From contig NZ_CP029255.1 of NCBI RefSeq assembly GCF_003122385.1, forward strand, positions 2,542,001 through 2,606,000: a DNA stretch of 64,000 nucleotides, given 5' to 3'. The notes under the pieces were generated by a model. It did no database searches, had not been told where the DNA came from, and was given only the letters and a program-made list of their open reading frames with translations. Shown piece by piece: positions 1-64,000 of the stretch. The position numbers were made by a program, and so were the translations under genes. How positions within the stretch are numbered: position 1 is the first letter of the stretch; each line of letters begins with the position of its first letter. The DNA is from Flavobacterium crocinum (GTDB taxonomy: Bacteria; Bacteroidota; Bacteroidia; Flavobacteriales; Flavobacteriaceae).

Positions 1-7
1 CTTAGCT

Positions 8-1489
8 GTGCGGAATAATCAAAGCCAAGAGCCGCAGTTTCACCTTTACTCTATGGGACCGGAAAACTTTATCACACTCTCTCAGCTAAACTATCAGATC
101 CATCAGGCCATCAGTGAGCGTTTCAAGGGGCGCACCTACTGGGTGGTTGCGGATGTGACAAGCCATAACTATAAGGCAGATAAAAAGATCCATTACTTTG
201 AGCTTGTTGAAAAAGGGGAGAAAAACAGCGCGATTACAGCCAAGATCATGGGAAAAGCGTGGGGGGAAGGTGCTGTACGGCTGTCTGATTTCCAAGAAAA
301 GACAGGACAGGCATTTACCAATAATCTTCATGTGCTTGTACAGGTCAGTGTGGATTACCATGCGCTGTATGGACTATCGGTTAATGTTTTGGATATCGAT
401 GCCAATTTTACCTTGGGAGTTTTGGAGCAGCAGCGCAATACAACCTTAAAAAGACTGGTAGAAGAAAATGATTTTATCACCAAAACACCAGAAGGCTACT
501 CCACACTGAACAGCCGTCTTATACTGCCCCTAGCCATGCAGAGGCTTGCTGTGATATCGGCCAGCAACTCGGCGGGGAATGAAGATTTCAGGCATACTTT
601 GAAGCATAATGATTTTGGCTATTCTTTTCAGATCGATGATTATTACACCGTAGTGCAGGGAGACAACAACGCCAAACTGTTTTTAAATAAGCTCATAGAG
701 GTATTCAACACAGGCATAGCGTACGATGCCATAATCATTATAAGGGGAGGAGGCGCGCAGTCGGATTTTCTGATTTTTGACAATTACCAGATAGGACGTG
801 CCGTGGCAAAATTTCCGATTCCTGTCATAACGGGAATCGGGCACCAGAAAAATGTCTCCATAGTGGATCTTATGGCGCATACCAGCACCAAAACCCCCAC
901 TAAAGCTGCAGAGTTTATCATCGCCCACAACCGAAGTTTCGAGATGGGGCTGCTTTCGCTGCAGCAGAATATCGTCATCAGATCACAGCAGCTTTTTATG
1001 GGCCATTTCAGAATGCTTGAAGAGCTTAAAAGAAATATTTCCAGAAACGCAATAGGGCTTGTGGGCCTATACAAAGAAAAGCTGTCAAGCACCAATCAGA
1101 AGCTTGCAGCGGACAGCAGAGGCATACTTTATCAGCACAGCCGTGAGCTATCGCTTATGGCACAGAGTACCGCGCAGATTTCACGCAGCCTGCTTGCCCG
1201 CAAAAGAAGCGATATTGATTATCTTGCAGGAAACTTGAAACGATCTGCGGCAGGATATCTTAAAACCAGAAGCCTGCATCTTGAACATATGCAGAAAAGC
1301 ATCAGGATGATGTCTCCGCAGAACATACTTAAGAAAGGCTATGCCATCGTAAGAGCAGGAGGCGGGATTACCAGCAATACAGAAAATATAAAAGAAGGAG
1401 ACAATATAGAAGTGGTCCTTTATGATACCATACTAAAAAGCACCGTTAGGGAAAAAATACAATATGATGGAAGAGAAACTGACCTATGA
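8..1489 (+). CDS. xseA: Exodeoxyribonuclease VII large subunit, divergent, element-borne
   Basis: Large subunit of exonuclease VII, which with XseB degrades single-stranded DNA from both ends into oligonucleotides in the cytoplasm. The N-terminal part has the OB-fold pattern (ITLSQLNYQIHQAI, then YWVVADV). The catalytic core near residues 245-300 has IIRGGGAQSDFLIFDN and GIGHQKNVSIVDLMAH, then TPTKAAEFI. A helical region and a C-terminal ILKKGYAIVR motif, usual for XseA, follow. At 493 aa it is longer than typical XseA (about 400-450). The GTG start at 8 is only the first start in the window and the frame stays open upstream, so the true start may lie outside. The core has Asn where I expect Asp in the GHxxD motif (see findings). 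It overlaps xseB by 26 bases, implying one operon. Confidence 0.85.
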   Translation: MRNNQSQEPQFHLYSMGPENFITLSQLNYQIHQAISERFKGRTYWVVADVTSHNYKADKKIHYFELVEKGEKNSAITAKIMGKAWGEGAVRLSDFQEKTGQAFTNNLHVLVQVSVDYHALYGLSVNVLDIDANFTLGVLEQQRNTTLKRLVEENDFITKTPEGYSTLNSRLILPLAMQRLAVISASNSAGNEDFRHTLKHNDFGYSFQIDDYYTVVQGDNNAKLFLNKLIEVFNTGIAYDAIIIIRGGGAQSDFLIFDNYQIGRAVAKFPIPVITGIGHQKNVSIVDLMAHTSTKTPTKAAEFIIAHNRSFEMGLLSLQQNIVIRSQQLFMGHFRMLEELKRNISRNAIGLVGLYKEKLSSTNQKLAADSRGILYQHSRELSLMAQSTAQISRSLLARKRSDIDYLAGNLKRSAAGYLKTRSLHLEHMQKSIRMMSPQNILKKGYAIVRAGGGITSNTENIKEGDNIEVVLYDTILKSTVREKIQYDGRETDL

Positions 1490-1676
1490 AGCGGCTTGGA
1501 GCGAGCTGACTGCCATTTCAAAAGAAATAGAAAATGAGACCATTTCAGTGGATGAGCTAGCATCGAAAGTAAAGAGGGCATCTGAATTAATCGCCTTCTG
1601 CCAGGGCAGGCTTAAAGCCACCGAGGCAGAAGTGGGAAAGATCATTGACGGCATGGAAAATCAGCAGAAGGAATAA
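1464..1676 (+). CDS. xseB: Exodeoxyribonuclease VII small subunit
   Basis: Small helical subunit (70 aa) that binds the C-terminal region of XseA in the ExoVII complex. The sequence shows the family pattern: YEAAWSELTAISKEIENETIS, then VDELASKVKRASELIAFCQGRL. Length and layout match XseB proteins, which form a two-helix coiled coil. Two adjacent ATG codons (1464 and 1467) can serve as start; both lie inside the end of xseA, so the pair is probably translationally coupled. It is followed by a short gap and a convergent helicase gene. Identity is strong because of both the motif and its position directly behind xseA. Confidence 0.85.
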   Translation: MMEEKLTYEAAWSELTAISKEIENETISVDELASKVKRASELIAFCQGRLKATEAEVGKIIDGMENQQKE

Positions 1677-1728
1677 CAGTTCTGCTTCACAATCCAGTAA
1701 GATATTGCCAGAGAGATTACTGTATCAT

Positions 1729-4056
1729 CTACTCCGGCCATTTTTTTTCACTGCTATCAGCACTTTGGTCAAATATATCTGAAGAGTTGACTTCCTTATC
1801 CAAAACGTCCTGTGTAGAATCATTATTTTCAAAGGGATCCGGCGTGTTCTTTAAGCTATTATGCAGTTCCAGCAAATCGGCAGGTGATGCAGGGTCTTCT
1901 TGTGCATCGGATACGGCCGTAAGAAAACGGAAAGCAAAATCAATAGGCTTTTCCTTATCCATTTCAAAAAAGTGCACAATGTACTGGTTCTTCTCCAGAT
2001 CAACTGATTCTATCCTTCCTCTATTCCATACCGGATGCATTACAAAATCTCCCTGTCTGAATGCCGTATCTTCGCTGCTTTTGGAAGCGGCCGCTGAGGA
2101 CTGCGCCACCTGAAGAATTTCAGGTGAAAGTTTTCCCTTACGCACATAAAATTCCTCTTTTATTTCAAACAGGAATCTTGAAGGATATTTATTTAGCCCA
2201 GTTGTAAAATTAAACCCTTCCGAGTCGGTCATATAGAACCTCTTTTCTGCTCTTGTAACAGCTACATACATCAATCTTCTTTCCTCCTCAATTGCCCTTT
2301 TTCTCCTTTCTTTGATAGAAAGCGCACTTGGCAGCACCCCTTCGGTAAAACCGCAAAGGAATACATATGGAAATTCAAGACCTTTAGAGATGTGAATAGT
2401 CATCAGGCGAACCTTATCCTGATTTTCGGTCTCTTTATCAAGATCGGTATAAAGTGCTATTTCCTGCAGGTATTCTACAATATTGACAGGCGCGTTATTT
2501 TCTTTCTCGAGCAGCATCATGGAGCTTACCAGCTCTTTTATATTTTCAAGCCTGTCTTCATCGCCGTCTTTGCGGTAGAGTTCGGAGAGCCCGCTTTTGT
2601 CGAGTATGATCTTGACCAGATCCGAGATGGAATTCTGATCTGCCTCTTTTTTAAGTTCTGAAACCAAAAATAGAAAATCTGCCGCTCCTTTCTTATTGAG
2701 TTCCTTATCTTCGATATTGCGCTGCAGCGCATCAAGCAGGGAAAGGTTCTGCTCGGCTGCCAGAAAGCTCAGCCTTTCTAGAAACTTTTTGCCCAGTCCG
2801 CGGGATGGATGGTTGAACATGCGCAGAAATGAGAAATTGTCTCCCTGCACAATAAGCCTTAAAAAGGAAAGCACATCCTTGATTTCCTTTCGTTCGAAAA
2901 AACGCACGCCTCCAAATATGGCATAGGGAATGTTTTCCTTAATTAGCGCCTGCTCGATATTTCTAGAAAGATGATTGGAACGGTATAAGATGGTTATATC
3001 GGAATAGGATGCATTTTCCGTTTTAAGTATTTCTTTGATTTCCGATGCCACCCAAAGTGTTTCCTCAAAGTCATTTTTGCCATGAAAATGGACCACTTCA
3101 ACTCCTTCGGGATTCTCAGTGACCATATCCTTATCCACTCTTACCTTATTGTTTTTAATAATATGGTTGCCGACTTTGAGGATGTTTGGCGTTGAGCGGT
3201 AATTCTGGTTCATTATTATGGTCTTCGTATCAGGAAACATCCTGTCAAATTCCACAAGGTATTCGGGTTTGGCACCTCTCCATTCATAAATGGTCTGGTC
3301 GGGATCGCCAACAAGAAACAAGTTCTGGTGAACGCGCGAGAGCATTTCCACCAGATGGAACTGGCTGTCAGAGCTGTCCTGGGCCTCATCCACCTGTATA
3401 TAATGCATCATTTCCTGCCATTTGGCAAGCACGTCGGGATTGCTATCCAGTATAAATGCCGTAAAATGGATCAGGTCATCAAAATCCAATGCATAGTTGC
3501 GCTTCTGCTTATCAAGGTATTTCTGGTAGACACGGCTTGAAAGCGAATCTTTTTCATCATCCTGAAAACTTTTATTATCCAGCATATAGCCTAGGTAATC
3601 CGAGGTGCTTTTCTGTTTGGAGATAAATCTTAAGACCTGCTTGAAAGTCAGGTTTTTGGAATTGATGTCCAATTCCGTAAACACATCGCGAAGGATGGTT
3701 TTCTGGTCTTCTGCATCCAGTATGATAAAATTCTTCGGATAGTGTATTTTGTTGATTTCCTCACGCAGAAACCTCACACAGAAACCGTGGTAGGTTGTGA
3801 TGAAGCTAACATCATAAAGATCTCCGATCAGCGCTTTAACCCTTTTTTTCATTTCCTGCGCCGCCTTGTTGGTAAAAGTCACGCAGAGAATATTGGATGA
3901 GTTGATTCCCAGCCGGTCCACTATATAAGCAAAACGTGAGGTCAGCGCCTTGGTTTTTCCAGATCCGGCTCCTGCAATAACTCTTACATAGCCTTCAGTG
4001 GTTTTTACTGCCTGAAGCTGTTTTGGGTTTAAATTTTCTAATATTGGATCGGTCAT
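1729..4056 (-). CDS. UvrD/PcrA-type superfamily 1 DNA helicase
   Basis: ATP-dependent 3'-5' DNA helicase of the UvrD/PcrA/Rep family. All main motifs are visible: Walker A AGAGSGKT (residues 29-36), DEAQD in motif II, GDPDQTIYEWRGA in motif III, QNYRST in motif IV, TIHISKGLEFPYVFL in motif V, and RRLMYVAVTRA in motif VI. A C-terminal Tudor-like piece (VMHPVWNRGRIESVDLE) resembles the end of PcrA. I start at the ATG at 4056 (MTDPILENLNPKQ), because the 17 residues upstream do not match the family and the helicase begins LNPKQLQAV. The length of 775 aa is normal. It converges on xseB and is probably element-borne, possibly working with ExoVII on transferred or recombining DNA. Which UvrD-like subtype it is cannot be decided here. 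Confidence 0.9.
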   Translation of the reverse strand: MTDPILENLNPKQLQAVKTTEGYVRVIAGAGSGKTKALTSRFAYIVDRLGINSSNILCVTFTNKAAQEMKKRVKALIGDLYDVSFITTYHGFCVRFLREEINKIHYPKNFIILDAEDQKTILRDVFTELDINSKNLTFKQVLRFISKQKSTSDYLGYMLDNKSFQDDEKDSLSSRVYQKYLDKQKRNYALDFDDLIHFTAFILDSNPDVLAKWQEMMHYIQVDEAQDSSDSQFHLVEMLSRVHQNLFLVGDPDQTIYEWRGAKPEYLVEFDRMFPDTKTIIMNQNYRSTPNILKVGNHIIKNNKVRVDKDMVTENPEGVEVVHFHGKNDFEETLWVASEIKEILKTENASYSDITILYRSNHLSRNIEQALIKENIPYAIFGGVRFFERKEIKDVLSFLRLIVQGDNFSFLRMFNHPSRGLGKKFLERLSFLAAEQNLSLLDALQRNIEDKELNKKGAADFLFLVSELKKEADQNSISDLVKIILDKSGLSELYRKDGDEDRLENIKELVSSMMLLEKENNAPVNIVEYLQEIALYTDLDKETENQDKVRLMTIHISKGLEFPYVFLCGFTEGVLPSALSIKERRKRAIEEERRLMYVAVTRAEKRFYMTDSEGFNFTTGLNKYPSRFLFEIKEEFYVRKGKLSPEILQVAQSSAAASKSSEDTAFRQGDFVMHPVWNRGRIESVDLEKNQYIVHFFEMDKEKPIDFAFRFLTAVSDAQEDPASPADLLELHNSLKNTPDPFENNDSTQDVLDKEVNSSDIFDQSADSSEKKWPE

Positions 4057-4278
4057 ATTCAAAATATTTAGCAGGAAGCATCTAAAGAAAAGACTCCGCT
4101 TCCACAAATTTAAGCAATAAATTTCAAGAGTTTAAAACCAAGACATTCCTTTCTTCACAGCTTATTTGCTATGCATAAGGTTTATGGTGCCATGTATTGC
4201 AATTCAACAGACTTCTTTTACGGTTGGATGCAATCAAAAATTTCGCTATTTTTATGTATAACTTAAATAAAGCAACGT

Positions 4279-4743
4279 ATGAATGTTGACTATCAGGATA
4301 TTAATGTTTTTGAGGTGGATTATATATACAGGATCCAGACCTTTGAAAAGTATCTGGCAGATTCGAATGCTTCGCAGGAACATTATGCGCACTATAAGGC
4401 AGGACTGATACCCGATATTTTTTATGGACATAATATGCCTGAAGTGATGAGCCTGTTCAGAAAGCAGTTTCTCGAAATAAAGTCGGGGCTTGAAAGGTAT
4501 GAGATGGATAACAATAATGATTTTCCAATGCTCGAATCAATTGTAAACACCGAAAGGGATCTGCGCAATATATTCGATGAAAGCCAGCTTAAGGATTATA
4601 CGGCATTGCTGGAGCGCTGCTTCGACAGTCAGAAGCTCGATGCGAAAGCCGCAGCGGTCAGCCGATTTTACCTGGCTACTCCAATATTGAAAAGCTATAT
4701 TTTTCAAATTGAAAAAATATTCGGGAAGGGTATTCTTGACTGA
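4279..4743 (+). CDS. Hypothetical protein, mostly helical
   Basis: I do not recognise this 154-residue protein. It has no signal peptide or membrane segment, is rich in charged and aromatic residues, and looks helical throughout. Short acidic stretches (DYQDINVFEVDYIYRIQTFE) open it. The upstream spacer contains TAACTTAAATAAAGCAACGT, with A/T-rich bases just before the ATG as is usual in Bacteroidetes. It is the first of three rightward genes between the helicase and the mobilization block. Its position suggests an accessory or regulatory protein of the element, but nothing in the sequence proves this. Confidence 0.6.
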   Translation: MNVDYQDINVFEVDYIYRIQTFEKYLADSNASQEHYAHYKAGLIPDIFYGHNMPEVMSLFRKQFLEIKSGLERYEMDNNNDFPMLESIVNTERDLRNIFDESQLKDYTALLERCFDSQKLDAKAAAVSRFYLATPILKSYIFQIEKIFGKGILD

Positions 4744-4789
4744 CTCTGAAAAGTTACGTGAAAGACTAGGGGCATTGCCACAATAGATA

Positions 4790-5203
4790 TTGAAATCAAA
4801 TTTGCCATTTATGGAAGGACATTTTGAAGATCTCGCACTAACTGTCAGGGCAAAGAATCTGCAGGTTCCTTATCATCTGAAGGACGAATGCCTGTTTTTG
4901 ACTGTCCGCACTGATGTTCTCGGACTGCTTTGCGACCCCGCAACTGAAATTTATTCATTTGGCCCAGCGCCCGACAATACAGCCGATGGAAAAGACGAAC
5001 TTTTGGAGGATGGAGTATTCTACCGAATTATCGGCTATCAGAATAATCTGGGGATCAATATGGAAAGTTCTGCAGAAGAAATATTAGATGCATTCCATTT
5101 TCTGATTAAAAATTTTGAGCCCAAATGGACGACAATCTTCACAGAGGAGGGACCAGCCAAAAAAGAGATAACAATTGAGATGATGTATCAGGAAGAGTTT
5201 TGA
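4790..5203 (+). CDS. Hypothetical protein
   Basis: A 137-residue soluble protein that I do not recognise. No transmembrane segment or signal peptide is seen. The longest reading uses a TTG start at 4790; an ATG at 4811 (MEGHFEDLALTV) is an equally good choice, and I see no clear ribosome site for either. Its stop codon overlaps the possible start of the next gene at 5200, so the two are probably co-transcribed. The alternation of hydrophobic and charged residues (LFLTVRTDVLGLL, FYRIIGYQNNLGI) suggests a mixed alpha/beta fold. Confidence 0.55.
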   Translation: MKSNLPFMEGHFEDLALTVRAKNLQVPYHLKDECLFLTVRTDVLGLLCDPATEIYSFGPAPDNTADGKDELLEDGVFYRIIGYQNNLGINMESSAEEILDAFHFLIKNFEPKWTTIFTEEGPAKKEITIEMMYQEEF

Positions 5204-5217
5204 AAAAGCGGCTAATT

Positions 5218-5652
5218 ATGAATTTAAAGGAAGGTATTGAGCGCTATTTATCTGCACAGGAAAATGCTTATGAGCAGGCTTTGGATGAAATAAAAAAAGG
5301 AAAGAAGCAAAGCCATTGGATGTGGTTCATTTTTCCGCAGTTAAGAGGATTGGGTTTTACGGAATACAATATTTATTACGGCATTAAAAACCTGAAAGAA
5401 GCTGGGCTGTATCTTAACCATCCGATATTGGGTAGACGCCTTGTGGAAATTACCCATGCCATGCTTCAAATCGAAAATAAAACGGCGCTGGAAATCCTTG
5501 GCAGACCAGATGAGAGAAAACTGAAATCCTGTATGACCCTGTTCAGTCTGCTGCCGCAAGCGCCTGAATATTTTGTGAAGGTGCTTGAAAAATATTACGG
5601 AGGAGAGAAGGACGAAAGAACCCTGCAGCTTATAAAACACTCCACCTGCTAA
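5218..5652 (+). CDS. DUF1810 family protein
   Basis: Small cytoplasmic protein (144 aa from this start) matching the DUF1810 family, whose biochemical role is unknown. Family marks visible are QENAYEQALDEIKKGKKQSHW, then MWFIFPQLRGLG, the spacing to YYGIKNLKEAGLYLNHPILG, and KLKSCMTLFS near the end. An in-frame TTG at 5200 overlaps the stop of the previous gene, but the family begins about at MNLKEGIERYLSAQE, so I choose the ATG at 5218. The gene is often carried by bacteria as a stand-alone accessory gene. Here it closes a three-gene run ahead of the convergent mobilization block. Family call is firm, function unknown. Confidence 0.8.
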   Translation: MNLKEGIERYLSAQENAYEQALDEIKKGKKQSHWMWFIFPQLRGLGFTEYNIYYGIKNLKEAGLYLNHPILGRRLVEITHAMLQIENKTALEILGRPDERKLKSCMTLFSLLPQAPEYFVKVLEKYYGGEKDERTLQLIKHSTC

Positions 5653-5656
5653 AAAA

Positions 5657-5684
5657 GTTTTTCTTTTCAAAGCAAAAAGAAAAC
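5657..5684. terminator. A/T-rich inverted repeat between convergent genes
   Basis: GTTTTTCTTTT and AAAAAGAAAAC pair with a short spacer, placed between the stop of the DUF1810 gene (5652) and the convergent stop of the coupling ATPase gene (5701). It could end transcription from both sides. The stem has few G:C pairs, so the call is weak. Confidence 0.3.
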
Positions 5685-5700
5685 ATCAAATAAATTAAGG

Positions 5701-7689
5701 CTATTTTTCTTTTTTGAGAACCAAAGATGAAAGTGCCGGACTTTTGATTATCCTTTCCATTTCACTGTGGATTATTTCCTGAATTTCGATTTTAATCTGT
5801 AGATAATTTTTCTGGACCATTACATTATCAATTGTGCGAATGACGGGAATCTCTTTATAATTATCGGTCTCTTTTTTTATTTTTTCATGGTCATTAATGA
5901 TCTCGCAATGAAAGGTTTTAAGCTCAATTCGACAGTCCGGGTTATCTGCTGTCATGCCAACAAACTCCCCCGAACTCAGCGTAGAAATCTTTGAAGGAGG
6001 CACTGCCGATTCGAGCTGTCTTGAACGGCTGATGGAGGTATCGCTGCTATTTATCGAAAGACTTTCACGGTCCTGCATTATTTTTCCGAAACGTTCTGAA
6101 AGCTGTTTTGCCGTATCGCCACTGACCTGTCCTGATACTATATTCCCAACGATGTTAATGATCACGTCGGCCTGCTCGCGTCCATAGTCTTTGCGGAGCT
6201 GGCTGAAATCCTGAATGCCAAGACAGGTGCTCACCTTATTGCTTCTTGCCGTTGCAATCAGGCTGTCGATATTGTTGAGGTAGATGGTCGGGAACTCATC
6301 AAAAATCAAACTGCTTTTTAGTTTTCCCTTCTGGTTTACCTGTTTGATAAGACGGCTGACAAATAGGGAAAGCACCGCACCGTAGGTCTGTATTTTCTGC
6401 GGATTATTTCCCATGGAAACAATTTTAGGGTCACAGGGATTATTAATGTCGAGTGTAAAATCACTGCCCGACAATACATAATAGAGCTGTGGGGAGGAGA
6501 GTTTAGCCAGTGAGATTTTTGCAGAAGCTATCTGCCCCTCCAGCTGGTCTACTGCCTCGTTCAGGAATGCACTGACAAAGGGATTGATCAGCACTTCGAT
6601 CTCTTTTTCGGTTCTCAGAAGCGTAAAAAGCTCCTCATAATCAGTCTGGATCATTTCAATTACATGCGGCAGGGTGCAGAACTCACCATTGCTGTATTTT
6701 TTCAGATACCAGATGACCGCTGTGAGAAAATTTATGGGAGATTCCACAAAGAAATCTCCCTGCTTTTTGATCCATTCTCGGTTTAGCCCCATAAGGATTG
6801 TGCGCGCCGATTCGGCGGCATCGGTAATGTCTGCCATTGCTTCAGGATCAAGGGGATTGCAGCGGTGGGTTCGCGAGAGGTCATCAAAATTTATGATGTA
6901 AAATTTTGGCTCCACGGCATAAAGATGCCGGAATTTGAGCCAGGCATTATAGGCGATAATGGTGAGGTCGTCGAACTTAAAATCGTATATGAACATAGAA
7001 AATCCCTTGGCAATGTGCTGGGTGATTACATGGCGGATTACAAAGTATGATTTTCCCGAACCCGGCGTTCCCGGAACCAGAATGCCACGGAAGGGATTGA
7101 TGACGTTAATCCAGCTTTTGCGCACTTTATCTTTGAGGTGATAGCGGGCGGGAAGGTTGACCGAATATTCATTTTCAATTAGCCTTTCTTCCTGCGGGAA
7201 AGTTTCATTTTCCTTATTGAAAATGTCAGACGAACTGAGTCTTCTTCGGATTATGCGAGACAGGAGCGTGCCACCCGAAAGAATCATCAGATAGCCAAAA
7301 GAACACAAGAAAATATACACTGCGGAACAGACTTCGGCATCCGCAAATATTTTAAATGCGGTGTAAGATCCAAAGTAAAACAGCAGCCCCAGCGAGATAT
7401 AGTAAAAAGCAGTTCTAAAATGCAGTTTTTCATCTTTTCTTCCTCTGGCTCCCATAAGGGAAATAGTCAGCAGTCCCAAGGCAAAAAACTTGGATTTATG
7501 AAAGCTGTCCAGAAGGCCTGTGCGATAAATATTTTCCAAGATCCGCTGGGCAAAATCCGGAGTAAGATTCCACTGCCTGAAAGAATGGAAGCAGTAAAAA
7601 TAAAAATGGATGAGCAGAACTGCGATTCCCTTCAGTCTAGTCATGTCTAAAATTTTTCTAAGCGCCTGTTCATTTTCTCCTGTCTGCAT
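5701..7689 (-). CDS. mobC: VirD4/TraG-type conjugative coupling ATPase (MobC, YWFCY domain)
   Basis: Type IV coupling protein that docks the relaxase-DNA complex onto the conjugation channel at the inner membrane and pumps DNA using ATP. The N-terminus has the YWFCY-type membrane region (HFYFYCFHSF) and several hydrophobic segments (LGLLTISLMG, FYYISLGLLFYFGSY, VYIFLCSFGYLMILSGGTLL). Walker A is GTPGSGKS near residue 210 and the Walker B region is SLIFDEFPTIYL. TraG/TraD-like SGQVSGDTAKQLSERFGKI follows. The length of 662 aa is usual for Bacteroidetes MobC. It lies 18 bases behind the relaxase gene and reads the same way, giving the order mobA-mobB-mobC seen in Bacteroides conjugative transposons. 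Confidence 0.9.
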   Translation of the reverse strand: MQTGENEQALRKILDMTRLKGIAVLLIHFYFYCFHSFRQWNLTPDFAQRILENIYRTGLLDSFHKSKFFALGLLTISLMGARGRKDEKLHFRTAFYYISLGLLFYFGSYTAFKIFADAEVCSAVYIFLCSFGYLMILSGGTLLSRIIRRRLSSSDIFNKENETFPQEERLIENEYSVNLPARYHLKDKVRKSWINVINPFRGILVPGTPGSGKSYFVIRHVITQHIAKGFSMFIYDFKFDDLTIIAYNAWLKFRHLYAVEPKFYIINFDDLSRTHRCNPLDPEAMADITDAAESARTILMGLNREWIKKQGDFFVESPINFLTAVIWYLKKYSNGEFCTLPHVIEMIQTDYEELFTLLRTEKEIEVLINPFVSAFLNEAVDQLEGQIASAKISLAKLSSPQLYYVLSGSDFTLDINNPCDPKIVSMGNNPQKIQTYGAVLSLFVSRLIKQVNQKGKLKSSLIFDEFPTIYLNNIDSLIATARSNKVSTCLGIQDFSQLRKDYGREQADVIINIVGNIVSGQVSGDTAKQLSERFGKIMQDRESLSINSSDTSISRSRQLESAVPPSKISTLSSGEFVGMTADNPDCRIELKTFHCEIINDHEKIKKETDNYKEIPVIRTIDNVMVQKNYLQIKIEIQEIIHSEMERIIKSPALSSLVLKKEK

Positions 7690-7707
7690 GCTTTTGATTT
7701 TTAGTTT

Positions 7708-8958
7708 TTAATGATTGTTAGATTGTCCTTTTCTCCTGCTTTTTTTCCGTTTCTTCTTAAGCTGATTGGGAACGTAGTCAGAAGGCGATCCTGCGTAAAG
7801 AACTTCATCGATTATCCGCTGGACTTCAGCTGCGGAAATAAAAGAATTTTGCTGGCTCAGTGGTCTTTCCAAAACAGCCGACTGTTTTCCAAATTCAGAA
7901 GATCCGCCAATACGCTCAAGGAGCCCTTTGGCTGCATAAGCTGGTCCGAGACTGCTTCCGTTGAATACGCATCTGCTGTTATGATCTATGTAGGTCATGC
8001 CGTAGATTAAACCGTTTTCATTTTTTCTAACTACAGCCGTGATGCCTTGATTAGCGAGCCGCGCTTCAAGCTGGGAAAGCGTAATGGAAGGATATTTCAA
8101 AAGCAGCAAATCCAAGGCATTTCGCGTTCTTTTCATGTTTACCACACGCGAAGTTTTGGACGCAGCAAAATTAATTTCAAGCTGGGAAAGGGTAGGCTTG
8201 GAATAAAAGCTGCTGGCTTTTATTGGAATCCCTACAGTCTTTTTATTCTCATCCAGAATCTGGTAGACCAACCCTTTATTCTGAAACATTTTTGAATTTT
8301 CCTTTCCCCTTTCTGCTCTTACATTATACAGGTTTAATACTGCGTTGAGCTCACCCAGCGTGGTGTATTTGTAATGAGGAATGACTGCATTTAGTACACT
8401 GCTGACGGCTCTTTTGGAATCTATTGCACCGTATTTTATTTTTTCAGCATCGATGGCATGAATTTCCCTTGGATCCTGTTTTTTTCTTGAATCTGCGCGT
8501 ACCAGATTAAAAGCAATCTCTAATTCTTTCCGAGCTGTTTCGGATTGGTTTCTTCCAATGTTATGCATGTTGATCCTTGATCCGTCTGCCGTAACATTTA
8601 TCGAAGCAATATGGATGTGCGGATGTCCCGCATCGTGATGCTGGTAGACCAAATAAGGCTGCGATCCGAATCCAATCATGTCCATATAGGAAGAAGCAAT
8701 CTGCATGAGTTTTTCTTTTGATAAATCCGTATCAGAGCGGTCAAAATTCAGTGATATATGCACTGCGGAGCGTTTTACATTATCATTGAGCTGAAGCTGT
8801 TTTAAAAAGACTCCAAGCTTAAAATTTTCTGACATTTTTTCAATATCCATCGGATAATTTCCCTCGCCGATGCATACCGCCTTTCCCTCAGAAACTTTAT
8901 TCTCATTATAAATGAATATGCCTCTTATCGAGCGTCCCGTATTTATGACTGCAACCAT
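7708..8958 (-). CDS. mobB: Relaxase / mobilization nuclease (MobB, MOBP-like)
   Basis: DNA relaxase that nicks one strand at oriT and stays bound to the 5' end during conjugal transfer. The metal-binding three-histidine motif appears as YQHHDAGHPHIHIASIN near residues 103-119. An N-terminal tyrosine candidate lies in the first 20 residues (GIFIYNENKVSEGKA). The C-terminus is very basic (KKKRKKSRRKGQ), as expected for DNA binding. The length of 416 aa is normal for Bacteroidetes relaxases. It overlaps the upstream accessory gene by 16 bases and precedes the coupling ATPase gene, so the three form one operon read away from the proposed oriT. Confidence 0.9.
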   Translation of the reverse strand: MVAVINTGRSIRGIFIYNENKVSEGKAVCIGEGNYPMDIEKMSENFKLGVFLKQLQLNDNVKRSAVHISLNFDRSDTDLSKEKLMQIASSYMDMIGFGSQPYLVYQHHDAGHPHIHIASINVTADGSRINMHNIGRNQSETARKELEIAFNLVRADSRKKQDPREIHAIDAEKIKYGAIDSKRAVSSVLNAVIPHYKYTTLGELNAVLNLYNVRAERGKENSKMFQNKGLVYQILDENKKTVGIPIKASSFYSKPTLSQLEINFAASKTSRVVNMKRTRNALDLLLLKYPSITLSQLEARLANQGITAVVRKNENGLIYGMTYIDHNSRCVFNGSSLGPAYAAKGLLERIGGSSEFGKQSAVLERPLSQQNSFISAAEVQRIIDEVLYAGSPSDYVPNQLKKKRKKSRRKGQSNNH

Positions 8959-9335
8959 TTTTTGGCAAGATTTTCAATGTGTTTTTTAATTTCATCTACC
9001 AGAGAAAAATATCTGTCCCTGTCCGAATCAAGAGCCATAATCCATACTCTTAAATCGGAAATTTCATAAAGGGTATGGAGTTTTCTAACGCTCTGATTGA
9101 AATTATTGCCCATGAGACTAAGCTGGGTCCGCAGCTGGATAAGCTCCTGCAAAAGTTTATCCAATGACTCGTTTCTGTACTTCATTACAATGGGTTTGCG
9201 CAATAGATTTCTTCGCACGAAATCACTGCGTTTGCGGCAGACTGATGCTTTGAAATTCCTGTCAATAATATGCAATTCTTCTTTGGTCAGCCGGATGTGA
9301 AGCCATCTGTTTCTGCCACTGTTTTTCTCTTCCAT
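8943..9335 (-). CDS. mobA: Relaxosome accessory protein (MobA, ribbon-helix-helix type)
   Basis: Small (130 aa) basic protein expected to bind oriT and help the relaxase form the relaxosome. The N-terminal part (WLHIRLTKEELHIIDRNFK) looks like the beta-strand plus helix of ribbon-helix-helix DNA-binding proteins. It is followed by SDFVRRNLLRKP and a helical C-terminal half (LLQELIQLRTQLSLMGNNFNQ) like MobC-type nicking accessory proteins. The NNFNQ motif is common to this family. It starts 65 bases from the inverted-repeat cluster proposed as oriT and its end overlaps the relaxase start. Name usage (mobA, mobC) varies between elements, so the role is surer than the symbol. Confidence 0.8.
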   Translation of the reverse strand: MEEKNSGRNRWLHIRLTKEELHIIDRNFKASVCRKRSDFVRRNLLRKPIVMKYRNESLDKLLQELIQLRTQLSLMGNNFNQSVRKLHTLYEISDLRVWIMALDSDRDRYFSLVDEIKKHIENLAKKWLQS

Positions 9336-9399
9336 AATCTTTCTTTTTCATTATATCCATTTAAATTAATCTGAAAGTTTCACTGCCAGCGAGTTCCGA

Positions 9400-9550
9400 G
9401 CAGAGGGGCAGCAAGATTTTTAGTTGTGATACAACTAGACATCTTGCTGACTGCAGAAAACCGCAGTCCGAAAGCTTCTAAAAGGATTTTTTCAGCTTTA
9501 GCAATAAGCTATGAAGAAGCTGTTAGCTCCCTTAAAATTTTAAGGAAATC
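9400..9550. other. Probable origin of transfer (oriT) region
   Basis: Directly upstream of mobA lies a cluster of inverted repeats in a 398-base gene-free gap. The outer pair is CAGCAAGAT (9409-9417) with ATCTTGCTG (9441-9449). Nested inside is a perfect pair TAGTTGT (9421-9427) and ACAACTA (9431-9437). Next to it GACTGC/GCAGTC (9449-9468) forms a second hairpin, and CCTTAAAATTTTAAGG (9530-9545) is a perfect palindrome. A nested hairpin next to the relaxase genes is what a relaxosome needs. The nick site cannot be read from sequence alone. The rest of the gap (to 9733) holds a tandem GGTAGATA repeat (9668-9683) and nothing else I can name. Confidence 0.55.
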
Positions 9551-9733
9551 CATTTCAGAATCTGCTTTAAAATTCTAAAAGTACCCATTGCACAGATACC
9601 AGGGATTAACCTGAGAGCTAAATTAGAAAAGGCCTGCAAGCCCTGCAATCCTCCCCAAATTTTGAGTAGGGTAGATAGGGTAGATACTTTATAATTTTAC
9701 GGCAAGTGGAATATTAATTTAAAATGATGAAGT

Positions 9734-10024
9734 ATGATTACAGCAAATGATGCAGCCAAGGTTTTTGATACGGTGCTAAGTATCCCTGGCATGAATGAGA
9801 CGGTGAAAATGGATCTGAAAATTTCACGAAAAAATGTGCTGCTTTTAAGCCATCTGATACAGGACGGGCTAAAGATAAGGGAAGGATCTTCGGTTCTTCT
9901 GGAGAGCGTAAGCGAGCAGGGAAAAACAGAATTGGAGAGCCTCTCCCAAGACTGCCTTCAGAAGGCAGGGCTTATAGAACTGCATGAAAAACTTGCAGAA
10001 ATCAGCGCCTCCATAAAAGGCTGA
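9734..10024 (+). CDS. Hypothetical helical protein
   Basis: A 96-residue soluble protein that I do not recognise. It has no signal peptide. It is largely helical, with a leucine-rich middle (KNVLLLSHLIQDGLKI). The name-like pattern FDTVLSIPGMNETVKMDLKIS opens the chain. It reads away from the mobilization genes and is followed at once by a clear terminator hairpin (10051-10089), which supports it as a real transcription unit. Small genes in this position, between the oriT and the cargo, are common in Bacteroidetes elements, but their function is not known to me. Confidence 0.6.
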   Translation: MITANDAAKVFDTVLSIPGMNETVKMDLKISRKNVLLLSHLIQDGLKIREGSSVLLESVSEQGKTELESLSQDCLQKAGLIELHEKLAEISASIKG

Positions 10025-10050
10025 TTCCACAAAAGACCCACTATGATTTA

Positions 10051-10089
10051 ATGCCTGCACTATTCTTACAAAGTGCGGGCATTTTTTTT
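10051..10089 (+). terminator. Rho-independent terminator
   Basis: ATGCCTGCACT pairs with AGTGCGGGCAT (one G:T pair) around a 10-base loop and is followed by eight T residues. It sits 26 bases behind the stop of the gene ending at 10024. Confidence 0.85.
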
Positions 10090-10246
10090 GATGACAGTAA
10101 AAATATAAAACAGCCTGATTTTCAAAGTTTTTAGCTTGATTTTTAAAGTATGTATAAGAATTATCCCATTTAAATTTGTATTGACAACAACTTACAGTTT
10201 AAATATGAAAGAAATTTATAATAAACTTTAAAAATATTAGATCATT

Positions 10247-11758
10247 ATGATAAGCCTCCGCACCAAATATTTTATCAGAGACACTATATGTCTGCTCTTT
10301 GTCCTGCTGTTCATTTACGCTTCGGCAAGCAAATTAATGGATTTCCAGCATTTTAAAATAGAGCTTGGACAGTCACCGCTTCTGAGTGCATTTGCCGATC
10401 AGTTTTCCGTATTTGTGCCGGTATTGGAAATTATTATCTGCGTGCTTCTTTTAATCCCCAGATTTAAGCTTGTGGGACTTTTTGCAGCGTATGGGCTAAT
10501 GGTTATGTTTACGGCCTATATTTTTATAATCCTGCACTACACCTCTTTCGTACCTTGTTCCTGCGGAGGTGTTTTGGGAAAAATGAGCTGGAATGCCCAT
10601 CTAGCTTTTAATGTTGTTTTTATTTTCTTAGGGATAGCTGCAATACTGCTTAGCGCAAATTTTGATAAGCAAGACATCAGAACAAGTTACAGGAAAAGCT
10701 TTATTTGGATTTTTAGTATTGCTTTCAGCGGTACTGCTGCGGTTATCTTTTTATTTATCTGTTCGGAACGGATAATGCATTATGAAAATCCTTTTATTAG
10801 AAGGTATCCCCGCCATGCAGCAATGTTTCGCAATGAGCTGGACCTAAAATATAATTCTTATTATTTTGCAGGCACTTCCGGCGGCCGAATTTATCTGGGC
10901 AATTCTACAGCACCTCTTCAGCTTTTTTCCGTAGATAAAAATTTAGGAAACCAGAAGGTTGACAGAATTATTTTCAATGGTGGGAAAATATTATTCCACA
11001 GACCAACTGTAAGAGTTCAGAATCATTATTTCTATTTAACTGACGGAACGGTTCCAGTTATTTTCAGAGGAAGCTCAAAAGATTGGACCCTAAACAAAAA
11101 ATTCAATGGACTGCCTTATTTTGATCAGGCGCTGCCTATGGACAGCAGCAGAATAGTGCTTCGATCCAATAAGGGAAATGATCTTGCCAATATTCTAGGT
11201 GTATTTGATAATGATAATGGGCGGTTAAACTACAATGAACGGCTGCTGCAAAAACAGCTAGACGGCGTTTTTGATACGGATGGAAGACTTTTATACGACG
11301 AAACTACCCAAAAAATAGTGTATGTGTATTTTTATCGCAATCAGTTTATCGCTGCAGGAAAAGATGCTGAATTAATTTCGCGAAGCCGCACAATCGATAC
11401 CACTAGCCATGCCAGGTTAAAAGTTTCTTATGTGAAAAACAGTACGGAAAGGAAAATGTCTGCTCCTCCCTATATTGTGAATGCGGGTGCTGCCGTCTAT
11501 GGAAATCTTCTTTTTATCCATTCGAAAGTGAGAGGGAAATTTCAGGATGAGACAACCTGGAATCAGGCTTTCATAATTGATGTTTACGATATAAGCAGAC
11601 AGGCTTATATAATGAGTTTTCCAATTTATAAAATCAAAGATGAAAAGCTAAAAAACATCATGGCAACGGGAGACCATTTATATGCCATCATCGGAAATTC
11701 ATTAGTAGTTTATGATTTCAAGGCAATTCTAAAAAAAGAAATGAAAAGTGCTGAATAA
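10247..11758 (+). CDS. MauE/DoxX-type redox membrane protein fused to a large exported domain
   Basis: Residues 1 to about 175 form five hydrophobic segments of the MauE/DoxX redox-associated family, with a CSCGG motif (FVPCSCGGVLGKMSW) in the loop before the fourth segment. MauE-type proteins help form disulfides in exported partners. Residues from about 180 to 503 form a soluble domain, probably outside the membrane, with repeated strand-turn patterns (FYLTDGTVPVIFRG, LFIHSKVRGKF, HLYAIIGNSLVVYDF) that suggest a beta-propeller; that is inference. The next gene, 97 bases on, codes for a tiny four-cysteine exported protein. I infer that this protein oxidises or handles that partner. The domain order MauE-propeller is unusual for the family. 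Confidence 0.75.
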   Translation: MISLRTKYFIRDTICLLFVLLFIYASASKLMDFQHFKIELGQSPLLSAFADQFSVFVPVLEIIICVLLLIPRFKLVGLFAAYGLMVMFTAYIFIILHYTSFVPCSCGGVLGKMSWNAHLAFNVVFIFLGIAAILLSANFDKQDIRTSYRKSFIWIFSIAFSGTAAVIFLFICSERIMHYENPFIRRYPRHAAMFRNELDLKYNSYYFAGTSGGRIYLGNSTAPLQLFSVDKNLGNQKVDRIIFNGGKILFHRPTVRVQNHYFYLTDGTVPVIFRGSSKDWTLNKKFNGLPYFDQALPMDSSRIVLRSNKGNDLANILGVFDNDNGRLNYNERLLQKQLDGVFDTDGRLLYDETTQKIVYVYFYRNQFIAAGKDAELISRSRTIDTTSHARLKVSYVKNSTERKMSAPPYIVNAGAAVYGNLLFIHSKVRGKFQDETTWNQAFIIDVYDISRQAYIMSFPIYKIKDEKLKNIMATGDHLYAIIGNSLVVYDFKAILKKEMKSAE

Positions 11759-11855
11759 AATGCAGCAATTATAATATACCGGCCAGTATCAGGAAATAAA
11801 GATCGAACACCTGTAGAAAAAAGTAGATCAGAGTTTTAATTTAATATTTATTATT

Positions 11856-12131
11856 ATGAAAACGCAATTTTTAAAAAATGCTGTTCCATTTGCAGTACTG
11901 GCATTTGGACTTTCAGGAGCCTTTGTTACTACTTCAATGCAGAAAGCTTCTGCAGCAGCTCCAGAGCCAGGATATCAATTGGATGCTTTGGGTAATTGTA
12001 CCAATATTGAAGCAGACTGCGACACTCAGGAAAATGATTTTGTCTGCCGTATCAATGGCACTACAGGAGCGCAGGCTTGGGGAAAAGACAGTAATGGCGA
12101 CTGTGTGGTAAAACTATATCGCCCCGAGTAA
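11856..12131 (+). CDS. Small exported cysteine-rich protein, DUF6520-like
   Basis: A 91-residue protein with a clear N-terminal signal (MKTQFLKNAVPFAVLAFGLS, small residues up to about ASAAAPEPG). The mature part of about 55 residues has four cysteines (NCTN, ADCD, FVCR, GDCV), enough for two disulfides. This is the layout of the DUF6520 small proteins of Bacteroidetes, whose function is unknown. It ends 29 bases before a strong terminator. Upstream is the MauE-type gene; the convergent neighbour is a secreted S9 peptidase followed by SusD/SusC. It may be a secreted peptide precursor, a substrate of the redox protein, or a surface factor; I cannot tell which. Confidence 0.75.
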   Translation: MKTQFLKNAVPFAVLAFGLSGAFVTTSMQKASAAAPEPGYQLDALGNCTNIEADCDTQENDFVCRINGTTGAQAWGKDSNGDCVVKLYRPE

Positions 12132-12160
12132 ACAAATTGAATTATTAACCCATATAATGA

Positions 12161-12187
12161 TGCCGTTCCAATGGAACGGCATTTTAA
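12161..12187 (+). terminator. Rho-independent terminator
   Basis: ATGCCGTTCC and GGAACGGCAT form a perfect 10-base-pair stem with a three-base loop, followed by TTTAAAT. It ends the unit of the small cysteine-rich gene and separates it from the convergent peptidase gene. Confidence 0.85.
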
Positions 12188-12199
12188 ATTTCTAGAGAA

Positions 12200-14845
12200 T
12201 CATAGTGTCCCAGCTGTAATCCACTCGGCTTTATTTTGATCTTTCAGAAAGTAATCAAACCATTGCAATATGCGAAGCGATAAATCTTCCTGATTCATTG
12301 GATCCATCAGCGTATGGTCTTCTTTAGGGTATTGAAGAAAGATGCATTTCTTGCCCAGCCTGCGGAGCGCCAGATAGTATTCCATACTTTGAAAAGGGTC
12401 TACCTGCGTATCTTCTTTCCCGCACCACATCAGCAGAGGGATATTTAAATTTGTGACAGATTCCAAAGGAGAATTTCGATCAAAATCCAAGCGGTCGCTG
12501 AACGGAGTTTTTTTTCCCAGACGCCATCCGCCACTGGAAAAACGCCACATTTCCGGCATAGCCATATTGGCTCCAAAAGTCAAAAATCTGCGGGTAAGAT
12601 CAAAAATTCCTCCGCTGGCAACTGCGGTAGCAAACAGATCTGAATGATTGATAACAAAAGCAGTCTCATAGCCTCCGAATGAATGTCCCATCAAAGCTAT
12701 CCTTTTTGGATTTACAAGCCCCATTTCAATTATTTTTCTGGTGCCTGATTCAACGCAGTCAAGTGTTGAAAAGCCGACGTTTTCATTTTCATGAATTATA
12801 TCCGGCCGGAATACAAAATAGCCTTCTGCTGTGAAAACAGTGGAGTTGTAGCCTGGTTCGTTAAGCAGTGTCGGATTGATGTACTGATGCAGGAGGTGCG
12901 ACTGCTTCTCATATATTCCCACTATCATCGGATAATCTCTAGATGGCTTATAATCTGCAGGATAATATAGAACACCTTTTAGATTTTGTTTTTTTGAATT
13001 CTGAAAGGTGACCAATTCAGTTTTTCCCCAGAAATAATTTACCTGTTGCGGATTGCTCTGCACTATGACGCGAGTTTCACGTTCCCCTTTTTTAGAAATG
13101 ATTCTGGGAGGGATATTAAATTTCTGCTCAACCATTACAGCAGTTTTGGTTTTCACATTGAAGATGAATCTATCAACATAGGAATCTGTAAACAAAATTT
13201 CCTTTTCTCCTTTAAAACGGCTCCAACTCCAATAGCCAGTCTTTCCGTCATCGCCTGCAGCACTGAGATACAGTTCATCATTGAGATCGAAAGTTTCATT
13301 AAGCGGTGCATCATATAATGATTTTCTAAAGTTCTGCCTATCGACATGAAGACGGAATCTGATTTTTTTCTCCCTTCCACGGGTGAGTCTTCTGGCCGAA
13401 CTACCGTCAGGTTTCAGCGCCCAAATATCAAATTCATCATAAAGCAGGATTTCATCGTTGCTGCGGCTCCAGCCGGGATTTCCATACGGATCGTCCGATG
13501 CCAGCAGATTTACCTTTCCGTAAAAAGGATATTTGAGTTTTCCGCTTAAATTGACATGTGTTTTCCTTTTTACATTGTAAGCCCACCAGTCATTGTCTTT
13601 AAAATAGGAAATGTATTTTCCGTTAGACGAACCATACATGTATTCTAGTGCAGCAGATTGTTTTAAAAGGAGGGTATCTTTTTGGAAATTATCCAGATCT
13701 AATATGTAGTAATCCCTTGGGCCGCGATGTTCAAATTGAGGCTCGTATTGTTTGGGATTTGAAAGTACCGCATAGCTCAAATCCCGACTCAGCATAACCG
13801 ATGGAAAAGTCTCAGAAGTAATCGGAAGCAGGGATTCCTTCTTAGGTTTCCAGAGCATTAATTTAGGACTCAAGTCAAATCTGCCATAGCGCTCGTTCTG
13901 GCCATACACCCATTTATCATTCCCATTCCATATTTCAACACTGGGTTTTTCAATGGTGTCCTTTTTTTTGTCTGGTCCTACAGAAAACAGAACCTTTTCC
14001 AGATCATCTGCAATCAATATCGGATTCAGCGCCGAGTTAATGATTCTGCTTTGCGGCTTAAGGCCTTTATGGCTGCCGGCATCAAGAACATAAAGCCTGC
14101 TTTGTGTAACGACATAATAGTATAAGTGGCTGGAAGATTTTTTACCTGACTGCCCATTGAAAACCAAGGCCCTGCTGTTTCTGCTCCAGGCTGAAAATTT
14201 ATATCCAATCTTGCTGTCTTGAGCCATGCTTTTTAGCATCTGGTTTTTGCGAAGGTCAAATAGCAATGCGGAATTTTTCCCATCACTGTAAAAGGAATAA
14301 GCAAGCAATTCTCCGTTTGGACTTAAGGAGAAATCCGACACACCTGTAATCTCATTTTTGCTGTCTGCCAAAGGACTCTTAGTAATCAGTTTTTCTGTGT
14401 TGTCTTTTTCCTTACATAGGATGATAAGCTTATTTAATGCCATAGAGTATTCATATCGGCTAACACTTTCAAAACTTTCGTTCCTGCCAGTCACAGGGTC
14501 CAATACATGCAGCTCATTTTTTTTCATAAAAATGAAGATGTTTTCCTTTGTAAAAAGTGATTTTGAGCCCGAAGGCAGCGCGTATTTTTCATTGCCGGCG
14601 GTACTGGCGACAAAAAGTGTATCTGCATCGTTTTCATACTGCACAGCATAGCTGATCCAATGTGAATCGGGTGAGGATTTGTCCAGTCTAAGCTGTCCCC
14701 AAAGCTTATAGTCATTAAAAGTGAGTTTTCTCTTTTGCACCGCCTGTCCCGAAACGGGACAGGTTACTAATGGCAAAATAAAAAAAACATGAGCCAAAGC
14801 TCTAAAAAGGGTTATTGCAATATTTTTAATACCAGTGTGAATCAT
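12200..14845 (-). CDS. Exported S9 family (prolyl oligopeptidase-like) peptidase
   Basis: Serine peptidase of the alpha/beta-hydrolase S9 type, which cuts short peptides. I start at the ATG at 14845, 10 bases after the susD stop; it opens with a signal peptide (ALAHVFFILPLVTCPVSGQA). The 50 extra codons upstream run through the susD gene and are rejected. The N-terminal two thirds show WD40-like propeller repeats (SPNGELLAYSFY, SRNSRALVFNGQ). The C-terminal catalytic domain has GHSFGGYE (Ser near residue 720), KEDTQVDP (Asp near 812) and PKEDHTLMD (His near 843). At 881 aa it is longer than typical S9 enzymes (about 700). Tight coupling to susCD points to peptide import or to maturation of the nearby cysteine-rich protein. 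Confidence 0.85.
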   Translation of the reverse strand: MIHTGIKNIAITLFRALAHVFFILPLVTCPVSGQAVQKRKLTFNDYKLWGQLRLDKSSPDSHWISYAVQYENDADTLFVASTAGNEKYALPSGSKSLFTKENIFIFMKKNELHVLDPVTGRNESFESVSRYEYSMALNKLIILCKEKDNTEKLITKSPLADSKNEITGVSDFSLSPNGELLAYSFYSDGKNSALLFDLRKNQMLKSMAQDSKIGYKFSAWSRNSRALVFNGQSGKKSSSHLYYYVVTQSRLYVLDAGSHKGLKPQSRIINSALNPILIADDLEKVLFSVGPDKKKDTIEKPSVEIWNGNDKWVYGQNERYGRFDLSPKLMLWKPKKESLLPITSETFPSVMLSRDLSYAVLSNPKQYEPQFEHRGPRDYYILDLDNFQKDTLLLKQSAALEYMYGSSNGKYISYFKDNDWWAYNVKRKTHVNLSGKLKYPFYGKVNLLASDDPYGNPGWSRSNDEILLYDEFDIWALKPDGSSARRLTRGREKKIRFRLHVDRQNFRKSLYDAPLNETFDLNDELYLSAAGDDGKTGYWSWSRFKGEKEILFTDSYVDRFIFNVKTKTAVMVEQKFNIPPRIISKKGERETRVIVQSNPQQVNYFWGKTELVTFQNSKKQNLKGVLYYPADYKPSRDYPMIVGIYEKQSHLLHQYINPTLLNEPGYNSTVFTAEGYFVFRPDIIHENENVGFSTLDCVESGTRKIIEMGLVNPKRIALMGHSFGGYETAFVINHSDLFATAVASGGIFDLTRRFLTFGANMAMPEMWRFSSGGWRLGKKTPFSDRLDFDRNSPLESVTNLNIPLLMWCGKEDTQVDPFQSMEYYLALRRLGKKCIFLQYPKEDHTLMDPMNQEDLSLRILQWFDYFLKDQNKAEWITAGTL

Positions 14846-14855
14846 GATTATTTCT

Positions 14856-16235
14856 TTAATATCCCGGATTTTGCGGAAGAAGTTTTGGATTGTTTCCCAG
14901 TTCGGTCTGCGGAATTGGGAAAAGGCGGTCTTCAGTATTCCATCCTGCTTTGACAGGCTGTAATTTAGCATCAAGCATGTCCAGCCTTTTAAGGTCAAAA
15001 AAGCGATGTCCGTATTCCGTAAAAAGTTCCCATCTTCTTTCCTCCAGTACAGCGCTAAGCAAATCTTCTTTGGAGAGAGCCTGTGTTCCTGGCAGACCAG
15101 AACGCAGCCTAATTTTATTTAGGTCTTCTTTTGCACCTATTAGATCGCCCTGCATTGCTCTGGCTTCAGATCTTATAAGGTATTGTTCTGCCATCCTCAG
15201 CACTACCGAGTATTCTTTTGAGACTGAAGTATTGGTCTGTTCTTTATATTTATACGGATGATACCAGATTTCACCTGCTTTTGATACGGCTTTCAACCAT
15301 TTTGATTTTCTCTGGTCAAGCGCAGCAAATGAACTGGTGAGTATCGTGCTTGCCGCAACAGATGCGGGAGGGCCGGCTGTAAATATGAAGATAGGCCCCT
15401 CTTTCGTATTTTGTCCTGCGGAGGTTGATTCAAACTGCCAGATCGTTTCTTTTGAGTTGATTAAAAAGACATTGTTGAGATCTGATTCGAGAGCAAACAA
15501 GGCAGTACTGTTTATGAGGGCAGATGCTTCATTTGCCGCTTCAGGATATGACTTGTTATAGAGGTAAATTCTGGACAGCAATGCACGACATACAAATTTA
15601 TTGGCTCTGCCTCTCGAAGCACTGCTATAGGTTTCAGGCAATAGCGCCGATGCAGTCTGAAGGTCGGAAATTATGCTTTTGTATATTTCCGCGCTTCCGA
15701 CTTTGCCAGCCGTGTTGTTCTTCTGATAGTCTGTTGTAGTAACATAAGGCACATCACCAAAAAGATTAGTCAGATAAAAATGCACCACCGCCCTAAGAAA
15801 AAGCGCTTCCCCTAAAAGCTGTTTCTTATTTTCCGTTGTAATCCCGCTGCTGTTATCAAGACCTTCAATTACTGCGTTAGCAGCATAAATCTGATTGTAG
15901 GATGCGTTCCATAAGTTTGATATTACTGTCGATCCGGGCAGAAGTGCGTTATTATAAAAGGCCATATTGGTGCTTGTTGCACCTCCGTATGCAGTCAGCT
16001 CGTCGGTGTAATTTCCCAATATATTGGAAAGTCCGGTACCGGTGCCTGTAAGCAGTCCAGTATCACGAAGTTTAGCGTAAACGTTTATCAACGCTGCATT
16101 TGCCGTCTCATAGTTTTCAAAAACGGAACTGCTTGCAAGCTGTGATTTTGGCAGATCTGTTTCGACAAATGAATCGCATGAGGTGAATGTCAAAAGGACA
16201 ATCAGTATTGGAAGTTGTTTATAGAATATTTTCAT
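14856..16235 (-). CDS. SusD/RagB family outer-membrane lipoprotein
   Basis: Surface lipoprotein that binds a nutrient and acts as lid for its SusC partner. The signal peptide ends in a lipobox (VLLTFTSCDSF), so the Cys would be lipidated. SusD marks are SSVFENYETANAALINVYAKL near the start, LGEALFLRAVVHFYLTNLFGDVPYV in the middle, and ERRWELFTEYGHRFFDLKRL followed by LFPIPQTELGNNPKL at the end. The length of 459 aa is a little short but normal. It starts 10 bases behind the susC stop and is followed 10 bases on by the peptidase gene, so susC-susD-peptidase are one operon. The substrate cannot be read; the peptidase suggests peptides rather than sugars. Confidence 0.9.
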   Translation of the reverse strand: MKIFYKQLPILIVLLTFTSCDSFVETDLPKSQLASSSVFENYETANAALINVYAKLRDTGLLTGTGTGLSNILGNYTDELTAYGGATSTNMAFYNNALLPGSTVISNLWNASYNQIYAANAVIEGLDNSSGITTENKKQLLGEALFLRAVVHFYLTNLFGDVPYVTTTDYQKNNTAGKVGSAEIYKSIISDLQTASALLPETYSSASRGRANKFVCRALLSRIYLYNKSYPEAANEASALINSTALFALESDLNNVFLINSKETIWQFESTSAGQNTKEGPIFIFTAGPPASVAASTILTSSFAALDQRKSKWLKAVSKAGEIWYHPYKYKEQTNTSVSKEYSVVLRMAEQYLIRSEARAMQGDLIGAKEDLNKIRLRSGLPGTQALSKEDLLSAVLEERRWELFTEYGHRFFDLKRLDMLDAKLQPVKAGWNTEDRLFPIPQTELGNNPKLLPQNPGY

Positions 16236-16245
16236 GATTATAAGT

Positions 16246-19200
16246 TTAAAAGGTTAGCTGGATCCCTGCTGTAACTGTTTTAAGAGGAGGGAGAAACCCG
16301 TAACTGGTAAATTCCGGATCGCCGTCTTTGTATTTTGTGAAAGTCAGAAGGTTCTGCCCCTGTAAAATAACCTTGCAGCTAGTTTCTGTCAGACTAAGAG
16401 GCAGCTGATAGGTGAGGGCGATATTTTTGAGCCTTATAAAGGACGAGTCGGAAATCAAGGCGTCGCTTTCAGAAAAATAAGAGTCGGCATTTACCGCTGC
16501 ACTGTTGACACCGGTAGTATATATCTGATATGGTCTGCTGTCGCCTGACTGGAGCCATGCGTCAGCGATCCTCGCCGGCTGATTGGACATCGACCCTGCA
16601 GCTCCCATAGGAATCAAACGGTTCTGCTGTTTTGTAAATTGAAATAGAAAATCTAGATTCCAATTCTTATAAGCCAGCTGGTTTTGAAGACCGCCATAAT
16701 ATTTTGGATTTAGGTTTACGGCTTTCTGCCTGTCTAGCGGATAAGAAATTTTGCCATCCCCATTTATATCCTCAAATTCATATATTCCTGTCTGCACATT
16801 TACTCCTTTGAGCTGATAAACTAGGGCAATATTTAGCGGCTGTCCGATCCTGTATTTCTGGCTGTAGGTCGAGCTTTCAAGCCCTGGAAACGAAACCAGT
16901 TCGTTTTTTGGGAAAGTAAGATTGAAATTGGTCTGCCACTGAAAGTTTCCCCTTTTAATATTTGCTGTGCGCAAAGTCAATTCCAGACCCGAGTTTGCGA
17001 CTTCCGCATTCAGGTTTGCCTGAATGGAAGCAAAACCGGTAACGCCGCTCAGCGGTATGCCGACCAGCTGATTTGAAGAACGGTTGGAATACCATGAAAA
17101 GGTTGCAAAGATTCTGTCATTAAGAAAACCAGTTTCCAGAGCCAATTCCAATTTTTTATTTATTTCCCATCCAAAATCGGGATTGAACAGTCTTGAAGGC
17201 TGCATTCCTATGGTTCCATTGTAGCTGATTCCTGTAATTGTATAGGTATCCAGATATTGGTGATCTCCAATCTGGTCGTTTCCGGTCGTGCCGTAACTGC
17301 CTCTGATTTTTCCAAAGCTCATCCATGAACTGTTCTTTAAGAATTTTTCATTGCTGAAGAGCCAGGCAAATCCTGCCGCTCCGAATGTGGCGAACTGCCG
17401 GCCGGGCCCAAATCGGCTCGATCCGTCGCGTCTGGCGGTAAGATTTATGATGTAGCGCTGCTGATAGCTGTAAAACAAACGGGCAAAAAAGGCCTGATAT
17501 CGGTATTGCGTCTCATCGTCTGCAAGGATGGATACGGTCTTTGCTGCCGCAAGATTGTAAATCAAACTGTTTGAACTAAAACCTGTACCAGACTGGTATA
17601 ATGCGCTGTTGATCTGGTTTTGGAAAGTTGCTCCAATCAGCAATCCTGCTTTTCCGAAATCACCATCTTTCTCCCAATTAAGCTGCGGTTCAACAATCCA
17701 GGATGACCTGCCGGTAATATTGCTAAACATCGAAGAACGCGCACTGCTTATATTATAGATGGGATTATAGATTGTGGAGGGTGTGGTTCGGGTTTCATTA
17801 GTTTTCAGGTCTGTGTATCCAAAGCTGCTTTTAGCGGTTATCTCCGGCGTAATTTTATATGACAGCAGTGCGTTTGCAACAAGATCTTTTGTCTTGGCCT
17901 TAAATTTAGAATTCAGCATTGCAAGAGGATTCTGCCAGGTTTGATTCTCCCAGTTTAAACTTCCATCTGGATTATAAAGTGAAGGGGCATTTGGCGCAAG
18001 CGTCTGTGCGGTATAAGTCAGTTCATTTGCAGGAAGGTTGCTGTTCTGTATATTATATACTCCCGAGAAATTAATCTGAAATCTATCATCTTTTGAAACG
18101 TGGTTGAGGCTTAACTGGACTCCTCCTTTTTTATATTTGAAATCGCCTGTGTAGACAGTGGTTTCCTGATGATAGTTTCCGCCGATTAGGAATTGTGTTT
18201 TATCAGATCCTCCCGATACGGAACCTTGCAGATCGTTGAGCTGAGAAGTGCCTCCCATCAGTTCTTTCTGCCAGTCGGTGTATCGATTCTGGTTCCAGGT
18301 ACCGTTTATATCGTAATCCGAAGCGCCGTACGTCGTAATGCCGTCATTTATAAACGCCTGTTTTCTCATAGCAACATATTGCTGCGTATCCATCAGTTTC
18401 ATGAATTTTGTTGCTTTTCCTGCTCCGGTAGAGCTTGAGAGAGTGAACTTTGTACGGCCCGCTTTTCCTTTTTTGGTAGTTATAAGGACCACGCCATTGG
18501 CACCCCTTGATCCATAAATGGAAGTGGCATCGGCATCTTTAAGCACTTCAATGCTTTCTATTGTTTCGGGATTAATGCTGTTTAAAGGGCTTGTACTGCT
18601 AGGATATATAGTGGAAGTCTGCGAATATCCGATAGGGTCAGAAGCATAGGGAACTCCGTCTATAATATAAAGCGGGTTATTTGCCGCTGCCCGAAGGCTA
18701 TTCTGTCCTCTGATTTTGATATCAAATCCGCCTCCCGGCACACCTGTGGTCTGGATTATATTCACTCCTGCCATTCGGCCCTGCATGGCGGCAAGGATAT
18801 TGGTTACGGGCTGGGTTTCGATGTCTTTAGAAGTAATTCGTGCAATATTGCCGGTGCGCTCGCTTTCTTTAACCGAATAATATCCGGCATTAATCTTCAC
18901 TTCCTGCAGGGTTGTGGTATCAAACTGCATCACAATGGTGATTTTGGTTCTCCCCGCGACTGGCATATTAAGAGTTTTAAATCCCAGAAATGAAATAATA
19001 AGCGTGTCGCTCGGCGACACATTGATTGAGAACTGCCCATTATAATCTGTAATGGAACTATTATTTGATCTGCTTTTTACAGCAATAGTTACGCCGGGAA
19101 GGGGAGTTATGCCGTCGGTGACTGTTCCCTGTACCTGATGCTGTAAAATGGTTTTGAAATGCCGTTTTGAAATTTTGGCGTACGACGATGAAAAAGATAA

Positions 19201-19266
19201 CAGTATGCCAGCAAAAAATAGGCAATAAAGAGCTCTTCCATCCTTAAATAATGAAAAATAATTCAT
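16246..19266 (-). CDS. SusC/RagA family TonB-linked outer-membrane transporter
   Basis: TonB-dependent outer-membrane barrel that imports a ligand handed over by its SusD partner. After the signal sequence comes a carboxypeptidase-like repeat (VQGTVTDGITPLPGVTIAVK, then YNGQFSINV). The plug follows, with NILAAMQGRMAGVNI, GGFDIKIRGQNSL, NPLYIIDGVPY and the SusC motif IEVLKDADATSIYGSRGANG. The rest (about 280-1006) is a beta-barrel ending in Phe. The length of 1006 aa is usual. No TonB box-free truncation or frameshift is seen. The upstream gap holds no clear TTG/TAnnTTTG promoter and no sigma/anti-sigma pair, so control may depend on the TPR-AraC regulator further right; that is inference. Confidence 0.92.
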   Translation of the reverse strand: MNYFSLFKDGRALYCLFFAGILLSFSSSYAKISKRHFKTILQHQVQGTVTDGITPLPGVTIAVKSRSNNSSITDYNGQFSINVSPSDTLIISFLGFKTLNMPVAGRTKITIVMQFDTTTLQEVKINAGYYSVKESERTGNIARITSKDIETQPVTNILAAMQGRMAGVNIIQTTGVPGGGFDIKIRGQNSLRAAANNPLYIIDGVPYASDPIGYSQTSTIYPSSTSPLNSINPETIESIEVLKDADATSIYGSRGANGVVLITTKKGKAGRTKFTLSSSTGAGKATKFMKLMDTQQYVAMRKQAFINDGITTYGASDYDINGTWNQNRYTDWQKELMGGTSQLNDLQGSVSGGSDKTQFLIGGNYHQETTVYTGDFKYKKGGVQLSLNHVSKDDRFQINFSGVYNIQNSNLPANELTYTAQTLAPNAPSLYNPDGSLNWENQTWQNPLAMLNSKFKAKTKDLVANALLSYKITPEITAKSSFGYTDLKTNETRTTPSTIYNPIYNISSARSSMFSNITGRSSWIVEPQLNWEKDGDFGKAGLLIGATFQNQINSALYQSGTGFSSNSLIYNLAAAKTVSILADDETQYRYQAFFARLFYSYQQRYIINLTARRDGSSRFGPGRQFATFGAAGFAWLFSNEKFLKNSSWMSFGKIRGSYGTTGNDQIGDHQYLDTYTITGISYNGTIGMQPSRLFNPDFGWEINKKLELALETGFLNDRIFATFSWYSNRSSNQLVGIPLSGVTGFASIQANLNAEVANSGLELTLRTANIKRGNFQWQTNFNLTFPKNELVSFPGLESSTYSQKYRIGQPLNIALVYQLKGVNVQTGIYEFEDINGDGKISYPLDRQKAVNLNPKYYGGLQNQLAYKNWNLDFLFQFTKQQNRLIPMGAAGSMSNQPARIADAWLQSGDSRPYQIYTTGVNSAAVNADSYFSESDALISDSSFIRLKNIALTYQLPLSLTETSCKVILQGQNLLTFTKYKDGDPEFTSYGFLPPLKTVTAGIQLTF

Positions 19267-19515
19267 AATATTGGGATTGGTTAGTTAAATGGATATTTGA
19301 TTAGCTAAGGTCCTCTGCTCTAGTTTGGTCGCTGCAGCTGAGGGCCATTTTTATGTATTAAGGAATCTACTTAATTATCATAATGAACATAAATTTAATG
19401 CACGGGCTTTGATTGTTTTAAAAGTTCGACTTGAGCGAAACTTAAAAATAGAAGTCTGATTTGCTAAGAATTTTAAGAGAATTTTGAGCATAAAAAAGGC
19501 GCGGAACTCAACTTA

Positions 19516-19628
19516 TCGTATCAAAGGCACTGGCGGCACCCTACCACAAATAAGTGAGCCCACGCCATATGACGTGAGCATCTTACTTATCCTCTCGTGG
19601 TATGTAAAACGCCAGTTTTTTGATACGA
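19516..19628. repeat. Long imperfect inverted repeat, possible structured RNA or element end
   Basis: The arms begin with TCGTATCAAA and end with TTTGATACGA; going inward, CTGGCG pairs with CGCCAG, TACCAC with GTGGTA, ATAAGT with ACTTAT, and CACG with CGTG around an ATAT tip. The stem thus spans 113 bases with several bulges. It is not a terminator: there is no T-run and it is too long. It lies next to an Xre-type gene on a mobile element. It could be a folded RNA, a recombination site, or the trace of a small mobile element. Confidence 0.7.
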
Positions 19629-19636
19629 GATTCAAA

Positions 19637-19669
19637 GCGAATGCTTCAATTTTTTTTATGAAGAATCGC
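19637..19669. repeat. Second hairpin with T-rich loop
   Basis: GCGAATGCTTCA and TGAAGAATCGC pair around a loop of ATTTTTTTTA. It follows the long inverted repeat by only eight bases, so both may belong to one structured unit. Confidence 0.55.
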
Positions 19670-19791
19670 AAATTTAATAAATGAAAATCTATTATTTCGA
19701 ATTATAGATTAAATATTATTCAAAGATAGTAAATATTATTTGTAATCCAAGTGGTTTACAGAATATTATAAGAATTTAGCAAAATTGCAGT

Positions 19792-20049
19792 ATGGCAGAA
19801 TTGACAACCGAAGATACTATACTACAAATAAAAATAGCAGAAAGGATTCAGTTTTTACGTTTAAAAACTGGGCTTTCACAAACAGATTTTGCTCAAAAAC
19901 ACCATATTGATCGCCAAGTTATTAATAGATGGGAAAGCATAAAAAATAAAAGAGGAGTTACAATATATTCAATTCAAAAATTCTGTAAAATGTTAGATAT
20001 AACATTGAAAGATTTTTTTGATGATGAAAAATTTAATAAGGATGCTTAG
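19792..20049 (+). CDS. Xre/Cro-type helix-turn-helix regulator
   Basis: An 85-residue DNA-binding protein. The HTH is RIQFLRLKTGLSQTDFAQKH, then HIDRQVINRWESIKNK, with the second helix placing QVINRWE for DNA contact. The tail SIQKFCKMLDITLKDFFDDE is the usual fifth-helix end of Xre proteins. The length fits a stand-alone phage-type or toxin-antitoxin-type repressor. The next gene, after 328 bases, codes for a trypsin-like protease. Its own stop overlaps a terminator, so the two genes are probably separate units. The low G+C of this and the next gene contrasts with the SusCD cassette and suggests a different source. Confidence 0.85.
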   Translation: MAELTTEDTILQIKIAERIQFLRLKTGLSQTDFAQKHHIDRQVINRWESIKNKRGVTIYSIQKFCKMLDITLKDFFDDEKFNKDA

Positions 20050-20061
20050 GCATCTTTTTTT
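20041..20061 (+). terminator. Short Rho-independent terminator overlapping the stop codon
   Basis: GATGC (20041-20045) and GCATC (20050-20054) pair around TTAG and are followed by seven T residues. The stop codon of the Xre gene lies in the loop. The stem has only five pairs, so it may be weak. Confidence 0.6.
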
Positions 20062-20377
20062 ATTTTCAACTAAAAATTACAACAGGCATTTATACAGTAA
20101 ACTTTTTACTTGTGAAGAGTTACTTTACAGCTAACTAATGCTTCAGATTATGGGAACCGGTACAATAATACAAAAGCGGTTTTGTTTGAATGTTTTTGTA
20201 CTAGGGAAATAACTGTATTTTTAGTAACAGGCATATATAAAAGCAACTTTTTTATTTGAGATGATTAAGTTGGTCTATTCGCTATCAATCAAGTAGAAAA
20301 TCTGAAAACAGGTATTAATTTAGTCTCAAACAAGCTGCAGGTACTAGAAAATTATCTGAAATTTTAAAATTCACGAA
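20062..20377. other. Gene-free spacer before the protease gene
   Basis: About 316 bases of A/T-rich DNA. I find no ORF, no repeat and no clear promoter. It must hold the promoter of the protease gene at 20378. Confidence 0.5.
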
Positions 20378-21175
20378 ATGAACGAAATTGCAGAAAAATA
20401 TATAAAAAGTCTTCCAAACATTAGGAATTTCACTTGTACACTTTTTAAAGATCTGGATTCTTACAAGCAGCATGGAACAGGTGTTTTTGTAAAAATTGGA
20501 ACGAAATATTTCCTATTCTCTGCAGCTCACGTTTTTGATGATTTTGAAAAGTTATTCATCCCAATTAAAGAAGGCAAAACATTAATAAAACCTGGCGGAA
20601 GGATCATTAAAAATAATCCGAAAAAAGATCGAAAGTCTGATGAATTAGATGTGGCAATTTTAATTTTGGACAATCATTCTGTAAAAGATTTAAGCATTGA
20701 TTATTCTTTTCTTGATAGTTCAGATATAGAGATTAATCATTCTTCGATTGATTTTATGAGTTACATAGTTTTTGGATATCCAAGCAGCTGGTCAAAAAAA
20801 TCACATTCAAGAAATTCTTTTCACTCAATTCCGTTTATTGGTATCACAAAATGTGTGCATATAAACGAGTATAGGAAACTAAAAAGAAATGAATATTTAA
20901 ATTTAATTGTAGAATATGACCGACAAAATACTCCCAATCTGAAATCTAAATCGATTAGTTATGGGCCTAATTTGTTTGGAATTAGCGGATGTGGGCTATG
21001 GTATATCAATAATTTTGATTTAAAAAGCGAACCCAAATTAATTGGAATTATGAATGAGTGGTCAATAACAAATAGAAACAGATTAATAGCAACAAGGATA
21101 GATGCATATACTGAAATACTTCGCAATCAAGGAATAATTGATTTTCAAGAGACGGAATTATTCGGATTTAAATAA
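20378..21175 (+). CDS. Trypsin-like serine protease domain protein
   Basis: A 265-residue protein with the order of catalytic residues of S1 chymotrypsin-fold proteases: His51 in FSAAHVFDD, Asp91 in DELDVAILIL and Ser203 in GISGCGLWY. The glycines before the His (HGTGVFVKIGTKYFLF) form the usual first strand pair. There is no signal peptide, so it probably acts in the cytoplasm. Stand-alone trypsin-like proteases occur on mobile elements and in defence regions, where they cut host or partner proteins; a role in defence is only inference here. The neighbours are an Xre regulator upstream and a histone-like gene in convergent orientation. The base composition is strongly A/T-rich. Confidence 0.75.
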   Translation: MNEIAEKYIKSLPNIRNFTCTLFKDLDSYKQHGTGVFVKIGTKYFLFSAAHVFDDFEKLFIPIKEGKTLIKPGGRIIKNNPKKDRKSDELDVAILILDNHSVKDLSIDYSFLDSSDIEINHSSIDFMSYIVFGYPSSWSKKSHSRNSFHSIPFIGITKCVHINEYRKLKRNEYLNLIVEYDRQNTPNLKSKSISYGPNLFGISGCGLWYINNFDLKSEPKLIGIMNEWSITNRNRLIATRIDAYTEILRNQGIIDFQETELFGFK

Positions 21176-21244
21176 AAACTACAGATATCAGATACAAATA
21201 TTGTTACATTAGTTCTATTCTTATATATATCAGTATGTTTCTCT

Positions 21245-21322
21245 CCAGCCCCGATTGAAGCAGAAATCCTTTTTGGCAAGGGCTATGCCAAAAAGATTGC
21301 AGCGAAAGCGGGATAAGCTGCC
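21245..21322. repeat. Intergenic hairpin motif of the GATTGAAGC...GCGAAAGCGGG type
   Basis: CCCCGATTGAAGCAG opens and GCAGCGAAAGCGGGA closes a block whose centre has CTTTTTGGCA pairing with TGCCAAAAAG. A block of similar layout is present at 48213-48264 on the chromosome. From memory such blocks recur between genes in Flavobacterium genomes; I cannot confirm the copy number here. Confidence 0.55.
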
Positions 21323-21332
21323 AGACAATAAG

Positions 21333-21363
21333 AATAAAAAAATGGGGAGTGAAACCCCATTTT
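21333..21363 (-). terminator. Terminator for the histone-like gene
   Basis: AAAATGGGG (21339-21347) pairs with CCCCATTTT (21355-21363) around AGTGAAA. Read on the minus strand it is followed by seven T residues, fitting the end of the leftward gene at 21394. It may also stop the protease transcript. Confidence 0.8.
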
Positions 21364-21393
21364 CTCCTTTTATTTAAGTAAGAGTGTGAAAAA

Positions 21394-21570
21394 TTATTTC
21401 TTAGACTCTTCTATAGAAACTTTTCTGAACTCTTTTAAAAGTTTTTCAATTTCCAGTGATGATTTTCTTGCTCTAGCCCCGGCAGCTTTAACTCCTTTTT
21501 CAGCTACAGCTTCAGATTCTGTTTTAAACGTTTCGATTTCAGCGTTGATTTTTGCAACTAGGTCTTTCAT
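21394..21570 (-). CDS. Histone H1-like nucleoid protein
   Basis: A 58-residue protein on the minus strand. It begins MKDLVAKINAEIETFKTE, continues through an Ala/Lys-rich centre (VAEKGVKAAGARARKSS), and ends LLKEFRKVSIEESKK. This matches the small histone H1-like (Hc1-type) proteins common in Bacteroidetes, which bind and compact DNA. The ATG is at 21570 and is preceded by TTAAAAAATTGTACAA, an A/T-rich leader. A terminator follows the stop at once. A 66-codon frame on the opposite strand over the same bases is a shadow. Its presence within the conjugative element suggests a role in settling the element into the nucleoid, which is inference. Confidence 0.85.
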   Translation of the reverse strand: MKDLVAKINAEIETFKTESEAVAEKGVKAAGARARKSSLEIEKLLKEFRKVSIEESKK

Positions 21571-21646
21571 TTGTACAATTTTTTAATTAAGTGGGCAAAA
21601 GTAAAATTTTGCCTTAATTGAAAACGGTATTGCTAATAAAATATTC

Positions 21647-23320
21647 TCACGAATTCTCTTTTTTCAATTCCTTAAGGAAATAACTGACCGAAATTCCTGT
21701 TCTGGAGTGGAATGCATTGGTGAATCGGGGAGTGGAAGTAAAACCGGCTTCCTCAGCCAGGGAGCCAATGGAGTAATTTCTATGCAAGCTCGTGTTTCGC
21801 AGCAGCTCCACGAGATAGTCAATTTTTAGGTCATTGATATAATCGGCAAAACGCTTGCCGCTGCGATGGTATATCACTTTTGAGAGGTATTTGCTGTTTG
21901 TATTAAATCGTACAGTCAAGGTTGCTAGTGTAGCCTCTTTGTGCAGGAATTTTTTATCCCTTTCAAATTTTTCAAGGTGTCTTATTATCTGCTGTACAGT
22001 CTCGTGCGAAATATCGGTTATCTCGAATTTATCGGGTGACTGTTTCTGTATGTTGCTCTTTTCATTTTTTTCCAGAAGAAGATCAAATTTGGCCTTATTG
22101 CGCTTTTTGGTTTCAAAGTGGTTATAGGTCCCGTAAATGACAGCGGAGAACAGAACGACAACCACGCTGATCAGAATAACGTCGTAATATTTCTCCTTTA
22201 CAAGCTGCTGCTGTATTTTTTCTTTTTCCAACAGAATTTCCTTCGTGTCATACTGCTTATGGATTTTTCCCATTAAATACGTATTTGCATCTGTTAATAC
22301 AGAGTCCGCTTTTAAAAGCTGGTCCATGTAATAAAGCTGGGATTTCAGATTATTTTCCTTCTTGTAATATTTGATCATTAATTCAAAGACTTCCCTTAAA
22401 TCCGGACGGATGTAGCCTTTCTCAATAAATGCTTTTTCCACTTTTTTGAAGTAGGGCACTGCTTTTGCAGGAAGCTGAAGTTTCCAATAGTTTTTTCCTA
22501 TATAAAAATTTGCAATTGATACGTTGGCAAATTCTGTCATGCTGTTCAGCTGAGGTATGACCTCCTGAAGCATTTGGATGGAAGTATGATAGTTATTTAG
22601 GAAGAACTGGTTGATTCCTTCCGAATGTTTAAAAAACAATTCCATTTCAGGAATTTTCAGCCGTTCACATTCTGCAAGCCCTAACGTATTAGTCTGGGAA
22701 CATCTGCTGTAATCGCCAACCTTATTATAGCAGACACTTAATGAATGCAGTGAATTCAAATAAGGGCGAGCCTGATTTTTTTTAAAATATGCAAGGCATT
22801 CATTAAAGAGTGAAATGGCCTCATCATAAAAGCCGAGATAATATTTGATCTGCGCAATATGATATTTGGTTTTGTAGATCAAATAATCATTTTCAGTTTT
22901 GGAAATGCTTTCGTTTGCCTTAATGTAATAGTCATATGCTTTCACATAATTTTTTTGGCTGTAATAGACGATCCCTTTCGATAGATTAGCCGAGCCGATC
23001 AGCTCATCGCTTTTTGATTTTTCTGCTGCGAATACCATACTGTCAGCATATTTCAAGCGAAGATTCATTGGAGACTGATGCAGTATGTTTTGATAAGCAT
23101 TCACTGTCTCTTCATAATTCTTCTCCTTTCTGGCTTTCTTTAAATAGGCAAATAAATAAGGAGCTGCTTTCAGACTATCATTTTTGTATTCATAAATCCT
23201 ATCATCCAAATAGGTATATGTTTTAAAAAGAAGAGAATCGGGAACTGATTTTGAAATCTTCTGCGCATTTAATGAATGGACTAAAAATAAAAACAGCAAG
23301 ACAGGTAATGTACATTTCAT
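21647..23320 (-). CDS. TPR membrane sensor with AraC-type HTH output
   Basis: Likely membrane-bound transcription regulator. It has a signal peptide (MKCTLPVLLFLFLVHSLNAQ), then a periplasmic region of about 340 residues with TPR repeats (LSKGIVYYSQKNYVKAYDYYIKA-like units and AIADFY-like helices). One membrane segment follows (YYDVILISVVVVLFSAVIYGTY, near 375-395). The cytoplasmic C-terminus is AraC-like, with TLTVRFNTNSKYLSKVIYH, then SIGSLAEEAGFTSTPRFTNAF and an F-x-x-x-G-I-S-V-S-Y-F end. Such one-protein sensors are common in Flavobacteriia. The nearby SusCD cassette or lipoprotein gene is the likely target, by position only. It is divergent from the lipoprotein gene at 23653. Confidence 0.85.
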   Translation of the reverse strand: MKCTLPVLLFLFLVHSLNAQKISKSVPDSLLFKTYTYLDDRIYEYKNDSLKAAPYLFAYLKKARKEKNYEETVNAYQNILHQSPMNLRLKYADSMVFAAEKSKSDELIGSANLSKGIVYYSQKNYVKAYDYYIKANESISKTENDYLIYKTKYHIAQIKYYLGFYDEAISLFNECLAYFKKNQARPYLNSLHSLSVCYNKVGDYSRCSQTNTLGLAECERLKIPEMELFFKHSEGINQFFLNNYHTSIQMLQEVIPQLNSMTEFANVSIANFYIGKNYWKLQLPAKAVPYFKKVEKAFIEKGYIRPDLREVFELMIKYYKKENNLKSQLYYMDQLLKADSVLTDANTYLMGKIHKQYDTKEILLEKEKIQQQLVKEKYYDVILISVVVVLFSAVIYGTYNHFETKKRNKAKFDLLLEKNEKSNIQKQSPDKFEITDISHETVQQIIRHLEKFERDKKFLHKEATLATLTVRFNTNSKYLSKVIYHRSGKRFADYINDLKIDYLVELLRNTSLHRNYSIGSLAEEAGFTSTPRFTNAFHSRTGISVSYFLKELKKENS

Positions 23321-23652
23321 AATACATGGAAACTTTAAGCTTACACCTTGGGAAAAGCATAAACAGATTAATATTTAAAAATGCGGAAACGGGCTGTGAG
23401 AAGCAATCAAAAATACTGTAAATATTTGGAAAACAGTGTAATAATGTAGGAAAAATACTTTATCGATTTCATGGAAATCAATAGTGGATTTTCCGAAAAC
23501 CCACACACATGGTCTTGATTAATGGTTTTTTGCGCTCTAGATTTGCCTTGAATTCAACAGCAAAAGATTCAGTAAAGTACTGAGCAAAAGTTCTGCTGGC
23601 CCGGGTAAAATGGACTGAGACAAGTTCTCAATTAACCAAACCATTTTGCATT
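23321..23652. other. Divergent promoter region
   Basis: A 332-base gap between the TPR-AraC gene and the lipoprotein gene. The right part holds a good promoter for the lipoprotein gene. Left-facing promoter elements are unclear (CAAAAATA at 23408-23415 is a possible minus-strand TAnnTTTG). No ORF or large repeat is seen. Confidence 0.5.
23515..23545 (+). promoter_or_regulatory. Bacteroidetes-type promoter for the lipoprotein gene
   Basis: TTG at 23515-23517, then 20 bases, then TAGATTTG at 23538-23545. This fits the TTG-N17..23-TAnnTTTG consensus of Flavobacterium. The start codon is about 108 bases downstream. Confidence 0.55.
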
Positions 23653-24261
23653 ATGAAAAATTTACTATTAACTGGTTTAATTATTTTTTTAGGTTCATGT
23701 TCAAAAGACGATTTTGACAATTCTGATTTAAGATTGGTTTCCGGCCAAGCAATCAGCAAAGAGAAAACTGCAGATTTTAAAAATGGTTCTGCTTTAGAGG
23801 AAAACTTTAAGGAAGTTCAGGCGGGAGATTACGTACTTCTAGTTCCTGCCCAATTAAAAGAAAAGATCATTTCAGTATTAAAAGCCCAACCTGGGCGAAA
23901 TGAACTAAAGACTTTTGAGAAAAGCAGTTCTGCTTTAGATACAATTTCTTCCACGGAGGATCCTGTCTCAACATTATTTATAATTGTTAATGAAAGTACA
24001 CTGGGATCATCATTGAAACTTGATCTAAAAGGATATATAGTCAATCTCGGAAATCTTCGCGGCCAGCAGTACCACATTGTGGATGATTTTATAATTCAAT
24101 ATGAGATTTCAAAGAGACAGGATTCAACACTTTTAGCAGATGAAAAGGAATCCATTTTATCAATTTCCTCAATTTCAGAAGCAGTTTTATTTAGCGAAAA
24201 GGACAGAAAGGACAGAGATTGGGAGACATCCACCACTAGTAGGAGTACCAGTCATCAATGA
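23653..24261 (+). CDS. Hypothetical lipoprotein
   Basis: A 202-residue protein with a lipoprotein signal (MKNLLLTGLIIFLGSCSKDD); the Cys of LGSC would carry the lipid. The mature part is mixed in character (YVLLVPAQLKEKIISVLKAQ, STLFIIVNESTLGSSLKLDL) and ends in a Ser/Thr-rich tail (TSTTSRSTSHQ). I do not recognise a family. It is transcribed divergently from the TPR-AraC regulator and is followed by a small membrane protein gene after 76 bases. These two may be the target of that regulator. Its acidic aspartates after the Cys favour a place in the outer membrane or surface in Flavobacteriia; that is inference. Confidence 0.65.
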   Translation: MKNLLLTGLIIFLGSCSKDDFDNSDLRLVSGQAISKEKTADFKNGSALEENFKEVQAGDYVLLVPAQLKEKIISVLKAQPGRNELKTFEKSSSALDTISSTEDPVSTLFIIVNESTLGSSLKLDLKGYIVNLGNLRGQQYHIVDDFIIQYEISKRQDSTLLADEKESILSISSISEAVLFSEKDRKDRDWETSTTSRSTSHQ

Positions 24262-24337
24262 TGTAACGACGTGATTGAAGTTGAATCACTTTCTACTTTA
24301 ATATAGTTGATTAATAATTTTCTAATCTATCTGATTT

Positions 24338-24568
24338 ATGAAAAAGAGAGCTTTGTTTTATATTTTATTGTTCCTTTTTAATCTCTGCAGCCTTTATTTT
24401 ATAATGAAGCTTTTTGCTGCTGATCAGCTGGTTCGGTACGTACTTTACCAGGACAATATAATTGAGAGTCCGAGATTAACGGCCTATATCTTATACGTCT
24501 GCTGTTTGTCTAATTTATATTTCCAGTTTTTTACATGGATGGAATATTTTTTCAAGGATGAAATCTAA
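24338..24568 (+). CDS. Small membrane protein, two helices
   Basis: A 76-residue protein with two hydrophobic segments, LFYILLFLFNLCSLYFIMKL near 5-25 and AYILYVCCLSNLYFQFFTW near 45-66. I do not recognise a family. It lies between the lipoprotein gene and an AraC-type regulator gene, with 27 bases to the latter, so transcription may continue into it. No function can be assigned. Confidence 0.5.
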   Translation: MKKRALFYILLFLFNLCSLYFIMKLFAADQLVRYVLYQDNIIESPRLTAYILYVCCLSNLYFQFFTWMEYFFKDEI

Positions 24569-24595
24569 AAGGTGATTTAAACTAAAATAGCAAAA

Positions 24596-25465
24596 ATGAT
24601 TAGAGAAATCTTAAATACTGAGATTAAAAGCATTGAAAATGATGGTATTGATGTAGTGTACATTACAGACTATAGGGCAAAAAATATTGTACCAGTCCCA
24701 TTTCCCGTTTCAAATTTTTCAGTGCTTTTAATCAAAAGTGGTAAAATGAATATCAGATTTCATGACGAAACCAATATAGTTAATCGGAAAGATTTATTGG
24801 TAATACCATTTAATTCCATTTGCACCAGGCTTGAAGCGACGGAAAATATCCAGCTTTATCTTGTAAGGACAAATTTTGATTTTGCATTTAATAATTGTTA
24901 TGAGAAAGAGCTTTTGGATGCTTTTAGTTTTCTAATGTTAAAATCAGATCGTAAGATTAGTCTTCATGAAACGGATTTTAAAGTTTTGTCACTTATTTAT
25001 AAATTAATGTATGTATTGCAGAACAGCAATGACAAACCGGAAGTAATTACTAAGCTGCGCCGGATATGCTTTAATTTATTTATATATGAACTCAAGTTTA
25101 TACATTCGAAATATAAACCCGACTTAAATCTTGACTTTTCAAGAAGGGAGAGCATTGTAATACAATTTCTTACTCTATTATCAATTCATTTGAGAAAACA
25201 GCATCATGTTCAGTTTTATGCAGGAGCTTTATTTATCACTCCAGGACATTTGAATAAGATGGTAAAAGAAAGCACAGGTAAAACAGCGAAAGCCTTTATA
25301 ATTGAAGCTCTTATCAATGTTTCAAAAAATCTTCTTACGGACTCAAGCTATTCCGTGGCTAATATTGCCGATGAATTAGAATTCAGCAGCGCTGAAAACT
25401 TTGGCGTATTTTTTAAAAGACATACCGGTATGCTGCCAACCGAATTTCGTTCTAATAAAAAGTAA
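24596..25465 (+). CDS. AraC family transcriptional regulator
   Basis: A 289-residue DNA-binding regulator. The N-terminal half (about 1-180) has a cupin-like pattern (FSVLLIKSGKMNIRFHDETN, then DLLVIPFNS), a probable ligand-sensing part. The C-terminal AraC domain has two HTH units: FYAGALFITPGHLNKMVKES, then GKTAKAFIIEAL, and SVANIADELEFSSAENFGVF ending FKRHTGMLPTEFR. The length and layout are usual. It is placed between the cargo and the tra operon, with a 56-base gap to a hypothetical gene. It could control transfer genes or the cargo. The sequence does not say which. Confidence 0.85.
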   Translation: MIREILNTEIKSIENDGIDVVYITDYRAKNIVPVPFPVSNFSVLLIKSGKMNIRFHDETNIVNRKDLLVIPFNSICTRLEATENIQLYLVRTNFDFAFNNCYEKELLDAFSFLMLKSDRKISLHETDFKVLSLIYKLMYVLQNSNDKPEVITKLRRICFNLFIYELKFIHSKYKPDLNLDFSRRESIVIQFLTLLSIHLRKQHHVQFYAGALFITPGHLNKMVKESTGKTAKAFIIEALINVSKNLLTDSSYSVANIADELEFSSAENFGVFFKRHTGMLPTEFRSNKK

Positions 25466-25521
25466 GGTGCCAAAATAGCTCCTTATTCTGCCAAAGATTG
25501 TTTAATTAAAACGATAAGACG

Positions 25522-26715
25522 ATGATTAAAATGTATCCTTTGGAATGGTTTGATTCGTTGATTATAAATTCATTTGATACTGATAATTCTTCTGTAAAAG
25601 TATCGGAATATGAATTGGAGAATTTGAGTAAAACAATAGTATCTGAATCAAAAAAAATTAAAATTCATATTAAAGATTCTTTTTTCGAGCTGAAAAGTAA
25701 AAGGCAGATTAGACTTCTTATAAGAAAATATCATTCTTCATTGGTTTTTTTAATTGACATGGTAGTAGAAATAAGAAAGATCGAAAAATTCAATTCTCCT
25801 GAATTTTTTAGAATATTTGACCTGATCGTTAGTTCGCTGGATGATTTGCTGTCATTTGTAGAAATCAGATATTCGTCCTTCATGAGTTTGGACCAAAGGG
25901 TGTCCTACAGCTATTTTTCAATTTGGAAAAAAGAGACCCTTGAAGTTTTAAAAAATGTGATTAAAAAAAAAGAAAATACTGAGGAGAATGATCCAGAATT
26001 GGAATTTGTTGTTAATCTTCTTGCTGCGCCACTTCAAAACAGCAGAAAGAGTAAGTATACCTATCGACAGATTTTGTATTATAGAGAGATAATCATTGAA
26101 CTTGAAAAATTAAATTATCCAGTTACGGAATCAGAAGGTTTTTCAAATCTTGATCTTGTGCTTATAAGAATGAATTTTAATTCCGGAGAATATACCGAGA
26201 GACTGGTTACTAGAATAGGCAGGTATTTAGAAGGTTTTGAGAATTTATCTGAAAGACTTGAAAAGCTGCTATACTTCTGCAAGAAACTATCTGCAATAAA
26301 TGCAGATTTAAAATTAACCTTTAATCCATCTCAACAGAATCTCATTTCATTTTTGGAATACTGGTTCTCCAGCGAAATCAAATTTGCTGAAAAAAAGGCT
26401 GCAATTCTACTGCAGGAACAGATTGACGCTTCTGTCGGAAGTGAATTTGTAGAGCAGGCAGATTCAAAACTTGAATGTATACTTTCAGGAGATCAGATTG
26501 GACTTATTTTAAGGGCGACAGATGAGGCGAGAATTATTAAAGCCAAGTCTATGAACTACATATTTAAAAGTATAGTGCCTTATCTCTCTACTCCAGTAAA
26601 GAGAAATCTTTCTTACCAGTCGGTCAGAAGCAAATCATATAGTGCGGAAGAGCGTGATAAGGAAATTGCTATTGAAAGTCTTGAGAAAATAATCCGCAAA
26701 ATAAAAACGTATTAG
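25522..26715 (+). CDS. Hypothetical protein preceding the tra operon
   Basis: A 397-residue protein without signal or membrane segment, mostly helical. I recognise no catalytic motif. The C-terminal end (SYQSVRSKSYSAEERDKEIA, then IESLEKIIRKIKTY) looks like a conserved tail I associate with proteins near tra regions of Bacteroidetes elements; that is from memory. The protein is strongly basic and acidic in alternation and could have coiled-coil parts (EKLNYPVTESEGFSN flanked by helices). It is read towards the tra operon and is separated from it by a 197-base gap with phased repeats. A role in element control similar to RteC is possible but unsupported by a recognisable domain. Confidence 0.55.
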   Translation: MIKMYPLEWFDSLIINSFDTDNSSVKVSEYELENLSKTIVSESKKIKIHIKDSFFELKSKRQIRLLIRKYHSSLVFLIDMVVEIRKIEKFNSPEFFRIFDLIVSSLDDLLSFVEIRYSSFMSLDQRVSYSYFSIWKKETLEVLKNVIKKKENTEENDPELEFVVNLLAAPLQNSRKSKYTYRQILYYREIIIELEKLNYPVTESEGFSNLDLVLIRMNFNSGEYTERLVTRIGRYLEGFENLSERLEKLLYFCKKLSAINADLKLTFNPSQQNLISFLEYWFSSEIKFAEKKAAILLQEQIDASVGSEFVEQADSKLECILSGDQIGLILRATDEARIIKAKSMNYIFKSIVPYLSTPVKRNLSYQSVRSKSYSAEERDKEIAIESLEKIIRKIKTY

Positions 26716-26741
26716 ATTTTATTGTCGTGTATAATCTGACA

Positions 26742-26785
26742 ACCCTTTAAATTCGGGTATTCTGAAAGGGTACAAGAAGGGTACA
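26742..26785 (+). promoter_or_regulatory. Phased repeats ahead of the tra operon, candidate operator
   Basis: ACCCTTT (26742-26748) is inverted with AAAGGGT (26765-26771). AAGGGTACA occurs at 26766-26774 and again at 26777-26785, exactly 11 bases apart, so both lie on the same face of the helix. A GTTGTACTTGT follows. This looks like a regulator binding site, in the gap before the first tra gene at 26913. Confidence 0.45.
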
Positions 26786-26912
26786 GAAAAGTTGTACTTG
26801 TAGAAAACTCATACTAATTGTTCCTTTGACTTGTAGAATAAATCCCATCCCCATTTAACTGGTGGTGATTTTCATAGAGGAGATAAAATGTTGAACGATA
26901 AAATGAGGAGCT

Positions 26913-27374
26913 ATGTTTACAAATATTTCATGGGGCAGTTATCTGACCGCGGCTGGTATTGCTATAATTTTCTGGTATCTAATAATCTTACTGAAATTTC
27001 AAAGTCGTGATTTAAAAAAAATCTTATCAGGTGAAAAGAAACTGCAAATACCATTTCTAAAAAAAACTTCTAAAAATTTACAGGAAATAAAATCGATTTC
27101 CGATTCATTTCCGAAATCTTTTGATACCCTGGAAGATGCGGAAAATCTATCTCAGCGTATTAAAGAAGCTGTTAAAGAAAGCGCAGAAAAACAACTAACA
27201 AAGCAGCAGTTTCAAAACTACCTGCGAATGCTTCTGGATGAATATCCTTATATCAAAATTTCCTCACTCAGAGAAAACATTAACCAACTAATGGTCTTTG
27301 AATCTCAAAAGCATCCCAATCTGCTTTTAACGCTCAGCGAAGCAGACAGTCTCTGGGAAGGACCGGTATTTTAA
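26913..27374 (+). CDS. Single-pass membrane protein at the head of the tra operon
   Basis: A 153-residue protein with one N-terminal membrane segment (YLTAAGIAIIFWYLIILLKF) and a helical, charged cytoplasmic part (FDTLEDAENLSQRIKEAVKE). A good AGGAG lies seven bases before the ATG (AATGAGGAGCTATG), unusually clear for this phylum. I do not recognise a named Tra family. Its location directly upstream of traE suggests a part of the transfer apparatus or its control, perhaps a counterpart of a short TraD-like gene in other elements. No catalytic motif is seen. Confidence 0.6.
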   Translation: MFTNISWGSYLTAAGIAIIFWYLIILLKFQSRDLKKILSGEKKLQIPFLKKTSKNLQEIKSISDSFPKSFDTLEDAENLSQRIKEAVKESAEKQLTKQQFQNYLRMLLDEYPYIKISSLRENINQLMVFESQKHPNLLLTLSEADSLWEGPVF

Positions 27375-27502
27375 AAAATTCAGAGGAGGAATATTCCCCG
27401 TTCTCTCTGGTGCGGTATGGCTTTATGTGACAGGAAAAATAGAGCAGCAACGGCGGTATTCCTCTTCTTTTTATTAAAGAATAACTTTAAAAATGATTTG
27501 TG

Positions 27503-27838
27503 ATGAAAAAATGCAGATGGAAATTAAAAAGTCTTTTGAGAAGATTTAAAGCTATGGGATCGTCGCTCCTGATGATTCTGGTTAGTAATGTTATTTACAG
27601 CCAGGATGGTGTGGCGGGAATTAATGAAGCCAACCAGAAAGTGAGAAGCTACTTTGATGCCGGCACTGAATTAATGTATGCGGTAGGAGCGATCCTCGGG
27701 CTGATAGGGGCAGTAAAAGTATACCAGAAATGGAATGCCGGAGATCCTGATACCGGAAAAGTGGCAGCAGCCTGGTTTGGAAGCTGTGTGTTTCTGGTGG
27801 TAGTCGCTACTGTCATTAAATCCTTTTTCGGGGTTTAA
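27503..27838 (+). CDS. traE: Conjugal transfer protein TraE (DUF4134)
   Basis: A 111-residue small membrane protein, VirB2/VirB3-like in size, found at the start of Bacteroidetes tra operons. An N-terminal hydrophobic stretch (LLMILVSNVIYSQD) acts as signal. Two membrane segments follow: ELMYAVGAILGLIGAVKVY and VAAAWFGSCVFLVVVATVI, with KWNAGDPDTGK between them, the usual DUF4134 pattern. I start at the ATG at 27503; a GTG just before it (27500) is also possible. It is 12 bases before traF. The protein is thought to form the pilus or inner-membrane core of the secretion channel. Confidence 0.9.
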   Translation: MKKCRWKLKSLLRRFKAMGSSLLMILVSNVIYSQDGVAGINEANQKVRSYFDAGTELMYAVGAILGLIGAVKVYQKWNAGDPDTGKVAAAWFGSCVFLVVVATVIKSFFGV

Positions 27839-27850
27839 ACGATAGAGAAG

Positions 27851-28165
27851 ATGAGTAACAGCGTTTATTCGATCAATAAAGGAATCAATCAGAGTATAGA
27901 ATTTAAGGGACTTAAAGCGCAGTACATCTGGTATTTGGGCGGAGGTGTCGTAGGTCTTATGATTCTGTTTGCTGTCCTGTATATAATTGGAATTCCTTCC
28001 TTGATATGCATTGGTTTTGTTGGAACGGCGGGAGGTTTTCTTGTTTTTAAAATATACAGAATGAGTAATACTTACGGTGAATACGGAATGATGAAGGCTC
28101 TGGCTAAAAAACAGATTCCTAAGTGGATTAAAGTTTACAGCAGAGCAGTTTTTATGAAGATATAG
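27851..28165 (+). CDS. traF: Conjugal transfer protein TraF (DUF4133)
   Basis: A 104-residue membrane protein of the DUF4133 family, second in the tra operon. The N-terminus reads VYSINKGINQSIEFKGLKAQ, a hallmark of this family. Two close membrane segments follow (IWYLGGGVVGLMILFAVLYI and LICIGFVGTAGGFLVFKIY). The C-terminus (YGMMKALAKKQIPKWI) is basic. VirB3-like in position and topology, it probably sits in the inner membrane by the TraG ATPase. Twelve bases separate it from traE and 32 from traG. Confidence 0.9.
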   Translation: MSNSVYSINKGINQSIEFKGLKAQYIWYLGGGVVGLMILFAVLYIIGIPSLICIGFVGTAGGFLVFKIYRMSNTYGEYGMMKALAKKQIPKWIKVYSRAVFMKI

Positions 28166-28197
28166 TCACAGAACGTTAATAACATAATGAAGAAAGG

Positions 28198-30669
28198 ATG
28201 GAGAAGAGGATGGAAGATCTGCTGCCGGTTATGGCAGTGGAGCATGATTGTATTTTGTCAAAACAGGGCGATGTAACTATAGTTTTTAAGGCAGAACTGC
28301 CTGAGATTTTTACGCTGTCAGATCAGGAGTATGAAGCTTTCCACCAGTCATGGATAAAGGCGTTAAAGGTGCTGCCGAAGTTTTGTGTTTTCCATAAACA
28401 GGACTGGTTTTTAGAAAGTGCTTATAAAGCTGATTTTTCAAGTGAAGACAGCAGTTTTCTGACCAGAAGCAGCGAGCGTTTCTTTAACGAAAGACCTTTT
28501 CTGGATCATTCCTGCTATATCATGCTGACCAAGAAACCAGCGGGAAGAAGAAATGGAACCTCATTGTTTTCTAATCTGCTTAGAAGTTCTATAGTACCCG
28601 AGGAAACCTTAAAACCCCAGCTTCTGCAGGATTTTGCAGATACCTGCGGACAGTTTAAAAGGATTATGGAAGACAGCGGATTTATAAAGCTGGACCGTCT
28701 GCAAAATGAATTGCTTAGAAGCGAGAGCAGAAGAATTGGGCTGGTGGAAAAGTACTGTTTTTTATCAGAGCAGGAAAATTCATTCGTATTTAAGGATATC
28801 AGGTTTGACGAAGGATTAGCAGTAGGGGATAAACACTGCCAATTGTTTACACTTGGTGATGCAGCTGATCTGCCCGGATTATGCGGATCAAGAATTAATT
28901 TTGACCGCTATTCGACCGATAAGACCAAATTCAGCATTGGTTTTGCTTCAACTCTTGGTCAACTTTTATCCTGTAATCATATTTATAATCAGTATATCTT
29001 CATTGAAGACGCACAGAAAACCATCCAAAAGCTGGAAAGCAAGCGACTCAGACTGCAGTCACTCTCTGCCTACAGCCGGGAGAATATGATTGGCAGGGAT
29101 GCGACGAATGATTTCCTGAACGAGGCAGTATCACAGCAGAGGCTTCCGGTTAAAGCCCATTTTAATGTACTGGCCTGGAGCACGGATAAGGAAGACCTGA
29201 AAGAGATTAAAAACAAAGTGTCATCAGCTCTTGCCCAGATGGATGCGGCAGCGAAGCATGAAACAGTCGGAGCTCCTCAGATCTATTGGGCTGGAATGGC
29301 GGGAAATGCAGCGGACTTTCCCATGAATGACACCTTCGACACCTTTACCGAACAGGCGGTATGCTTTCTGAATATGGAAACGGGATATAAATCTTCACTG
29401 AGTCCCTGCGGTATCAGGCTGGGAGACAGGCTGACAGGAAAACCAGTTCATGTTGATATCAGCGATGAGCCTGTTAAGATGGGAATCTGCACCAATCGCA
29501 ATAAGTTTATATTGGGACCTTCGGGCAGCGGCAAGTCCTTTTTTACCAATCATATGGTAAGAAGCTATTACGAGCAGGGAACGCATATTGTGCTGGTGGA
29601 TGTTGGGCACAGCTATAAAGGGCTCTGCGATATGGTAAACGGTTATTATTTTACTTACGATGAAAAGAATCCCATTCGTTTTAACCCATTTTATATTTCA
29701 GAAGGAGACAGTCTGGATACGGAGAAAAAAGAGAGCATTAAAACGCTTCTGCTTGCACTATGGAAAAAAGACGACGAAACCTTTAACCGGAGCGAGTATG
29801 TAGCACTCTCAAATGCCCTGCAGCTGTATTACGAGAAATTGGATATAAACTCAAAGATATTTCCCTGTTTCAACAGCTTCTATGATTTCCTGAAAGAGGA
29901 TTTTATCTCGATTTTAGAAGGCGATAAAGTAAAGGAGAAGGACTTTGATGTGAATAACTTTCTCTATGTGCTCAGGCCATATTACAAGGGAGGCGAGTTT
30001 GATTATTTGCTGAACGCGACAGAAAATCTGGATCTTCTAAAAGAAAGGTTTATTGTCTTCGAGCTGGATAATATTAAAGATCATCCGATTCTTTTTCCAG
30101 TAGTGACCATCATAATAATGGAAGTTTTTATAAACAAGATGAGAAAACTTAAGGGTATCCGAAAAATGATACTTATTGAGGAAGCATGGAAAGCACTGAT
30201 GAAGGAGGGTTTTGCAGATTACATTAAGTATCTTTTTAAGACCGTGCGTAAATTCTTCGGGGAAGCGATAGTGGTAACTCAGGAGGTGGAGGATATTATT
30301 TCTTCACCAGTGGTCAAGCAGGCCATTATCAACAACAGCGACTGCAAGATCCTTCTGGACCAGAGCAAATATCAAAATAAGTTTAACCAGATTCAGGAGC
30401 TGCTGGGACTTACAGACAAAGAAAAGGCACTTGTACTTTCTGTAAATAAAGCCAATGATCCAGCCAGGAAATACAAAGAAGTGTTTATCTCCTTGGGAGG
30501 GATGCTTTCAAAGGTCTACAGAACCGAAGTTTCGCTGGAGGAATACTTAGCTTATACAACAGAGGAAAGCGAGAAAGTGAAAATGAATGCCTATGCGAAG
30601 AAGTTTGGCGGGGACATAAAGAAAGGAATAGCCGCAATGGCTCAGGATATGAGAAATGGAATTAAATGA
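28198..30669 (+). CDS. traG: TraG family conjugation system ATPase (VirB4-like)
   Basis: Large cytoplasmic ATPase (823 aa) that powers assembly of the type IV channel. The N-terminal domain (about 1-400) is VirB4-like. Walker A is GPSGSGKSFF near residue 442, followed by HIVLVDVGHSYKGLC. Walker B is the MILIEEAWK motif near 660, followed by FRKTVRKF-like and VVTQEVEDI stretches. The C-terminus ends with a charged tail. The length is usual for TraG of Bacteroidetes elements. An overlapping out-of-frame ATG lies just upstream at 28187; the family begins with MEDLLPVMAVEHD, so either ATG at 28198 or the in-frame ATG at 28210 may be used. It is followed at 10 bases by the TraI-like genes. Confidence 0.92.
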   Translation: MEKRMEDLLPVMAVEHDCILSKQGDVTIVFKAELPEIFTLSDQEYEAFHQSWIKALKVLPKFCVFHKQDWFLESAYKADFSSEDSSFLTRSSERFFNERPFLDHSCYIMLTKKPAGRRNGTSLFSNLLRSSIVPEETLKPQLLQDFADTCGQFKRIMEDSGFIKLDRLQNELLRSESRRIGLVEKYCFLSEQENSFVFKDIRFDEGLAVGDKHCQLFTLGDAADLPGLCGSRINFDRYSTDKTKFSIGFASTLGQLLSCNHIYNQYIFIEDAQKTIQKLESKRLRLQSLSAYSRENMIGRDATNDFLNEAVSQQRLPVKAHFNVLAWSTDKEDLKEIKNKVSSALAQMDAAAKHETVGAPQIYWAGMAGNAADFPMNDTFDTFTEQAVCFLNMETGYKSSLSPCGIRLGDRLTGKPVHVDISDEPVKMGICTNRNKFILGPSGSGKSFFTNHMVRSYYEQGTHIVLVDVGHSYKGLCDMVNGYYFTYDEKNPIRFNPFYISEGDSLDTEKKESIKTLLLALWKKDDETFNRSEYVALSNALQLYYEKLDINSKIFPCFNSFYDFLKEDFISILEGDKVKEKDFDVNNFLYVLRPYYKGGEFDYLLNATENLDLLKERFIVFELDNIKDHPILFPVVTIIIMEVFINKMRKLKGIRKMILIEEAWKALMKEGFADYIKYLFKTVRKFFGEAIVVTQEVEDIISSPVVKQAIINNSDCKILLDQSKYQNKFNQIQELLGLTDKEKALVLSVNKANDPARKYKEVFISLGGMLSKVYRTEVSLEEYLAYTTEESEKVKMNAYAKKFGGDIKKGIAAMAQDMRNGIK

Positions 30670-30678
30670 AAAGGAATA

Positions 30679-31362
30679 ATGAAAAAGAAATTAATACTCT
30701 TGATGGTCTGCCTGTTGCTAGTGGGCACCTCGGCAAGACCTGCGGAAAAAGTTGCGGCACTCCCGATATTGGAAATTGTAAAAGCAGTAACTAAGAAGGT
30801 AATCAAAGCAATCGATCTTAGAATCCAGAAACTGCAGAATAAAACGATCTGGCTTCAGAATGCACAGAAGCAGGTGGAGAATGTACTTTCCAAATTGAAG
30901 CTCGATGAGATCTCGGACTGGACCCAGAAACAAAAAGATCTTTACAAAGGCTACTATGAAGAGCTGGCAAAAGTCAAGTCAATTATCACCTACTACCAGA
31001 GGATAAAAGAGATTACCAAAAAGCAGACACAGCTTGTTCAGGAATATGAAAGAGCCTGGAATCTTTTCAAGCAGGATACTCATTTTAAAGACAGCGAAAT
31101 CCAGTATATGGAGCGCGTTTATACAGGAATACTAGAGGAAAGTGTGAAGAATATCGACCAGATTTTTTTGATTCTGGATTCTTTTGCCACCCAGATGAGC
31201 GATCTCAAACGTCTGGAAATCATCAACAAGGCTGCTGATCAGATTGATGGGAACTACGACGACCTTACAATGTTTAACCAGCAGAACATACTGCTGAGTC
31301 TTCAGAGGGCCAAAACAGAAGCAGATGTAAACCAAGTGAAACAATTTTACGGAATTCCATAA
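30679..31362 (+). CDS. traI: Conjugal transfer protein TraI-like (DUF4141 type), copy 1
   Basis: A 227-residue exported helical protein with a signal peptide (MKKKLILLMVCLLLVGTSA). The mature chain is coiled-coil-like (LRIQKLQNKTIWLQNAQKQV, then VENVLSKLKLDEI). It also has the family patch DSEIQYMERVYTGILEESVK and an ending QVKQFYGIP. It is VirB5-like in position and character, so a periplasmic or pilus-tip component is plausible. It is the first of three neighbouring proteins of similar plan. It lies 10 bases behind traG and 15 bases before copy 2. Confidence 0.75.
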   Translation: MKKKLILLMVCLLLVGTSARPAEKVAALPILEIVKAVTKKVIKAIDLRIQKLQNKTIWLQNAQKQVENVLSKLKLDEISDWTQKQKDLYKGYYEELAKVKSIITYYQRIKEITKKQTQLVQEYERAWNLFKQDTHFKDSEIQYMERVYTGILEESVKNIDQIFLILDSFATQMSDLKRLEIINKAADQIDGNYDDLTMFNQQNILLSLQRAKTEADVNQVKQFYGIP

Positions 31363-31377
31363 TTCAATAAAAAAAAC

Positions 31378-31992
31378 ATGAAAAAGATAGCTGTACTACT
31401 AGTAGCGCTCTGTGTTTTTAATCAAAGTATGAGCGGGCAGGCAAAGCAGAGGAAGGAACTAATCCTTCAAATAGCGGCACTTCAGGTTTATATTGACTAT
31501 GCAAAGAAAGGATATTCGGCAGTATCAAAGGGACTCAATTTTATTGGGGATGCGAGAAAAGGTGAAGTCAACCTGCATGGTGACTATTTTACTTCACTTT
31601 TAAAAATCAATCCAAAGGTTCGGAATTATTATAAAACTGTTGAGATCATTTCCATGCAGTTTAAAATAATGAAACTCTGTAGAAAGACTTTGTCAGATCT
31701 TAAAACTGCTGATTTGTTTCATGGTAATGAACTGGACTATATAGAGAGGTCTTTTGGGAAACTTCTTCAGAACTGCAGCCAGACTCTTGACCAGCTGCTT
31801 GTTATTACCACCGATGCAGAACTAGAGCTAAAAGATGACCAGAGGCTTGAGCGCATTGATCTTCTGCACAAAACTATGCTGGAGGATTATAATTTCTGTC
31901 TTTCTTTCAGCAGGGATGCCAGACTGCTGTCGGTTTCAAAATCTGCCGATAAAAAGGATTCTAAGAATGTTGATGAATTATATGGATTATAA
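31378..31992 (+). CDS. TraI-like exported helical protein, copy 2
   Basis: A 204-residue protein with signal (MKKIAVLLVALCVFNQSMSG). It shares a plan with the next gene: a helix IDYAKKGYSAVSKGLNFIGD, the NLHGDYFTSLLKINPKVRNY patch, GNELDYIERSFGKLLQNCSQ, and TTDAELELKDDQRLERIDLL. The two are clear tandem paralogs. The role is probably structural, in the periplasmic part of the conjugation apparatus. It is 11 bases from copy 3. I do not know a characterised member. Confidence 0.7.
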   Translation: MKKIAVLLVALCVFNQSMSGQAKQRKELILQIAALQVYIDYAKKGYSAVSKGLNFIGDARKGEVNLHGDYFTSLLKINPKVRNYYKTVEIISMQFKIMKLCRKTLSDLKTADLFHGNELDYIERSFGKLLQNCSQTLDQLLVITTDAELELKDDQRLERIDLLHKTMLEDYNFCLSFSRDARLLSVSKSADKKDSKNVDELYGL

Positions 31993-32003
31993 ATTAAGCT
32001 ACT

Positions 32004-32639
32004 ATGAAAAAGATTTTGATTTTGACAATATTGATCACTTTGTTAATGATTCCAGTTAAATCAATGGGGCAGTCAGCAGAAATTCAGCAGCTGATTTTGA
32101 ATATCGAAAAGCTATCCCAGTTCAAGAAAATTCTCAGTGATATGAAAAAGGGGTATGAGCTGCTTTCAGGTGGATACAAAACGGTGAAAGATATGACTGA
32201 AGGAAACTTCAGCCTTCATAAAACTTTTCTAGATGCACTTATGCAGGTAAGTCCAGCGGTGAGGAATTACAAAAAGGTAGGAGAGATAGTGGAATATCAG
32301 ATTTCAATAGTAAAGGAAAGCCGCAACGGAATGAACCGATTTATAAAAAGCGGAAATTTCAGCGGACAGGAAATAAATTACTTTGAGAAAGTTTATGGAA
32401 ATCTGCTTAATCAGAGCCTTCGAAATCTCGATGAACTTACTATGGTCATAACAGCTGATAAGCTTAGGATGTCGGACGATGAAAGACTTAAGGCAGTTGA
32501 CGATATCTATGAGCAGATGCAGGATAAACTGCTTTTTCTCAGAAACTTTAATGCCTCATCGAACGTGCTGGCTATTCAGAGATCAAAAGAGAAAAATGAT
32601 GTTTATGTCTCAAAGAGTTTTCAGGAATTTAAAGAGTAG
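32004..32639 (+). CDS. TraI-like exported helical protein, copy 3
   Basis: A 211-residue protein with signal (MKKILILTILITLLMIPVKS). It is parallel to copy 2 along its whole length: ILSDMKKGYELLSGGYKTVK, NFSLHKTFLDALMQVSPAVR, GQEINYFEKVYGNLLNQSLR and TADKLRMSDDERLKAVDDIY. The conserved I-N-Y-F-E-K or L-D-Y-I-E-R patch is also seen in copy 1 (I-Q-Y-M-E-R). It is the last of the trio before traJ, three bases away. It is probably part of the envelope-spanning apparatus. Confidence 0.7.
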   Translation: MKKILILTILITLLMIPVKSMGQSAEIQQLILNIEKLSQFKKILSDMKKGYELLSGGYKTVKDMTEGNFSLHKTFLDALMQVSPAVRNYKKVGEIVEYQISIVKESRNGMNRFIKSGNFSGQEINYFEKVYGNLLNQSLRNLDELTMVITADKLRMSDDERLKAVDDIYEQMQDKLLFLRNFNASSNVLAIQRSKEKNDVYVSKSFQEFKE

Positions 32640-32642
32640 AGT

Positions 32643-33854
32643 ATGAAATGTTTATTAAACAAAAAAGCAGTTTGTGTGATGCTTATCATATTACTGCTTC
32701 CTTACAGAATAACAGCGCAGGGACTAGATGATGAGATGGACAGTCTTCATGGGGTTTTAGACCAGCTTTATGATGAAATGATGCCATTGTGTTCTAATCT
32801 TATAGCAGTAGGGCAGGGAATAGCAGGCTTTGGAACTATATGGTACATCGCCTCACGCGTGTGGAGGCATATAGCAAGCGCCGAGCCGATTGATTTTTAT
32901 CCGCTCTTCCGTCCTTTTGTTATTGGATTCTGCATTATGATTTTTCCTTCGGTGCTGGCTCTTATCAATGGGGTTATGAAACCAACTGTTACAGCTACTG
33001 CTGCTATGGTAACAGGCTCTAACAATGCAGTTGCTGTTCTGCTTAAAGAGAAAGAAAAAGCAATTAAAGAAACCGATCCATGGAAGATGTATGTCGGGAC
33101 TACAGGTACGGGTGATCGTGACAGATGGTATAAGTATACGCATGACGGTGCTGATCCATCGGATGAGAGCATGCTCGCAGGCATAGGCAATGATGTCAAA
33201 TTTGCGATGGAAAAAGCTTCTTACAGTTTTCGAAATTCGGTCAAGGAATGGCTGAGCGAGGTGCTGAGGGTTTTGTTTGAAGCTGCCGCCTTATGCATTG
33301 ACACCCTTCGGACATTTCAGCTGGTGGTGCTTTCCATTTTAGGTCCGCTGGTATTTGGAATCGCAGTATTTGACGGTTTCCAGCACACGCTCACTGTCTG
33401 GCTTGCCCGATATATCAATATTTACCTCTGGCTTCCTGTTGCCAATATATTCGGAAGCATAATCGGAAAGATTCAGGAGCTCATGCTCAAGCTGGACCTC
33501 TCGCAGGTGCAGGCTACAGGTGACACTTTTTTCAGCAGGACCGATATGTCATATTTAATTTTCATGATAATAGGCATCATAGGCTATTTTACGGTGCCTT
33601 CTGTTGCCAATTATATAGTTCATGCAGGCGGAGGAGGAGCCCTGGGTCATAAGGTGACAAGCATGTTTGGAAATTCAGCCAGTTCTGTTATGAGAACCTC
33701 TTCAAATGCGGTTGGAATGGCTGCTGATGCGATGGGAGATGCGGATCGGAGAATGACAAGCAGCATGGCTGCGACAGCAGGAAGCAGTCCTTATTTTACT
33801 GATAAGGGAAACTATATGAATGACAGGCTAAAAGGAAATTCTAAACAGACTTAA
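32643..33854 (+). CDS. traJ: Conjugative transposon protein TraJ
   Basis: A 403-residue inner-membrane protein, VirB6-like, that helps DNA cross the inner membrane. It has a signal-like N-terminus (VCVMLIILLLPYRITAQ), then LIAVGQGIAGFGTIWYIASRVWRH, the family hallmark PIDFYPLFRPFVIGFCIMIF, and membrane segments LFEAAALCIDTLRTFQLVVLSI and YLIFMIIGIIGYFTVPSVAN. The VAGGGGALGHK-like end (HAGGGGALGHKVTSMFGNSA) is typical of TraJ. The length is usual. It is three bases behind the previous gene and 12 before traK, in the standard order J-K-L-M-N. Confidence 0.9.
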   Translation: MKCLLNKKAVCVMLIILLLPYRITAQGLDDEMDSLHGVLDQLYDEMMPLCSNLIAVGQGIAGFGTIWYIASRVWRHIASAEPIDFYPLFRPFVIGFCIMIFPSVLALINGVMKPTVTATAAMVTGSNNAVAVLLKEKEKAIKETDPWKMYVGTTGTGDRDRWYKYTHDGADPSDESMLAGIGNDVKFAMEKASYSFRNSVKEWLSEVLRVLFEAAALCIDTLRTFQLVVLSILGPLVFGIAVFDGFQHTLTVWLARYINIYLWLPVANIFGSIIGKIQELMLKLDLSQVQATGDTFFSRTDMSYLIFMIIGIIGYFTVPSVANYIVHAGGGGALGHKVTSMFGNSASSVMRTSSNAVGMAADAMGDADRRMTSSMAATAGSSPYFTDKGNYMNDRLKGNSKQT

Positions 33855-33866
33855 TAACAGGAGCAT

Positions 33867-34487
33867 ATGTTTACCAAAATGAAAAACATTGATACGGCAT
33901 TTAGATATGTGAGAGGTTTCACGATGCTTGTAATTGCAGGCTGCATCATAATAAGCTGCTATGCTGTCTATAAAGGTTTCCAGACAGTGAGCCATATGCA
34001 GGATAAAGTATATATTCTGGCAAACGGCAAAGCCGTGGAAGCTTACGCTTCGGAAAGAAAAGATAATATTGCTGTTGAAGCAAGGGACCATGTAAAAACC
34101 TTTCACAAGTTTTTCTTTACCCTTGATCCTGATGATAAGGTGATTAAAACCAATATTACAAAAGCGCTATATCTGGCAGACGACAGTGCAAAACGGATTT
34201 ATGATGACCTGAAGGAAAACAATTTTTATTCGGGTATTATATCAGGAAATATCAGTCAGACCATCCAGATTGACAGTGTGAGCATTGATATCCGTGAATA
34301 TCCCTACCGTTTTAGATGTTATGCCGGACAGAACATTATCCGTACTACCAGTATTTTAAAAAGAAGCCTGCTTACAGAAGGTGCGCTTCGCAATGTATCA
34401 AGAAGCGATAATAATCCGCATGGTTTTCTTATCGAGCGGTTTAATACGATTGAAAACAAAGATATTTCAGCAGAAACCAGAAAATAG
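33867..34487 (+). CDS. traK: Conjugative transposon protein TraK (VirB8-like)
   Basis: A 206-residue protein with one N-terminal membrane segment (GFTMLVIAGCIIISCYAVYK) and a periplasmic domain. Family marks are MKNIDTAFRYVRGFTMLVI at the start, VEARDHVKTFHKFFFTLDP in the middle, and TTSILKRSLLTEGALRNVSR, DNNPHGFLIERF at the end. It resembles VirB8 in topology, linking inner-membrane and outer parts. The length is usual. It is followed by traL after six bases. Confidence 0.9.
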   Translation: MFTKMKNIDTAFRYVRGFTMLVIAGCIIISCYAVYKGFQTVSHMQDKVYILANGKAVEAYASERKDNIAVEARDHVKTFHKFFFTLDPDDKVIKTNITKALYLADDSAKRIYDDLKENNFYSGIISGNISQTIQIDSVSIDIREYPYRFRCYAGQNIIRTTSILKRSLLTEGALRNVSRSDNNPHGFLIERFNTIENKDISAETRK

Positions 34488-34493
34488 AGATTT

Positions 34494-34745
34494 ATGAAAT
34501 CCTTTTTTACAAGACAGACTGAGCCTTTTGTGTATCACAAGTATTATCTGCTATTGCAGAAAAGATGGGCAGAAAAAATGAAGAGCGTCACAGATGGGCT
34601 CTCTAAAACAAAACTGATCTGGGGACTTCTGTTCTTTACGGTTTTAACATCGGGTTATTTAATTTATAACCTGTATAGGACATTTTATAAACAAGCTGAG
34701 GTTTCAACAGCTTCAAAAATTAAGACAATCAATTTAAAAAACTAA
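34494..34745 (+). CDS. traL: Conjugative transfer protein TraL-like
   Basis: An 83-residue protein with a single membrane segment (TKLIWGLLFFTVLTSGYLIY) preceded by a basic cytoplasmic stretch (KRWAEKMKSVTDGLSKTK). The size, topology and position between traK and traM match TraL of Bacteroidetes elements, for which no detailed role is known. It is four bases before traM. Sequence motifs in such a short protein are few, so context carries most of the call. Confidence 0.75.
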   Translation: MKSFFTRQTEPFVYHKYYLLLQKRWAEKMKSVTDGLSKTKLIWGLLFFTVLTSGYLIYNLYRTFYKQAEVSTASKIKTINLKN

Positions 34746-34749
34746 AATT

Positions 34750-36039
34750 ATGCAAGAGAAAACATTATCTCCAAAGGAATCTAAAAAGAGAAAGATGCTT
34801 TTAATGCTGCCTCTTATAACATTTCCCTTTTTGACATTCTTATTTTATTCATTAGGCGGCGGAAGAATGGAATCCAAGATGGCAGGGAACGATGAAAGGA
34901 AAGGATTCAATTTTAATCTGCCACTGCCTAAATTTAAAGAAGATTCAGCACTGGATAAGATGAGCTATTACGATCAGGCGGCAGTTGATTCGATAAAACT
35001 GCGAGAGCAGATAAAAAAAGATCCTAACTATATTGATAATAAAGTCTCGGAAGATAAGGCAGATTCTTTTTCCACAAGTGATTTTGAATCCCGCATGCTT
35101 CCAAAAAACAGATCAGCTTTTAATTCTCAGTCATTTCAGGACCGCAATGAACAGAAAGTTTATGAGAAGCTCAGGGCTCTTGAAAACATAATCAGCCAGC
35201 CTGCTGTCCCTGCTTACGGTCAGGACATGAGGGAATTTGAAAATTACGGCACTTCTAGTGGAGAATCGGAAGAGATTAAAAAACTTGAAGGGCTAATGTC
35301 GACAATGAGCACGCCTCAGGAACCTGATCCGGAACTTCAGCAATTAGGCGGTATGCTGGAAAATATTTTGGATATACAGCATCCGCAGCGCGTGCAGGAA
35401 AGGCTTAAACAAACATCTGAGAGCAAAAAAGGCAAAATATATTCAGTGCAGAAAAAAGAAGCAGAGAATAACATAAGTTCACTTCATCGGAATGTCGATT
35501 TGCAGACCTCTTTGAAAACAAATGAATTTTATTCTCTGGACGAAGCACAGCCTGCTGAGGAAATACAAAATTCTATTGAAGCAGTTGTTCATCAGACGCA
35601 GACTATTGTCAATGGCTCGATGGTTAAATTAAGACTTACGAATGATATTTTTCTCCAAGGAACAATGATACCCAGAAATACTTTTCTGTATGGTATTGCG
35701 GCTTTAAAAGGGGAGAGGCTGGAGGTAAAAATCACAAACATCCAGTACAATAATTCGATATTTCCCGTCGAGCTGGCAGTCTATGACATGGACGGGATTG
35801 ACGGCATCTATATTCCCGGAGCGATTAACAGGGATGTGGCTAAGGCATCAGCTGACAGATCCATTCAGACACTCGGTCTTACCGGGATTTCGGATTCTTG
35901 GGGTGCACAGGCCGCAGGTATGGGCATCGAGGCAGCCAAAAGTCTGATGAGCAAAAAGGTAAAACTCATAAAAGTGGTTGTAAAGGCAGGGTATCAGGTG
36001 CTGCTGTATGATGAAAAACAAAAGAATTTAAAACCTTAA
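34750..36039 (+). CDS. traM: Conjugative transposon protein TraM (VirB10-like)
   Basis: A 429-residue protein with an N-terminal membrane segment (MLLMLPLITFPFLTFLFYSL) and a long disordered Gln/Glu/Ser-rich linker. The C-terminal VirB10-like domain has IVNGSMVKLRLTNDIFLQGT, NTFLYGIAALKGERLEVKIT and IDGIYIPGAINRDVAKASAD, ending IKVVVKAGYQVLLYDEK. TraM bridges the inner membrane to the outer-membrane ring. The length and the GGGRMESKMAG-like early patch are typical. It is 12 bases before traN. Confidence 0.9.
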   Translation: MQEKTLSPKESKKRKMLLMLPLITFPFLTFLFYSLGGGRMESKMAGNDERKGFNFNLPLPKFKEDSALDKMSYYDQAAVDSIKLREQIKKDPNYIDNKVSEDKADSFSTSDFESRMLPKNRSAFNSQSFQDRNEQKVYEKLRALENIISQPAVPAYGQDMREFENYGTSSGESEEIKKLEGLMSTMSTPQEPDPELQQLGGMLENILDIQHPQRVQERLKQTSESKKGKIYSVQKKEAENNISSLHRNVDLQTSLKTNEFYSLDEAQPAEEIQNSIEAVVHQTQTIVNGSMVKLRLTNDIFLQGTMIPRNTFLYGIAALKGERLEVKITNIQYNNSIFPVELAVYDMDGIDGIYIPGAINRDVAKASADRSIQTLGLTGISDSWGAQAAGMGIEAAKSLMSKKVKLIKVVVKAGYQVLLYDEKQKNLKP

Positions 36040-36051
36040 AAGAGAGAAAAT

Positions 36052-36915
36052 ATGAAAAGAGCGAATTATTTGTTTTTAATCAGCGTGCTGCTGGTTTGTG
36101 TGTCAGTTAATCCGCAGTCAAACGCAAGGGAAACTGTCTTTTACCAAGACCAGTATAAAAATCTACAAGTAGGTTTTTCTAAAACCACAAGTATTATTTT
36201 TCCTTATACAATCAAGAGCATAGATAAAGGAAGTGTAGAAGTGCTAGTACAGAAAGCAAAAGGAGTTGAGAATATACTACTTGTAAAAGCGGCTAAAGAG
36301 CATTTTTTACAGACCAATCTGACAGTTGTAACTTCTGACGGGAAATTGTACGTTTTTGTACTGAATTATGACGATTCCTGCCCTGACTTAAATTTTAAGG
36401 CTGAAAATGCAGTGGCTGCAAGCAGGGATGTGCTGTTTTCTTTAGAAAACGAAAATCAGAAAAGAATTGAACAGTGTGCTTTGGCTGCATATTCCAAAAA
36501 GAAAAAAATCAGTGGTCTAAAAAAATCAAAGTATCAGATCAGACTAGAGGTGAACGGCATTTTTATCCAGCAGAATGTTTTGTATCTGCGTGTTGTTTTT
36601 GAAAACAAATCAAAGATTAACTACGATATTGATCAGTTTCGTTTTTTTATCAGGGATAAGAGAAAATCAAAACGAACTGCCTCACAGGAAATTGAATTGG
36701 AGCCTTTGTATGCAACTTCATCGTCTTCTGTAATTCCTTATAAATCTGAAATAATAAAAGTTTATGCGCTGGAGAAATTTACTATACCTGAGAATAAGTA
36801 TCTGACGCTTCAGATGATTGAAAAAAATGGCGGAAGACATTTGGAAGTGGATATTAATAATAATCTGACTGATAAGGTACTTCCGATTATAGAATTCAGT
36901 ATTGACACTTTTTAA
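36052..36915 (+). CDS. traN: Conjugative transposon protein TraN (VirB9-like)
   Basis: A 287-residue exported protein (signal MKRANYLFLISVLLVCVSVN, ending near NA) that forms part of the outer-membrane ring. The family pattern is YKNLQVGFSKTTSIIFPYTI near the start, KGVENILLVKAAKEHFLQTN, DGKLYVFVLNYDDSCPDLNF and VLYLRVVFENKSKINYDIDQ. The length is close to usual (about 300). The gene is last in the recognisable tra series; no TraO, P or Q homologs are seen behind it, where a hypothetical gene follows after 16 bases. Confidence 0.9.
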   Translation: MKRANYLFLISVLLVCVSVNPQSNARETVFYQDQYKNLQVGFSKTTSIIFPYTIKSIDKGSVEVLVQKAKGVENILLVKAAKEHFLQTNLTVVTSDGKLYVFVLNYDDSCPDLNFKAENAVAASRDVLFSLENENQKRIEQCALAAYSKKKKISGLKKSKYQIRLEVNGIFIQQNVLYLRVVFENKSKINYDIDQFRFFIRDKRKSKRTASQEIELEPLYATSSSSVIPYKSEIIKVYALEKFTIPENKYLTLQMIEKNGGRHLEVDINNNLTDKVLPIIEFSIDTF

Positions 36916-36931
36916 GTTTTAAAATAATTCT

Positions 36932-38083
36932 ATGATAATCAATCTTGCTGATACTGAAATGATGCTGTCGTTTGCCGAGGAAATGGCATATAACGGCCAT
37001 CGGTTTGCTGCCTTTAATACAGAAGAGGTAACTGATACCTACACAATTGAGTTTTTTAGAAATCATTTGGATGCGAAGGAGTACTGTCTGGTTATGACCA
37101 ATGATGCGAATTATTTTCAGAGCCTGCCGATTGAATCAGTTATTGACGACTTGCGAGCAGTTTTGAATAGCGGGGCAGATACTTCCGAAAATGAAGCAAT
37201 AGAACTTACTGGATTTGCCAAAAGGGAAATAGATAGGAGTGAAATTTTAGAAAATAATTTAAATGAAAACGCAATGAATGAGAAAAATTTAGAATACCTG
37301 AAAGACCAGTTAAAATATACTGGATTTGGAGAAACGTTCGATGCTGAACTGCGAGAGAACATAATGAAGGGAGATAAGGATTTTAAAATTATGCACACCG
37401 GCATTATGAACAATGGTCTGCCAAATAAGGATACCTTAACTGTAGAATTAAATTTCAAAAGGTCTGAGCAGACAGATATGTACTTTTTTAATTCCTATCA
37501 TGTCAATCTTCAGAAAGAAGAAAACAAACCTGGTCTGGAACAGACCTTCTACATCAACAAAGACAGCGCCAGCATTACAATGAAAGAGGCTTATAATTTG
37601 ATGGAAGGCAGATCTGTCAATAAAGATCTTAAAAACAAAGAAGGGGAGAGCTATAATTGCTGGCTGAAAATCGACTTTAAACAATCTGACAATGGTAATT
37701 TTAAGCTGAACCAATACCATCAGAATTATGGGTATGATTTGGAAGCAAGTCTGGCAAAACATTCAATCAAGGAACTGAATACTCCGAAGTATAAAGAAGA
37801 CCTTTTGAATTCGCTAAAGAAAGGAAACCTTCAGTCGGCGACTTTTGTTGTCGGCGGTACTGAAAGTAAAATGTTTGTGGAGGCAAATCCCCAGTTCAAG
37901 ACTGTTAATGTTTACGATGAAAATTTACAAAGAATTAATCATCGAGAGAGCAAGGAAGAAAAAAAGGCTGAATCTCAAAAAGAATCAGTATCTAAAGATC
38001 AAAAACAAAATCCAGATTCAGATGAAGGTGATGCTGGGAGGAAAGATAATAAATTAAAGAAAAGAAGATCGCCTTCACTTTAA
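36932..38083 (+). CDS. Hypothetical protein of Bacteroidetes mobile elements
   Basis: A 383-residue soluble protein, opening with ADTEMMLSFAEEMAYNGHRF. A middle part (TGFGETFDAELRENIMKGDK, then DMYFFNSYHVNL and YNLMEGRSVNKDLKNKEGE) and the NPQFKTVNVYDENLQRI stretch recur, as I recall, in hypothetical proteins of conjugative elements in this phylum. The tail is highly charged and probably disordered (SDEGDAGRKDNKLKKRRSPS). No catalytic motif is seen. It is co-oriented with the tra operon and followed by a small gene after four bases. It may act in the recipient after transfer; that is inference. Confidence 0.6.
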   Translation: MIINLADTEMMLSFAEEMAYNGHRFAAFNTEEVTDTYTIEFFRNHLDAKEYCLVMTNDANYFQSLPIESVIDDLRAVLNSGADTSENEAIELTGFAKREIDRSEILENNLNENAMNEKNLEYLKDQLKYTGFGETFDAELRENIMKGDKDFKIMHTGIMNNGLPNKDTLTVELNFKRSEQTDMYFFNSYHVNLQKEENKPGLEQTFYINKDSASITMKEAYNLMEGRSVNKDLKNKEGESYNCWLKIDFKQSDNGNFKLNQYHQNYGYDLEASLAKHSIKELNTPKYKEDLLNSLKKGNLQSATFVVGGTESKMFVEANPQFKTVNVYDENLQRINHRESKEEKKAESQKESVSKDQKQNPDSDEGDAGRKDNKLKKRRSPSL

Positions 38084-38087
38084 AATT

Positions 38088-38390
38088 ATGGAAACTTTAA
38101 AGCCTCTATCGGATTTTTTCACCGCAATAGAGAATGATTACCGGATTAGTCCAATGCATATTGCCATTTATGCAGCTCTATTACAATTTAGATCCGTTAA
38201 GGGCTTTATTAACCCAATTTTTGTATTCAGCGCGGAGATTATTGTTATTGCTAAAGTTTCTTCAGCAAATACGTATCATAAATGTGTCCAGGAACTTCAT
38301 CAGTACGGATATATAAAGTATAGACCATCTTTTAAAAAAAATCGTGGAAGTGAAGTATATTTTTTGTTTTCAGCTGATGCGGACATCTAA
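38088..38390 (+). CDS. Small winged-helix-like protein, paralog of the gene at 38688
   Basis: A 100-residue protein. The layout LHQYGYIKYRPSFKKNRGSE near the end, after helices MHIAIYAALLQFRS and VIAKVSSANTYHKCVQEL, resembles a winged helix with a recognition helix and wing. It aligns by eye with the protein at 38688 (LQDLGYIKYMPSYHPGYRSE). The two flank an excisionase-like gene. It begins five bases after the previous stop. Probably a DNA-binding regulator of excision or transfer; the fold is my inference from pattern. Confidence 0.55.
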   Translation: METLKPLSDFFTAIENDYRISPMHIAIYAALLQFRSVKGFINPIFVFSAEIIVIAKVSSANTYHKCVQELHQYGYIKYRPSFKKNRGSEVYFLFSADADI

Positions 38391-38425
38391 AGATTCTGCA
38401 ATTAATAATTTTATGAAATTGTGCT

Positions 38426-38701
38426 ATGAATGAAATTGTAACCAAGGAAGATCTGAGACAGTTTGGTCTTCTTCTAGTAGATAAAATACAGGCTTTATTT
38501 AAGGATAAGGATTCAGGATGGACAGAAACTTTGGAACCTGAATGGCTTAAAAGCAAGGCAGTGAGAAAACTGCTTGATATTTCAGCAGGTTCAGTTCAGA
38601 ATCTTAGAACAAGCCAAAAAGTCCGTTTCAAAAAAGTTCTTGGCTCGTACTACTACAATAAAGAAGATCTGCTAAAACTTTTCAAAGATGAGTCACATTA
38701 A
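38426..38701 (+). CDS. Excisionase-like helix-turn-helix protein
   Basis: A 91-residue protein with a MerR/Xis-type HTH: WLKSKAVRKLLDISAGSVQN, then LRTSQKVRFKKVLGSYYYNK and EDLLKLF. The helix followed by a short wing and a second helix ending in LLKLFKDE is the pattern of the HTH_17 excisionase-type proteins that bind near attachment sites and drive element excision. Its neighbour, 346 bases from its end, is the integrase. It overlaps the next gene by 14 bases. The role in excision is inferred from type and location. Confidence 0.7.
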   Translation: MNEIVTKEDLRQFGLLLVDKIQALFKDKDSGWTETLEPEWLKSKAVRKLLDISAGSVQNLRTSQKVRFKKVLGSYYYNKEDLLKLFKDESH

Positions 38702-39005
38702 TAATGTAACGGAATACCCAGTTATAGATTGCTTATCTATTTATATGGATGATCCGCAGCTCAACGTTTGGCATTTGGCTATTTTAACAGCAATTCTAAC
38801 TTTGGGATATAGGCAGGGAGAGAGGCAGAGGATAAAAGTAAGCCGCAGTAAGATTATGACATTATCACATATAAACACATTGCCCACTTATCATAAATAT
38901 TTCAAACAGCTTCAGGATTTGGGTTATATTAAGTATATGCCTTCTTATCATCCGGGTTATAGAAGTGAAGTTGAATTATATCAAGAGAGGTTATCTCATA
39001 ATTGA
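38688..39005 (+). CDS. Small winged-helix-like protein, second paralog
   Basis: A 105-residue protein with the same plan as the gene at 38088: helices WHLAILTAILTLGYR and KIMTLSHINTLPTYHKYFKQ, then LQDLGYIKYMPSYHPGYRSE. It overlaps the excisionase-like gene by 14 bases and its last codons lie in the stem of a strong terminator. It is followed by the convergent integrase gene. It is likely to bind DNA and to help control integration or excision; that is inference. Confidence 0.55.
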   Translation: MSHINNVTEYPVIDCLSIYMDDPQLNVWHLAILTAILTLGYRQGERQRIKVSRSKIMTLSHINTLPTYHKYFKQLQDLGYIKYMPSYHPGYRSEVELYQERLSHN

Positions 39006-39023
39006 GATAACCTCTTTCTTTTT
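38986..39023 (+). terminator. Terminator at the end of the tra-side genes
   Basis: AGAGGTTATCTCA (38986-38998) and TGAGATAACCTCT (39003-39015) form a perfect 13-base-pair stem around TAAT, then TTCTTTTT. The stop codon of the small gene lies in the stem. It separates this unit from the convergent integrase gene and may work in both directions. Confidence 0.85.
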
Positions 39024-39050
39024 GTATCAAATTATTTTGGAGATTGTAAT

Positions 39051-40361
39051 CTAAGAGGTTGGTATCTTATATTTCTCTTTAATTAATTCTAATTCATTCT
39101 CAAGTCTGATCAGTGCCGTCAAATCTTCCTGTGACATTTCAATTTTTTCAAGGTTCAGTTTTTTATTCAGCAGTGTCATTTCGCGTCCTATGGTAGCTTG
39201 TTCTGTGATAGCGTAAGATTCAGTCTGTTTGACTGATGAATGTCCGAGCATTTCCTTTACTACATTAATGGGAACGTTATTGTTCAATGTTACAGTACTT
39301 CCAAATGTTCTGCGTGCCATATGTGTGTTAAGGGTGAAAGGAAAACCGCATAATGCCGCAATTTCCTTTAGGTATTCATTCATTTTCTGATTAGAAGAAA
39401 CCGGTAGTACAGTTCCGCGTTTATTGCAAACCGGATGATCTTTGTATTTTTCAAGAATTTCGATCGCCTTTGGAAGAAGCGGGATTCTTGCTGTAGAATT
39501 TGTCTTCTGCCTCTCAGATAGAATCCACTGATTTCCGTCAACGCCATCTTTTATGTCAGCTTTCCGGAGCTGAAATGCATCAATATAAGCAAGTCCTGTG
39601 TAGCACTGGAAAACAAAAATATCGCGCACGGTATTAAGCCGGTCAGTCGAAAATTCGCGTCTTTCCAGTTCAGCCAATTCTTTTGCAGATATAGGCTTCT
39701 TTACAATTTTAGTTTTCTTTCCTTTAAAATTCTTAAATGGATCTTTAATAATAATTTCTTTATCGATGGCTCGTATTACAATTTTCTTGAAGTTGGAAAT
39801 GTATTTAAGCGTTGTATTATTTGCGCATTTTCTTACGGTGCGAAGATAGAACTCAAGGTCTTTTATGAATTCAAAATTTAAATCAGCAAATTCAAAATCA
39901 TTCGTATTGTATTTGAATTTTATGAAAGCCGTTACATGATTTTTAGTGATATTGAATCTCTCCAGAGTAGCTTCAGTATATCCATTGCCAATCAGGGCTT
40001 TCATTTCATCATTGTGTTTTTGAAATTCTTCGAGCACCCTTGCTCTGGGCGTTATTCTTCCCATGACATGATCCATAATCTTTTGGGAAGTTATGGGTTT
40101 TCCGGTGTACATAATTTGGGATTTGATTTCATGGATTTTCGCAGTGAGTGAATCCAGAAAAAAGTTTAGCGATTTTGCATCTTCTTTTGTGCCTGTTGCT
40201 CTCTCGGTTTTCTGGTTCCAGCGCTCGCTGTCCCATTTCCGTCTTGTGGATGCTTCTTTCGGGATTCCGTCAACGGTTATCCTGAAATAAACAATTCTAA
40301 TGTTACTCTCATTGCGGGATGCTTTCAAAAAGAATATCAACCCAAAGCTGTTCTCTAGCAT
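39051..40361 (-). CDS. int: Tyrosine recombinase (element integrase)
   Basis: A 436-residue site-specific recombinase that integrates and excises the element. The N-terminal arm-binding part starts with FGLIFFLKASRNESNIRIVY. The core-binding domain covers about 110-215. The catalytic domain shows FQCYTGLAYIDAFQLRK, a Lys in SERQKTNSTARIPL, HMARRTFGSTV (His and Arg), MLGHSSVKQT (second His) and ESYAI (nucleophile Tyr near 396). The first catalytic Arg, expected in TGLR, is Ala (TGLAY), as also known for the IntDOT type. The length is usual. It is the gene nearest the tRNA-Ser gene and is convergent with the excisionase block. Its start lies 282 bases from the tRNA 3' end. Confidence 0.92.
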   Translation of the reverse strand: MLENSFGLIFFLKASRNESNIRIVYFRITVDGIPKEASTRRKWDSERWNQKTERATGTKEDAKSLNFFLDSLTAKIHEIKSQIMYTGKPITSQKIMDHVMGRITPRARVLEEFQKHNDEMKALIGNGYTEATLERFNITKNHVTAFIKFKYNTNDFEFADLNFEFIKDLEFYLRTVRKCANNTTLKYISNFKKIVIRAIDKEIIIKDPFKNFKGKKTKIVKKPISAKELAELERREFSTDRLNTVRDIFVFQCYTGLAYIDAFQLRKADIKDGVDGNQWILSERQKTNSTARIPLLPKAIEILEKYKDHPVCNKRGTVLPVSSNQKMNEYLKEIAALCGFPFTLNTHMARRTFGSTVTLNNNVPINVVKEMLGHSSVKQTESYAITEQATIGREMTLLNKKLNLEKIEMSQEDLTALIRLENELELIKEKYKIPTS

Positions 40362-40462
40362 AATTCAACTTATTAGATTAGTAAATGTAGAATTATAACC
40401 TCATTTAAACAAGATGTAAACGTGCTTAACCCCTTTGGTATCGAGGCTTAAGGTGAAATTTT

Positions 40463-40507
40463 GTGGCACATTTTCGAAATTTCCGAGTGTGCCACGAATG
40501 TGCCACA
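40463..40507. repeat. GTGGCACA repeats upstream of the integrase, candidate recombinase sites
   Basis: GTGGCACA (40463-40470) is inverted to TGTGCCAC (40488-40495), which is repeated as TGTGCCACA (40499-40507). They lie between the integrase start and the tRNA-Ser gene. Repeats of this kind next to integrases usually bind the recombinase arm domain or the excisionase. This is inferred from place and form. Confidence 0.5.
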
Positions 40508-40522
40508 AAGTTTTTGTTCGAT

Positions 40523-40624
40523 TTTATAAATATTGAAAAGTGGTATAAAAGAAAAAACCCTGCAAATCATTTGATTTGCAGGGTTTACCGCTCTTTTTGG
40601 CCTTTTTTATAAACTTTGAAAAGT
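40523..40624. repeat. Near-identical 19-base direct repeats near the attachment region
   Basis: TTTATAAATATTGAAAAGT (40523-40541) and TTTATAAACTTTGAAAAGT (40606-40624) differ in two positions and lie on either side of the tRNA terminator hairpin. They could be integrase binding sites or the result of duplication during insertion. Confidence 0.5.
40552..40586 (-). terminator. Terminator downstream of tRNA-Ser
   Basis: AAACCCTGCAAATCA (40555-40569) and TGATTTGCAGGGTTT (40572-40586) form a perfect 15-base-pair stem with a two-base loop. Read on the minus strand it is followed by a T-run, so it ends the leftward tRNA transcript 57 bases behind the tRNA 3' end. It may be host-derived, in which case the element boundary lies to its left. 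Confidence 0.75.
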
Positions 40625-40642
40625 CTCTTTTTTAAGCCTCCG

Positions 40643-40727
40643 CGGAGAAAGAGGGATTCGAACCCCCGGACCTGTTACAGTCAACAGTTTTCAAGACTGC
40701 CGCATTCGACCGCTCTGCCATTTCTCC
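40643..40727 (-). tRNA. tRNA-Ser (anticodon TGA)
   Basis: An 85-base tRNA on the minus strand. The acceptor arms are GGAGAAA (40727-40721) and TTTCTCC (40650-40644) with G as discriminator at 40643. The anticodon stem GCAGT/ACTGT holds the loop CTTGAAA, so the anticodon is TGA, serine. The T arm has GGGGGTTCGAATCCCTC, and the long variable arm is that of a class II tRNA. No CCA is encoded. The 3' end points at the integrase, the usual geometry for a tRNA used as integration target. Confidence 0.95.
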
Positions 40728-40759
40728 AGTATGTTGCTCTCATTGCCTGATTGCGGGTG

Positions 40760-40788
40760 CAAATATAAGACGGTTTTTTGGTTCTCAA
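40760..40788 (-). promoter_or_regulatory. Promoter of tRNA-Ser
   Basis: On the minus strand: TTG (40788-40786), 18 bases, then TATATTTG (40767-40760). This is a good fit to TTG-N17..23-TAnnTTTG, 32 bases ahead of the tRNA 5' end at 40727. Confidence 0.7.
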
Positions 40789-40878
40789 AACTTTTTTCGA
40801 ACTTTTTTTTAAAGTTTTTTAAGATAATTTTCAAGTGTCTAATTATCAGTATTTCCGGAAATGAGTTTTTTTGAGAAA

Positions 40879-41277
40879 TTAATCCAAATCGTCTAAAATT
40901 GGCGTTGGTTTTTTATTTTCATCAACAGCAACAAACGAAAAAGTTCCTGAAACTACTGTTTCGCGAAGTTCCGAATACATCTGTTCCATAAAAATATCAA
41001 CGTGAATTTTACAGCTGGTTCTTCCAACGCTGTCAACTTTTGCAACTAATTCGATTAAAGTTCCGGCCGGAATCGCTTTTTTAAAATCAATTTGACCTGT
41101 TGAAATTGTAACTACTTTTTTGCGACTGAAACGTGTTGCACAAATAAATGCAACTTCGTCCATTAAATGAAGAGCAGTTCCTCCAAATAAAGTGTCATAA
41201 TGGTTGGTTGTGCTTGGGAAAACAGCTTTAAAGATTCGTGTTTCCGATTTTAAAATTCTTTCTTCTACTGTTCCCAT
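40879..41277 (-). CDS. Acyl-CoA thioesterase, hotdog fold (YciA-like)
   Basis: A 132-residue cytoplasmic enzyme that hydrolyses acyl-CoA to free acid and CoA. The hotdog pattern FPSTTNHYDTLFGGTALHLM followed by DEVAFICATRFSRKKVVTIS, then IDFKKAIPAGTLIELVAKV, fits the YciA/BACH group, which has an active-site Asp (here the D of HLMDE) in the central helix. I start at the ATG at 41277 (MGTVEERILKSETR), since the 14 residues upstream overlap ribBA. It is last in the leftward host operon, one base from the ribBA stop. Chain-length choice of the enzyme cannot be told. Confidence 0.85.
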   Translation of the reverse strand: MGTVEERILKSETRIFKAVFPSTTNHYDTLFGGTALHLMDEVAFICATRFSRKKVVTISTGQIDFKKAIPAGTLIELVAKVDSVGRTSCKIHVDIFMEQMYSELRETVVSGTFSFVAVDENKKPTPILDDLD

Positions 41278-41278
41278 A

Positions 41279-42412
41279 TTAATAATTAACGTATTCTGTA
41301 ATTTCAAGTCCGTAGCCAATCATACCCACACGTTTTGTTTGTTCTGTATTTGAAACTAATCTGATTTTAGAAATATCTATATCGTGTAGGATCTGCGCTC
41401 CGATTCCGTAATCTTTACTGTCGATAATTACTTTAGGAGCTTTTAAAGTTCCTTGCGATTGAAGCGTTTTAAGCTCTGAAATTCGATTTAGAAGATTAAC
41501 TGCCGTCATGTCCTGATTGATGAAAATAACAGCGCCTTTTCCGTTTTCGTTAATTACTTTGAACATGTCGTCTAATTGCTGTTCTGCATTATTGGTCAAA
41601 GTTCCCAGTAAGTCATTGTTAACCTGAGAAGAGTGAATTCTTGTTAAGATTGGTTCTCCAAGATTCCAGGTTCCTTTGGTTAAGGCAATATGAATTTGTT
41701 TGTTAGTTGTCTGCTCGTAAGCTCTTAACCTGAAAGTTCCAAAACGAGTCTCGATATCAAAGTCTTCTTTTTTGACAATTAAGCTGTCGTGCTGCATTCT
41801 GTAGGCAACCAAATCTTCAATAGAAACTAATTTTAAATCAAATTTTTTAGCCACTTTTACTAATTCCGGTAAACGAGACATTGTTCCGTCTTCGTTCAGA
41901 ATTTCGCAGATAACACCTGCAGGTTTAAATCCTGCAAGACGTGCAAAGTCAATAGCGGCTTCAGTGTGTCCTGTTCTTCTTAAAACACCACCTTGTTTGG
42001 CAATTAGAGGGAAAATATGTCCGGGACGAGCTAAATCGTGTGGTTTTGTATTAGGGTCAATCAATGACTGAACAGTTTTTGATCGGTCTGCAGCAGAAAT
42101 CCCGGTTGTAACACCATTCCCTTTTAAATCAACGGAAACGGTAAAAGCAGTTTCCATATGATCTGTATTGTTGGTAACCATGGCACGAAGATCCAATTCT
42201 TTGCAACGGCTTTCGGTTAATGGTGTGCAGATCAAGCCACGTCCGTGTGTAGCCATAAAGTTGATCATTTCCGGTGTTGTTTTTTCAGCTGCTGCTAAAA
42301 AATCACCTTCATTTTCGCGATCTTCATCATCGACTACAATGATTACTTTACCTTGACGAATATCTTCTATAGCTTCCTCAATGGTGTTCAGTTGTATTTT
42401 TGTTGTTGACAT
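41279..42412 (-). CDS. ribBA: 3,4-dihydroxy-2-butanone-4-phosphate synthase with degenerate GTP cyclohydrolase II-like domain
   Basis: Residues 1 to about 205 are an intact RibB, which converts ribulose-5-phosphate to 3,4-dihydroxy-2-butanone-4-phosphate for riboflavin. Motifs are [29 protein letters not shown] and [11 protein letters not shown]. Residues from about 206 to 377 align with GTP cyclohydrolase II ([30 protein letters not shown]). However, the three zinc cysteines of that enzyme (C..L..G..CxC) are replaced: [20 protein letters not shown] has Gln and two Asn. The second half is therefore probably inactive, as in RibBX-type proteins. A separate RibA should exist in the genome. It starts two bases from the lptG-type gene. 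Confidence 0.9.
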
Positions 42413-42414
42413 AA

Positions 42415-43863
42415 TTATTTTTGCTTTTGAGCTGGTAGAAACCGCTCGGAAATTTTCTGAAATAGTTGTGAGATCGGAGTCGTAATCGCGTCAAAATTGA
42501 TTAGTCCGTTGTCGTTTGTTGCACGATAAGTTAAAAGAATAGCTAACGGTAATAAAATAAACGAAGACATCCATGAGCCCATAAACGGAGTCATACCGCC
42601 TTCCTGTGATAATCTTTTTCCGAAAGTATTGATAAAGTGAAAAGTAATAAAAATCAATACCGCAAATACGATTGGAAGTCCAAGTCCGCCTTTTCGAATA
42701 ATAGCACCAAGAGGAGCTCCAATAAAGAACATTAAAAAACAGGCAAATGCAATAACGAATTTTTCGTATAATGCGCTTAAATGTTTGTTAATCTCACGTT
42801 GTTTATCTTTTAAATCTCTTTGAGTGGTCTCAATCGAATAAATGTTGCTTGTGACATTGCTTCCTGCCATTTTAAGAATATCTACCTGGTCTTTGTTGGA
42901 GTACATAGACATAAGATTGCTTGGCAGTTCTTTTTTCTTTGGTGTTGTGGCAGAAGAAAATTTTCGAATTCCAACACGTTGGTTGATGTTTTCAGAAAAA
43001 GAAACAATTTCATTATCCAGATTTTTGTTTAATGAATCTAAAGTATAACGTAATTCATTAACATTCAGCATTGCGTTGGTACCGGCGATGCTTTCTTTGC
43101 TGTCGTCTACCTTGTTTAATTCAGATAAATCAATATTGATAATCTGTTTTTTAAATTTTCCTTTTATGAATGGCAGTTTTGCGCGGTCTTCATATTTTTT
43201 AGGAGTTACATCCTGATAGTAATAACCATCATTTAAAACAAGTTTTAGGATACTCGATTTTTCACTACTAACCAATTCTCCGGTTTTGGATTTAATAACC
43301 GTTTTGTTTTCGCCCATATTATTAGGCTTTTCATGAATAGTTACTTCGGTAAGTTTGTTTCCGTTTTCTCCGGATTTTTTTACAACTTTAATATTGTAAA
43401 AGCCAACATCATTAAATTGACCTTCTACAATGGCCATTGCCGGTTTGGCTTGTGCGATGTTTTTTCTGAAGTTTACGAATTTATACTCCGCATACGGAAT
43501 AACATTATTTGCAAACCAAAAGGCAACAATGCTTAAAACGAAAATAAAAATAATAAGCACTCGCATGGCTCTCTGAAGTGAGATTCCTGAGGATTTCATT
43601 GCAGCAAACTCGTAATTTTCGGCTAAATTTCCGAAAGTCATAATAGATGCAAGTAAGACCGATAGTGGTAAAACCAAAGGTATAATACGAGGCATAGAAA
43701 AAAGCAGGAATTTCACGACTAGTATTAAGTCGAGATCTTTACCTGCCAGTTCTGATATAAATAGCCATACTGTCTGAAGTATGAATATGAAAAATAGGAT
43801 TACAAATACGGTAGTAAATGTAAGCAGGAATGTTTTTAATAAGTATCTGTCTAGAATTTTCAA
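42415..43863 (-). CDS. LptF/LptG family permease (LPS export)
   Basis: A 482-residue inner-membrane protein of the YjgP/YjgQ family. It is part of the Lpt ABC transporter that extracts LPS from the inner membrane. The N-terminus has MKILDRYLLKTFLLTFTTVF and three more membrane segments (FLLFSMPRIIPLVLPLSVLL, AMRVLIIFIFVLSIVAFWF). A large periplasmic domain (about 130-370) follows, and three segments at the C-terminus (FVIAFACFLMFFIGAPLGAI, IVFAVLIFITFHFINTF, FILLPLAILLTYRA). The length is above E. coli LptG but usual in Bacteroidetes. It sits in a leftward operon between lolA and ribBA. Whether it takes the F or the G role is not decided. Confidence 0.85.
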   Translation of the reverse strand: MKILDRYLLKTFLLTFTTVFVILFFIFILQTVWLFISELAGKDLDLILVVKFLLFSMPRIIPLVLPLSVLLASIMTFGNLAENYEFAAMKSSGISLQRAMRVLIIFIFVLSIVAFWFANNVIPYAEYKFVNFRKNIAQAKPAMAIVEGQFNDVGFYNIKVVKKSGENGNKLTEVTIHEKPNNMGENKTVIKSKTGELVSSEKSSILKLVLNDGYYYQDVTPKKYEDRAKLPFIKGKFKKQIINIDLSELNKVDDSKESIAGTNAMLNVNELRYTLDSLNKNLDNEIVSFSENINQRVGIRKFSSATTPKKKELPSNLMSMYSNKDQVDILKMAGSNVTSNIYSIETTQRDLKDKQREINKHLSALYEKFVIAFACFLMFFIGAPLGAIIRKGGLGLPIVFAVLIFITFHFINTFGKRLSQEGGMTPFMGSWMSSFILLPLAILLTYRATNDNGLINFDAITTPISQLFQKISERFLPAQKQK

Positions 43864-43871
43864 CCTGTTGA

Positions 43872-44519
43872 TTAATCTAATTTATTGATGTAGTATTTCG
43901 GGTATTTACTCGCTACAAAGGTAAATTGATTTTTTGATAATGGCTGATTGGTTTTAAAAGAATTAACGGTTAAAGTTGTTTTTGTTCCGTTTTTTCCGGT
44001 TTCGATCAAATTATAAATGTGTTTAGTCTGAACGTCAACGCCTAAAAGAATTTCTTTTCTTTGATCTTTTCCGCTAGTTGGAACTAATTTGATGTATTGA
44101 ATTTTTCTTCCTTTTACATTTTGTACAATATCCATATTGTATTTGTAGCCGGAATTAAAGAATGTCAATAGTTTAGAAGGAGTAATAGCATTATCATCTT
44201 TGTCATTTACCTTAGAAACGGTAACCTCTTCGTCTTCAGGAACTATTGTGTAGGTTTTTTGACCATCAAAAATTTTAGTAACGCCCATGAAATTCAAAAC
44301 ATACTGATTGCCTTTCATAGTAACATTTCCTTTGCTATCCTGATTAATGTTTTCTTTAGTGTTATTTAAAGAGTATTTAAAGTCGATAACAATATTGTCG
44401 TAGCTTTTTATTTTAGAAGTTACTTCGTTCAATAAATCTTTAGCTTTTTTATCCTGAGCCTGAACAGAAGTGAAGCTCAAAAGCAAAATCACTGCTAATT
44501 GAAAACACTTTTTAGTCAT
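43872..44519 (-). CDS. lolA: Outer-membrane lipoprotein carrier protein LolA family
   Basis: A periplasmic chaperone that carries lipoproteins from the inner to the outer membrane. I start at ATG 44519 (MTKKCFQLAVILLLSFTSVQ), giving a clear signal peptide cut near AQ. Upstream in-frame ATGs at 44564 and further only add an unlikely leader, with the long reading running into ftsK. The mature part (about 195 aa) has the LolA pattern: YDNIVIDFKYSLNNTKENIN, then KGNVTMKGNQYVLNFMGVTK, FDGQKTYTIVPED and a hydrophobic cavity built of strands. The length of 215 aa is usual. It is 52 bases behind ftsK and eight before the lptG-type gene. Confidence 0.85.
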   Translation of the reverse strand: MTKKCFQLAVILLLSFTSVQAQDKKAKDLLNEVTSKIKSYDNIVIDFKYSLNNTKENINQDSKGNVTMKGNQYVLNFMGVTKIFDGQKTYTIVPEDEEVTVSKVNDKDDNAITPSKLLTFFNSGYKYNMDIVQNVKGRKIQYIKLVPTSGKDQRKEILLGVDVQTKHIYNLIETGKNGTKTTLTVNSFKTNQPLSKNQFTFVASKYPKYYINKLD

Positions 44520-44571
44520 GTTTGTGATAGAATTGTTGTTGATTTCTTGAATTTTTACTTTCATGATTGGA

Positions 44572-47025
44572 TTAATTTTGTTCATTATTAAAAAATTGAT
44601 CAAGAGCATTTAAATCTAAGATGTTGACACTTCGTGCTTTACTGCCTTCAAAAGGACCAACAATTCCTGCTGCTTCCAGCTGATCGATTAAACGACCGGC
44701 TCTGTTATATCCTAATTTTAATTTTCGCTGCAATAAAGAAGCAGAACCTTGTTGGGCATTGACAATAATCTCTGCCGCTTCTCTAAATAAACTGTCTCTT
44801 TCGGAAATATCTATATCAAGATTAATGCCAGTTTCTTCGCCAATAAACTCTGGAAGTAAATAAGCTGTAGCATAAGCTTTTTGTCCGCCAATAAAATCTG
44901 TGATTTTTTCAACTTCAGGAGTATCGATAAAGGCGCACTGTACACGCACTACATCATTTCCATTGGTATATAATAAATCTCCGCGTCCAATTAACTGGTC
45001 GGCTCCTTGTGTGTCCAAAATGGTTCTTGAATCGATTTTAGAAGTTACTCTAAAGGCAATTCTGGCAGGGAAATTGGCTTTGATTAAACCGGTAATAACG
45101 TTTACAGATGGTCTTTGCGTTGCAATAATTAGGTGAATTCCGATTGCACGGGCTAATTGTGCCAAACGGGCAATAGGAATTTCAACTTCTTTTCCGGCTG
45201 TCATAATCAAATCGGCGAACTCGTCGACTACCAAAACGATATAAGGTAAAAATCGGTGGCCGGCTTCCGGATTCAGTTTTCTGGATTTGAATTTTTCGTT
45301 GTATTCTTTAATATTACGAACCATCGCATCTTTTAATAAAGAATAGCGATTGTCCATTTCTACACAAAGTGAGTTTAAAGTGTTTACGACTTTTGCATTA
45401 TCAGTAATAATAGCATCTTCGGTATCTGGAAGTTTTGCTAAATAATGTCTTTCAATTTTATTGAAAAGCGTAAGTTCTACTTTTTTTGGATCTACCAAAA
45501 CGAATTTTACTTCTGCAGGATGTTTTTTGTATAATAATGAAGTTAATACTGCATTCAATCCAACAGACTTACCTTGTCCTGTTGCTCCAGCCATCAATAA
45601 GTGAGGCATTTTAGCAAGATCGACAACAAAAGTTTCGTTTGAAATTGTTTTTCCTAATGCAATTGGCAATTCCATTTCAGCTTCCTGGAACTTCGCGGCT
45701 CCGATAACGCTCTTCATAGAAACCATAGTTGGGTTTTTGTTCGGAACCTCAATACCGATAGTACCTTTTCCTGGAATTGGCGCAATAATACGAATTCCTA
45801 ATGCTGATAATGACAACGCAATATCATCTTCTAAACTCTTAATTTTTGAAATTCTGATTCCGGCTTCCGGAACAATTTCATACAAAGTAACCGATGGTCC
45901 AACAGTTGCTTTGATTTGTGCAATTTCAATTTTGTAGTTACGAAGCGTATCTACAATTTTGTTTTTATTTTCTTCTAATTCTTCCTGGTTGATTGTAATT
46001 CCTCCAGTCGAATACTCTTTTAATAAATCGATGGTTGGGAATTTATAATTGGATAAATCCAAAGTCGGATCAAATAATCCAAAATCGGCAACTAAGCGAG
46101 AAGCCAGATTTTCTTCAATAATATCTTCTTCTTCTGCTTTTTCAATTACAAAAGCTTCATCTGGAGAAACTAATGGTAGTTCTTGCTTTGGGGTAATTGG
46201 CTTTAAAATCGGATTTAATTCAATTTCTGAAGAATGAGAAATAGTTGGTTTTAATGCTTCTTTGTTAAGTTCAAATTGTGTGTCAACTGTTTTGATGTGA
46301 ATGTCGTCAATTTCAGGATCACTTTCAATATCTTCCTTAATGGCAAATTCTTCCAGATTATAAGCGCTTTCGGGCTGATTTACCGCTGGTTTTAAAGTAT
46401 CTAATTCTGATTTGAATTCTTTTTTTGTAGAATCAAAATAAGATTGAATTTTTTCCGGTGATAATTTGATTTTGAAAATCAGATATACAATTAATCCAAA
46501 AATCAGCGTAAGCAAAGTACCTGTTTTTCCGATATAATCTTGCAGAAATAAATTTAATTCGTAACCTATAGTACCACCTAATTCCGGTGCTGAGGTTGCA
46601 AAAAAACCAAATAAAACAGAAACGATAATAATAGCAAAGATATCCCAGAACCAGGTATTTTTTAATTTCTGAGTAGAAAGCTCTAAAGCTAAAAACATTC
46701 CGGTAAGGAAAAATAAACGCACAAAAATGAAAGAGGCAAGTCCGAAACCTCTGTAGATAATCAAATCGGCCAAGTAGGCTCCGAATTTTCCAAGCCAGTT
46801 CTCAGCCACTTCGGCACGATCACCAAGCTGGTTGATGACACTTTGGTCATTCTGCCATTGTCCGTTTACGTAAAAAGAAATAAATGCAACTAATAATGCA
46901 ATGGAGAAAAGAACCAAAAGACATCCCAAAACAAATTTCTGAGGTTTGGTCATCTTCCAGGATCTTTTATTTCCTTCTTGTTTGTCGTTTTTTTTATTTA
47001 CAGTTTCTTTTTTACTTTTTGCCAT
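44572..47025 (-). CDS. ftsK: DNA translocase FtsK
   Basis: Septal DNA pump that clears and resolves chromosomes at cell division. Four membrane segments lie in the first 180 residues (FVLGCLLVLFSIALLVAFIS, FIFVRLFFLTGMFLALELS, FAIIIVSVLFGFFATSA, TLLTLIFGLIVYLIFKI). A short acidic linker (180-330) follows. The motor has Walker A AGATGQGKSVGLN near residue 475, Walker B LVVDEFADL, and RAIGIHLIIATQRPSVNVIT. The C-terminal gamma domain (SASLLQRKLKLGYNRAGRLI, then DQLEAAGIVGPFEG) binds KOPS-like sites. The length of 817 aa is normal for this phylum. It lies in the host operon between dgkA and lolA, with 18 bases to dgkA. Confidence 0.95.
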   Translation of the reverse strand: MAKSKKETVNKKNDKQEGNKRSWKMTKPQKFVLGCLLVLFSIALLVAFISFYVNGQWQNDQSVINQLGDRAEVAENWLGKFGAYLADLIIYRGFGLASFIFVRLFFLTGMFLALELSTQKLKNTWFWDIFAIIIVSVLFGFFATSAPELGGTIGYELNLFLQDYIGKTGTLLTLIFGLIVYLIFKIKLSPEKIQSYFDSTKKEFKSELDTLKPAVNQPESAYNLEEFAIKEDIESDPEIDDIHIKTVDTQFELNKEALKPTISHSSEIELNPILKPITPKQELPLVSPDEAFVIEKAEEEDIIEENLASRLVADFGLFDPTLDLSNYKFPTIDLLKEYSTGGITINQEELEENKNKIVDTLRNYKIEIAQIKATVGPSVTLYEIVPEAGIRISKIKSLEDDIALSLSALGIRIIAPIPGKGTIGIEVPNKNPTMVSMKSVIGAAKFQEAEMELPIALGKTISNETFVVDLAKMPHLLMAGATGQGKSVGLNAVLTSLLYKKHPAEVKFVLVDPKKVELTLFNKIERHYLAKLPDTEDAIITDNAKVVNTLNSLCVEMDNRYSLLKDAMVRNIKEYNEKFKSRKLNPEAGHRFLPYIVLVVDEFADLIMTAGKEVEIPIARLAQLARAIGIHLIIATQRPSVNVITGLIKANFPARIAFRVTSKIDSRTILDTQGADQLIGRGDLLYTNGNDVVRVQCAFIDTPEVEKITDFIGGQKAYATAYLLPEFIGEETGINLDIDISERDSLFREAAEIIVNAQQGSASLLQRKLKLGYNRAGRLIDQLEAAGIVGPFEGSKARSVNILDLNALDQFFNNEQN

Positions 47026-47043
47026 TCTTGCGTTTTCCTTTGC

Positions 47044-47418
47044 CTAAATAAATTTTGGGATATAAATAATCAAGCCTATTGCTATTGCAGTCATTGCAGC
47101 AAAAAATACTGCCCCTGCAGCAATATCTTTAATAAAACCGATTCGTTTGCTGTAATCAGGATGGATAAAATCGGCAATTTTTTCAACTGCCGTATTTAAT
47201 CCTTCAATGCTTAAAACCAAACCGATGGCAAATGTCTGGCATAGCCATTCGGTTTGTGAAATGTGAAAATAGAACCCGGCAATGGTCATGATAATTCCCA
47301 ATGAGAATTGTACCATAATACTGTGTTCTGTTTTAATCAATTTTACAGCTCCTTTAAAAGCATAAGTCATGCTTTTTAAACGACCTGTAACAAAAGTATT
47401 GTCTTTCTGAAACTCCAT
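47044..47418 (-). CDS. dgkA: Diacylglycerol kinase family protein
   Basis: A 124-residue inner-membrane enzyme of the DgkA family. It phosphorylates diacylglycerol or undecaprenol using ATP. The marks are FKGAVKLIKTEHSIMVQFSL, the acidic motif EGLNTAVEKIADF near residue 70 that binds metal, and IGFIKDIAAGAVFFAAMTAI. Three membrane segments are present. The small size is typical; substrate choice is uncertain since Gram-positive members use undecaprenol. It is 13 bases behind tpx and 18 before ftsK. Confidence 0.9.
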   Translation of the reverse strand: MEFQKDNTFVTGRLKSMTYAFKGAVKLIKTEHSIMVQFSLGIIMTIAGFYFHISQTEWLCQTFAIGLVLSIEGLNTAVEKIADFIHPDYSKRIGFIKDIAAGAVFFAAMTAIAIGLIIYIPKFI

Positions 47419-47431
47419 TTAAAGGAAAATA

Positions 47432-47929
47432 TTATAATGCAGCTAAAGCAGCTTCGTAATTTGGTTCGTTTGCAATTTCAGCAACTTGTTCTGTGTGAAC
47501 AACTTTTCCGTTAGCATCAACAACAATGATTGCTCTTGAATGTAAGCCTTTTAATGGCCCGTCAACGATTTCTAATCCGTTTGCTTTTCCAAAAGCACCT
47601 TCCTGAAAATCGGATAAGTTTACTACATTTTCTAAACCTTCAGCACCACAGAAACGTTTTTGAGCGAATGGTAAATCTCTTGAAATACATAAAACAACAG
47701 TATTTTCTAATCCGCTTGCACTTGCGTTGAAAGTTCTAACAGATGTTGCACAAGTTCCTGTGTCAACACTTGGGAAGATATTTAAAACTAATTTTTTACC
47801 AGCAAAAGTGCTTAAAGAAGCAACTGATAAATCATTTTGAACTAATTTGAAGTCAGCTAATTGTGATCCAACCGCTGGTAATTCGCCTGATGTATGAACC
47901 GGATTTCCTCCTAATGTGATAGATGCCAT
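47432..47929 (-). CDS. tpx: Thiol peroxidase
   Basis: A 165-residue peroxiredoxin (Tpx) that reduces peroxides using thioredoxin. The peroxidatic Cys lies in [17 protein letters not shown] near residue 60. The resolving Cys lies in [13 protein letters not shown] near 94, the usual Tpx pair. The start [18 protein letters not shown] is the normal one. A TACTTTTG (47956-47963, minus strand) lies 27 bases ahead of the start and may be the -7 element; no clear -33 partner is seen. It heads a leftward operon: tpx-dgkA-ftsK-lolA-lptG-ribBA-thioesterase. Confidence 0.95.
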
Positions 47930-48081
47930 GATTTTTGTTTAAAATTAATGAGGTTCAAAAGTAAGGATTAATATTTGAATCTAAAAGTATTTGTTATGGG
48001 TTTAAGGAGAGATTAAGGATGGTTTTTGGGTGGCCACGAATTCACGAATTTATCTAATAATTTTGGATTTTAGATTCGGTT

Positions 48082-48179
48082 TGTCATCCTGAGGAACGAA
48101 GGATCACACTAGAAATTCCGCAAAGTAACTTGCCAATCTTTGTCTGTTCCCGAGTGTGATCCTTCGTTCAGGATGACAA
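48082..48179. repeat. REP-like inverted repeat, TGTCATCCTGAGGAACGAAGG type
   Basis: TGTCATCCTGAGGAACGAAG (48082-48101) and its continuation GATCACACT are matched in reverse by AGTGTGATCCTTCGTTCAGG, then ATGACA (48153-48178). The arms are separated by about 43 bases. Elements with TCATCCTGA or TCATTTCGA arms are frequent palindromic intergenic repeats in Bacteroidetes genomes. Confidence 0.75.
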
Positions 48180-48212
48180 GATTGTGTAGAAAAGGAAAAT
48201 GTCTTTTGAAAA

Positions 48213-48329
48213 CGAGACCCGCGAGAGGGATAGGAGCAAGCTACCGAAGTAGCGCGGATAGCCCGACAGTATTTGGGAAAGTGGGCGAATAAAGACAAAG
48301 TATGTTTGCCCGCTTTTTCAAATACTGTC
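48213..48329. repeat. Compound hairpin block
   Basis: GGATAGGAGCAAGCTAC, CGAA, GTAGCGCGGATAGCCCG forms a tight first hairpin (GCTAC/GTAGC at 48240-48253). It is followed by GACAGTATTTGGGAAAGTGG (from 48265) which pairs with CCGCTTTTTCAAATACTGTC (to 48329) to form a long stem. The first hairpin resembles the block at 21245-21322. Confidence 0.65.
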
Positions 48330-48383
48330 TCGCCCTTATTAATTTTAGATTTTAGAGGGGAGATTTTAGATTTATTAATAAGT

Positions 48384-48485
48384 ATGTCATTTCGACGAAG
48401 GAGAAATCGCACTAGTGAATCGACAAAGATTGACTATTCTGATTGTGGAGTTTCTTGTGTGATCTCTCCTTCGTCGAGATGACAA
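48384..48485. repeat. REP-like inverted repeat, TGTCATTTCGACGAAGGAG type
   Basis: ATGTCATTTCGACGAAGGAG (48384-48403) with AAATCGCAC is mirrored by TGTGATCTCTCCTTCGTCGA, then GATGACA (48458-48484). It has the same plan as the block at 48082 with other bases, so both may be members of one REP-like family. Confidence 0.75.
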
Positions 48486-48530
48486 GATTGTGTTGAAACT
48501 GAATACTAAAAAACGGCCCACTGTAAACTA

Positions 48531-48562
48531 AAAAAAAGCGTCCCTAAAATTAGAAACGCTTT
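48531..48562 (-). terminator. Terminator of the peroxiredoxin-thioredoxin unit
   Basis: AAAGCGT and ACGCTTT pair around a 15-base loop; on the minus strand a run of seven T residues follows. It lies 43 bases behind the stop of the gene at 48606. Confidence 0.65.
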
Positions 48563-48605
48563 CTCAGCCTTGTTTTTTGTTTTTATTCTTGGGAAGTAGG
48601 TCGAC

Positions 48606-48863
48606 TTATTTATCGATTGAGCCTAATACACGTTTCATGAATGTGTTTAGAGCTTCTTTTTTGTCGGTTCCCTGAGCAACTAATTTTTGCACTTCAAGGG
48701 CGCCGTACATGTTGGAGATCAATTCACCGATAACATCTAATTCTTCGTCTTTAAGTGAAGGAATTTCGGTCATCGCTTCCAGAACTTCAATCGTTTCGAT
48801 AATATAATCCTGATCGTTTTCTTCGATGAATTGCGTTAAATGCTTAATTACTGGTAATTTCAT
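48606..48863 (-). CDS. Small helical protein next to thioredoxin (DUF6952-like)
   Basis: An 85-residue acidic cytoplasmic protein (IKHLTQFIEENDQDYIIETI, then EVLEAMTEIPSLKDEELDVI, GELISNMYGALEVQKL). From memory, a small family of this kind sits beside thioredoxin and peroxiredoxin genes in Flavobacteriia. It is 24 bases behind the thioredoxin-like gene and ends at a terminator, so the two form one unit. No function is known to me. Confidence 0.7.
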   Translation of the reverse strand: MKLPVIKHLTQFIEENDQDYIIETIEVLEAMTEIPSLKDEELDVIGELISNMYGALEVQKLVAQGTDKKEALNTFMKRVLGSIDK

Positions 48864-48887
48864 GTTGTGGAATTTTAAAATGATGAA

Positions 48888-49196
48888 TTAAGCAATTGCG
48901 TTTACAAGATCGATTAAAACTTCTTGTTTATTAGTTTGCGTTTCACCAACTAATTGTCCGTTTACGAAAGTTGCGAATGTTGGCAAGTTGCTCACATTAG
49001 CTAATTTTCTTGATTCAGGAGAATTTTCTGCATCAACCAAAACAAAAGTGATAGCTTCATTTTCTGTTGCTAATTTTTTGAATTTTGGTTTCATAATACG
49101 GCAATTTCCACACCATGAAGCTGAATATTGTACTACTACTTTTTCGTTTTTAGCAACTAAATCTGCTAACGTATCTTCGTTTAAGTCGATTAACAT
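48888..49196 (-). CDS. Thioredoxin-like protein with CGNC active site
   Basis: A 102-residue thioredoxin-fold protein in the cytoplasm. The active site is VQYSASWCGNCRIMKPKFKK (W-C-G-N-C) rather than the usual W-C-G-P-C. The cis-Pro region is VSNLPTFATFVNGQLVGETQ. It probably donates electrons to, or partners with, the AhpC-type peroxiredoxin coded 160 bases upstream. The Asn in place of Pro will change the redox potential in a direction that cannot be told from sequence. The length is typical. Confidence 0.85.
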   Translation of the reverse strand: MLIDLNEDTLADLVAKNEKVVVQYSASWCGNCRIMKPKFKKLATENEAITFVLVDAENSPESRKLANVSNLPTFATFVNGQLVGETQTNKQEVLIDLVNAIA

Positions 49197-49201
49197 AATT
49201 T

Positions 49202-49345
49202 CTGTATTTAAATTCCAAGTTTATAAATTCCAAATTCCAAATCTTACGATTGAACTTAGAAATTAATTGCAGGAATGTTATTGATTTTTTTGAGAGAGAA
49301 AAATTCCAAATCCCAATTGGAATTTGGAATTTTAAAAATTTGGAA
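49202..49345. repeat. AAATTCCAAAT repeats between peroxiredoxin and thioredoxin genes
   Basis: AAAATTCCAAAT (49300-49311) is inverted with ATTTGGAATTTT (49322-49333), and further AATTCCAAATTCCAAAT copies occur on the left (49222-49240). The pair may act as a terminator for the peroxiredoxin transcript or be a simple repeat expansion. Confidence 0.5.
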
Positions 49346-49355
49346 ATTTTATTTC

Positions 49356-49994
49356 TTAGTTTGCGCTTAAGTATTCAGCAGTACTAACTCTGTCAGCAGA
49401 CATAGCTTCTTTACCAGCTTCCCAGTTTGCTGGACAAACTTCACCTTTAGTCTGGATGTGAGTGTAAGCGTCGACCATTCTTAAGTATTCGTTTACGTTA
49501 CGTCCTAATGGCATATCGTTTACGCTTTCGTGGAAGATTTTTCCAGTTTCGTCAATTAGATAAGTAGCTCTGTAAGTTACGTTTGAACCCTCGATGATAA
49601 CTGAATCTGTATCTTCGCTGTAGCTTGTAGATTCGATATCAAGAATACCTAAAATGTTAGCTAAGTTACGGTTTGTATCAGCTAAGATTGGGTAAGTAAC
49701 ACCTTCGATTCCACCATTGTTTTTTGGAGTATTTAACCAAGCAAAGTGAACTTCGTTTGTATCACAAGAAGCACCAATTACGATAGTATTTCTTTTTTCA
49801 AATTCTGGTAATGCAGCTTGAAAGGCGTGTAATTCTGTTGGACATACAAAAGTAAAATCTTTTGGGTACCAAAATAAAAGTACTTTTTTATTATTGTTTA
49901 CTGCTTCTTCAAAAATGTTGATTTTTAAATTGTCACCCATTTCTGAGATAGCATCTACTGCAATACTTGGGAATTTTTTTCCTACTAAAGACAT
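49356..49994 (-). CDS. 2-Cys peroxiredoxin, AhpC/Prx1 type
   Basis: A 212-residue peroxidase that reduces hydrogen peroxide and organic peroxides. The peroxidatic Cys is in FWYPKDFTFVCPTELHAFQ near residue 52. The resolving Cys is in KGEVCPANWEAG near 170. This is the typical 2-Cys pair. The chain MSLVGKKFPSIAVDAISEMG is a normal start. A promoter is visible at 50030-50061. It heads the unit with the thioredoxin-like gene. Confidence 0.93.
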   Translation of the reverse strand: MSLVGKKFPSIAVDAISEMGDNLKINIFEEAVNNNKKVLLFWYPKDFTFVCPTELHAFQAALPEFEKRNTIVIGASCDTNEVHFAWLNTPKNNGGIEGVTYPILADTNRNLANILGILDIESTSYSEDTDSVIIEGSNVTYRATYLIDETGKIFHESVNDMPLGRNVNEYLRMVDAYTHIQTKGEVCPANWEAGKEAMSADRVSTAEYLSAN

Positions 49995-50029
49995 AATTTT
50001 CGTTTTACGTTAAATATTTATTTCTGGTG

Positions 50030-50061
50030 CAAAAGTAGGGTACAAGTGCAGGTTTTTACAA
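50030..50061 (-). promoter_or_regulatory. Promoter of the peroxiredoxin gene
   Basis: On the minus strand: TTG (50061-50059), 21 bases, TACTTTTG (50037-50030). This fits TTG-N17..23-TAnnTTTG, 36 bases before the ATG at 49994. Confidence 0.65.
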
Positions 50062-50119
50062 TAAGATGTGATTATTAATATTTATAAGTTGATCGATTTT
50101 GATTATTTAGTGTTTTAAC

Positions 50120-51733
50120 TTATTGAATTTCAATGTTTACCGGTAAAACACCATTTAAACTATTTTTTTCTAAAAATTGAATTCCTGCTGTTTTTTGAAA
50201 TTCTTCAAAATCCTGATAGGCTTCAATCAGTCCAAAAGCCTTTTTAAGATTCGGAATTAGTGGTAATGAATACGGATTTCCGAAAACGTAAAGAATGCAT
50301 TTTTTGGTCTGAAGCAAATCAGAAAGTAAGTTTAAAACTTCGTCATCAATTTCGAAATTATTCAAAGGTTTTGCTTTTGGAACAAATAATGAAATCAAAA
50401 TGGTTTCGAAATTTTCTAATTCATTTTTAATGGATGAAATATCCGAGACTTCTAAATTTTCAAAAGCAAATTCTGCAGAAGGCAATTTTGTGTTTATGGT
50501 TTTGAAAAATGTATTTTCAGTATTTTTATATATACTTAGTTTTGCTAATTTGTTGTTTTTCTGAGCTTCAAAAGCTAATTCTGCACTCGAATTATCGATA
50601 ATGGTTGTAATCGCATTTTGAGCAATTTCCAGATTTAATTTTGATGTTTTTTCGAAATCTAATTCGCCCGCAGTAGATGTGTTTCCAGAAAGAATTCCAG
50701 CTTTTTCTTTCGCTTTCATAATTCGGTTAAAACTTTCGAAAATACGGTCTGGAGAAGCATTTTTATAGATGGCTTCAATTCCTTCCTGAACATTTTCGGC
50801 AAAACACAAAACATCGTTTCCTGCATTAAAGGCTTCCCATTCTAATTGGCCTTTAGTTTCGTATAATTTAGAAACGCTGTGCATGTTTAGTGCGTCGGAA
50901 ATTACCAAACCATCATAACCTAATTTATCTCGCAAAAGATCCTGAATAACCGCTTTTGATAATGTTGCTGAAGTATCTTTTCCGTCATTTAAACTTGGAA
51001 CAGCCAAATGTCCAATCATAATTGAATCAACATTATTTTCGATTCCTTTAATAAATGGATATAATTCGTTTGCCATCAATTCTTTTAAAGTCTCCTTTAA
51101 AACTGGTAATCCCAAATGCGAATCGACATTCGTATTTCCGTGTCCGGGAAAATGTTTCAAACAGCCTAAAACGCCAACTTCCGACATTCCGTTTAAATAT
51201 TCAACAGCAAAATCGGCTACTTTTTCTTTATTTTCACCAAAAGAGCGGTAACCAATAACTGGATTATTTGGATTGTTGTTAATGTCTGCCAAAGGTGATA
51301 AATTATATTGAATTCCAACTGCTTTTAAATCCAAACCAATTTGTTTTCCAACTTCGTAAACTAACTTTGATTTGTTTTCCGGCAAAGCGCCAAGCGTAAT
51401 CGCATACGGATATTGTGGTGTTTTTTCGATTCGCATTGCTAAACCCCATTCCGCATCAATACTGATTAAAAGTGGAGTAGAAGCGGCTTTTTGATAACGA
51501 GCAATTAATGCTTTAATTTTTTCGTAACTATCATCGTTGAAAACGACTTTTTTCTTGCTTTCATAATTGGTTGCAGCGCTCGCACGACTATGAAAAAAGG
51601 TTAATCCACCAATATTATGTTGTTTGATTAAACGTTCCGTTTCCTGAATGTTTTCTTCTGTGTCGTTAATAAATACGGCTGGGAAAAAGAATTGTCCGAT
51701 TCTTTGTTTTAATGCTTCTGCTGTGATTTTCAT
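50120..51733 (-). CDS. nagZ: Glycoside hydrolase family 3, beta-N-acetylglucosaminidase (NagZ-like), cytoplasmic
   Basis: A 537-residue enzyme that removes GlcNAc from GlcNAc-anhydroMurNAc muropeptides. I start at ATG 51733 (MKITAEALKQRIGQFFFPAV), since the eight residues upstream overlap the GNAT gene. GH3 marks are SIDAEWGLAMRI, PLADINNNPNNPVIGYRSFG, KHFPGHGNTNVDSHLG near 192 (His/Asp dyad of NagZ), and MIGHLAVPSLNDGKD. A C-terminal domain completes the chain; no signal peptide is present, so it is cytoplasmic. It is the last gene of the recycling cluster and starts two bases past the GNAT stop. Confidence 0.9.
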   Translation of the reverse strand: MKITAEALKQRIGQFFFPAVFINDTEENIQETERLIKQHNIGGLTFFHSRASAATNYESKKKVVFNDDSYEKIKALIARYQKAASTPLLISIDAEWGLAMRIEKTPQYPYAITLGALPENKSKLVYEVGKQIGLDLKAVGIQYNLSPLADINNNPNNPVIGYRSFGENKEKVADFAVEYLNGMSEVGVLGCLKHFPGHGNTNVDSHLGLPVLKETLKELMANELYPFIKGIENNVDSIMIGHLAVPSLNDGKDTSATLSKAVIQDLLRDKLGYDGLVISDALNMHSVSKLYETKGQLEWEAFNAGNDVLCFAENVQEGIEAIYKNASPDRIFESFNRIMKAKEKAGILSGNTSTAGELDFEKTSKLNLEIAQNAITTIIDNSSAELAFEAQKNNKLAKLSIYKNTENTFFKTINTKLPSAEFAFENLEVSDISSIKNELENFETILISLFVPKAKPLNNFEIDDEVLNLLSDLLQTKKCILYVFGNPYSLPLIPNLKKAFGLIEAYQDFEEFQKTAGIQFLEKNSLNGVLPVNIEIQ

Positions 51734-51735
51734 TA

Positions 51736-52185
51736 TTATAAAGTCTTTTTCATGCATACACTATTATCCATTTCTTCATAAGGAGGATAATTTGGAATGA
51801 TGATGTAATTTTGTTTTTGATATAAGTTGATGGCTTCCGGCTGATTTTTTCCGGTTTCCAGAATTGTATAAGTATAACCCACTTCTTTTGCCCAGATTTC
51901 AAGTTCTTTTAAAATGGCAGAAGCAATTCCTTTTTTTCGATGATCTGGATGAACAAACATTCTTTTGATTTCAGTTTTGTCACTTTCTTTTTCGCGGAAA
52001 GCGCCGCATCCAACAGGAACATCATTTTCGTAATAAACAATGGTATGTTTTATTTTATCTGTTTTATTGAACTGATTGTAAAAAGCGTGATCGTCTCCAT
52101 CTCTAATAGCTAATTCCTGATCTAACAAAGCCACTAGATTTATAAAATCAATATCATCTGAGTTGGTTCGTTTTATGTGAATCAT
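51736..52185 (-). CDS. GNAT family N-acetyltransferase
   Basis: A 149-residue acetyl-CoA-dependent acetyltransferase. The GNAT core appears as KRMFVHPDHRKKGIASAILK (acetyl-CoA binding loop near 70-90), then LETGKNQPEAINLYQKQNYI. The substrate is unknown. Position between a TPR gene and cytoplasmic nagZ suggests a wall sugar or amine, for example a glucosamine product, but this is only by context. The gap of 104 bases to the TPR gene could hold its own promoter. Confidence 0.85.
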   Translation of the reverse strand: MIHIKRTNSDDIDFINLVALLDQELAIRDGDDHAFYNQFNKTDKIKHTIVYYENDVPVGCGAFREKESDKTEIKRMFVHPDHRKKGIASAILKELEIWAKEVGYTYTILETGKNQPEAINLYQKQNYIIIPNYPPYEEMDNSVCMKKTL

Positions 52186-52289
52186 AATCTAAAAAGTTTT
52201 TTTACCATTAAGATATTAAGTAAATTAAGCTAAACTTTATGAACTTAAATCCTTAATGATAAGAAGAAAATTAAGCTTAATTTTTTTAC

Positions 52290-52631
52290 CTATTTCAATT
52301 TTGCCTTTTTTTGTTTGGCTAATTGCTTTTGGGTTTCAATGGCTTTTTCCAGTCGGTTTTTGAATCGGAAAAGTTTTGGAAGTCCTTCCAGACGGTCTTC
52401 GATTGTGATTTCTTCGTAAACCAAAATGGCTTTTTCTAAAATCCTAATTTCGTTGTCGAGATCGTTTTGGTTTTTGTAGATCGTTGCCAGTCGATCATAA
52501 GGATGATTTCCTTTAAAGCTTTCTGCGACATTTTCTTCATACAATTCAATTGCTTTTTCTAGATTTCCATTTTTCTCGAACTCAGTTCCTTTCAGATTTC
52601 GTTCGGTCTGCAAATTTTCATTGATTTCCAT
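52290..52631 (-). CDS. Small TPR protein
   Basis: A 113-residue protein with two TPR-type helix pairs (EFEKNGNLEKAIELYEENVA, then YDRLATIYKNQNDLDNEIRI), a basic tail ending KQLAKQKKAKLK and no signal. TPR units bind partner proteins. It lies 30 bases behind the AmpG-like permease gene and may be part of the same transcript. No specific function can be given. Confidence 0.7.
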   Translation of the reverse strand: MEINENLQTERNLKGTEFEKNGNLEKAIELYEENVAESFKGNHPYDRLATIYKNQNDLDNEIRILEKAILVYEEITIEDRLEGLPKLFRFKNRLEKAIETQKQLAKQKKAKLK

Positions 52632-52661
52632 ATGTAAGAGTTTGATTTGGGATTAAACTTC

Positions 52662-53924
52662 TTATGATTTTTTCCCAAAATCTTTCGGGAAAGTTAAAAA
52701 ACGTGATAAAATAAGACCTGGAATTGTAGCTATTAAAACCCAAATAAAGAAGTTTCCATAGCCTAAATATTGTTGTATAAAACCGCTTAACATTCCTGGC
52801 AACATCATTCCCATTGCCATGAATCCTGTTGCTAATGCATAATGCGCTGTTTTGGATTCTCCTTCTGCAACATGAATTAAATACATCATAAATGCAGTAA
52901 AACCAAATCCGTAACCAAATTGTTCTAAAATAACAACGATATAAATGTAATAAATTGAGGCTGGGTGAAAAAATGCCAAAAGAATAAAACCGATAATTGG
53001 TAAATGCATAGCTAAAAACATAGGAAACATCCATTTGGTGAGACCGTGTCTGGAAATGGCAATTCCGCCTAAAATTCCCCCTAAAGTCAATGCCGCCACT
53101 CCAAAAGTTCCGTAAATAATTCCAACAGCTTCCGTATCTAATCCCATTCCGCCAAGTTCTTTTCCATCCAATAAAAATGGACTTAACATTTTCAGCAGTT
53201 GTGATTCTCCTAATCTGAAGACCAGAACAAAGGCTAGAATTAATCCGATTTGTTTTTTCTTGAAGAAACTGATAAAAATGGTTCCAAAATTTTGATGAGG
53301 AGTTTCTTTTTTGCTTTCTACAGCATTGATTTCATTTTTTGGTGTAAAAATGAAATTGTAAGCTGTAATAAATGTCATTAACAAACCAACACAAATCATC
53401 GTATAAGACCATGCTTTTGTATTGTCACCGTATTTATGTTCTAAATATCCGGCAAAAAGGACTACTAATCCGTTTCCAGCCAACATTGAAAGTCTGTAGA
53501 AAGTACTTCTGATTCCGATAAAGAAAGATTGTTTATCTTCAGGTAAAACCAATAAATAGAAACCATCTGTTGCAATGTCATTTGAAGCCGAAGCAAAAGC
53601 GGCAACCCAGAATATGGCCAGCGACATCATGAAAAATCCGTTGGTTGGAATGGCTAATCCGACCAGTAAAAAGGCGATTGAAATTAATAACTGCATTGAT
53701 AAAAACCATTTTCTTTTGGTTCCGATTAACTCAATAAGCGGACTCCAAAGCGGTTTTACTACCCAAGGAAGATATAATAAACTGGTGTAGACTCCAATGT
53801 CTTCATTTGAAATTCCCAGATTTTTGTACATAATTACCGAAACTGAAATAATTATGGCGTAAGGCAATCCAGATGCAAAGTTTAGAAGCGGAATCCAGAA
53901 CCAAGGTTTATTATCTATTTTCAT
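52662..53924 (-). CDS. ampG: MFS permease, AmpG-like (muropeptide uptake)
   Basis: A 420-residue inner-membrane protein with 12 hydrophobic segments. The start KPWFWIPLLNFASGLPYAII, then YTSLLYLPWVVKPLWSPLIE and NDIATDGFYLLVLPE, is the AmpG pattern (SGLPxxL; KFxWsPl; DAxavd). AmpG carries GlcNAc-anhydroMurNAc peptides into the cytoplasm. The gene context (nagZ, anmK, murQ) supports the role. It overlaps the GHL10 gene by 14 bases, so the two are co-expressed. The symbol is by analogy. Confidence 0.82.
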   Translation of the reverse strand: MKIDNKPWFWIPLLNFASGLPYAIIISVSVIMYKNLGISNEDIGVYTSLLYLPWVVKPLWSPLIELIGTKRKWFLSMQLLISIAFLLVGLAIPTNGFFMMSLAIFWVAAFASASNDIATDGFYLLVLPEDKQSFFIGIRSTFYRLSMLAGNGLVVLFAGYLEHKYGDNTKAWSYTMICVGLLMTFITAYNFIFTPKNEINAVESKKETPHQNFGTIFISFFKKKQIGLILAFVLVFRLGESQLLKMLSPFLLDGKELGGMGLDTEAVGIIYGTFGVAALTLGGILGGIAISRHGLTKWMFPMFLAMHLPIIGFILLAFFHPASIYYIYIVVILEQFGYGFGFTAFMMYLIHVAEGESKTAHYALATGFMAMGMMLPGMLSGFIQQYLGYGNFFIWVLIATIPGLILSRFLTFPKDFGKKS

Positions 53925-55479
53925 TAGGTTGTGCGGGTATATAGTTTTTTAATGGTTTTTTTAGATCGATGGCAGTTGGCGTACTTTCGTTGGCATAATA
54001 ATCAATAAAAGTTACAGCGCAGGCTTTATAAAGGTTTAGTTTTCCAGCTGCAATAGAGAAAGTAATTTTCCCGTCAACTTCTTTTATAGTTACTTTTTCT
54101 ACAATTTTAGTAGCATCGTTAATATCGATTTTTGAGCTGTTTTCTCCTCCGTAAACGACCATATATCGAACTTTTGTATTCAGCGGACTTTTGAAAGTGA
54201 AGTTATAACGAATACTATCTTTATTGTACTCAATCACTCTTGGCGTATCAATAATCACGTGTCTTAAATTCGGTACCGCTGCAGGAAGAGCGGGATATTT
54301 GTATTGGTTTTCTTCTAAATGACGAACTACATCAAAGTTTTTCCCCATGAACCATTTCGAGCTAAAATAAGCACTTCCGGAAACGTTTTTAAAGGTTCTT
54401 AGAAAATCAATCTGTGTTGGGATTTCGGTCATATAATTCCAGCTTTTATCAGAGTCACCTCTAATTTTATAAGAAGCATGACCAATGTAAATAGCAGTAT
54501 TATTCGAATTTTCAGACCACCATTTTACCAATTTTGAATAAGAAGCTCTTGTGTTATTCATACTCCAATACAATTGAGGCAAAATATAATCAATCCAATT
54601 TTGCTCCATCCATAACATTGGATCGGCATACAAATCATCGTAATTAGAAGTGGATTGCGTTTCAGAACCTCTTGGATCCTGAGATTTATTTCGCCAAACC
54701 CCAAACGGACTAATTCCGAATTGAACCCAAGGTTTACTGGCTTTTATGGTTGTTGAAATGGTATGAACAAAGTTGCTCACATTGGCACGACGCCAATCTG
54801 CACGGCTTAAACCTGCACCATATTTTTGGTAAGAAGCGTTGTCGTTAAATACTTTTCCAGGAACAGCATACGGATAAAAATAATCATCAAAATGAATGGC
54901 ATCAATGTCATATTTGTCCACAACTTCTTTAACTACTTTCGTTAAATGTGCCTGAACTTCGGGTAAAGCAGGATCATAATAATATTTTCCACCATATTCG
55001 ATCATCCATTCCGGATGTTTAAAAAAATCATGTCCAGGACTTAAAAGATTTTTATTCAAATCAAAAGTCGCACGATATGGATTCAGCCAGGCGTGAAATT
55101 CAAATCCACGATTATGCGCCTGCTCAATCATCCAGGCTAATGCATCGTAATACGGATTTGGAGCCAAACCTTCTTTTCCCGTTAAAAAACGAGACCAAGG
55201 CGCAAATTCAGAAGGATAAATAGCATCGCCCACACTTCGAACCTGAACAATTACGGCATTGTAATTTAATTTTTTATAGGCTTCTAAAATCTCAAGATAA
55301 TCAGCTTTTTCTTTTTCTACATTATCGATGCTCGTTTTCGGCCAGTCAATGTTAACAACGGTAGCAATCCAAACACCTCTAAATTCGTTTTTAGGATGCA
55401 TTGTATTTTGCTGCGCGGAAATCGTCGAAACGAAAAATAGAAGTAGAAAAGAGAATATTAGATACTGATTTTTATGCAT
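53911..55479 (-). CDS. Exported glycoside hydrolase-like protein, GHL10 (DUF187) type
   Basis: A 522-residue exported protein. I start at ATG 55479 (MHKNQYLIFSFLLLFFVSTI), which gives a clear signal; the TTG further up adds only six residues. Family marks are FRGVWIATVVNIDWP at the mature N-terminus, NAVIVQVRSVGDAIYPSEFA, HAWLNPYRAT, and DAIHFDDYFYPYAVPG in the barrel, then SPFGVWRN. This group is thought to act on wall sugars. It sits between a NagX-like gene and ampG, fitting a wall-recycling role. The C-terminal 120 residues form a beta domain. Confidence 0.87.
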   Translation of the reverse strand: MHKNQYLIFSFLLLFFVSTISAQQNTMHPKNEFRGVWIATVVNIDWPKTSIDNVEKEKADYLEILEAYKKLNYNAVIVQVRSVGDAIYPSEFAPWSRFLTGKEGLAPNPYYDALAWMIEQAHNRGFEFHAWLNPYRATFDLNKNLLSPGHDFFKHPEWMIEYGGKYYYDPALPEVQAHLTKVVKEVVDKYDIDAIHFDDYFYPYAVPGKVFNDNASYQKYGAGLSRADWRRANVSNFVHTISTTIKASKPWVQFGISPFGVWRNKSQDPRGSETQSTSNYDDLYADPMLWMEQNWIDYILPQLYWSMNNTRASYSKLVKWWSENSNNTAIYIGHASYKIRGDSDKSWNYMTEIPTQIDFLRTFKNVSGSAYFSSKWFMGKNFDVVRHLEENQYKYPALPAAVPNLRHVIIDTPRVIEYNKDSIRYNFTFKSPLNTKVRYMVVYGGENSSKIDINDATKIVEKVTIKEVDGKITFSIAAGKLNLYKACAVTFIDYYANESTPTAIDLKKPLKNYIPAQPNENR

Positions 55480-55572
55480 TTCAATGTTTTTTAACAAAAA
55501 CCAAAAATAGTTTTTTTAGATGATTAAAGGAAATTTAAATTTCGCAATAATAATACCATTCTTTCTGAAATA

Positions 55573-56844
55573 CTAAACTTTGAATATCAGTTTTCTTTTA
55601 TATAAAATCCATAAGATAATTGACCAGAAAAGAGCATAAGCCAGCGCATAAGCCAACGATGCATTTAAAGGATTTTCAAAAACAGGAACAATTCCATATT
55701 GGTATAGGTAGGCTTGAAAACCAATTTCTTCGCCTCCAATTTCCGGATTTTGCATTTTTATAGAGCTCATTACTCTCGGAATTATTCCGGAAAAGTAAAA
55801 GACAATCATTGGGTTTACACCCCAGATTAAAAACAGTTTAGCCCATTTTTTATAATTCGCAACATCGATAACATAATACAGAAACGTTAAACATAAAGTA
55901 GCAATTCCGCCCGTATACAAAACATAAGAACTGGTCCAAAGTGATTTGTTAATTGGGAAAATAATATTCCAAAGTAATCCTGAAATCAGCAGGACAATTC
56001 CGGCAATTGTCAGTTTTTTTACAATTTCGATTTTACTAATTGATAAATTTAAAATCTGTCCGATAAACATTCCGGTGATTCCAGTTGCTATTGCTGGTAA
56101 AGTACTTAAAATTCCTTCCGGATCCCAGGTTTTAGAGACGCTCCAAAGATGTCCGTTTAAAAGTAAATTATCGAGCCATGCTGCCAGATTGGTGCCTTTT
56201 TCAAAATTGGCTTCTCCAACTCCGGGAACTGGTACAAAAGCCATCAACAGATAATATCCAACTAAAATTGAAACGGCAGTTATAATCTGTGTTTTTAAAT
56301 TTGTTTTTAAATATAAAAGAGACGTAAAGAAATAAACGATTCCAATTCGCTGTAAAACGCCTGGAATTCTGGTGTCTTCAAAGTGTTCTAGACCGCTGTA
56401 GGCTAAAGATAATAATACAATTAAGATTCCGAAAACAAGATATGTCTTGACTTTTAGGCTAAAATTCCCTAAAAGTGCATAAGCGATTCCGAAGAAAATA
56501 ATAAGTCTTATTGATAAAAGAGGAAAACCTTCGAGACCAAACAAATGTATTCTGCCGAAAAAAGCTAAAGAAAATCCTAAACAAAAAATACGCAGTGATC
56601 GAACTAGAATTTTATTAAAAACAGCACCATCAAGATGTTTAACCGGCATTGCAAAAGGGATTGCTGTTCCCATTATGAAAACGAAAAAAGGGAAAACTAA
56701 ATCGGTTGGTGTACAGCCGTGCCATTCTGCATGTTCTAATGGCGGGTAAATAGATGACCAGCTTCCGGGATTGTTAACTATCGTCATTAGAAAAATAGTA
56801 AATCCTCTAAATACATCAAGTGAGGTTAAACGTTCTTTTGTCAT
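55573..56844 (-). CDS. DUF5009 / heparan-alpha-glucosaminide acetyltransferase-like membrane protein (NagX-like)
   Basis: A 423-residue inner-membrane protein with about 11 hydrophobic segments. It opens with RLTSLDVFRGFTIFLMTIVN, the family hallmark, then PTDLVFPFFVFIMGTAIPFA with the loop His (HAEWHGCTP) that is catalytic in the human relative. That relative acetylates terminal glucosamine across the membrane. NagX genes lie with GlcNAc use genes in other bacteria. The location between AnmK and the GHL10 gene supports a role in amino-sugar use. The gap to anmK is 58 bases. Confidence 0.85.
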   Translation of the reverse strand: MTKERLTSLDVFRGFTIFLMTIVNNPGSWSSIYPPLEHAEWHGCTPTDLVFPFFVFIMGTAIPFAMPVKHLDGAVFNKILVRSLRIFCLGFSLAFFGRIHLFGLEGFPLLSIRLIIFFGIAYALLGNFSLKVKTYLVFGILIVLLSLAYSGLEHFEDTRIPGVLQRIGIVYFFTSLLYLKTNLKTQIITAVSILVGYYLLMAFVPVPGVGEANFEKGTNLAAWLDNLLLNGHLWSVSKTWDPEGILSTLPAIATGITGMFIGQILNLSISKIEIVKKLTIAGIVLLISGLLWNIIFPINKSLWTSSYVLYTGGIATLCLTFLYYVIDVANYKKWAKLFLIWGVNPMIVFYFSGIIPRVMSSIKMQNPEIGGEEIGFQAYLYQYGIVPVFENPLNASLAYALAYALFWSIILWILYKRKLIFKV

Positions 56845-56902
56845 GGTTTTGGTTATTAATAGTTTATTGTTTGTGGTTTATTGTTTTGGCTGGTTTTAAA
56901 AA

Positions 56903-58108
56903 TTAATCAGGAAATGAAATTTTCCCCATAGTTACCGACGGAATTTTCACAGAATTAAATTTAAAATCTCCTCCGGCAACAGTTTCATTGGCTAAAACTG
57001 CAAACAGAATCGCTTCTTTGGCATCACTGTTAATTCCTAAATCATCGCTTTTGAAGAAAGAGCAAGGCAGTAATTCTTTTAGCCATTGTACAATTAATGG
57101 ATTATTGGCTCCGCCGCCTGAAAGATATATTTTAAAGTCTTCAATTTTATAAGAAGAATTTTTAACAGCAAATTGAATCGCTTCTGCAATAGTTTCAGCA
57201 GTAAAACGTGTTAAAGTAGCCAATAAATCGGGAGCTAAAATATCACTAAGATTGCTTTTTGAAAGTGCTAATTCTACATATTCAGCATTGAATAATTCCT
57301 GCCCAATTGTTTTTGGAAATCCTTTTTTGAAAAAAGCATTGTCTTTCAAATTTTCTAATAAAATCTGATTTACATTTCCTTGTTTGGCTATTTCAGCATC
57401 TTTATCGTAGCTTTTATCCAGAAAATATTTCTTAACAAAAAGATCGATTAAGGTATTTCCTGTTCCAGTATCAGTTACAAAAGTGTCTTCTGTTTTTATA
57501 GCTGAAGGCAGATATGTAAAATTGGCAATCCCGCCAATATTTAGCATAATTCTGTTTTCGCCTTCCTTTCCAAATAAAAAATAATCACCATAAACGGCTA
57601 ACGGAGCGCCTTCGCCACCCGCAGCAACGTGTTTTTGTCTAAAATCCGACAATGTGATAATTCCAGTTTTTACGGCAATATGATCGCCGTCTCCAATCTG
57701 TAAAGTTGCATTTGGAAATTTCTCCTGCTGATGCAAAAATTTTGGTGCATGCAAAACCGTTTGTCCATGAGAAGCTATTAAATCAATATCTGAAGCCGGA
57801 ATATTCCATTTTTCTAAAGTTTCATTTACCATTGAAGCATGAAGTAAACCAATCCATTCGTTAAGTAAAGCCAAATGCTGAAAATCGATATTTTTCTGAG
57901 CAAAGATTTTACGAATTTCTGTTTTGATTTCTTCTGAGTAACTAATCGTTTCAAACTGAACCAGCTTTACATTGGTGTTTACACCAGATCCTGAAATTTC
58001 GCATAAAGCAATATCCAGTCCGTCGAGAGAAGTTCCCGACATTAACCCAATAATACGTTTTGTTTCTTTTTGAGCAATTTGATAAAGTGCTTCAATATTT
58101 TTGTTCAT
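56903..58108 (-). CDS. anmK: Anhydro-N-acetylmuramic acid kinase
   Basis: A 401-residue cytoplasmic kinase that opens anhydroMurNAc and phosphorylates it to MurNAc-6-phosphate. The ATP-loop motif is IIGLMSGTSLDGLDIALCEI near residues 19-38. Further marks are IASHGQTVLHAP, GGEGAPLAVYGDYFLFG, RIMLNIGGIANFTYLP, FVTDTGTGNTLIDLF and YLSGGGANNPLIVQWL. All fit AnmK. The length is a little above the E. coli enzyme (369). Its product is the substrate of MurQ, coded in the same cluster. Confidence 0.93.
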   Translation of the reverse strand: MNKNIEALYQIAQKETKRIIGLMSGTSLDGLDIALCEISGSGVNTNVKLVQFETISYSEEIKTEIRKIFAQKNIDFQHLALLNEWIGLLHASMVNETLEKWNIPASDIDLIASHGQTVLHAPKFLHQQEKFPNATLQIGDGDHIAVKTGIITLSDFRQKHVAAGGEGAPLAVYGDYFLFGKEGENRIMLNIGGIANFTYLPSAIKTEDTFVTDTGTGNTLIDLFVKKYFLDKSYDKDAEIAKQGNVNQILLENLKDNAFFKKGFPKTIGQELFNAEYVELALSKSNLSDILAPDLLATLTRFTAETIAEAIQFAVKNSSYKIEDFKIYLSGGGANNPLIVQWLKELLPCSFFKSDDLGINSDAKEAILFAVLANETVAGGDFKFNSVKIPSVTMGKISFPD

Positions 58109-58153
58109 GAAAGTTTGTTTAAAATGCAGCTAAAGTTAATTAGTTGTGGGCAA

Positions 58154-58304
58154 TTTTTTAACACATAGAAACATAGATTTTATTAGCTTTATAAAAAGTC
58201 GTTTCACTTGCAATAAAACACATAGCTCTATGTGTTAGAAACTGGTTTCTTTTGGTACTCTTTTTAATTCAGAACAAAATCTATGTTTCTATGTGTTTAA
58301 AAAA
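58154..58304. repeat. Large inverted repeat in the spacer between anmK and the NagZ fusion gene
   Basis: The arms TTTTTTAACACATAGAAACA with TAGATTTTA (58154-58182) and AAAATCTATGTTTCTATGTG with TTTAAAAAA (58276-58304) mirror each other with few mismatches. Inside, AACACATAG and CTATGTGTT (58217-58236) form a second hairpin. The motif ACACATAG thus occurs several times in the spacer of 208 bases. Confidence 0.8.
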
Positions 58305-58316
58305 CAATCCACAAAG

Positions 58317-61316
58317 TTATTTCATTATAGATTCATAAATTATTTTCTGAATATCTTCACGAATCTTTTCTTTCGCTAGTTTATTTCCTTCTTCGCCAAC
58401 TTCAGGATACGTTCTGTTCGATAAAAACACATAAACCGTTTGGTTTTCAGGATCGACCCAAGCCATATTTCCTGTAAAACCAGTATGACCAAAACTTGAT
58501 TTAGAAGCACATTGACAAGTTGGGCCGTCTTTTCCTAATCTTTTATCAAAACCTAAACCTCTTTCTACGCCCTGATTACAATAAAAACAAGTATTAAAAG
58601 TGTCAAATGTTTCAGGAGAAAAATACTGTTCGCCACCATAACTTCCTTTTTGAAGAAACAACTGCATCATTTTGGCAACATCCATAGCATTGGAAAAAAT
58701 TCCCGCATGTCCTGCAACACCGCCTTCCATTGCGGCAGCCATATCGTGAACATAACCTTGAATTAATTGATGTCTGAAATAATTATCAATTTCGGTTGGT
58801 GCAATGACGTTTTTATCAAATTTCAACAACGGATTATAAGTGGTATAATTCATTCCCAACGAATTGAAAAAGTTCTTCTGACTTAAATCTTCCAATTTTT
58901 CATGTGTTGCTCTTTCCAAATATTCTTTTAAAATGATAAAAGTAAAATCACTGTATTTGTATTCTTTTTTAAGTGAAATAGGAGAGTCGGCAATAAATTT
59001 CATAATCGTGTCATGATAATCATTTCGAATGTAAAGACTATCGGCTACTTTAGTTGTGAAATTGTTTTCTGCAACTTTTCGATAATATTGATCAGAAGGA
59101 AAACCCTTGGCATCTAATGTCGATTTGTAAAACGGACTCCAGGCAATCAATCCTGCATAATGGTTTAATAAGTCTTTAAAGGAAATATCTTTTTTGTTTG
59201 ATTTAGCAAACATTGGAAGCATTGTTCCTAATTTTGTGTCTAACTCAACTTTGTTTTTATCGTATAACTGCATCACGTTTGGAAGCGTGGAAATCATTTT
59301 TGAAATCGAAGCAACGTCGTATAAATCAGTATTCGAAACTTTCACTTTCTTGTCATAAGTCTGATAACCGTAAGATTTCTGAAAAACAACACTTCCTTTT
59401 CTTGCAACTAAAACCTGCATTCCGGGAGCCATTTTTCCGTCAATTGCTTTTTGGGCAATAGCATCTATTTTATACAAAATTGACGAATTCATTCCGACAT
59501 TTTCAGGTGTTTCAAAACCTAAACGATCGATTTTTTCCGTATCAATTCCTTCATTTACTTTAAAATTATCGTTGATTGAAACGGGTAATTTTCCTTTAGC
59601 GCTTTTGGCTCCAAATAAAATTTCGGCAGAAACAATCTGAGAAATCGTTGAATTTTGGTACGAAACCATCAATCCTTCAATGTCATCAAAATTTTTGATG
59701 GAAAGAAGCGAATACGGTTTTGCAAAAACGTCTAAAATTACTTTATTGTTTTCGGCAATTTTATTCAGGAAAAACAATTCATTTGATGAGAAATCTTGTT
59801 TTTCCCAAGCCTTATTCACTTTGTGATAACTTACAATAACCAGATCGTATTTCTTTAATTGTTTGTTTAAAGAATCAATGTTGGTGTTTGAAACTTCTGT
59901 TATTTCAGTATATTTTTTTAGAGTTGAAACAAAAGTACTGTTGACATCTTCTCCCAGTTTTACATAAGCAATTTTCTGATTCAGATTTTTAATTGGAAGA
60001 ATGTCTTTTTTGTTTTTTAAGACTGTAGTTGCGTTTTCGAATAAATTATATTGAAGTGCATCTTTGTCAGGACTCGTAAGATCTTTTTGTAAATTCTTTA
60101 AGTCAACAGGTTTGTATTTGTTTAATCCCGCTTTGAATTTATAATGCAGGATTTTTTTAACCGAATGCGCTAAACGTTCTTCAGTAATCTGACCATTTGC
60201 ATAAAATGTTTTTAATTTTTCTAAAGCTGCCGGAACATCATCCGGGCAAAGGAAAATGTCATTTCCCGCTTGTAAAACAGCCAATTCCAAATCGCCGACA
60301 GGTTTAAAATTACTGGCGCCTTTCATGCCTAAACCGTCTGTAAAAATAAGTCCCTCGAAGCCTAATTGTTTTTGAAGAAGTTCAGTAACAACATTATAAG
60401 AAGCAGAAGAAGGAATATTTTCGCCAGGTTCTAAACTAGGAATATTAAGATGCGCGACCATTACAGAAGCCAGACCTTCGTCAAAAAGTTGTTTATAAGG
60501 GTAAATTTCCACTTCATCCAAATGTTCTTTCGTAAAAGAAACGGTTGGAAGTGCTTTATGAGAATCGACTGCCGTATCTCCATGTCCCGGAAAATGTTTC
60601 CCTGTACACAAAACGCCTTGGCTCTGAATACCTTTCATTATGGCAGAAGCGCGATTGGCAACATTGGTTTTGCTTTCGCCAAAAGAACGGTTTCCGATAA
60701 TGGGATTTAGCGGATTGGTATTGATATCTAAAACTGGTGCAAAGTTGAAATGAATGCCCATTCTTTTGCATTCGCTTCCCATTTGTCTTCCGACTTTTTC
60801 AATAAGATTTAAATCCTGAATCGCGCCCAAAGTCATGTTCCAGGGATAAGCGTAAGTTGAGTCTAAACGCATGCTTAATCCCCATTCGGCATCAAGTCCT
60901 ATAAACAGCGGCACTTTGGCTTTTGACTGATAGATGTTGGTTAATTTTGCCTGACGAACCGGCCCGCCCTGAAAGAAAATAATACCGCCAATTTTATATT
61001 TTGAAACCAGTTCTTTTACTTTATTAACATGTACAGAATCTTTGTTAGAATAAGCATTTGCAAAAAATAATTGACCCAGTTTTTCGTCCAGCGTCATTTG
61101 GCTGTAAATACTGTCTGTCCAACGATTTTCGGCATCACAATCGGGAACAAAAGGCTTTTTTTCTGATTTGCTTTTTGGGATGTAAACTTCTTTATTTTCT
61201 GTAGAAATAGGTTCATTAGTTTCAACGGCAGTTTTAGTCTTTTTTGAAACGCCGCAATTGACAATTAAAAAAAGAACAGCGGTAAATAAACCTATTTTTA
61301 TAATAGCATTTTTCAT
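58317..61316 (-). CDS. Lipoprotein fusion of GH3 N-acetylglucosaminidase and serine hydrolase (beta-lactamase-like)
   Basis: A 999-residue two-part surface or periplasmic lipoprotein. The signal ends in a lipobox (LFLIVNCGVSKK). Residues about 50-400 are a NagZ-type GH3 domain (GLDAEWGLSMRLDSTYAYPW, KHFPGHGDTAVDSHKALP near 240). About 400-620 form a GH3 C-terminal domain. About 620-999 form a class C beta-lactamase/DD-peptidase-like domain, with SxxK in VASISKMIST near 672, YSD near 786 and GHTGFTG near 942. The first half should remove GlcNAc from muropeptides, the second could cut the stem peptide. The gene lies between a symporter and anmK. Such fusions are known in Bacteroidetes. Confidence 0.9.
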   Translation of the reverse strand: MKNAIIKIGLFTAVLFLIVNCGVSKKTKTAVETNEPISTENKEVYIPKSKSEKKPFVPDCDAENRWTDSIYSQMTLDEKLGQLFFANAYSNKDSVHVNKVKELVSKYKIGGIIFFQGGPVRQAKLTNIYQSKAKVPLFIGLDAEWGLSMRLDSTYAYPWNMTLGAIQDLNLIEKVGRQMGSECKRMGIHFNFAPVLDINTNPLNPIIGNRSFGESKTNVANRASAIMKGIQSQGVLCTGKHFPGHGDTAVDSHKALPTVSFTKEHLDEVEIYPYKQLFDEGLASVMVAHLNIPSLEPGENIPSSASYNVVTELLQKQLGFEGLIFTDGLGMKGASNFKPVGDLELAVLQAGNDIFLCPDDVPAALEKLKTFYANGQITEERLAHSVKKILHYKFKAGLNKYKPVDLKNLQKDLTSPDKDALQYNLFENATTVLKNKKDILPIKNLNQKIAYVKLGEDVNSTFVSTLKKYTEITEVSNTNIDSLNKQLKKYDLVIVSYHKVNKAWEKQDFSSNELFFLNKIAENNKVILDVFAKPYSLLSIKNFDDIEGLMVSYQNSTISQIVSAEILFGAKSAKGKLPVSINDNFKVNEGIDTEKIDRLGFETPENVGMNSSILYKIDAIAQKAIDGKMAPGMQVLVARKGSVVFQKSYGYQTYDKKVKVSNTDLYDVASISKMISTLPNVMQLYDKNKVELDTKLGTMLPMFAKSNKKDISFKDLLNHYAGLIAWSPFYKSTLDAKGFPSDQYYRKVAENNFTTKVADSLYIRNDYHDTIMKFIADSPISLKKEYKYSDFTFIILKEYLERATHEKLEDLSQKNFFNSLGMNYTTYNPLLKFDKNVIAPTEIDNYFRHQLIQGYVHDMAAAMEGGVAGHAGIFSNAMDVAKMMQLFLQKGSYGGEQYFSPETFDTFNTCFYCNQGVERGLGFDKRLGKDGPTCQCASKSSFGHTGFTGNMAWVDPENQTVYVFLSNRTYPEVGEEGNKLAKEKIREDIQKIIYESIMK

Positions 61317-61368
61317 GTAATCAATTTTTGAGAATTCAGATACAATCTGAATTGCTTTATTTTGGCTT

Positions 61369-62874
61369 TTAGAAAGATATTTTTTCTTCTGTGCGTTTAC
61401 TTGTAAAATAAATTCCGATATAAGTAAATAATCCGTTGATGATAATTAATTCATTATCAAAAGTGTAACCGAATAATTGCGCTGAATTTTCGCTTAAGAA
61501 ATACGTAAATATTGGAGAGATAATACAGATAATGGGAATCAGTTTGTCGTTTACTAATCTTGATTTTTGTAATAATCCAAAAGCGTATAATCCTAATAAA
61601 GGGCCGTAAGTATAAGAAGCAGCTCTGAAAATTAGCGCCACAACAGAAGCATCATTAAAGGAATTTAAGACAATAATTACCAGAAAAAGCAATATTGAAA
61701 AAGCGAAATGTACCCAATGTCTTATTGTTACATTTTTGTGATTATCGAGATTTTCAGATTTATCCATTCCAAGAAAATCGACACAAAATGAAGTTGTTAA
61801 AGCCGTTAAAGCCGAATCGGTTGTAGCAAAAGTGGCCGCAATAATTCCTAGAAGGAAAACAAAAGCCGGAACAATTGACAAATGATTTAAGGCGATTTCC
61901 GGGAAAAGCAAATCGGTTCTTGGTTTTCCTGTTGCTAAATCTAATGGAATCTGAACATTATTTTTTGCAGCGTAGATGTACAATAAAGCACCTAAACTCA
62001 GGAAAATAATATTGATTAAAACAAAAATTCCTGTAAACGTAAACATGTTTTTTTGTGCTTCGCCAATGTTTTTACAGCTTAGATTTTTTTGCATTAAATC
62101 CTGATCCAGTCCAACCATTGCAATGGTAACAAACATTCCTCCTAAAATCTGCTTTACAAAGTGGTACTTGCTCGTAAAGAAATCATCAAAGAAAAATATT
62201 TTAGAATAATTACTTTTTTGAATGGTTGAAACCGACTCAAGAACAGTCAGGTTAAGACTGTCACAAACAAAATAAATGGTTATAAACACTGAACTAACTA
62301 AAAAAAACGTCTGTAAGGTATCGGTAATAATAATGGTTTTTAGACCACTTCTAAAAGTGTATAAGAAGATAAGCGCCAAAGCCAAAAGTACCGTTACCGG
62401 AAATGGGATATGAAAATCGTTGAAGACATATCGCTGTAAAACTATAACCACCAAATATAATCTAAATGCAGAGCTAATGGTTCTGCTGACCAAGAATATG
62501 GAAGCTGCCGTTTTGTAACTTCTAATTCCCATTCTATGTTCGATATAACTATAAATCGAAGTCAGATTCATTCTGTAATAGAGTGGAAGCAGGACTTTTG
62601 CAATAATGATAAAACCAATTGCGTTTCCTAAAACAAACTGGAAATATTTGAATTGTTCTCCGTTTGGCGAACCCACTTCACCGGGAACCGAAATAAAGGT
62701 CACGCCGGAAAGCGCCGTTCCAATCATACCAAAAGCAACCAGATACCATTTGGAATTTTTATTCGCTTTGAAAAAAGAATCGTTGTCTTGTCCTTTTTTA
62801 CTGATTACATTTGAAATAAAGAGTAAAAGGCCAAAATAAACAAAGATAAAAATGAGAATTGTAGTAGAAGACAT
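61369..62874 (-). CDS. Sodium:solute symporter (SSS family), candidate MurNAc or wall-sugar importer
   Basis: A 501-residue inner-membrane transporter with 13 to 14 hydrophobic segments. SSS marks include FGLLLFISNVISKKGQDNDS, GMIGTALSGVTFISVPGEVG, SAFRLYLVVIVLQRYVF and TFATTDSALTALTTSFCVDF. These proteins import solutes with Na+. It lies 24 bases downstream of murQ and 52 upstream of the NagZ fusion gene. A MurNAc importer beside MurQ is known in Tannerella (MurT); by context the same job is likely here. Substrate cannot be proved from sequence. Confidence 0.87.
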   Translation of the reverse strand: MSSTTILIFIFVYFGLLLFISNVISKKGQDNDSFFKANKNSKWYLVAFGMIGTALSGVTFISVPGEVGSPNGEQFKYFQFVLGNAIGFIIIAKVLLPLYYRMNLTSIYSYIEHRMGIRSYKTAASIFLVSRTISSAFRLYLVVIVLQRYVFNDFHIPFPVTVLLALALIFLYTFRSGLKTIIITDTLQTFFLVSSVFITIYFVCDSLNLTVLESVSTIQKSNYSKIFFFDDFFTSKYHFVKQILGGMFVTIAMVGLDQDLMQKNLSCKNIGEAQKNMFTFTGIFVLINIIFLSLGALLYIYAAKNNVQIPLDLATGKPRTDLLFPEIALNHLSIVPAFVFLLGIIAATFATTDSALTALTTSFCVDFLGMDKSENLDNHKNVTIRHWVHFAFSILLFLVIIVLNSFNDASVVALIFRAASYTYGPLLGLYAFGLLQKSRLVNDKLIPIICIISPIFTYFLSENSAQLFGYTFDNELIIINGLFTYIGIYFTSKRTEEKISF

Positions 62875-62898
62875 TTTGGTTTTGGTTTAGTTTTTAGT

Positions 62899-63720
62899 TT
62901 ATTTTTTGCTGTTATGATCTAACAAAACAGCGCGTACACTTTTATGTTTTTGCAGTAATTCTTCGGCTAAATCATATTCAATTCCCAGTTCTTCCATAAT
63001 CATTTTGATGCCTCGTTTTACTAATTTTTCATTAGACAACTGCATGTCGACCATTTTGTTGCCTTTTACTTTTCCAAGTTTGATCATTACTGAAGTTGAA
63101 ATCATGTTCAAAGTCAGTTTTTGAGCTGTTCCTGCTTTCATTCTTGTACTTCCGGTTAAGAATTCAGGCCCAACAATTACTTCAATTGGAAAATCGGCTT
63201 CCTGTGCTATAAGTCCGTTGCTGATGCAAGAAATACTTCCTGTTTTAATATTATGTTCTTTCGCTTTTTTCAAAGCGCCCAAAACGTAAGGTGTATTTCC
63301 GGAAGCTGCAATTCCGATAATAAAATCCAGGCTTGAAATTTCAAATTTAGCTAAATCTTTCCAAGCTTGTTCGGTATCGTCTTCTGCATTTTCAACCGCT
63401 TTTCGAATCGCAGTGTCGCCGCCGGCAATAATTCCGATAATCATATCATGAGGCACGCCAAATGTAGGTGGACATTCAGAAGCATCTAAAATTCCTATAC
63501 GTCCGGAAGTTCCGGCTCCAATGTAAAATAATCGGCCGCCTAATTGCATTTTTTTGACGATTGCTTTAACCAGTTTTTCAATTTTAGGAATTTGACCTTC
63601 TATAATCTGTGGAACTTTTTGATCTTCTGTATTAATGTTTGTCAAGAGTTCTTTTACGCTCATTTGGTCTAAATCTTTGTACAAAGATTCTTGTTCGGTT
63701 TCAGGGTTTTTATTCTTCAT
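62899..63720 (-). CDS. murQ: N-acetylmuramic acid 6-phosphate etherase
   Basis: A 273-residue cytoplasmic lyase with a SIS domain that splits MurNAc-6-phosphate into GlcNAc-6-phosphate and D-lactate. Marks are YKDLDQMSVKELLTNINTED at the start, GRLFYIGAGTSGRIGILDAS, ECPPTFGVPHDMIIGIIAGG, FIIGIAASGNTPYVLGALKK and FLTGSTRMKAGTAQKLTLNM. The end (GIEYDLAEELLQKHKSVRAV) is usual. The length is slightly below the E. coli enzyme (298). Its substrate comes from AnmK, coded in the same cluster. Confidence 0.95.
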   Translation of the reverse strand: MKNKNPETEQESLYKDLDQMSVKELLTNINTEDQKVPQIIEGQIPKIEKLVKAIVKKMQLGGRLFYIGAGTSGRIGILDASECPPTFGVPHDMIIGIIAGGDTAIRKAVENAEDDTEQAWKDLAKFEISSLDFIIGIAASGNTPYVLGALKKAKEHNIKTGSISCISNGLIAQEADFPIEVIVGPEFLTGSTRMKAGTAQKLTLNMISTSVMIKLGKVKGNKMVDMQLSNEKLVKRGIKMIMEELGIEYDLAEELLQKHKSVRAVLLDHNSKK

Positions 63721-63853
63721 TTTTCTTTTCTTTTTTTTTGGGTTTTGAAACAGCAGATTTTGATATTTATGATTTCGATTATTTGTATAAGAATCCTCTA
63801 TTTTATAAAAAATAGTCGGTTTTGGAAATTTTAGGTTTTTAAAAATGCCTTAT

Positions 63854-64000
63854 TTAGTAGAGTAAATAGGGTTTTCTCATGATTTGAAAGGCTTGTAAAT
63901 CTTTTTTCCAGCTTGCCCGAATGTCTTTTTCTGAAACTCCCGATTCAATTTGCTGTTGCAGTTTTCTTGTTCCGGCAAGTTTGGTGAAAAAGGCATTAAA
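63854..64000 (-). CDS. namZ: C-terminal end of a NamZ-like exo-N-acetylmuramidase (DUF1343), cut by window edge
   Basis: Only the last 48 codons are in the window. They read FNAFFTKLAGTRKLQQQIES, GVSEKDIRASWKKDLQAFQI and MRKPYLLY then stop. This ending, with SWKxDLxxFxxxRxxYLLY, is the usual end of DUF1343 proteins, now known as NamZ, which release MurNAc from the non-reducing ends of wall chains. It lies 133 bases ahead of murQ and reads the same way, which fits a joint unit for MurNAc use. The rest lies beyond the window, so signal peptide and active site cannot be checked. Confidence 0.8.
   Translation of the reverse strand, partial: FNAFFTKLAGTRKLQQQIESGVSEKDIRASWKKDLQAFQIMRKPYLLY

Follow-up and report, generated by a model that had tools for sequence, protein, structure and literature searches.

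The window, a stretch of 64,000 nucleotides of Flavobacterium crocinum DNA, contains five adjacent genes arranged as two convergent units, a MauE fusion and a small four-cysteine protein on one strand and a peptidase and a SusD/SusC pair on the other, with a predicted hairpin between the two units. The genes and neighboring features are as follows.

5701..9335, minus strand: ICE backbone with T4SS coupling protein, relaxase and MobC-like protein (Pfam T4SS-DNA_transf, Relaxase and MobC_2)
9734..10024, plus strand: 96-aa protein, a marker for the cassette's fixed position in the ICE (relatives upstream of MauE in relaxase loci)
10247..11758, plus strand: membrane redox protein of the MauE type carrying a fused beta-propeller, predicted periplasmic (Pfam MauE, PF07291, 97.6 bits against a gathering cut-off of 27 bits)
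11856..12131, plus strand: exported 91-aa DUF6520-type small protein with Cys48, 55, 64 and 83 (alignment and DUF6520 matches)
12159..12183, plus strand: 11-pair hairpin followed by a T-rich stretch, possible terminator (terminator-like scan, consensus match only)
12200..14845, minus strand: exported S9-family serine peptidase, ATG start at 14845 (Peptidase_S9, 88.2 bits against a gathering cut-off of 22.6)
14856..16235, minus strand: SusD-type surface lipoprotein (Pfam SusD-like_3 and SusD_RagB; SusD tree)
16246..19266, minus strand: SusC-type TonB-dependent outer-membrane transporter (TIGR04056, SusC/RagA, 689 bits against a curated cut-off of 368)
21647..23320, minus strand: TPR protein with an AraC-type DNA-binding domain, possible regulator (Pfam TPR_12 and HTH_18)

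The layout of the five-gene unit is conserved in many related bacteria. In the open-access literature that we searched, the individual families are known and the unit, its exchangeable enzyme slot and its place on ICEs are undescribed; no paper on DUF6520 was found there. The gene for the 96-aa protein had no match in Pfam, NCBIfam or PADLOC. A Flavo-1 RNA (21243-21319; Rfam RF01705, 64.7 bits) lies between the cassette and the tra genes.

Conservation of the unit and its linked genes

The MauE fusion alone served as bait in a genome set with one genome per species, and the best 80 of 121 relatives were taken; fetched in this way, the sample consists of fusions fairly similar to that of the window. 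The complete layout, with MauE-propeller and small gene converging on S9, SusD and SusC, was present in 69 of the 80 loci, including some with split genes (S9 in L060; SusD in L011 and L031; MauE in L023, L028 and L079), and both SusC and SusD were found in 71, two of which carry another enzyme than S9. Only a C-terminal piece of S9 remained in five loci (one, L054, at a contig end), S9 and SusCD were both missing in three (L050, at a contig end, and L069 and L077, neither at a contig end, which have MauE and the small gene and no SusCD within 10 kb), and L064 has MauE alone. Peptidase and SusCD are deleted in L001, L006, L021 and L025, in which the frames of MauE and the small gene are open. 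A small ORF with a signal-like start, one being chosen per locus, followed directly 3′ of MauE in 79 of the 80 loci. The preliminary description had placed these five genes together, the first two reading towards the last three; this observation was confirmed, and the counts strongly support treating the five as one unit. Two loci (L003, 10530-12957, and L004, 5201-7626) contain five tandem, mostly diverged small-protein genes between MauE and S9.

The linkage was also kept in samples that were not assembled around the MauE fusion of the window. In a one-per-genus sample of 120 Flavobacteriaceae genomes, 17 had a match to the MauE profile and 16 to the small-protein profile, all of these among the 17, and 26 of 28 small-gene places lay at most 0.6 kb from a MauE match (lists compared by hand); the two exceptions are a second copy 4.4 kb off in G019 and a place at a contig end (G094:C10). 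The Pfam DUF6520 model, which is independent of our own alignment, matched 31 of 395 Bacteroidota genomes, and 28 of the 31 places above its cut-off were within 1 kb of a MauE match, as were six of nine below it. One further place, G440:C21, had first been counted as a miss because the MauE search scored three candidates per genome, and on inspection it proved to be a full cassette, the 29th of 31. A Lys/Ala-rich 91-aa ORF with four cysteines in G367, where neither MauE nor SusCD was recognized within 19.5 kb, is possibly a solitary family member, and the match in G411 falls in a longer frame, with neither MauE nor SusCD in its 3.2 kb locus. In the window's own genome the DUF6520 model scored nothing, which marks a limit of its sensitivity. 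The small gene is therefore rarely found without MauE, an outcome in favor of the unit proposed in the preliminary description.

A direct homology search with the small protein of the window gave only nine matches, and the family was revealed through the neighbors of MauE. Beyond the signal-like stretch, each of the 79 small proteins has four cysteines and no more (the ORF filter demanded only at least three), spaced by 5-6, 7-8 and 12-24 residues with L069 as the sole exception (7, 11, 18). Across 67 aligned distinct sequences M1, A22 and the four cysteines are the only invariant residues, so the cysteines, the conservation of which had been in question, turned out to be nearly all that is conserved. 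DUF6520 was matched at E ≤ 0.01 by 64 of these 67; the window protein reached 20.4 bits (PF20130, E 7e-4; gathering cut-off 25.4 bits) and is, judged by its sequence, related to the family as a member that stays under the cut-off. Its structure model is of modest confidence (pLDDT 69), a fold search with this model returned no match at E ≤ 0.001, and the family profile had no match at E ≤ 1 among solved structures. No exporter was recognized in the cassette, and nothing was found that would carry the small protein out of the periplasm. NVEALA proteins, which are found beside propellers in Bacteroides, are a possible parallel.

The Pfam MauE domain was matched at E ≤ 0.05 by all 44 aligned fusions, and the CSCGG motif (residues 104-108 in the window protein) is invariant in them, from C104 through C106 to both glycines. 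In the structure model (pLDDT 89.3) the propeller spans residues about 184-497, and both the motif and the fused propeller are predicted to face the periplasm. Linkage and predicted topology together provide good support for the view that MauE likely forms the disulfides of the small peptide. MauE, a propeller and a small cysteine protein also occur together in the mau cluster, where the small subunit of methylamine dehydrogenase has two tryptophans that form the TTQ cofactor. The same combination here could thus be read as an enzyme of that kind, in which propeller and small cysteine-rich subunit carry a Trp-derived cofactor matured with the help of MauE. This is highly improbable: the small protein of the window has a single tryptophan, not conserved among the aligned sequences, and was therefore not assigned to the mau system, and 10 of 25 Flavobacteriaceae cassettes (L098-L107) have a MauE without a recognized propeller, the propeller in that set being variously fused to MauE, separate or not recognized. 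MauE also occurs in candidate precursor-peptide (RiPP) clusters of Streptomyces, where the available text on decRiPPter (PMC7794033) reads MauE as a modification enzyme and offers disulfide formation as a speculation. These clusters belong to another phylum than the cassette, and SusCD is not mentioned in that part of the source.

An exchangeable enzyme between the core genes

A second set comprised 27 loci from 15 Flavobacteriaceae genomes, two of which (L097 and L111) run into contig ends and were excluded, leaving 25 cassettes; the SusDs of L108 and L112 are identical to those of L046 and L053 in the first set and count as repeats. All 25 uncut loci show SusC, SusD and a further gene X converging on the small gene and MauE, with extra genes in between in L093. 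X was classified in 18 cassettes: it is an S9 peptidase in four, an M16 peptidase in L088, L094, L103 and L105, a met-zincin in L086 and L098, a redoxin/TlpA-like protein in L087, L090, L092, L095, L096, L099 and L102, and a PD40-amidohydrolase in L091. Similar swaps occur in the first set (M16 in L076, met-zincin in L038), and among loci from other taxonomic orders of the class L261 has a redoxin plus a subtilase (S8), and in L255-L260 and L262 MauE and the small gene directly face SusD. The constant core is MauE and the small protein facing SusCD, and the enzyme after SusD is exchangeable or missing. Two features of the preliminary description are narrowed by these loci. The S9 enzyme stands as the peptidase of the window and of 69 of the 80 first-set loci, but the slot also holds M16, met-zincin, S8, redoxin and amidohydrolase proteins; the four cysteines hold for all 79 MauE-linked small proteins of the first set, but in the other taxonomic orders six of seven loci (L255-L260 and L262) have two, and only L260 has four.

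In the S9 enzymes, S722, D812 and H844 are invariant across 30 aligned sequences, the catalytic triad being assigned by motif. Clusters for lasso peptides with an AtxE2-type isopeptidase bring together a ribosomal peptide, the enzyme that matures it, a peptidase of the S9 type and a TonB-dependent transporter, which is also the plan of the cassette. By profile, the cassette S9 resembles other S9 peptidases more closely than it does AtxE2, and the lasso isopeptidase model (NF033523) was rejected for the window enzyme at 102.8 bits against a curated cut-off of 400.

That unrelated peptidases or a thiol enzyme occupy one slot suggests that the task of the slot is to open a disulfide-bonded protein. 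The reading that we prefer, at a probability of roughly 0.4, is that the two convergent operons form one unit in which an exported peptide oxidized by MauE is recognized by a dedicated SusCD pair and opened by the slot enzyme. The first operon would provide the exported four-cysteine DUF6520-type peptide together with its dedicated oxidant, and MauE, with its periplasmic CSCGG motif and propeller, would form the disulfides of the peptide. From the second operon would come a SusCD pair dedicated to the matured peptide, either the cell's own or that of a neighbor, or to a carrier of it. The slot enzyme would then open the peptide once it is in the periplasm, in most cases as a protease (S9, M16, met-zincin, S8) and in some lineages by thiol chemistry (redoxin). 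On this reading the small peptide might leave the cell and might be both the ligand of SusCD and the substrate of the slot enzyme, steps that are more tentative than its oxidation. The preliminary description had likewise proposed a unit that makes or matures a cysteine-rich peptide, or else one that imports peptides after cutting; this interpretation is partly supported. Linkage and predicted topology speak well for the unit and for a probable maturation by MauE, and the halves that would serve maturation and import are conserved together.

Partial distance correlations over 53 non-redundant complete cassettes, with the other genes allowed for, gave values for the small protein of 0.23 with MauE and 0.29 with S9, a height that none of 499 permutations reached in either case; no link emerged with SusD (-0.11) or SusC (0.03; 139 of 499 permutations). 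As SusD and SusC do not co-vary with the small protein, a ligand-receptor pair is not favored; the signal for MauE and S9 could come from the adjacency of the genes. The small protein and the peptidase, both exported, adjacent and co-varying in distance, might instead be an inhibitor or periplasmic guard and its enzyme, inhibitors often being small, disulfide-bonded and fast-evolving, as this protein is. We regard such a role as improbable, since a single small family would then need to act on peptidases of unrelated kinds as well as on redoxins and an amidohydrolase, and the family is present even where the slot beside SusD is missing.

The SusCD pair and possible peptide import

The nearest solved relatives of the window SusC are SusC homologues and RagA. 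A tree built by a quick method with 56 SusDs from cassettes and 39 from controls places the former in one group (SH-aLRT 99) that includes a single control, L210, a SusC-SusD-redoxin locus with an M16-like neighbor (M16 called by eye) in which neither MauE nor the small gene was recognized. Because L210 falls inside the group without these two genes, it may show the ancestral form. The SusD of the window scored at least 232 bits on the cassettes of the tree, against 215 and then 108 for the best controls; SusDs from the loci of other taxonomic orders, which are outside the tree, scored 26-57 bits, like controls. The SusD of Sphingobacterium multivorum (L070) groups with one from Chryseobacterium, which also points to transfer.

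Oligopeptide importers of the RagAB/SusCD kind resemble the cassette in their SusC/SusD-type pair, RagA being among the nearest solved relatives, and in the peptidases beside SusCD in peptide loci; the cassette SusDs differ in forming a separate group. To our knowledge, RagAB has neither a private MauE nor a private small cysteine protein. Import of peptides is established for RagAB and BT2263-2264 according to work cited in the available text of PMC10132118, which also reads SusCD loci with peptidases in F. collinsii as oligopeptide loci. The pair and its peptidase could accordingly bring in foreign peptides as food, giving the ICE a growth benefit, with the small protein as a periplasmic or surface helper. 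This is possible, if rather unlikely, in our view. The relationship of SusC to RagA and the nature of the nearest control, L210, which pairs SusCD with a redoxin and an M16-like protein, fit such feeding, but it leaves unexplained why an almost unconstrained four-cysteine protein and a private oxidase should accompany this SusCD group, or why alleles should be swapped at a single ICE site, as described below. Under the preferred reading of a matured and recognized peptide, the cassette offers a number of SusCDs a concrete ligand candidate and ties DUF6520, an orphan MauE lineage and a SusCD group without known ligand into one testable unit.

A near-constant place in one lineage of conjugative elements

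Markers of conjugation, counted as RteC or as relatives of the coupling protein, relaxase, MobC and tra proteins of the window, occurred somewhere in the locus in 39 of the 80 cassettes of the first set and 16 of the 27 of the second, compared with none of 40 control SusD loci drawn from 14 of the 15 genomes behind the second set. This first count took stretches centered on MauE in the cassettes but on SusD in the controls, and markers were therefore recounted around SusD: a limit of 9.5 kb gave 26 of 71 cassettes in the first set, 14 of 25 in the second and none of the 39 controls, a limit of 8 kb gave 11, 4 and again no control, and a limit of 6 kb gave none of either kind, counts that are biased against the cassettes, as no cassette locus spans the full 8 or 9.5 kb on both sides of SusD, and that are non-independent because the cassettes come from related species.

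A search with the relaxase in 199 genomes of the genus matched 70, and 40 of the 41 best places outside the window were read, some of which are also in the MauE-found set. MauE and the small gene stand beside the 96-aa gene in 28 of the 40, 24 of them with S9, SusD and SusC, and in all 28 a relative of the 96-aa protein is encoded just upstream of MauE. In four of these (L216, L219, L227 and L237) SusCD is gone and MauE and the small gene are open. Among the 22 best-scoring relatives the cassette occupies one fixed place in 21, and the 22nd, L230, has kept a truncated MauE. The 96-aa gene occurs without MauE in 5 of the 40 loci, including L239, the second such element in the genome of the window, and neither gene is present in six (among them L242, only 3.6 kb long). 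A second copy of the tRNA-Ser 3′ end that would mark the other end of the ICE was found neither in the window (up to 3 mismatches) nor in the genome (exact search).

Between the window, L005 and L016 the backbone is highly similar (coupling protein 92-93% identical, relaxase 83-85%, MobC 81-82%, 96-aa protein 92-94%), whereas the cassette is diverged (MauE 45-53%, S9 32-50%, mature small protein 22-39%, SusD 53-57%, SusC 59-69%), with identity dropping after the 96-aa gene and ahead of MauE; L067 and L079 behave likewise (coupling protein 88%, MauE 45%). Diverged cassettes on a conserved backbone mean that whole cassettes appear to be exchanged at one ICE site, and faster divergence of the cassette alone is possible instead. 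The unit is often located on ICEs, and in the lineage of the window it is a near-constant part of the ICE with exchangeable alleles. Its description as ICE cargo understates the fixed place in this lineage.

Of the 107 cassette loci, 46 encode a relative of one AraC-type regulator, in most cases immediately ahead of MauE; a response-regulator query matched 14 loci and the TPR-AraC protein seven, and the four kinases examined carry TPRs; the TPR-AraC gene of the window may be linked to the cassette. Such regulators would be the readers if the peptide were a signal of the ICE itself: carriers would release the oxidized peptide, kin would import it through SusCD and cut or reduce it, and a regulator of the AraC type, a TPR kinase pair or a TPR-AraC protein would set ICE transfer, on the model of PhrI of ICEBs1. 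The fixed ICE place, alleles 22-69% identical on a backbone 81-94% identical, the frequency of the regulators and the five tandem small genes of L003 and L004 agree with a signal. We nonetheless find it doubtful, as the tie between regulators and conjugation is only putative, ICEs of the same lineage exist without the cassette (the five loci with a 96-aa gene and no MauE) and SusC and SusD do not co-vary with the peptide. In the more general form, with Bacteroidota ICEs sensing neighbors of the same type by means of a typed, disulfide-locked peptide, its recognition by a matching SusCD and its periplasmic cutting or reduction, the idea seems to us similarly unlikely. If the ICE reading held, the cassette would encode a cell-cell signal in Bacteroidota; we know of no peptide pheromone in this phylum. 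A typed peptide would make it a Gram-negative counterpart of RapI-PhrI with an outer-membrane TonB transporter as receptor. The available text of PMC8032392 describes RapI-PhrI of ICEBs1 as an ICE-encoded system in which a secreted peptide reports the abundance of carriers. ICEBs1 is a Bacillus element without SusCD, and a signaling role of the cassette is, by comparison, only putative.

C39 peptidases are of the kind that matures bacteriocins. Proteins with an N-terminal C39 peptidase domain (L256, 5348-6712, by Pfam; L259, 5410-6849, by similarity) are encoded near a MauE-DUF6520-SusCD locus of another taxonomic order and near RteC, which is only a hint at an export route. Together with the small size and the diversification of the cysteine peptide they would fit a bacteriocin-like product against which the slot enzyme gives self-protection. 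This is quite improbable, since an uptake receptor of its own would bring the producer no gain; MauE, the small protein and S9 of the window also had no match in PADLOC, which covers defence and not bacteriocins. An aminotransferase protein of 800 aa that also gives a weak FemAB-like match (L101, 5304-7706) has relatives in 29 of the 107 loci, mostly beside RteC.

In L006, L021, L025, L054, L216, L219, L227 and L237 a break interrupts the S9 gene at its catalytic GHS(F/Y)GG(Y/F) motif or no more than a few codons away, and other DNA adjoins the C-terminal piece. The junctions on the partner side recur as well: residue 673 of a protein corresponding to the window's VirB4/TraG-type ATPase in L006 and L219 (and in L001, with another S9 break), residue 760 of this ATPase in L237, residue 204 of TraJ in L227 and, with a break in MauE, in L230, and residue 97 of a DUF4138 protein in L216. 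The breaks in L021 and L025 join DNA without genes for the VirB4/TraG-type ATPase, TraJ or DUF4138, and that of L054 lies at a contig end. The recurrence of both breaks and partner-side junctions suggests site-specific cutting or recombination, and not all of the breaks need be assembly errors, because L021 lies in a chromosome record.
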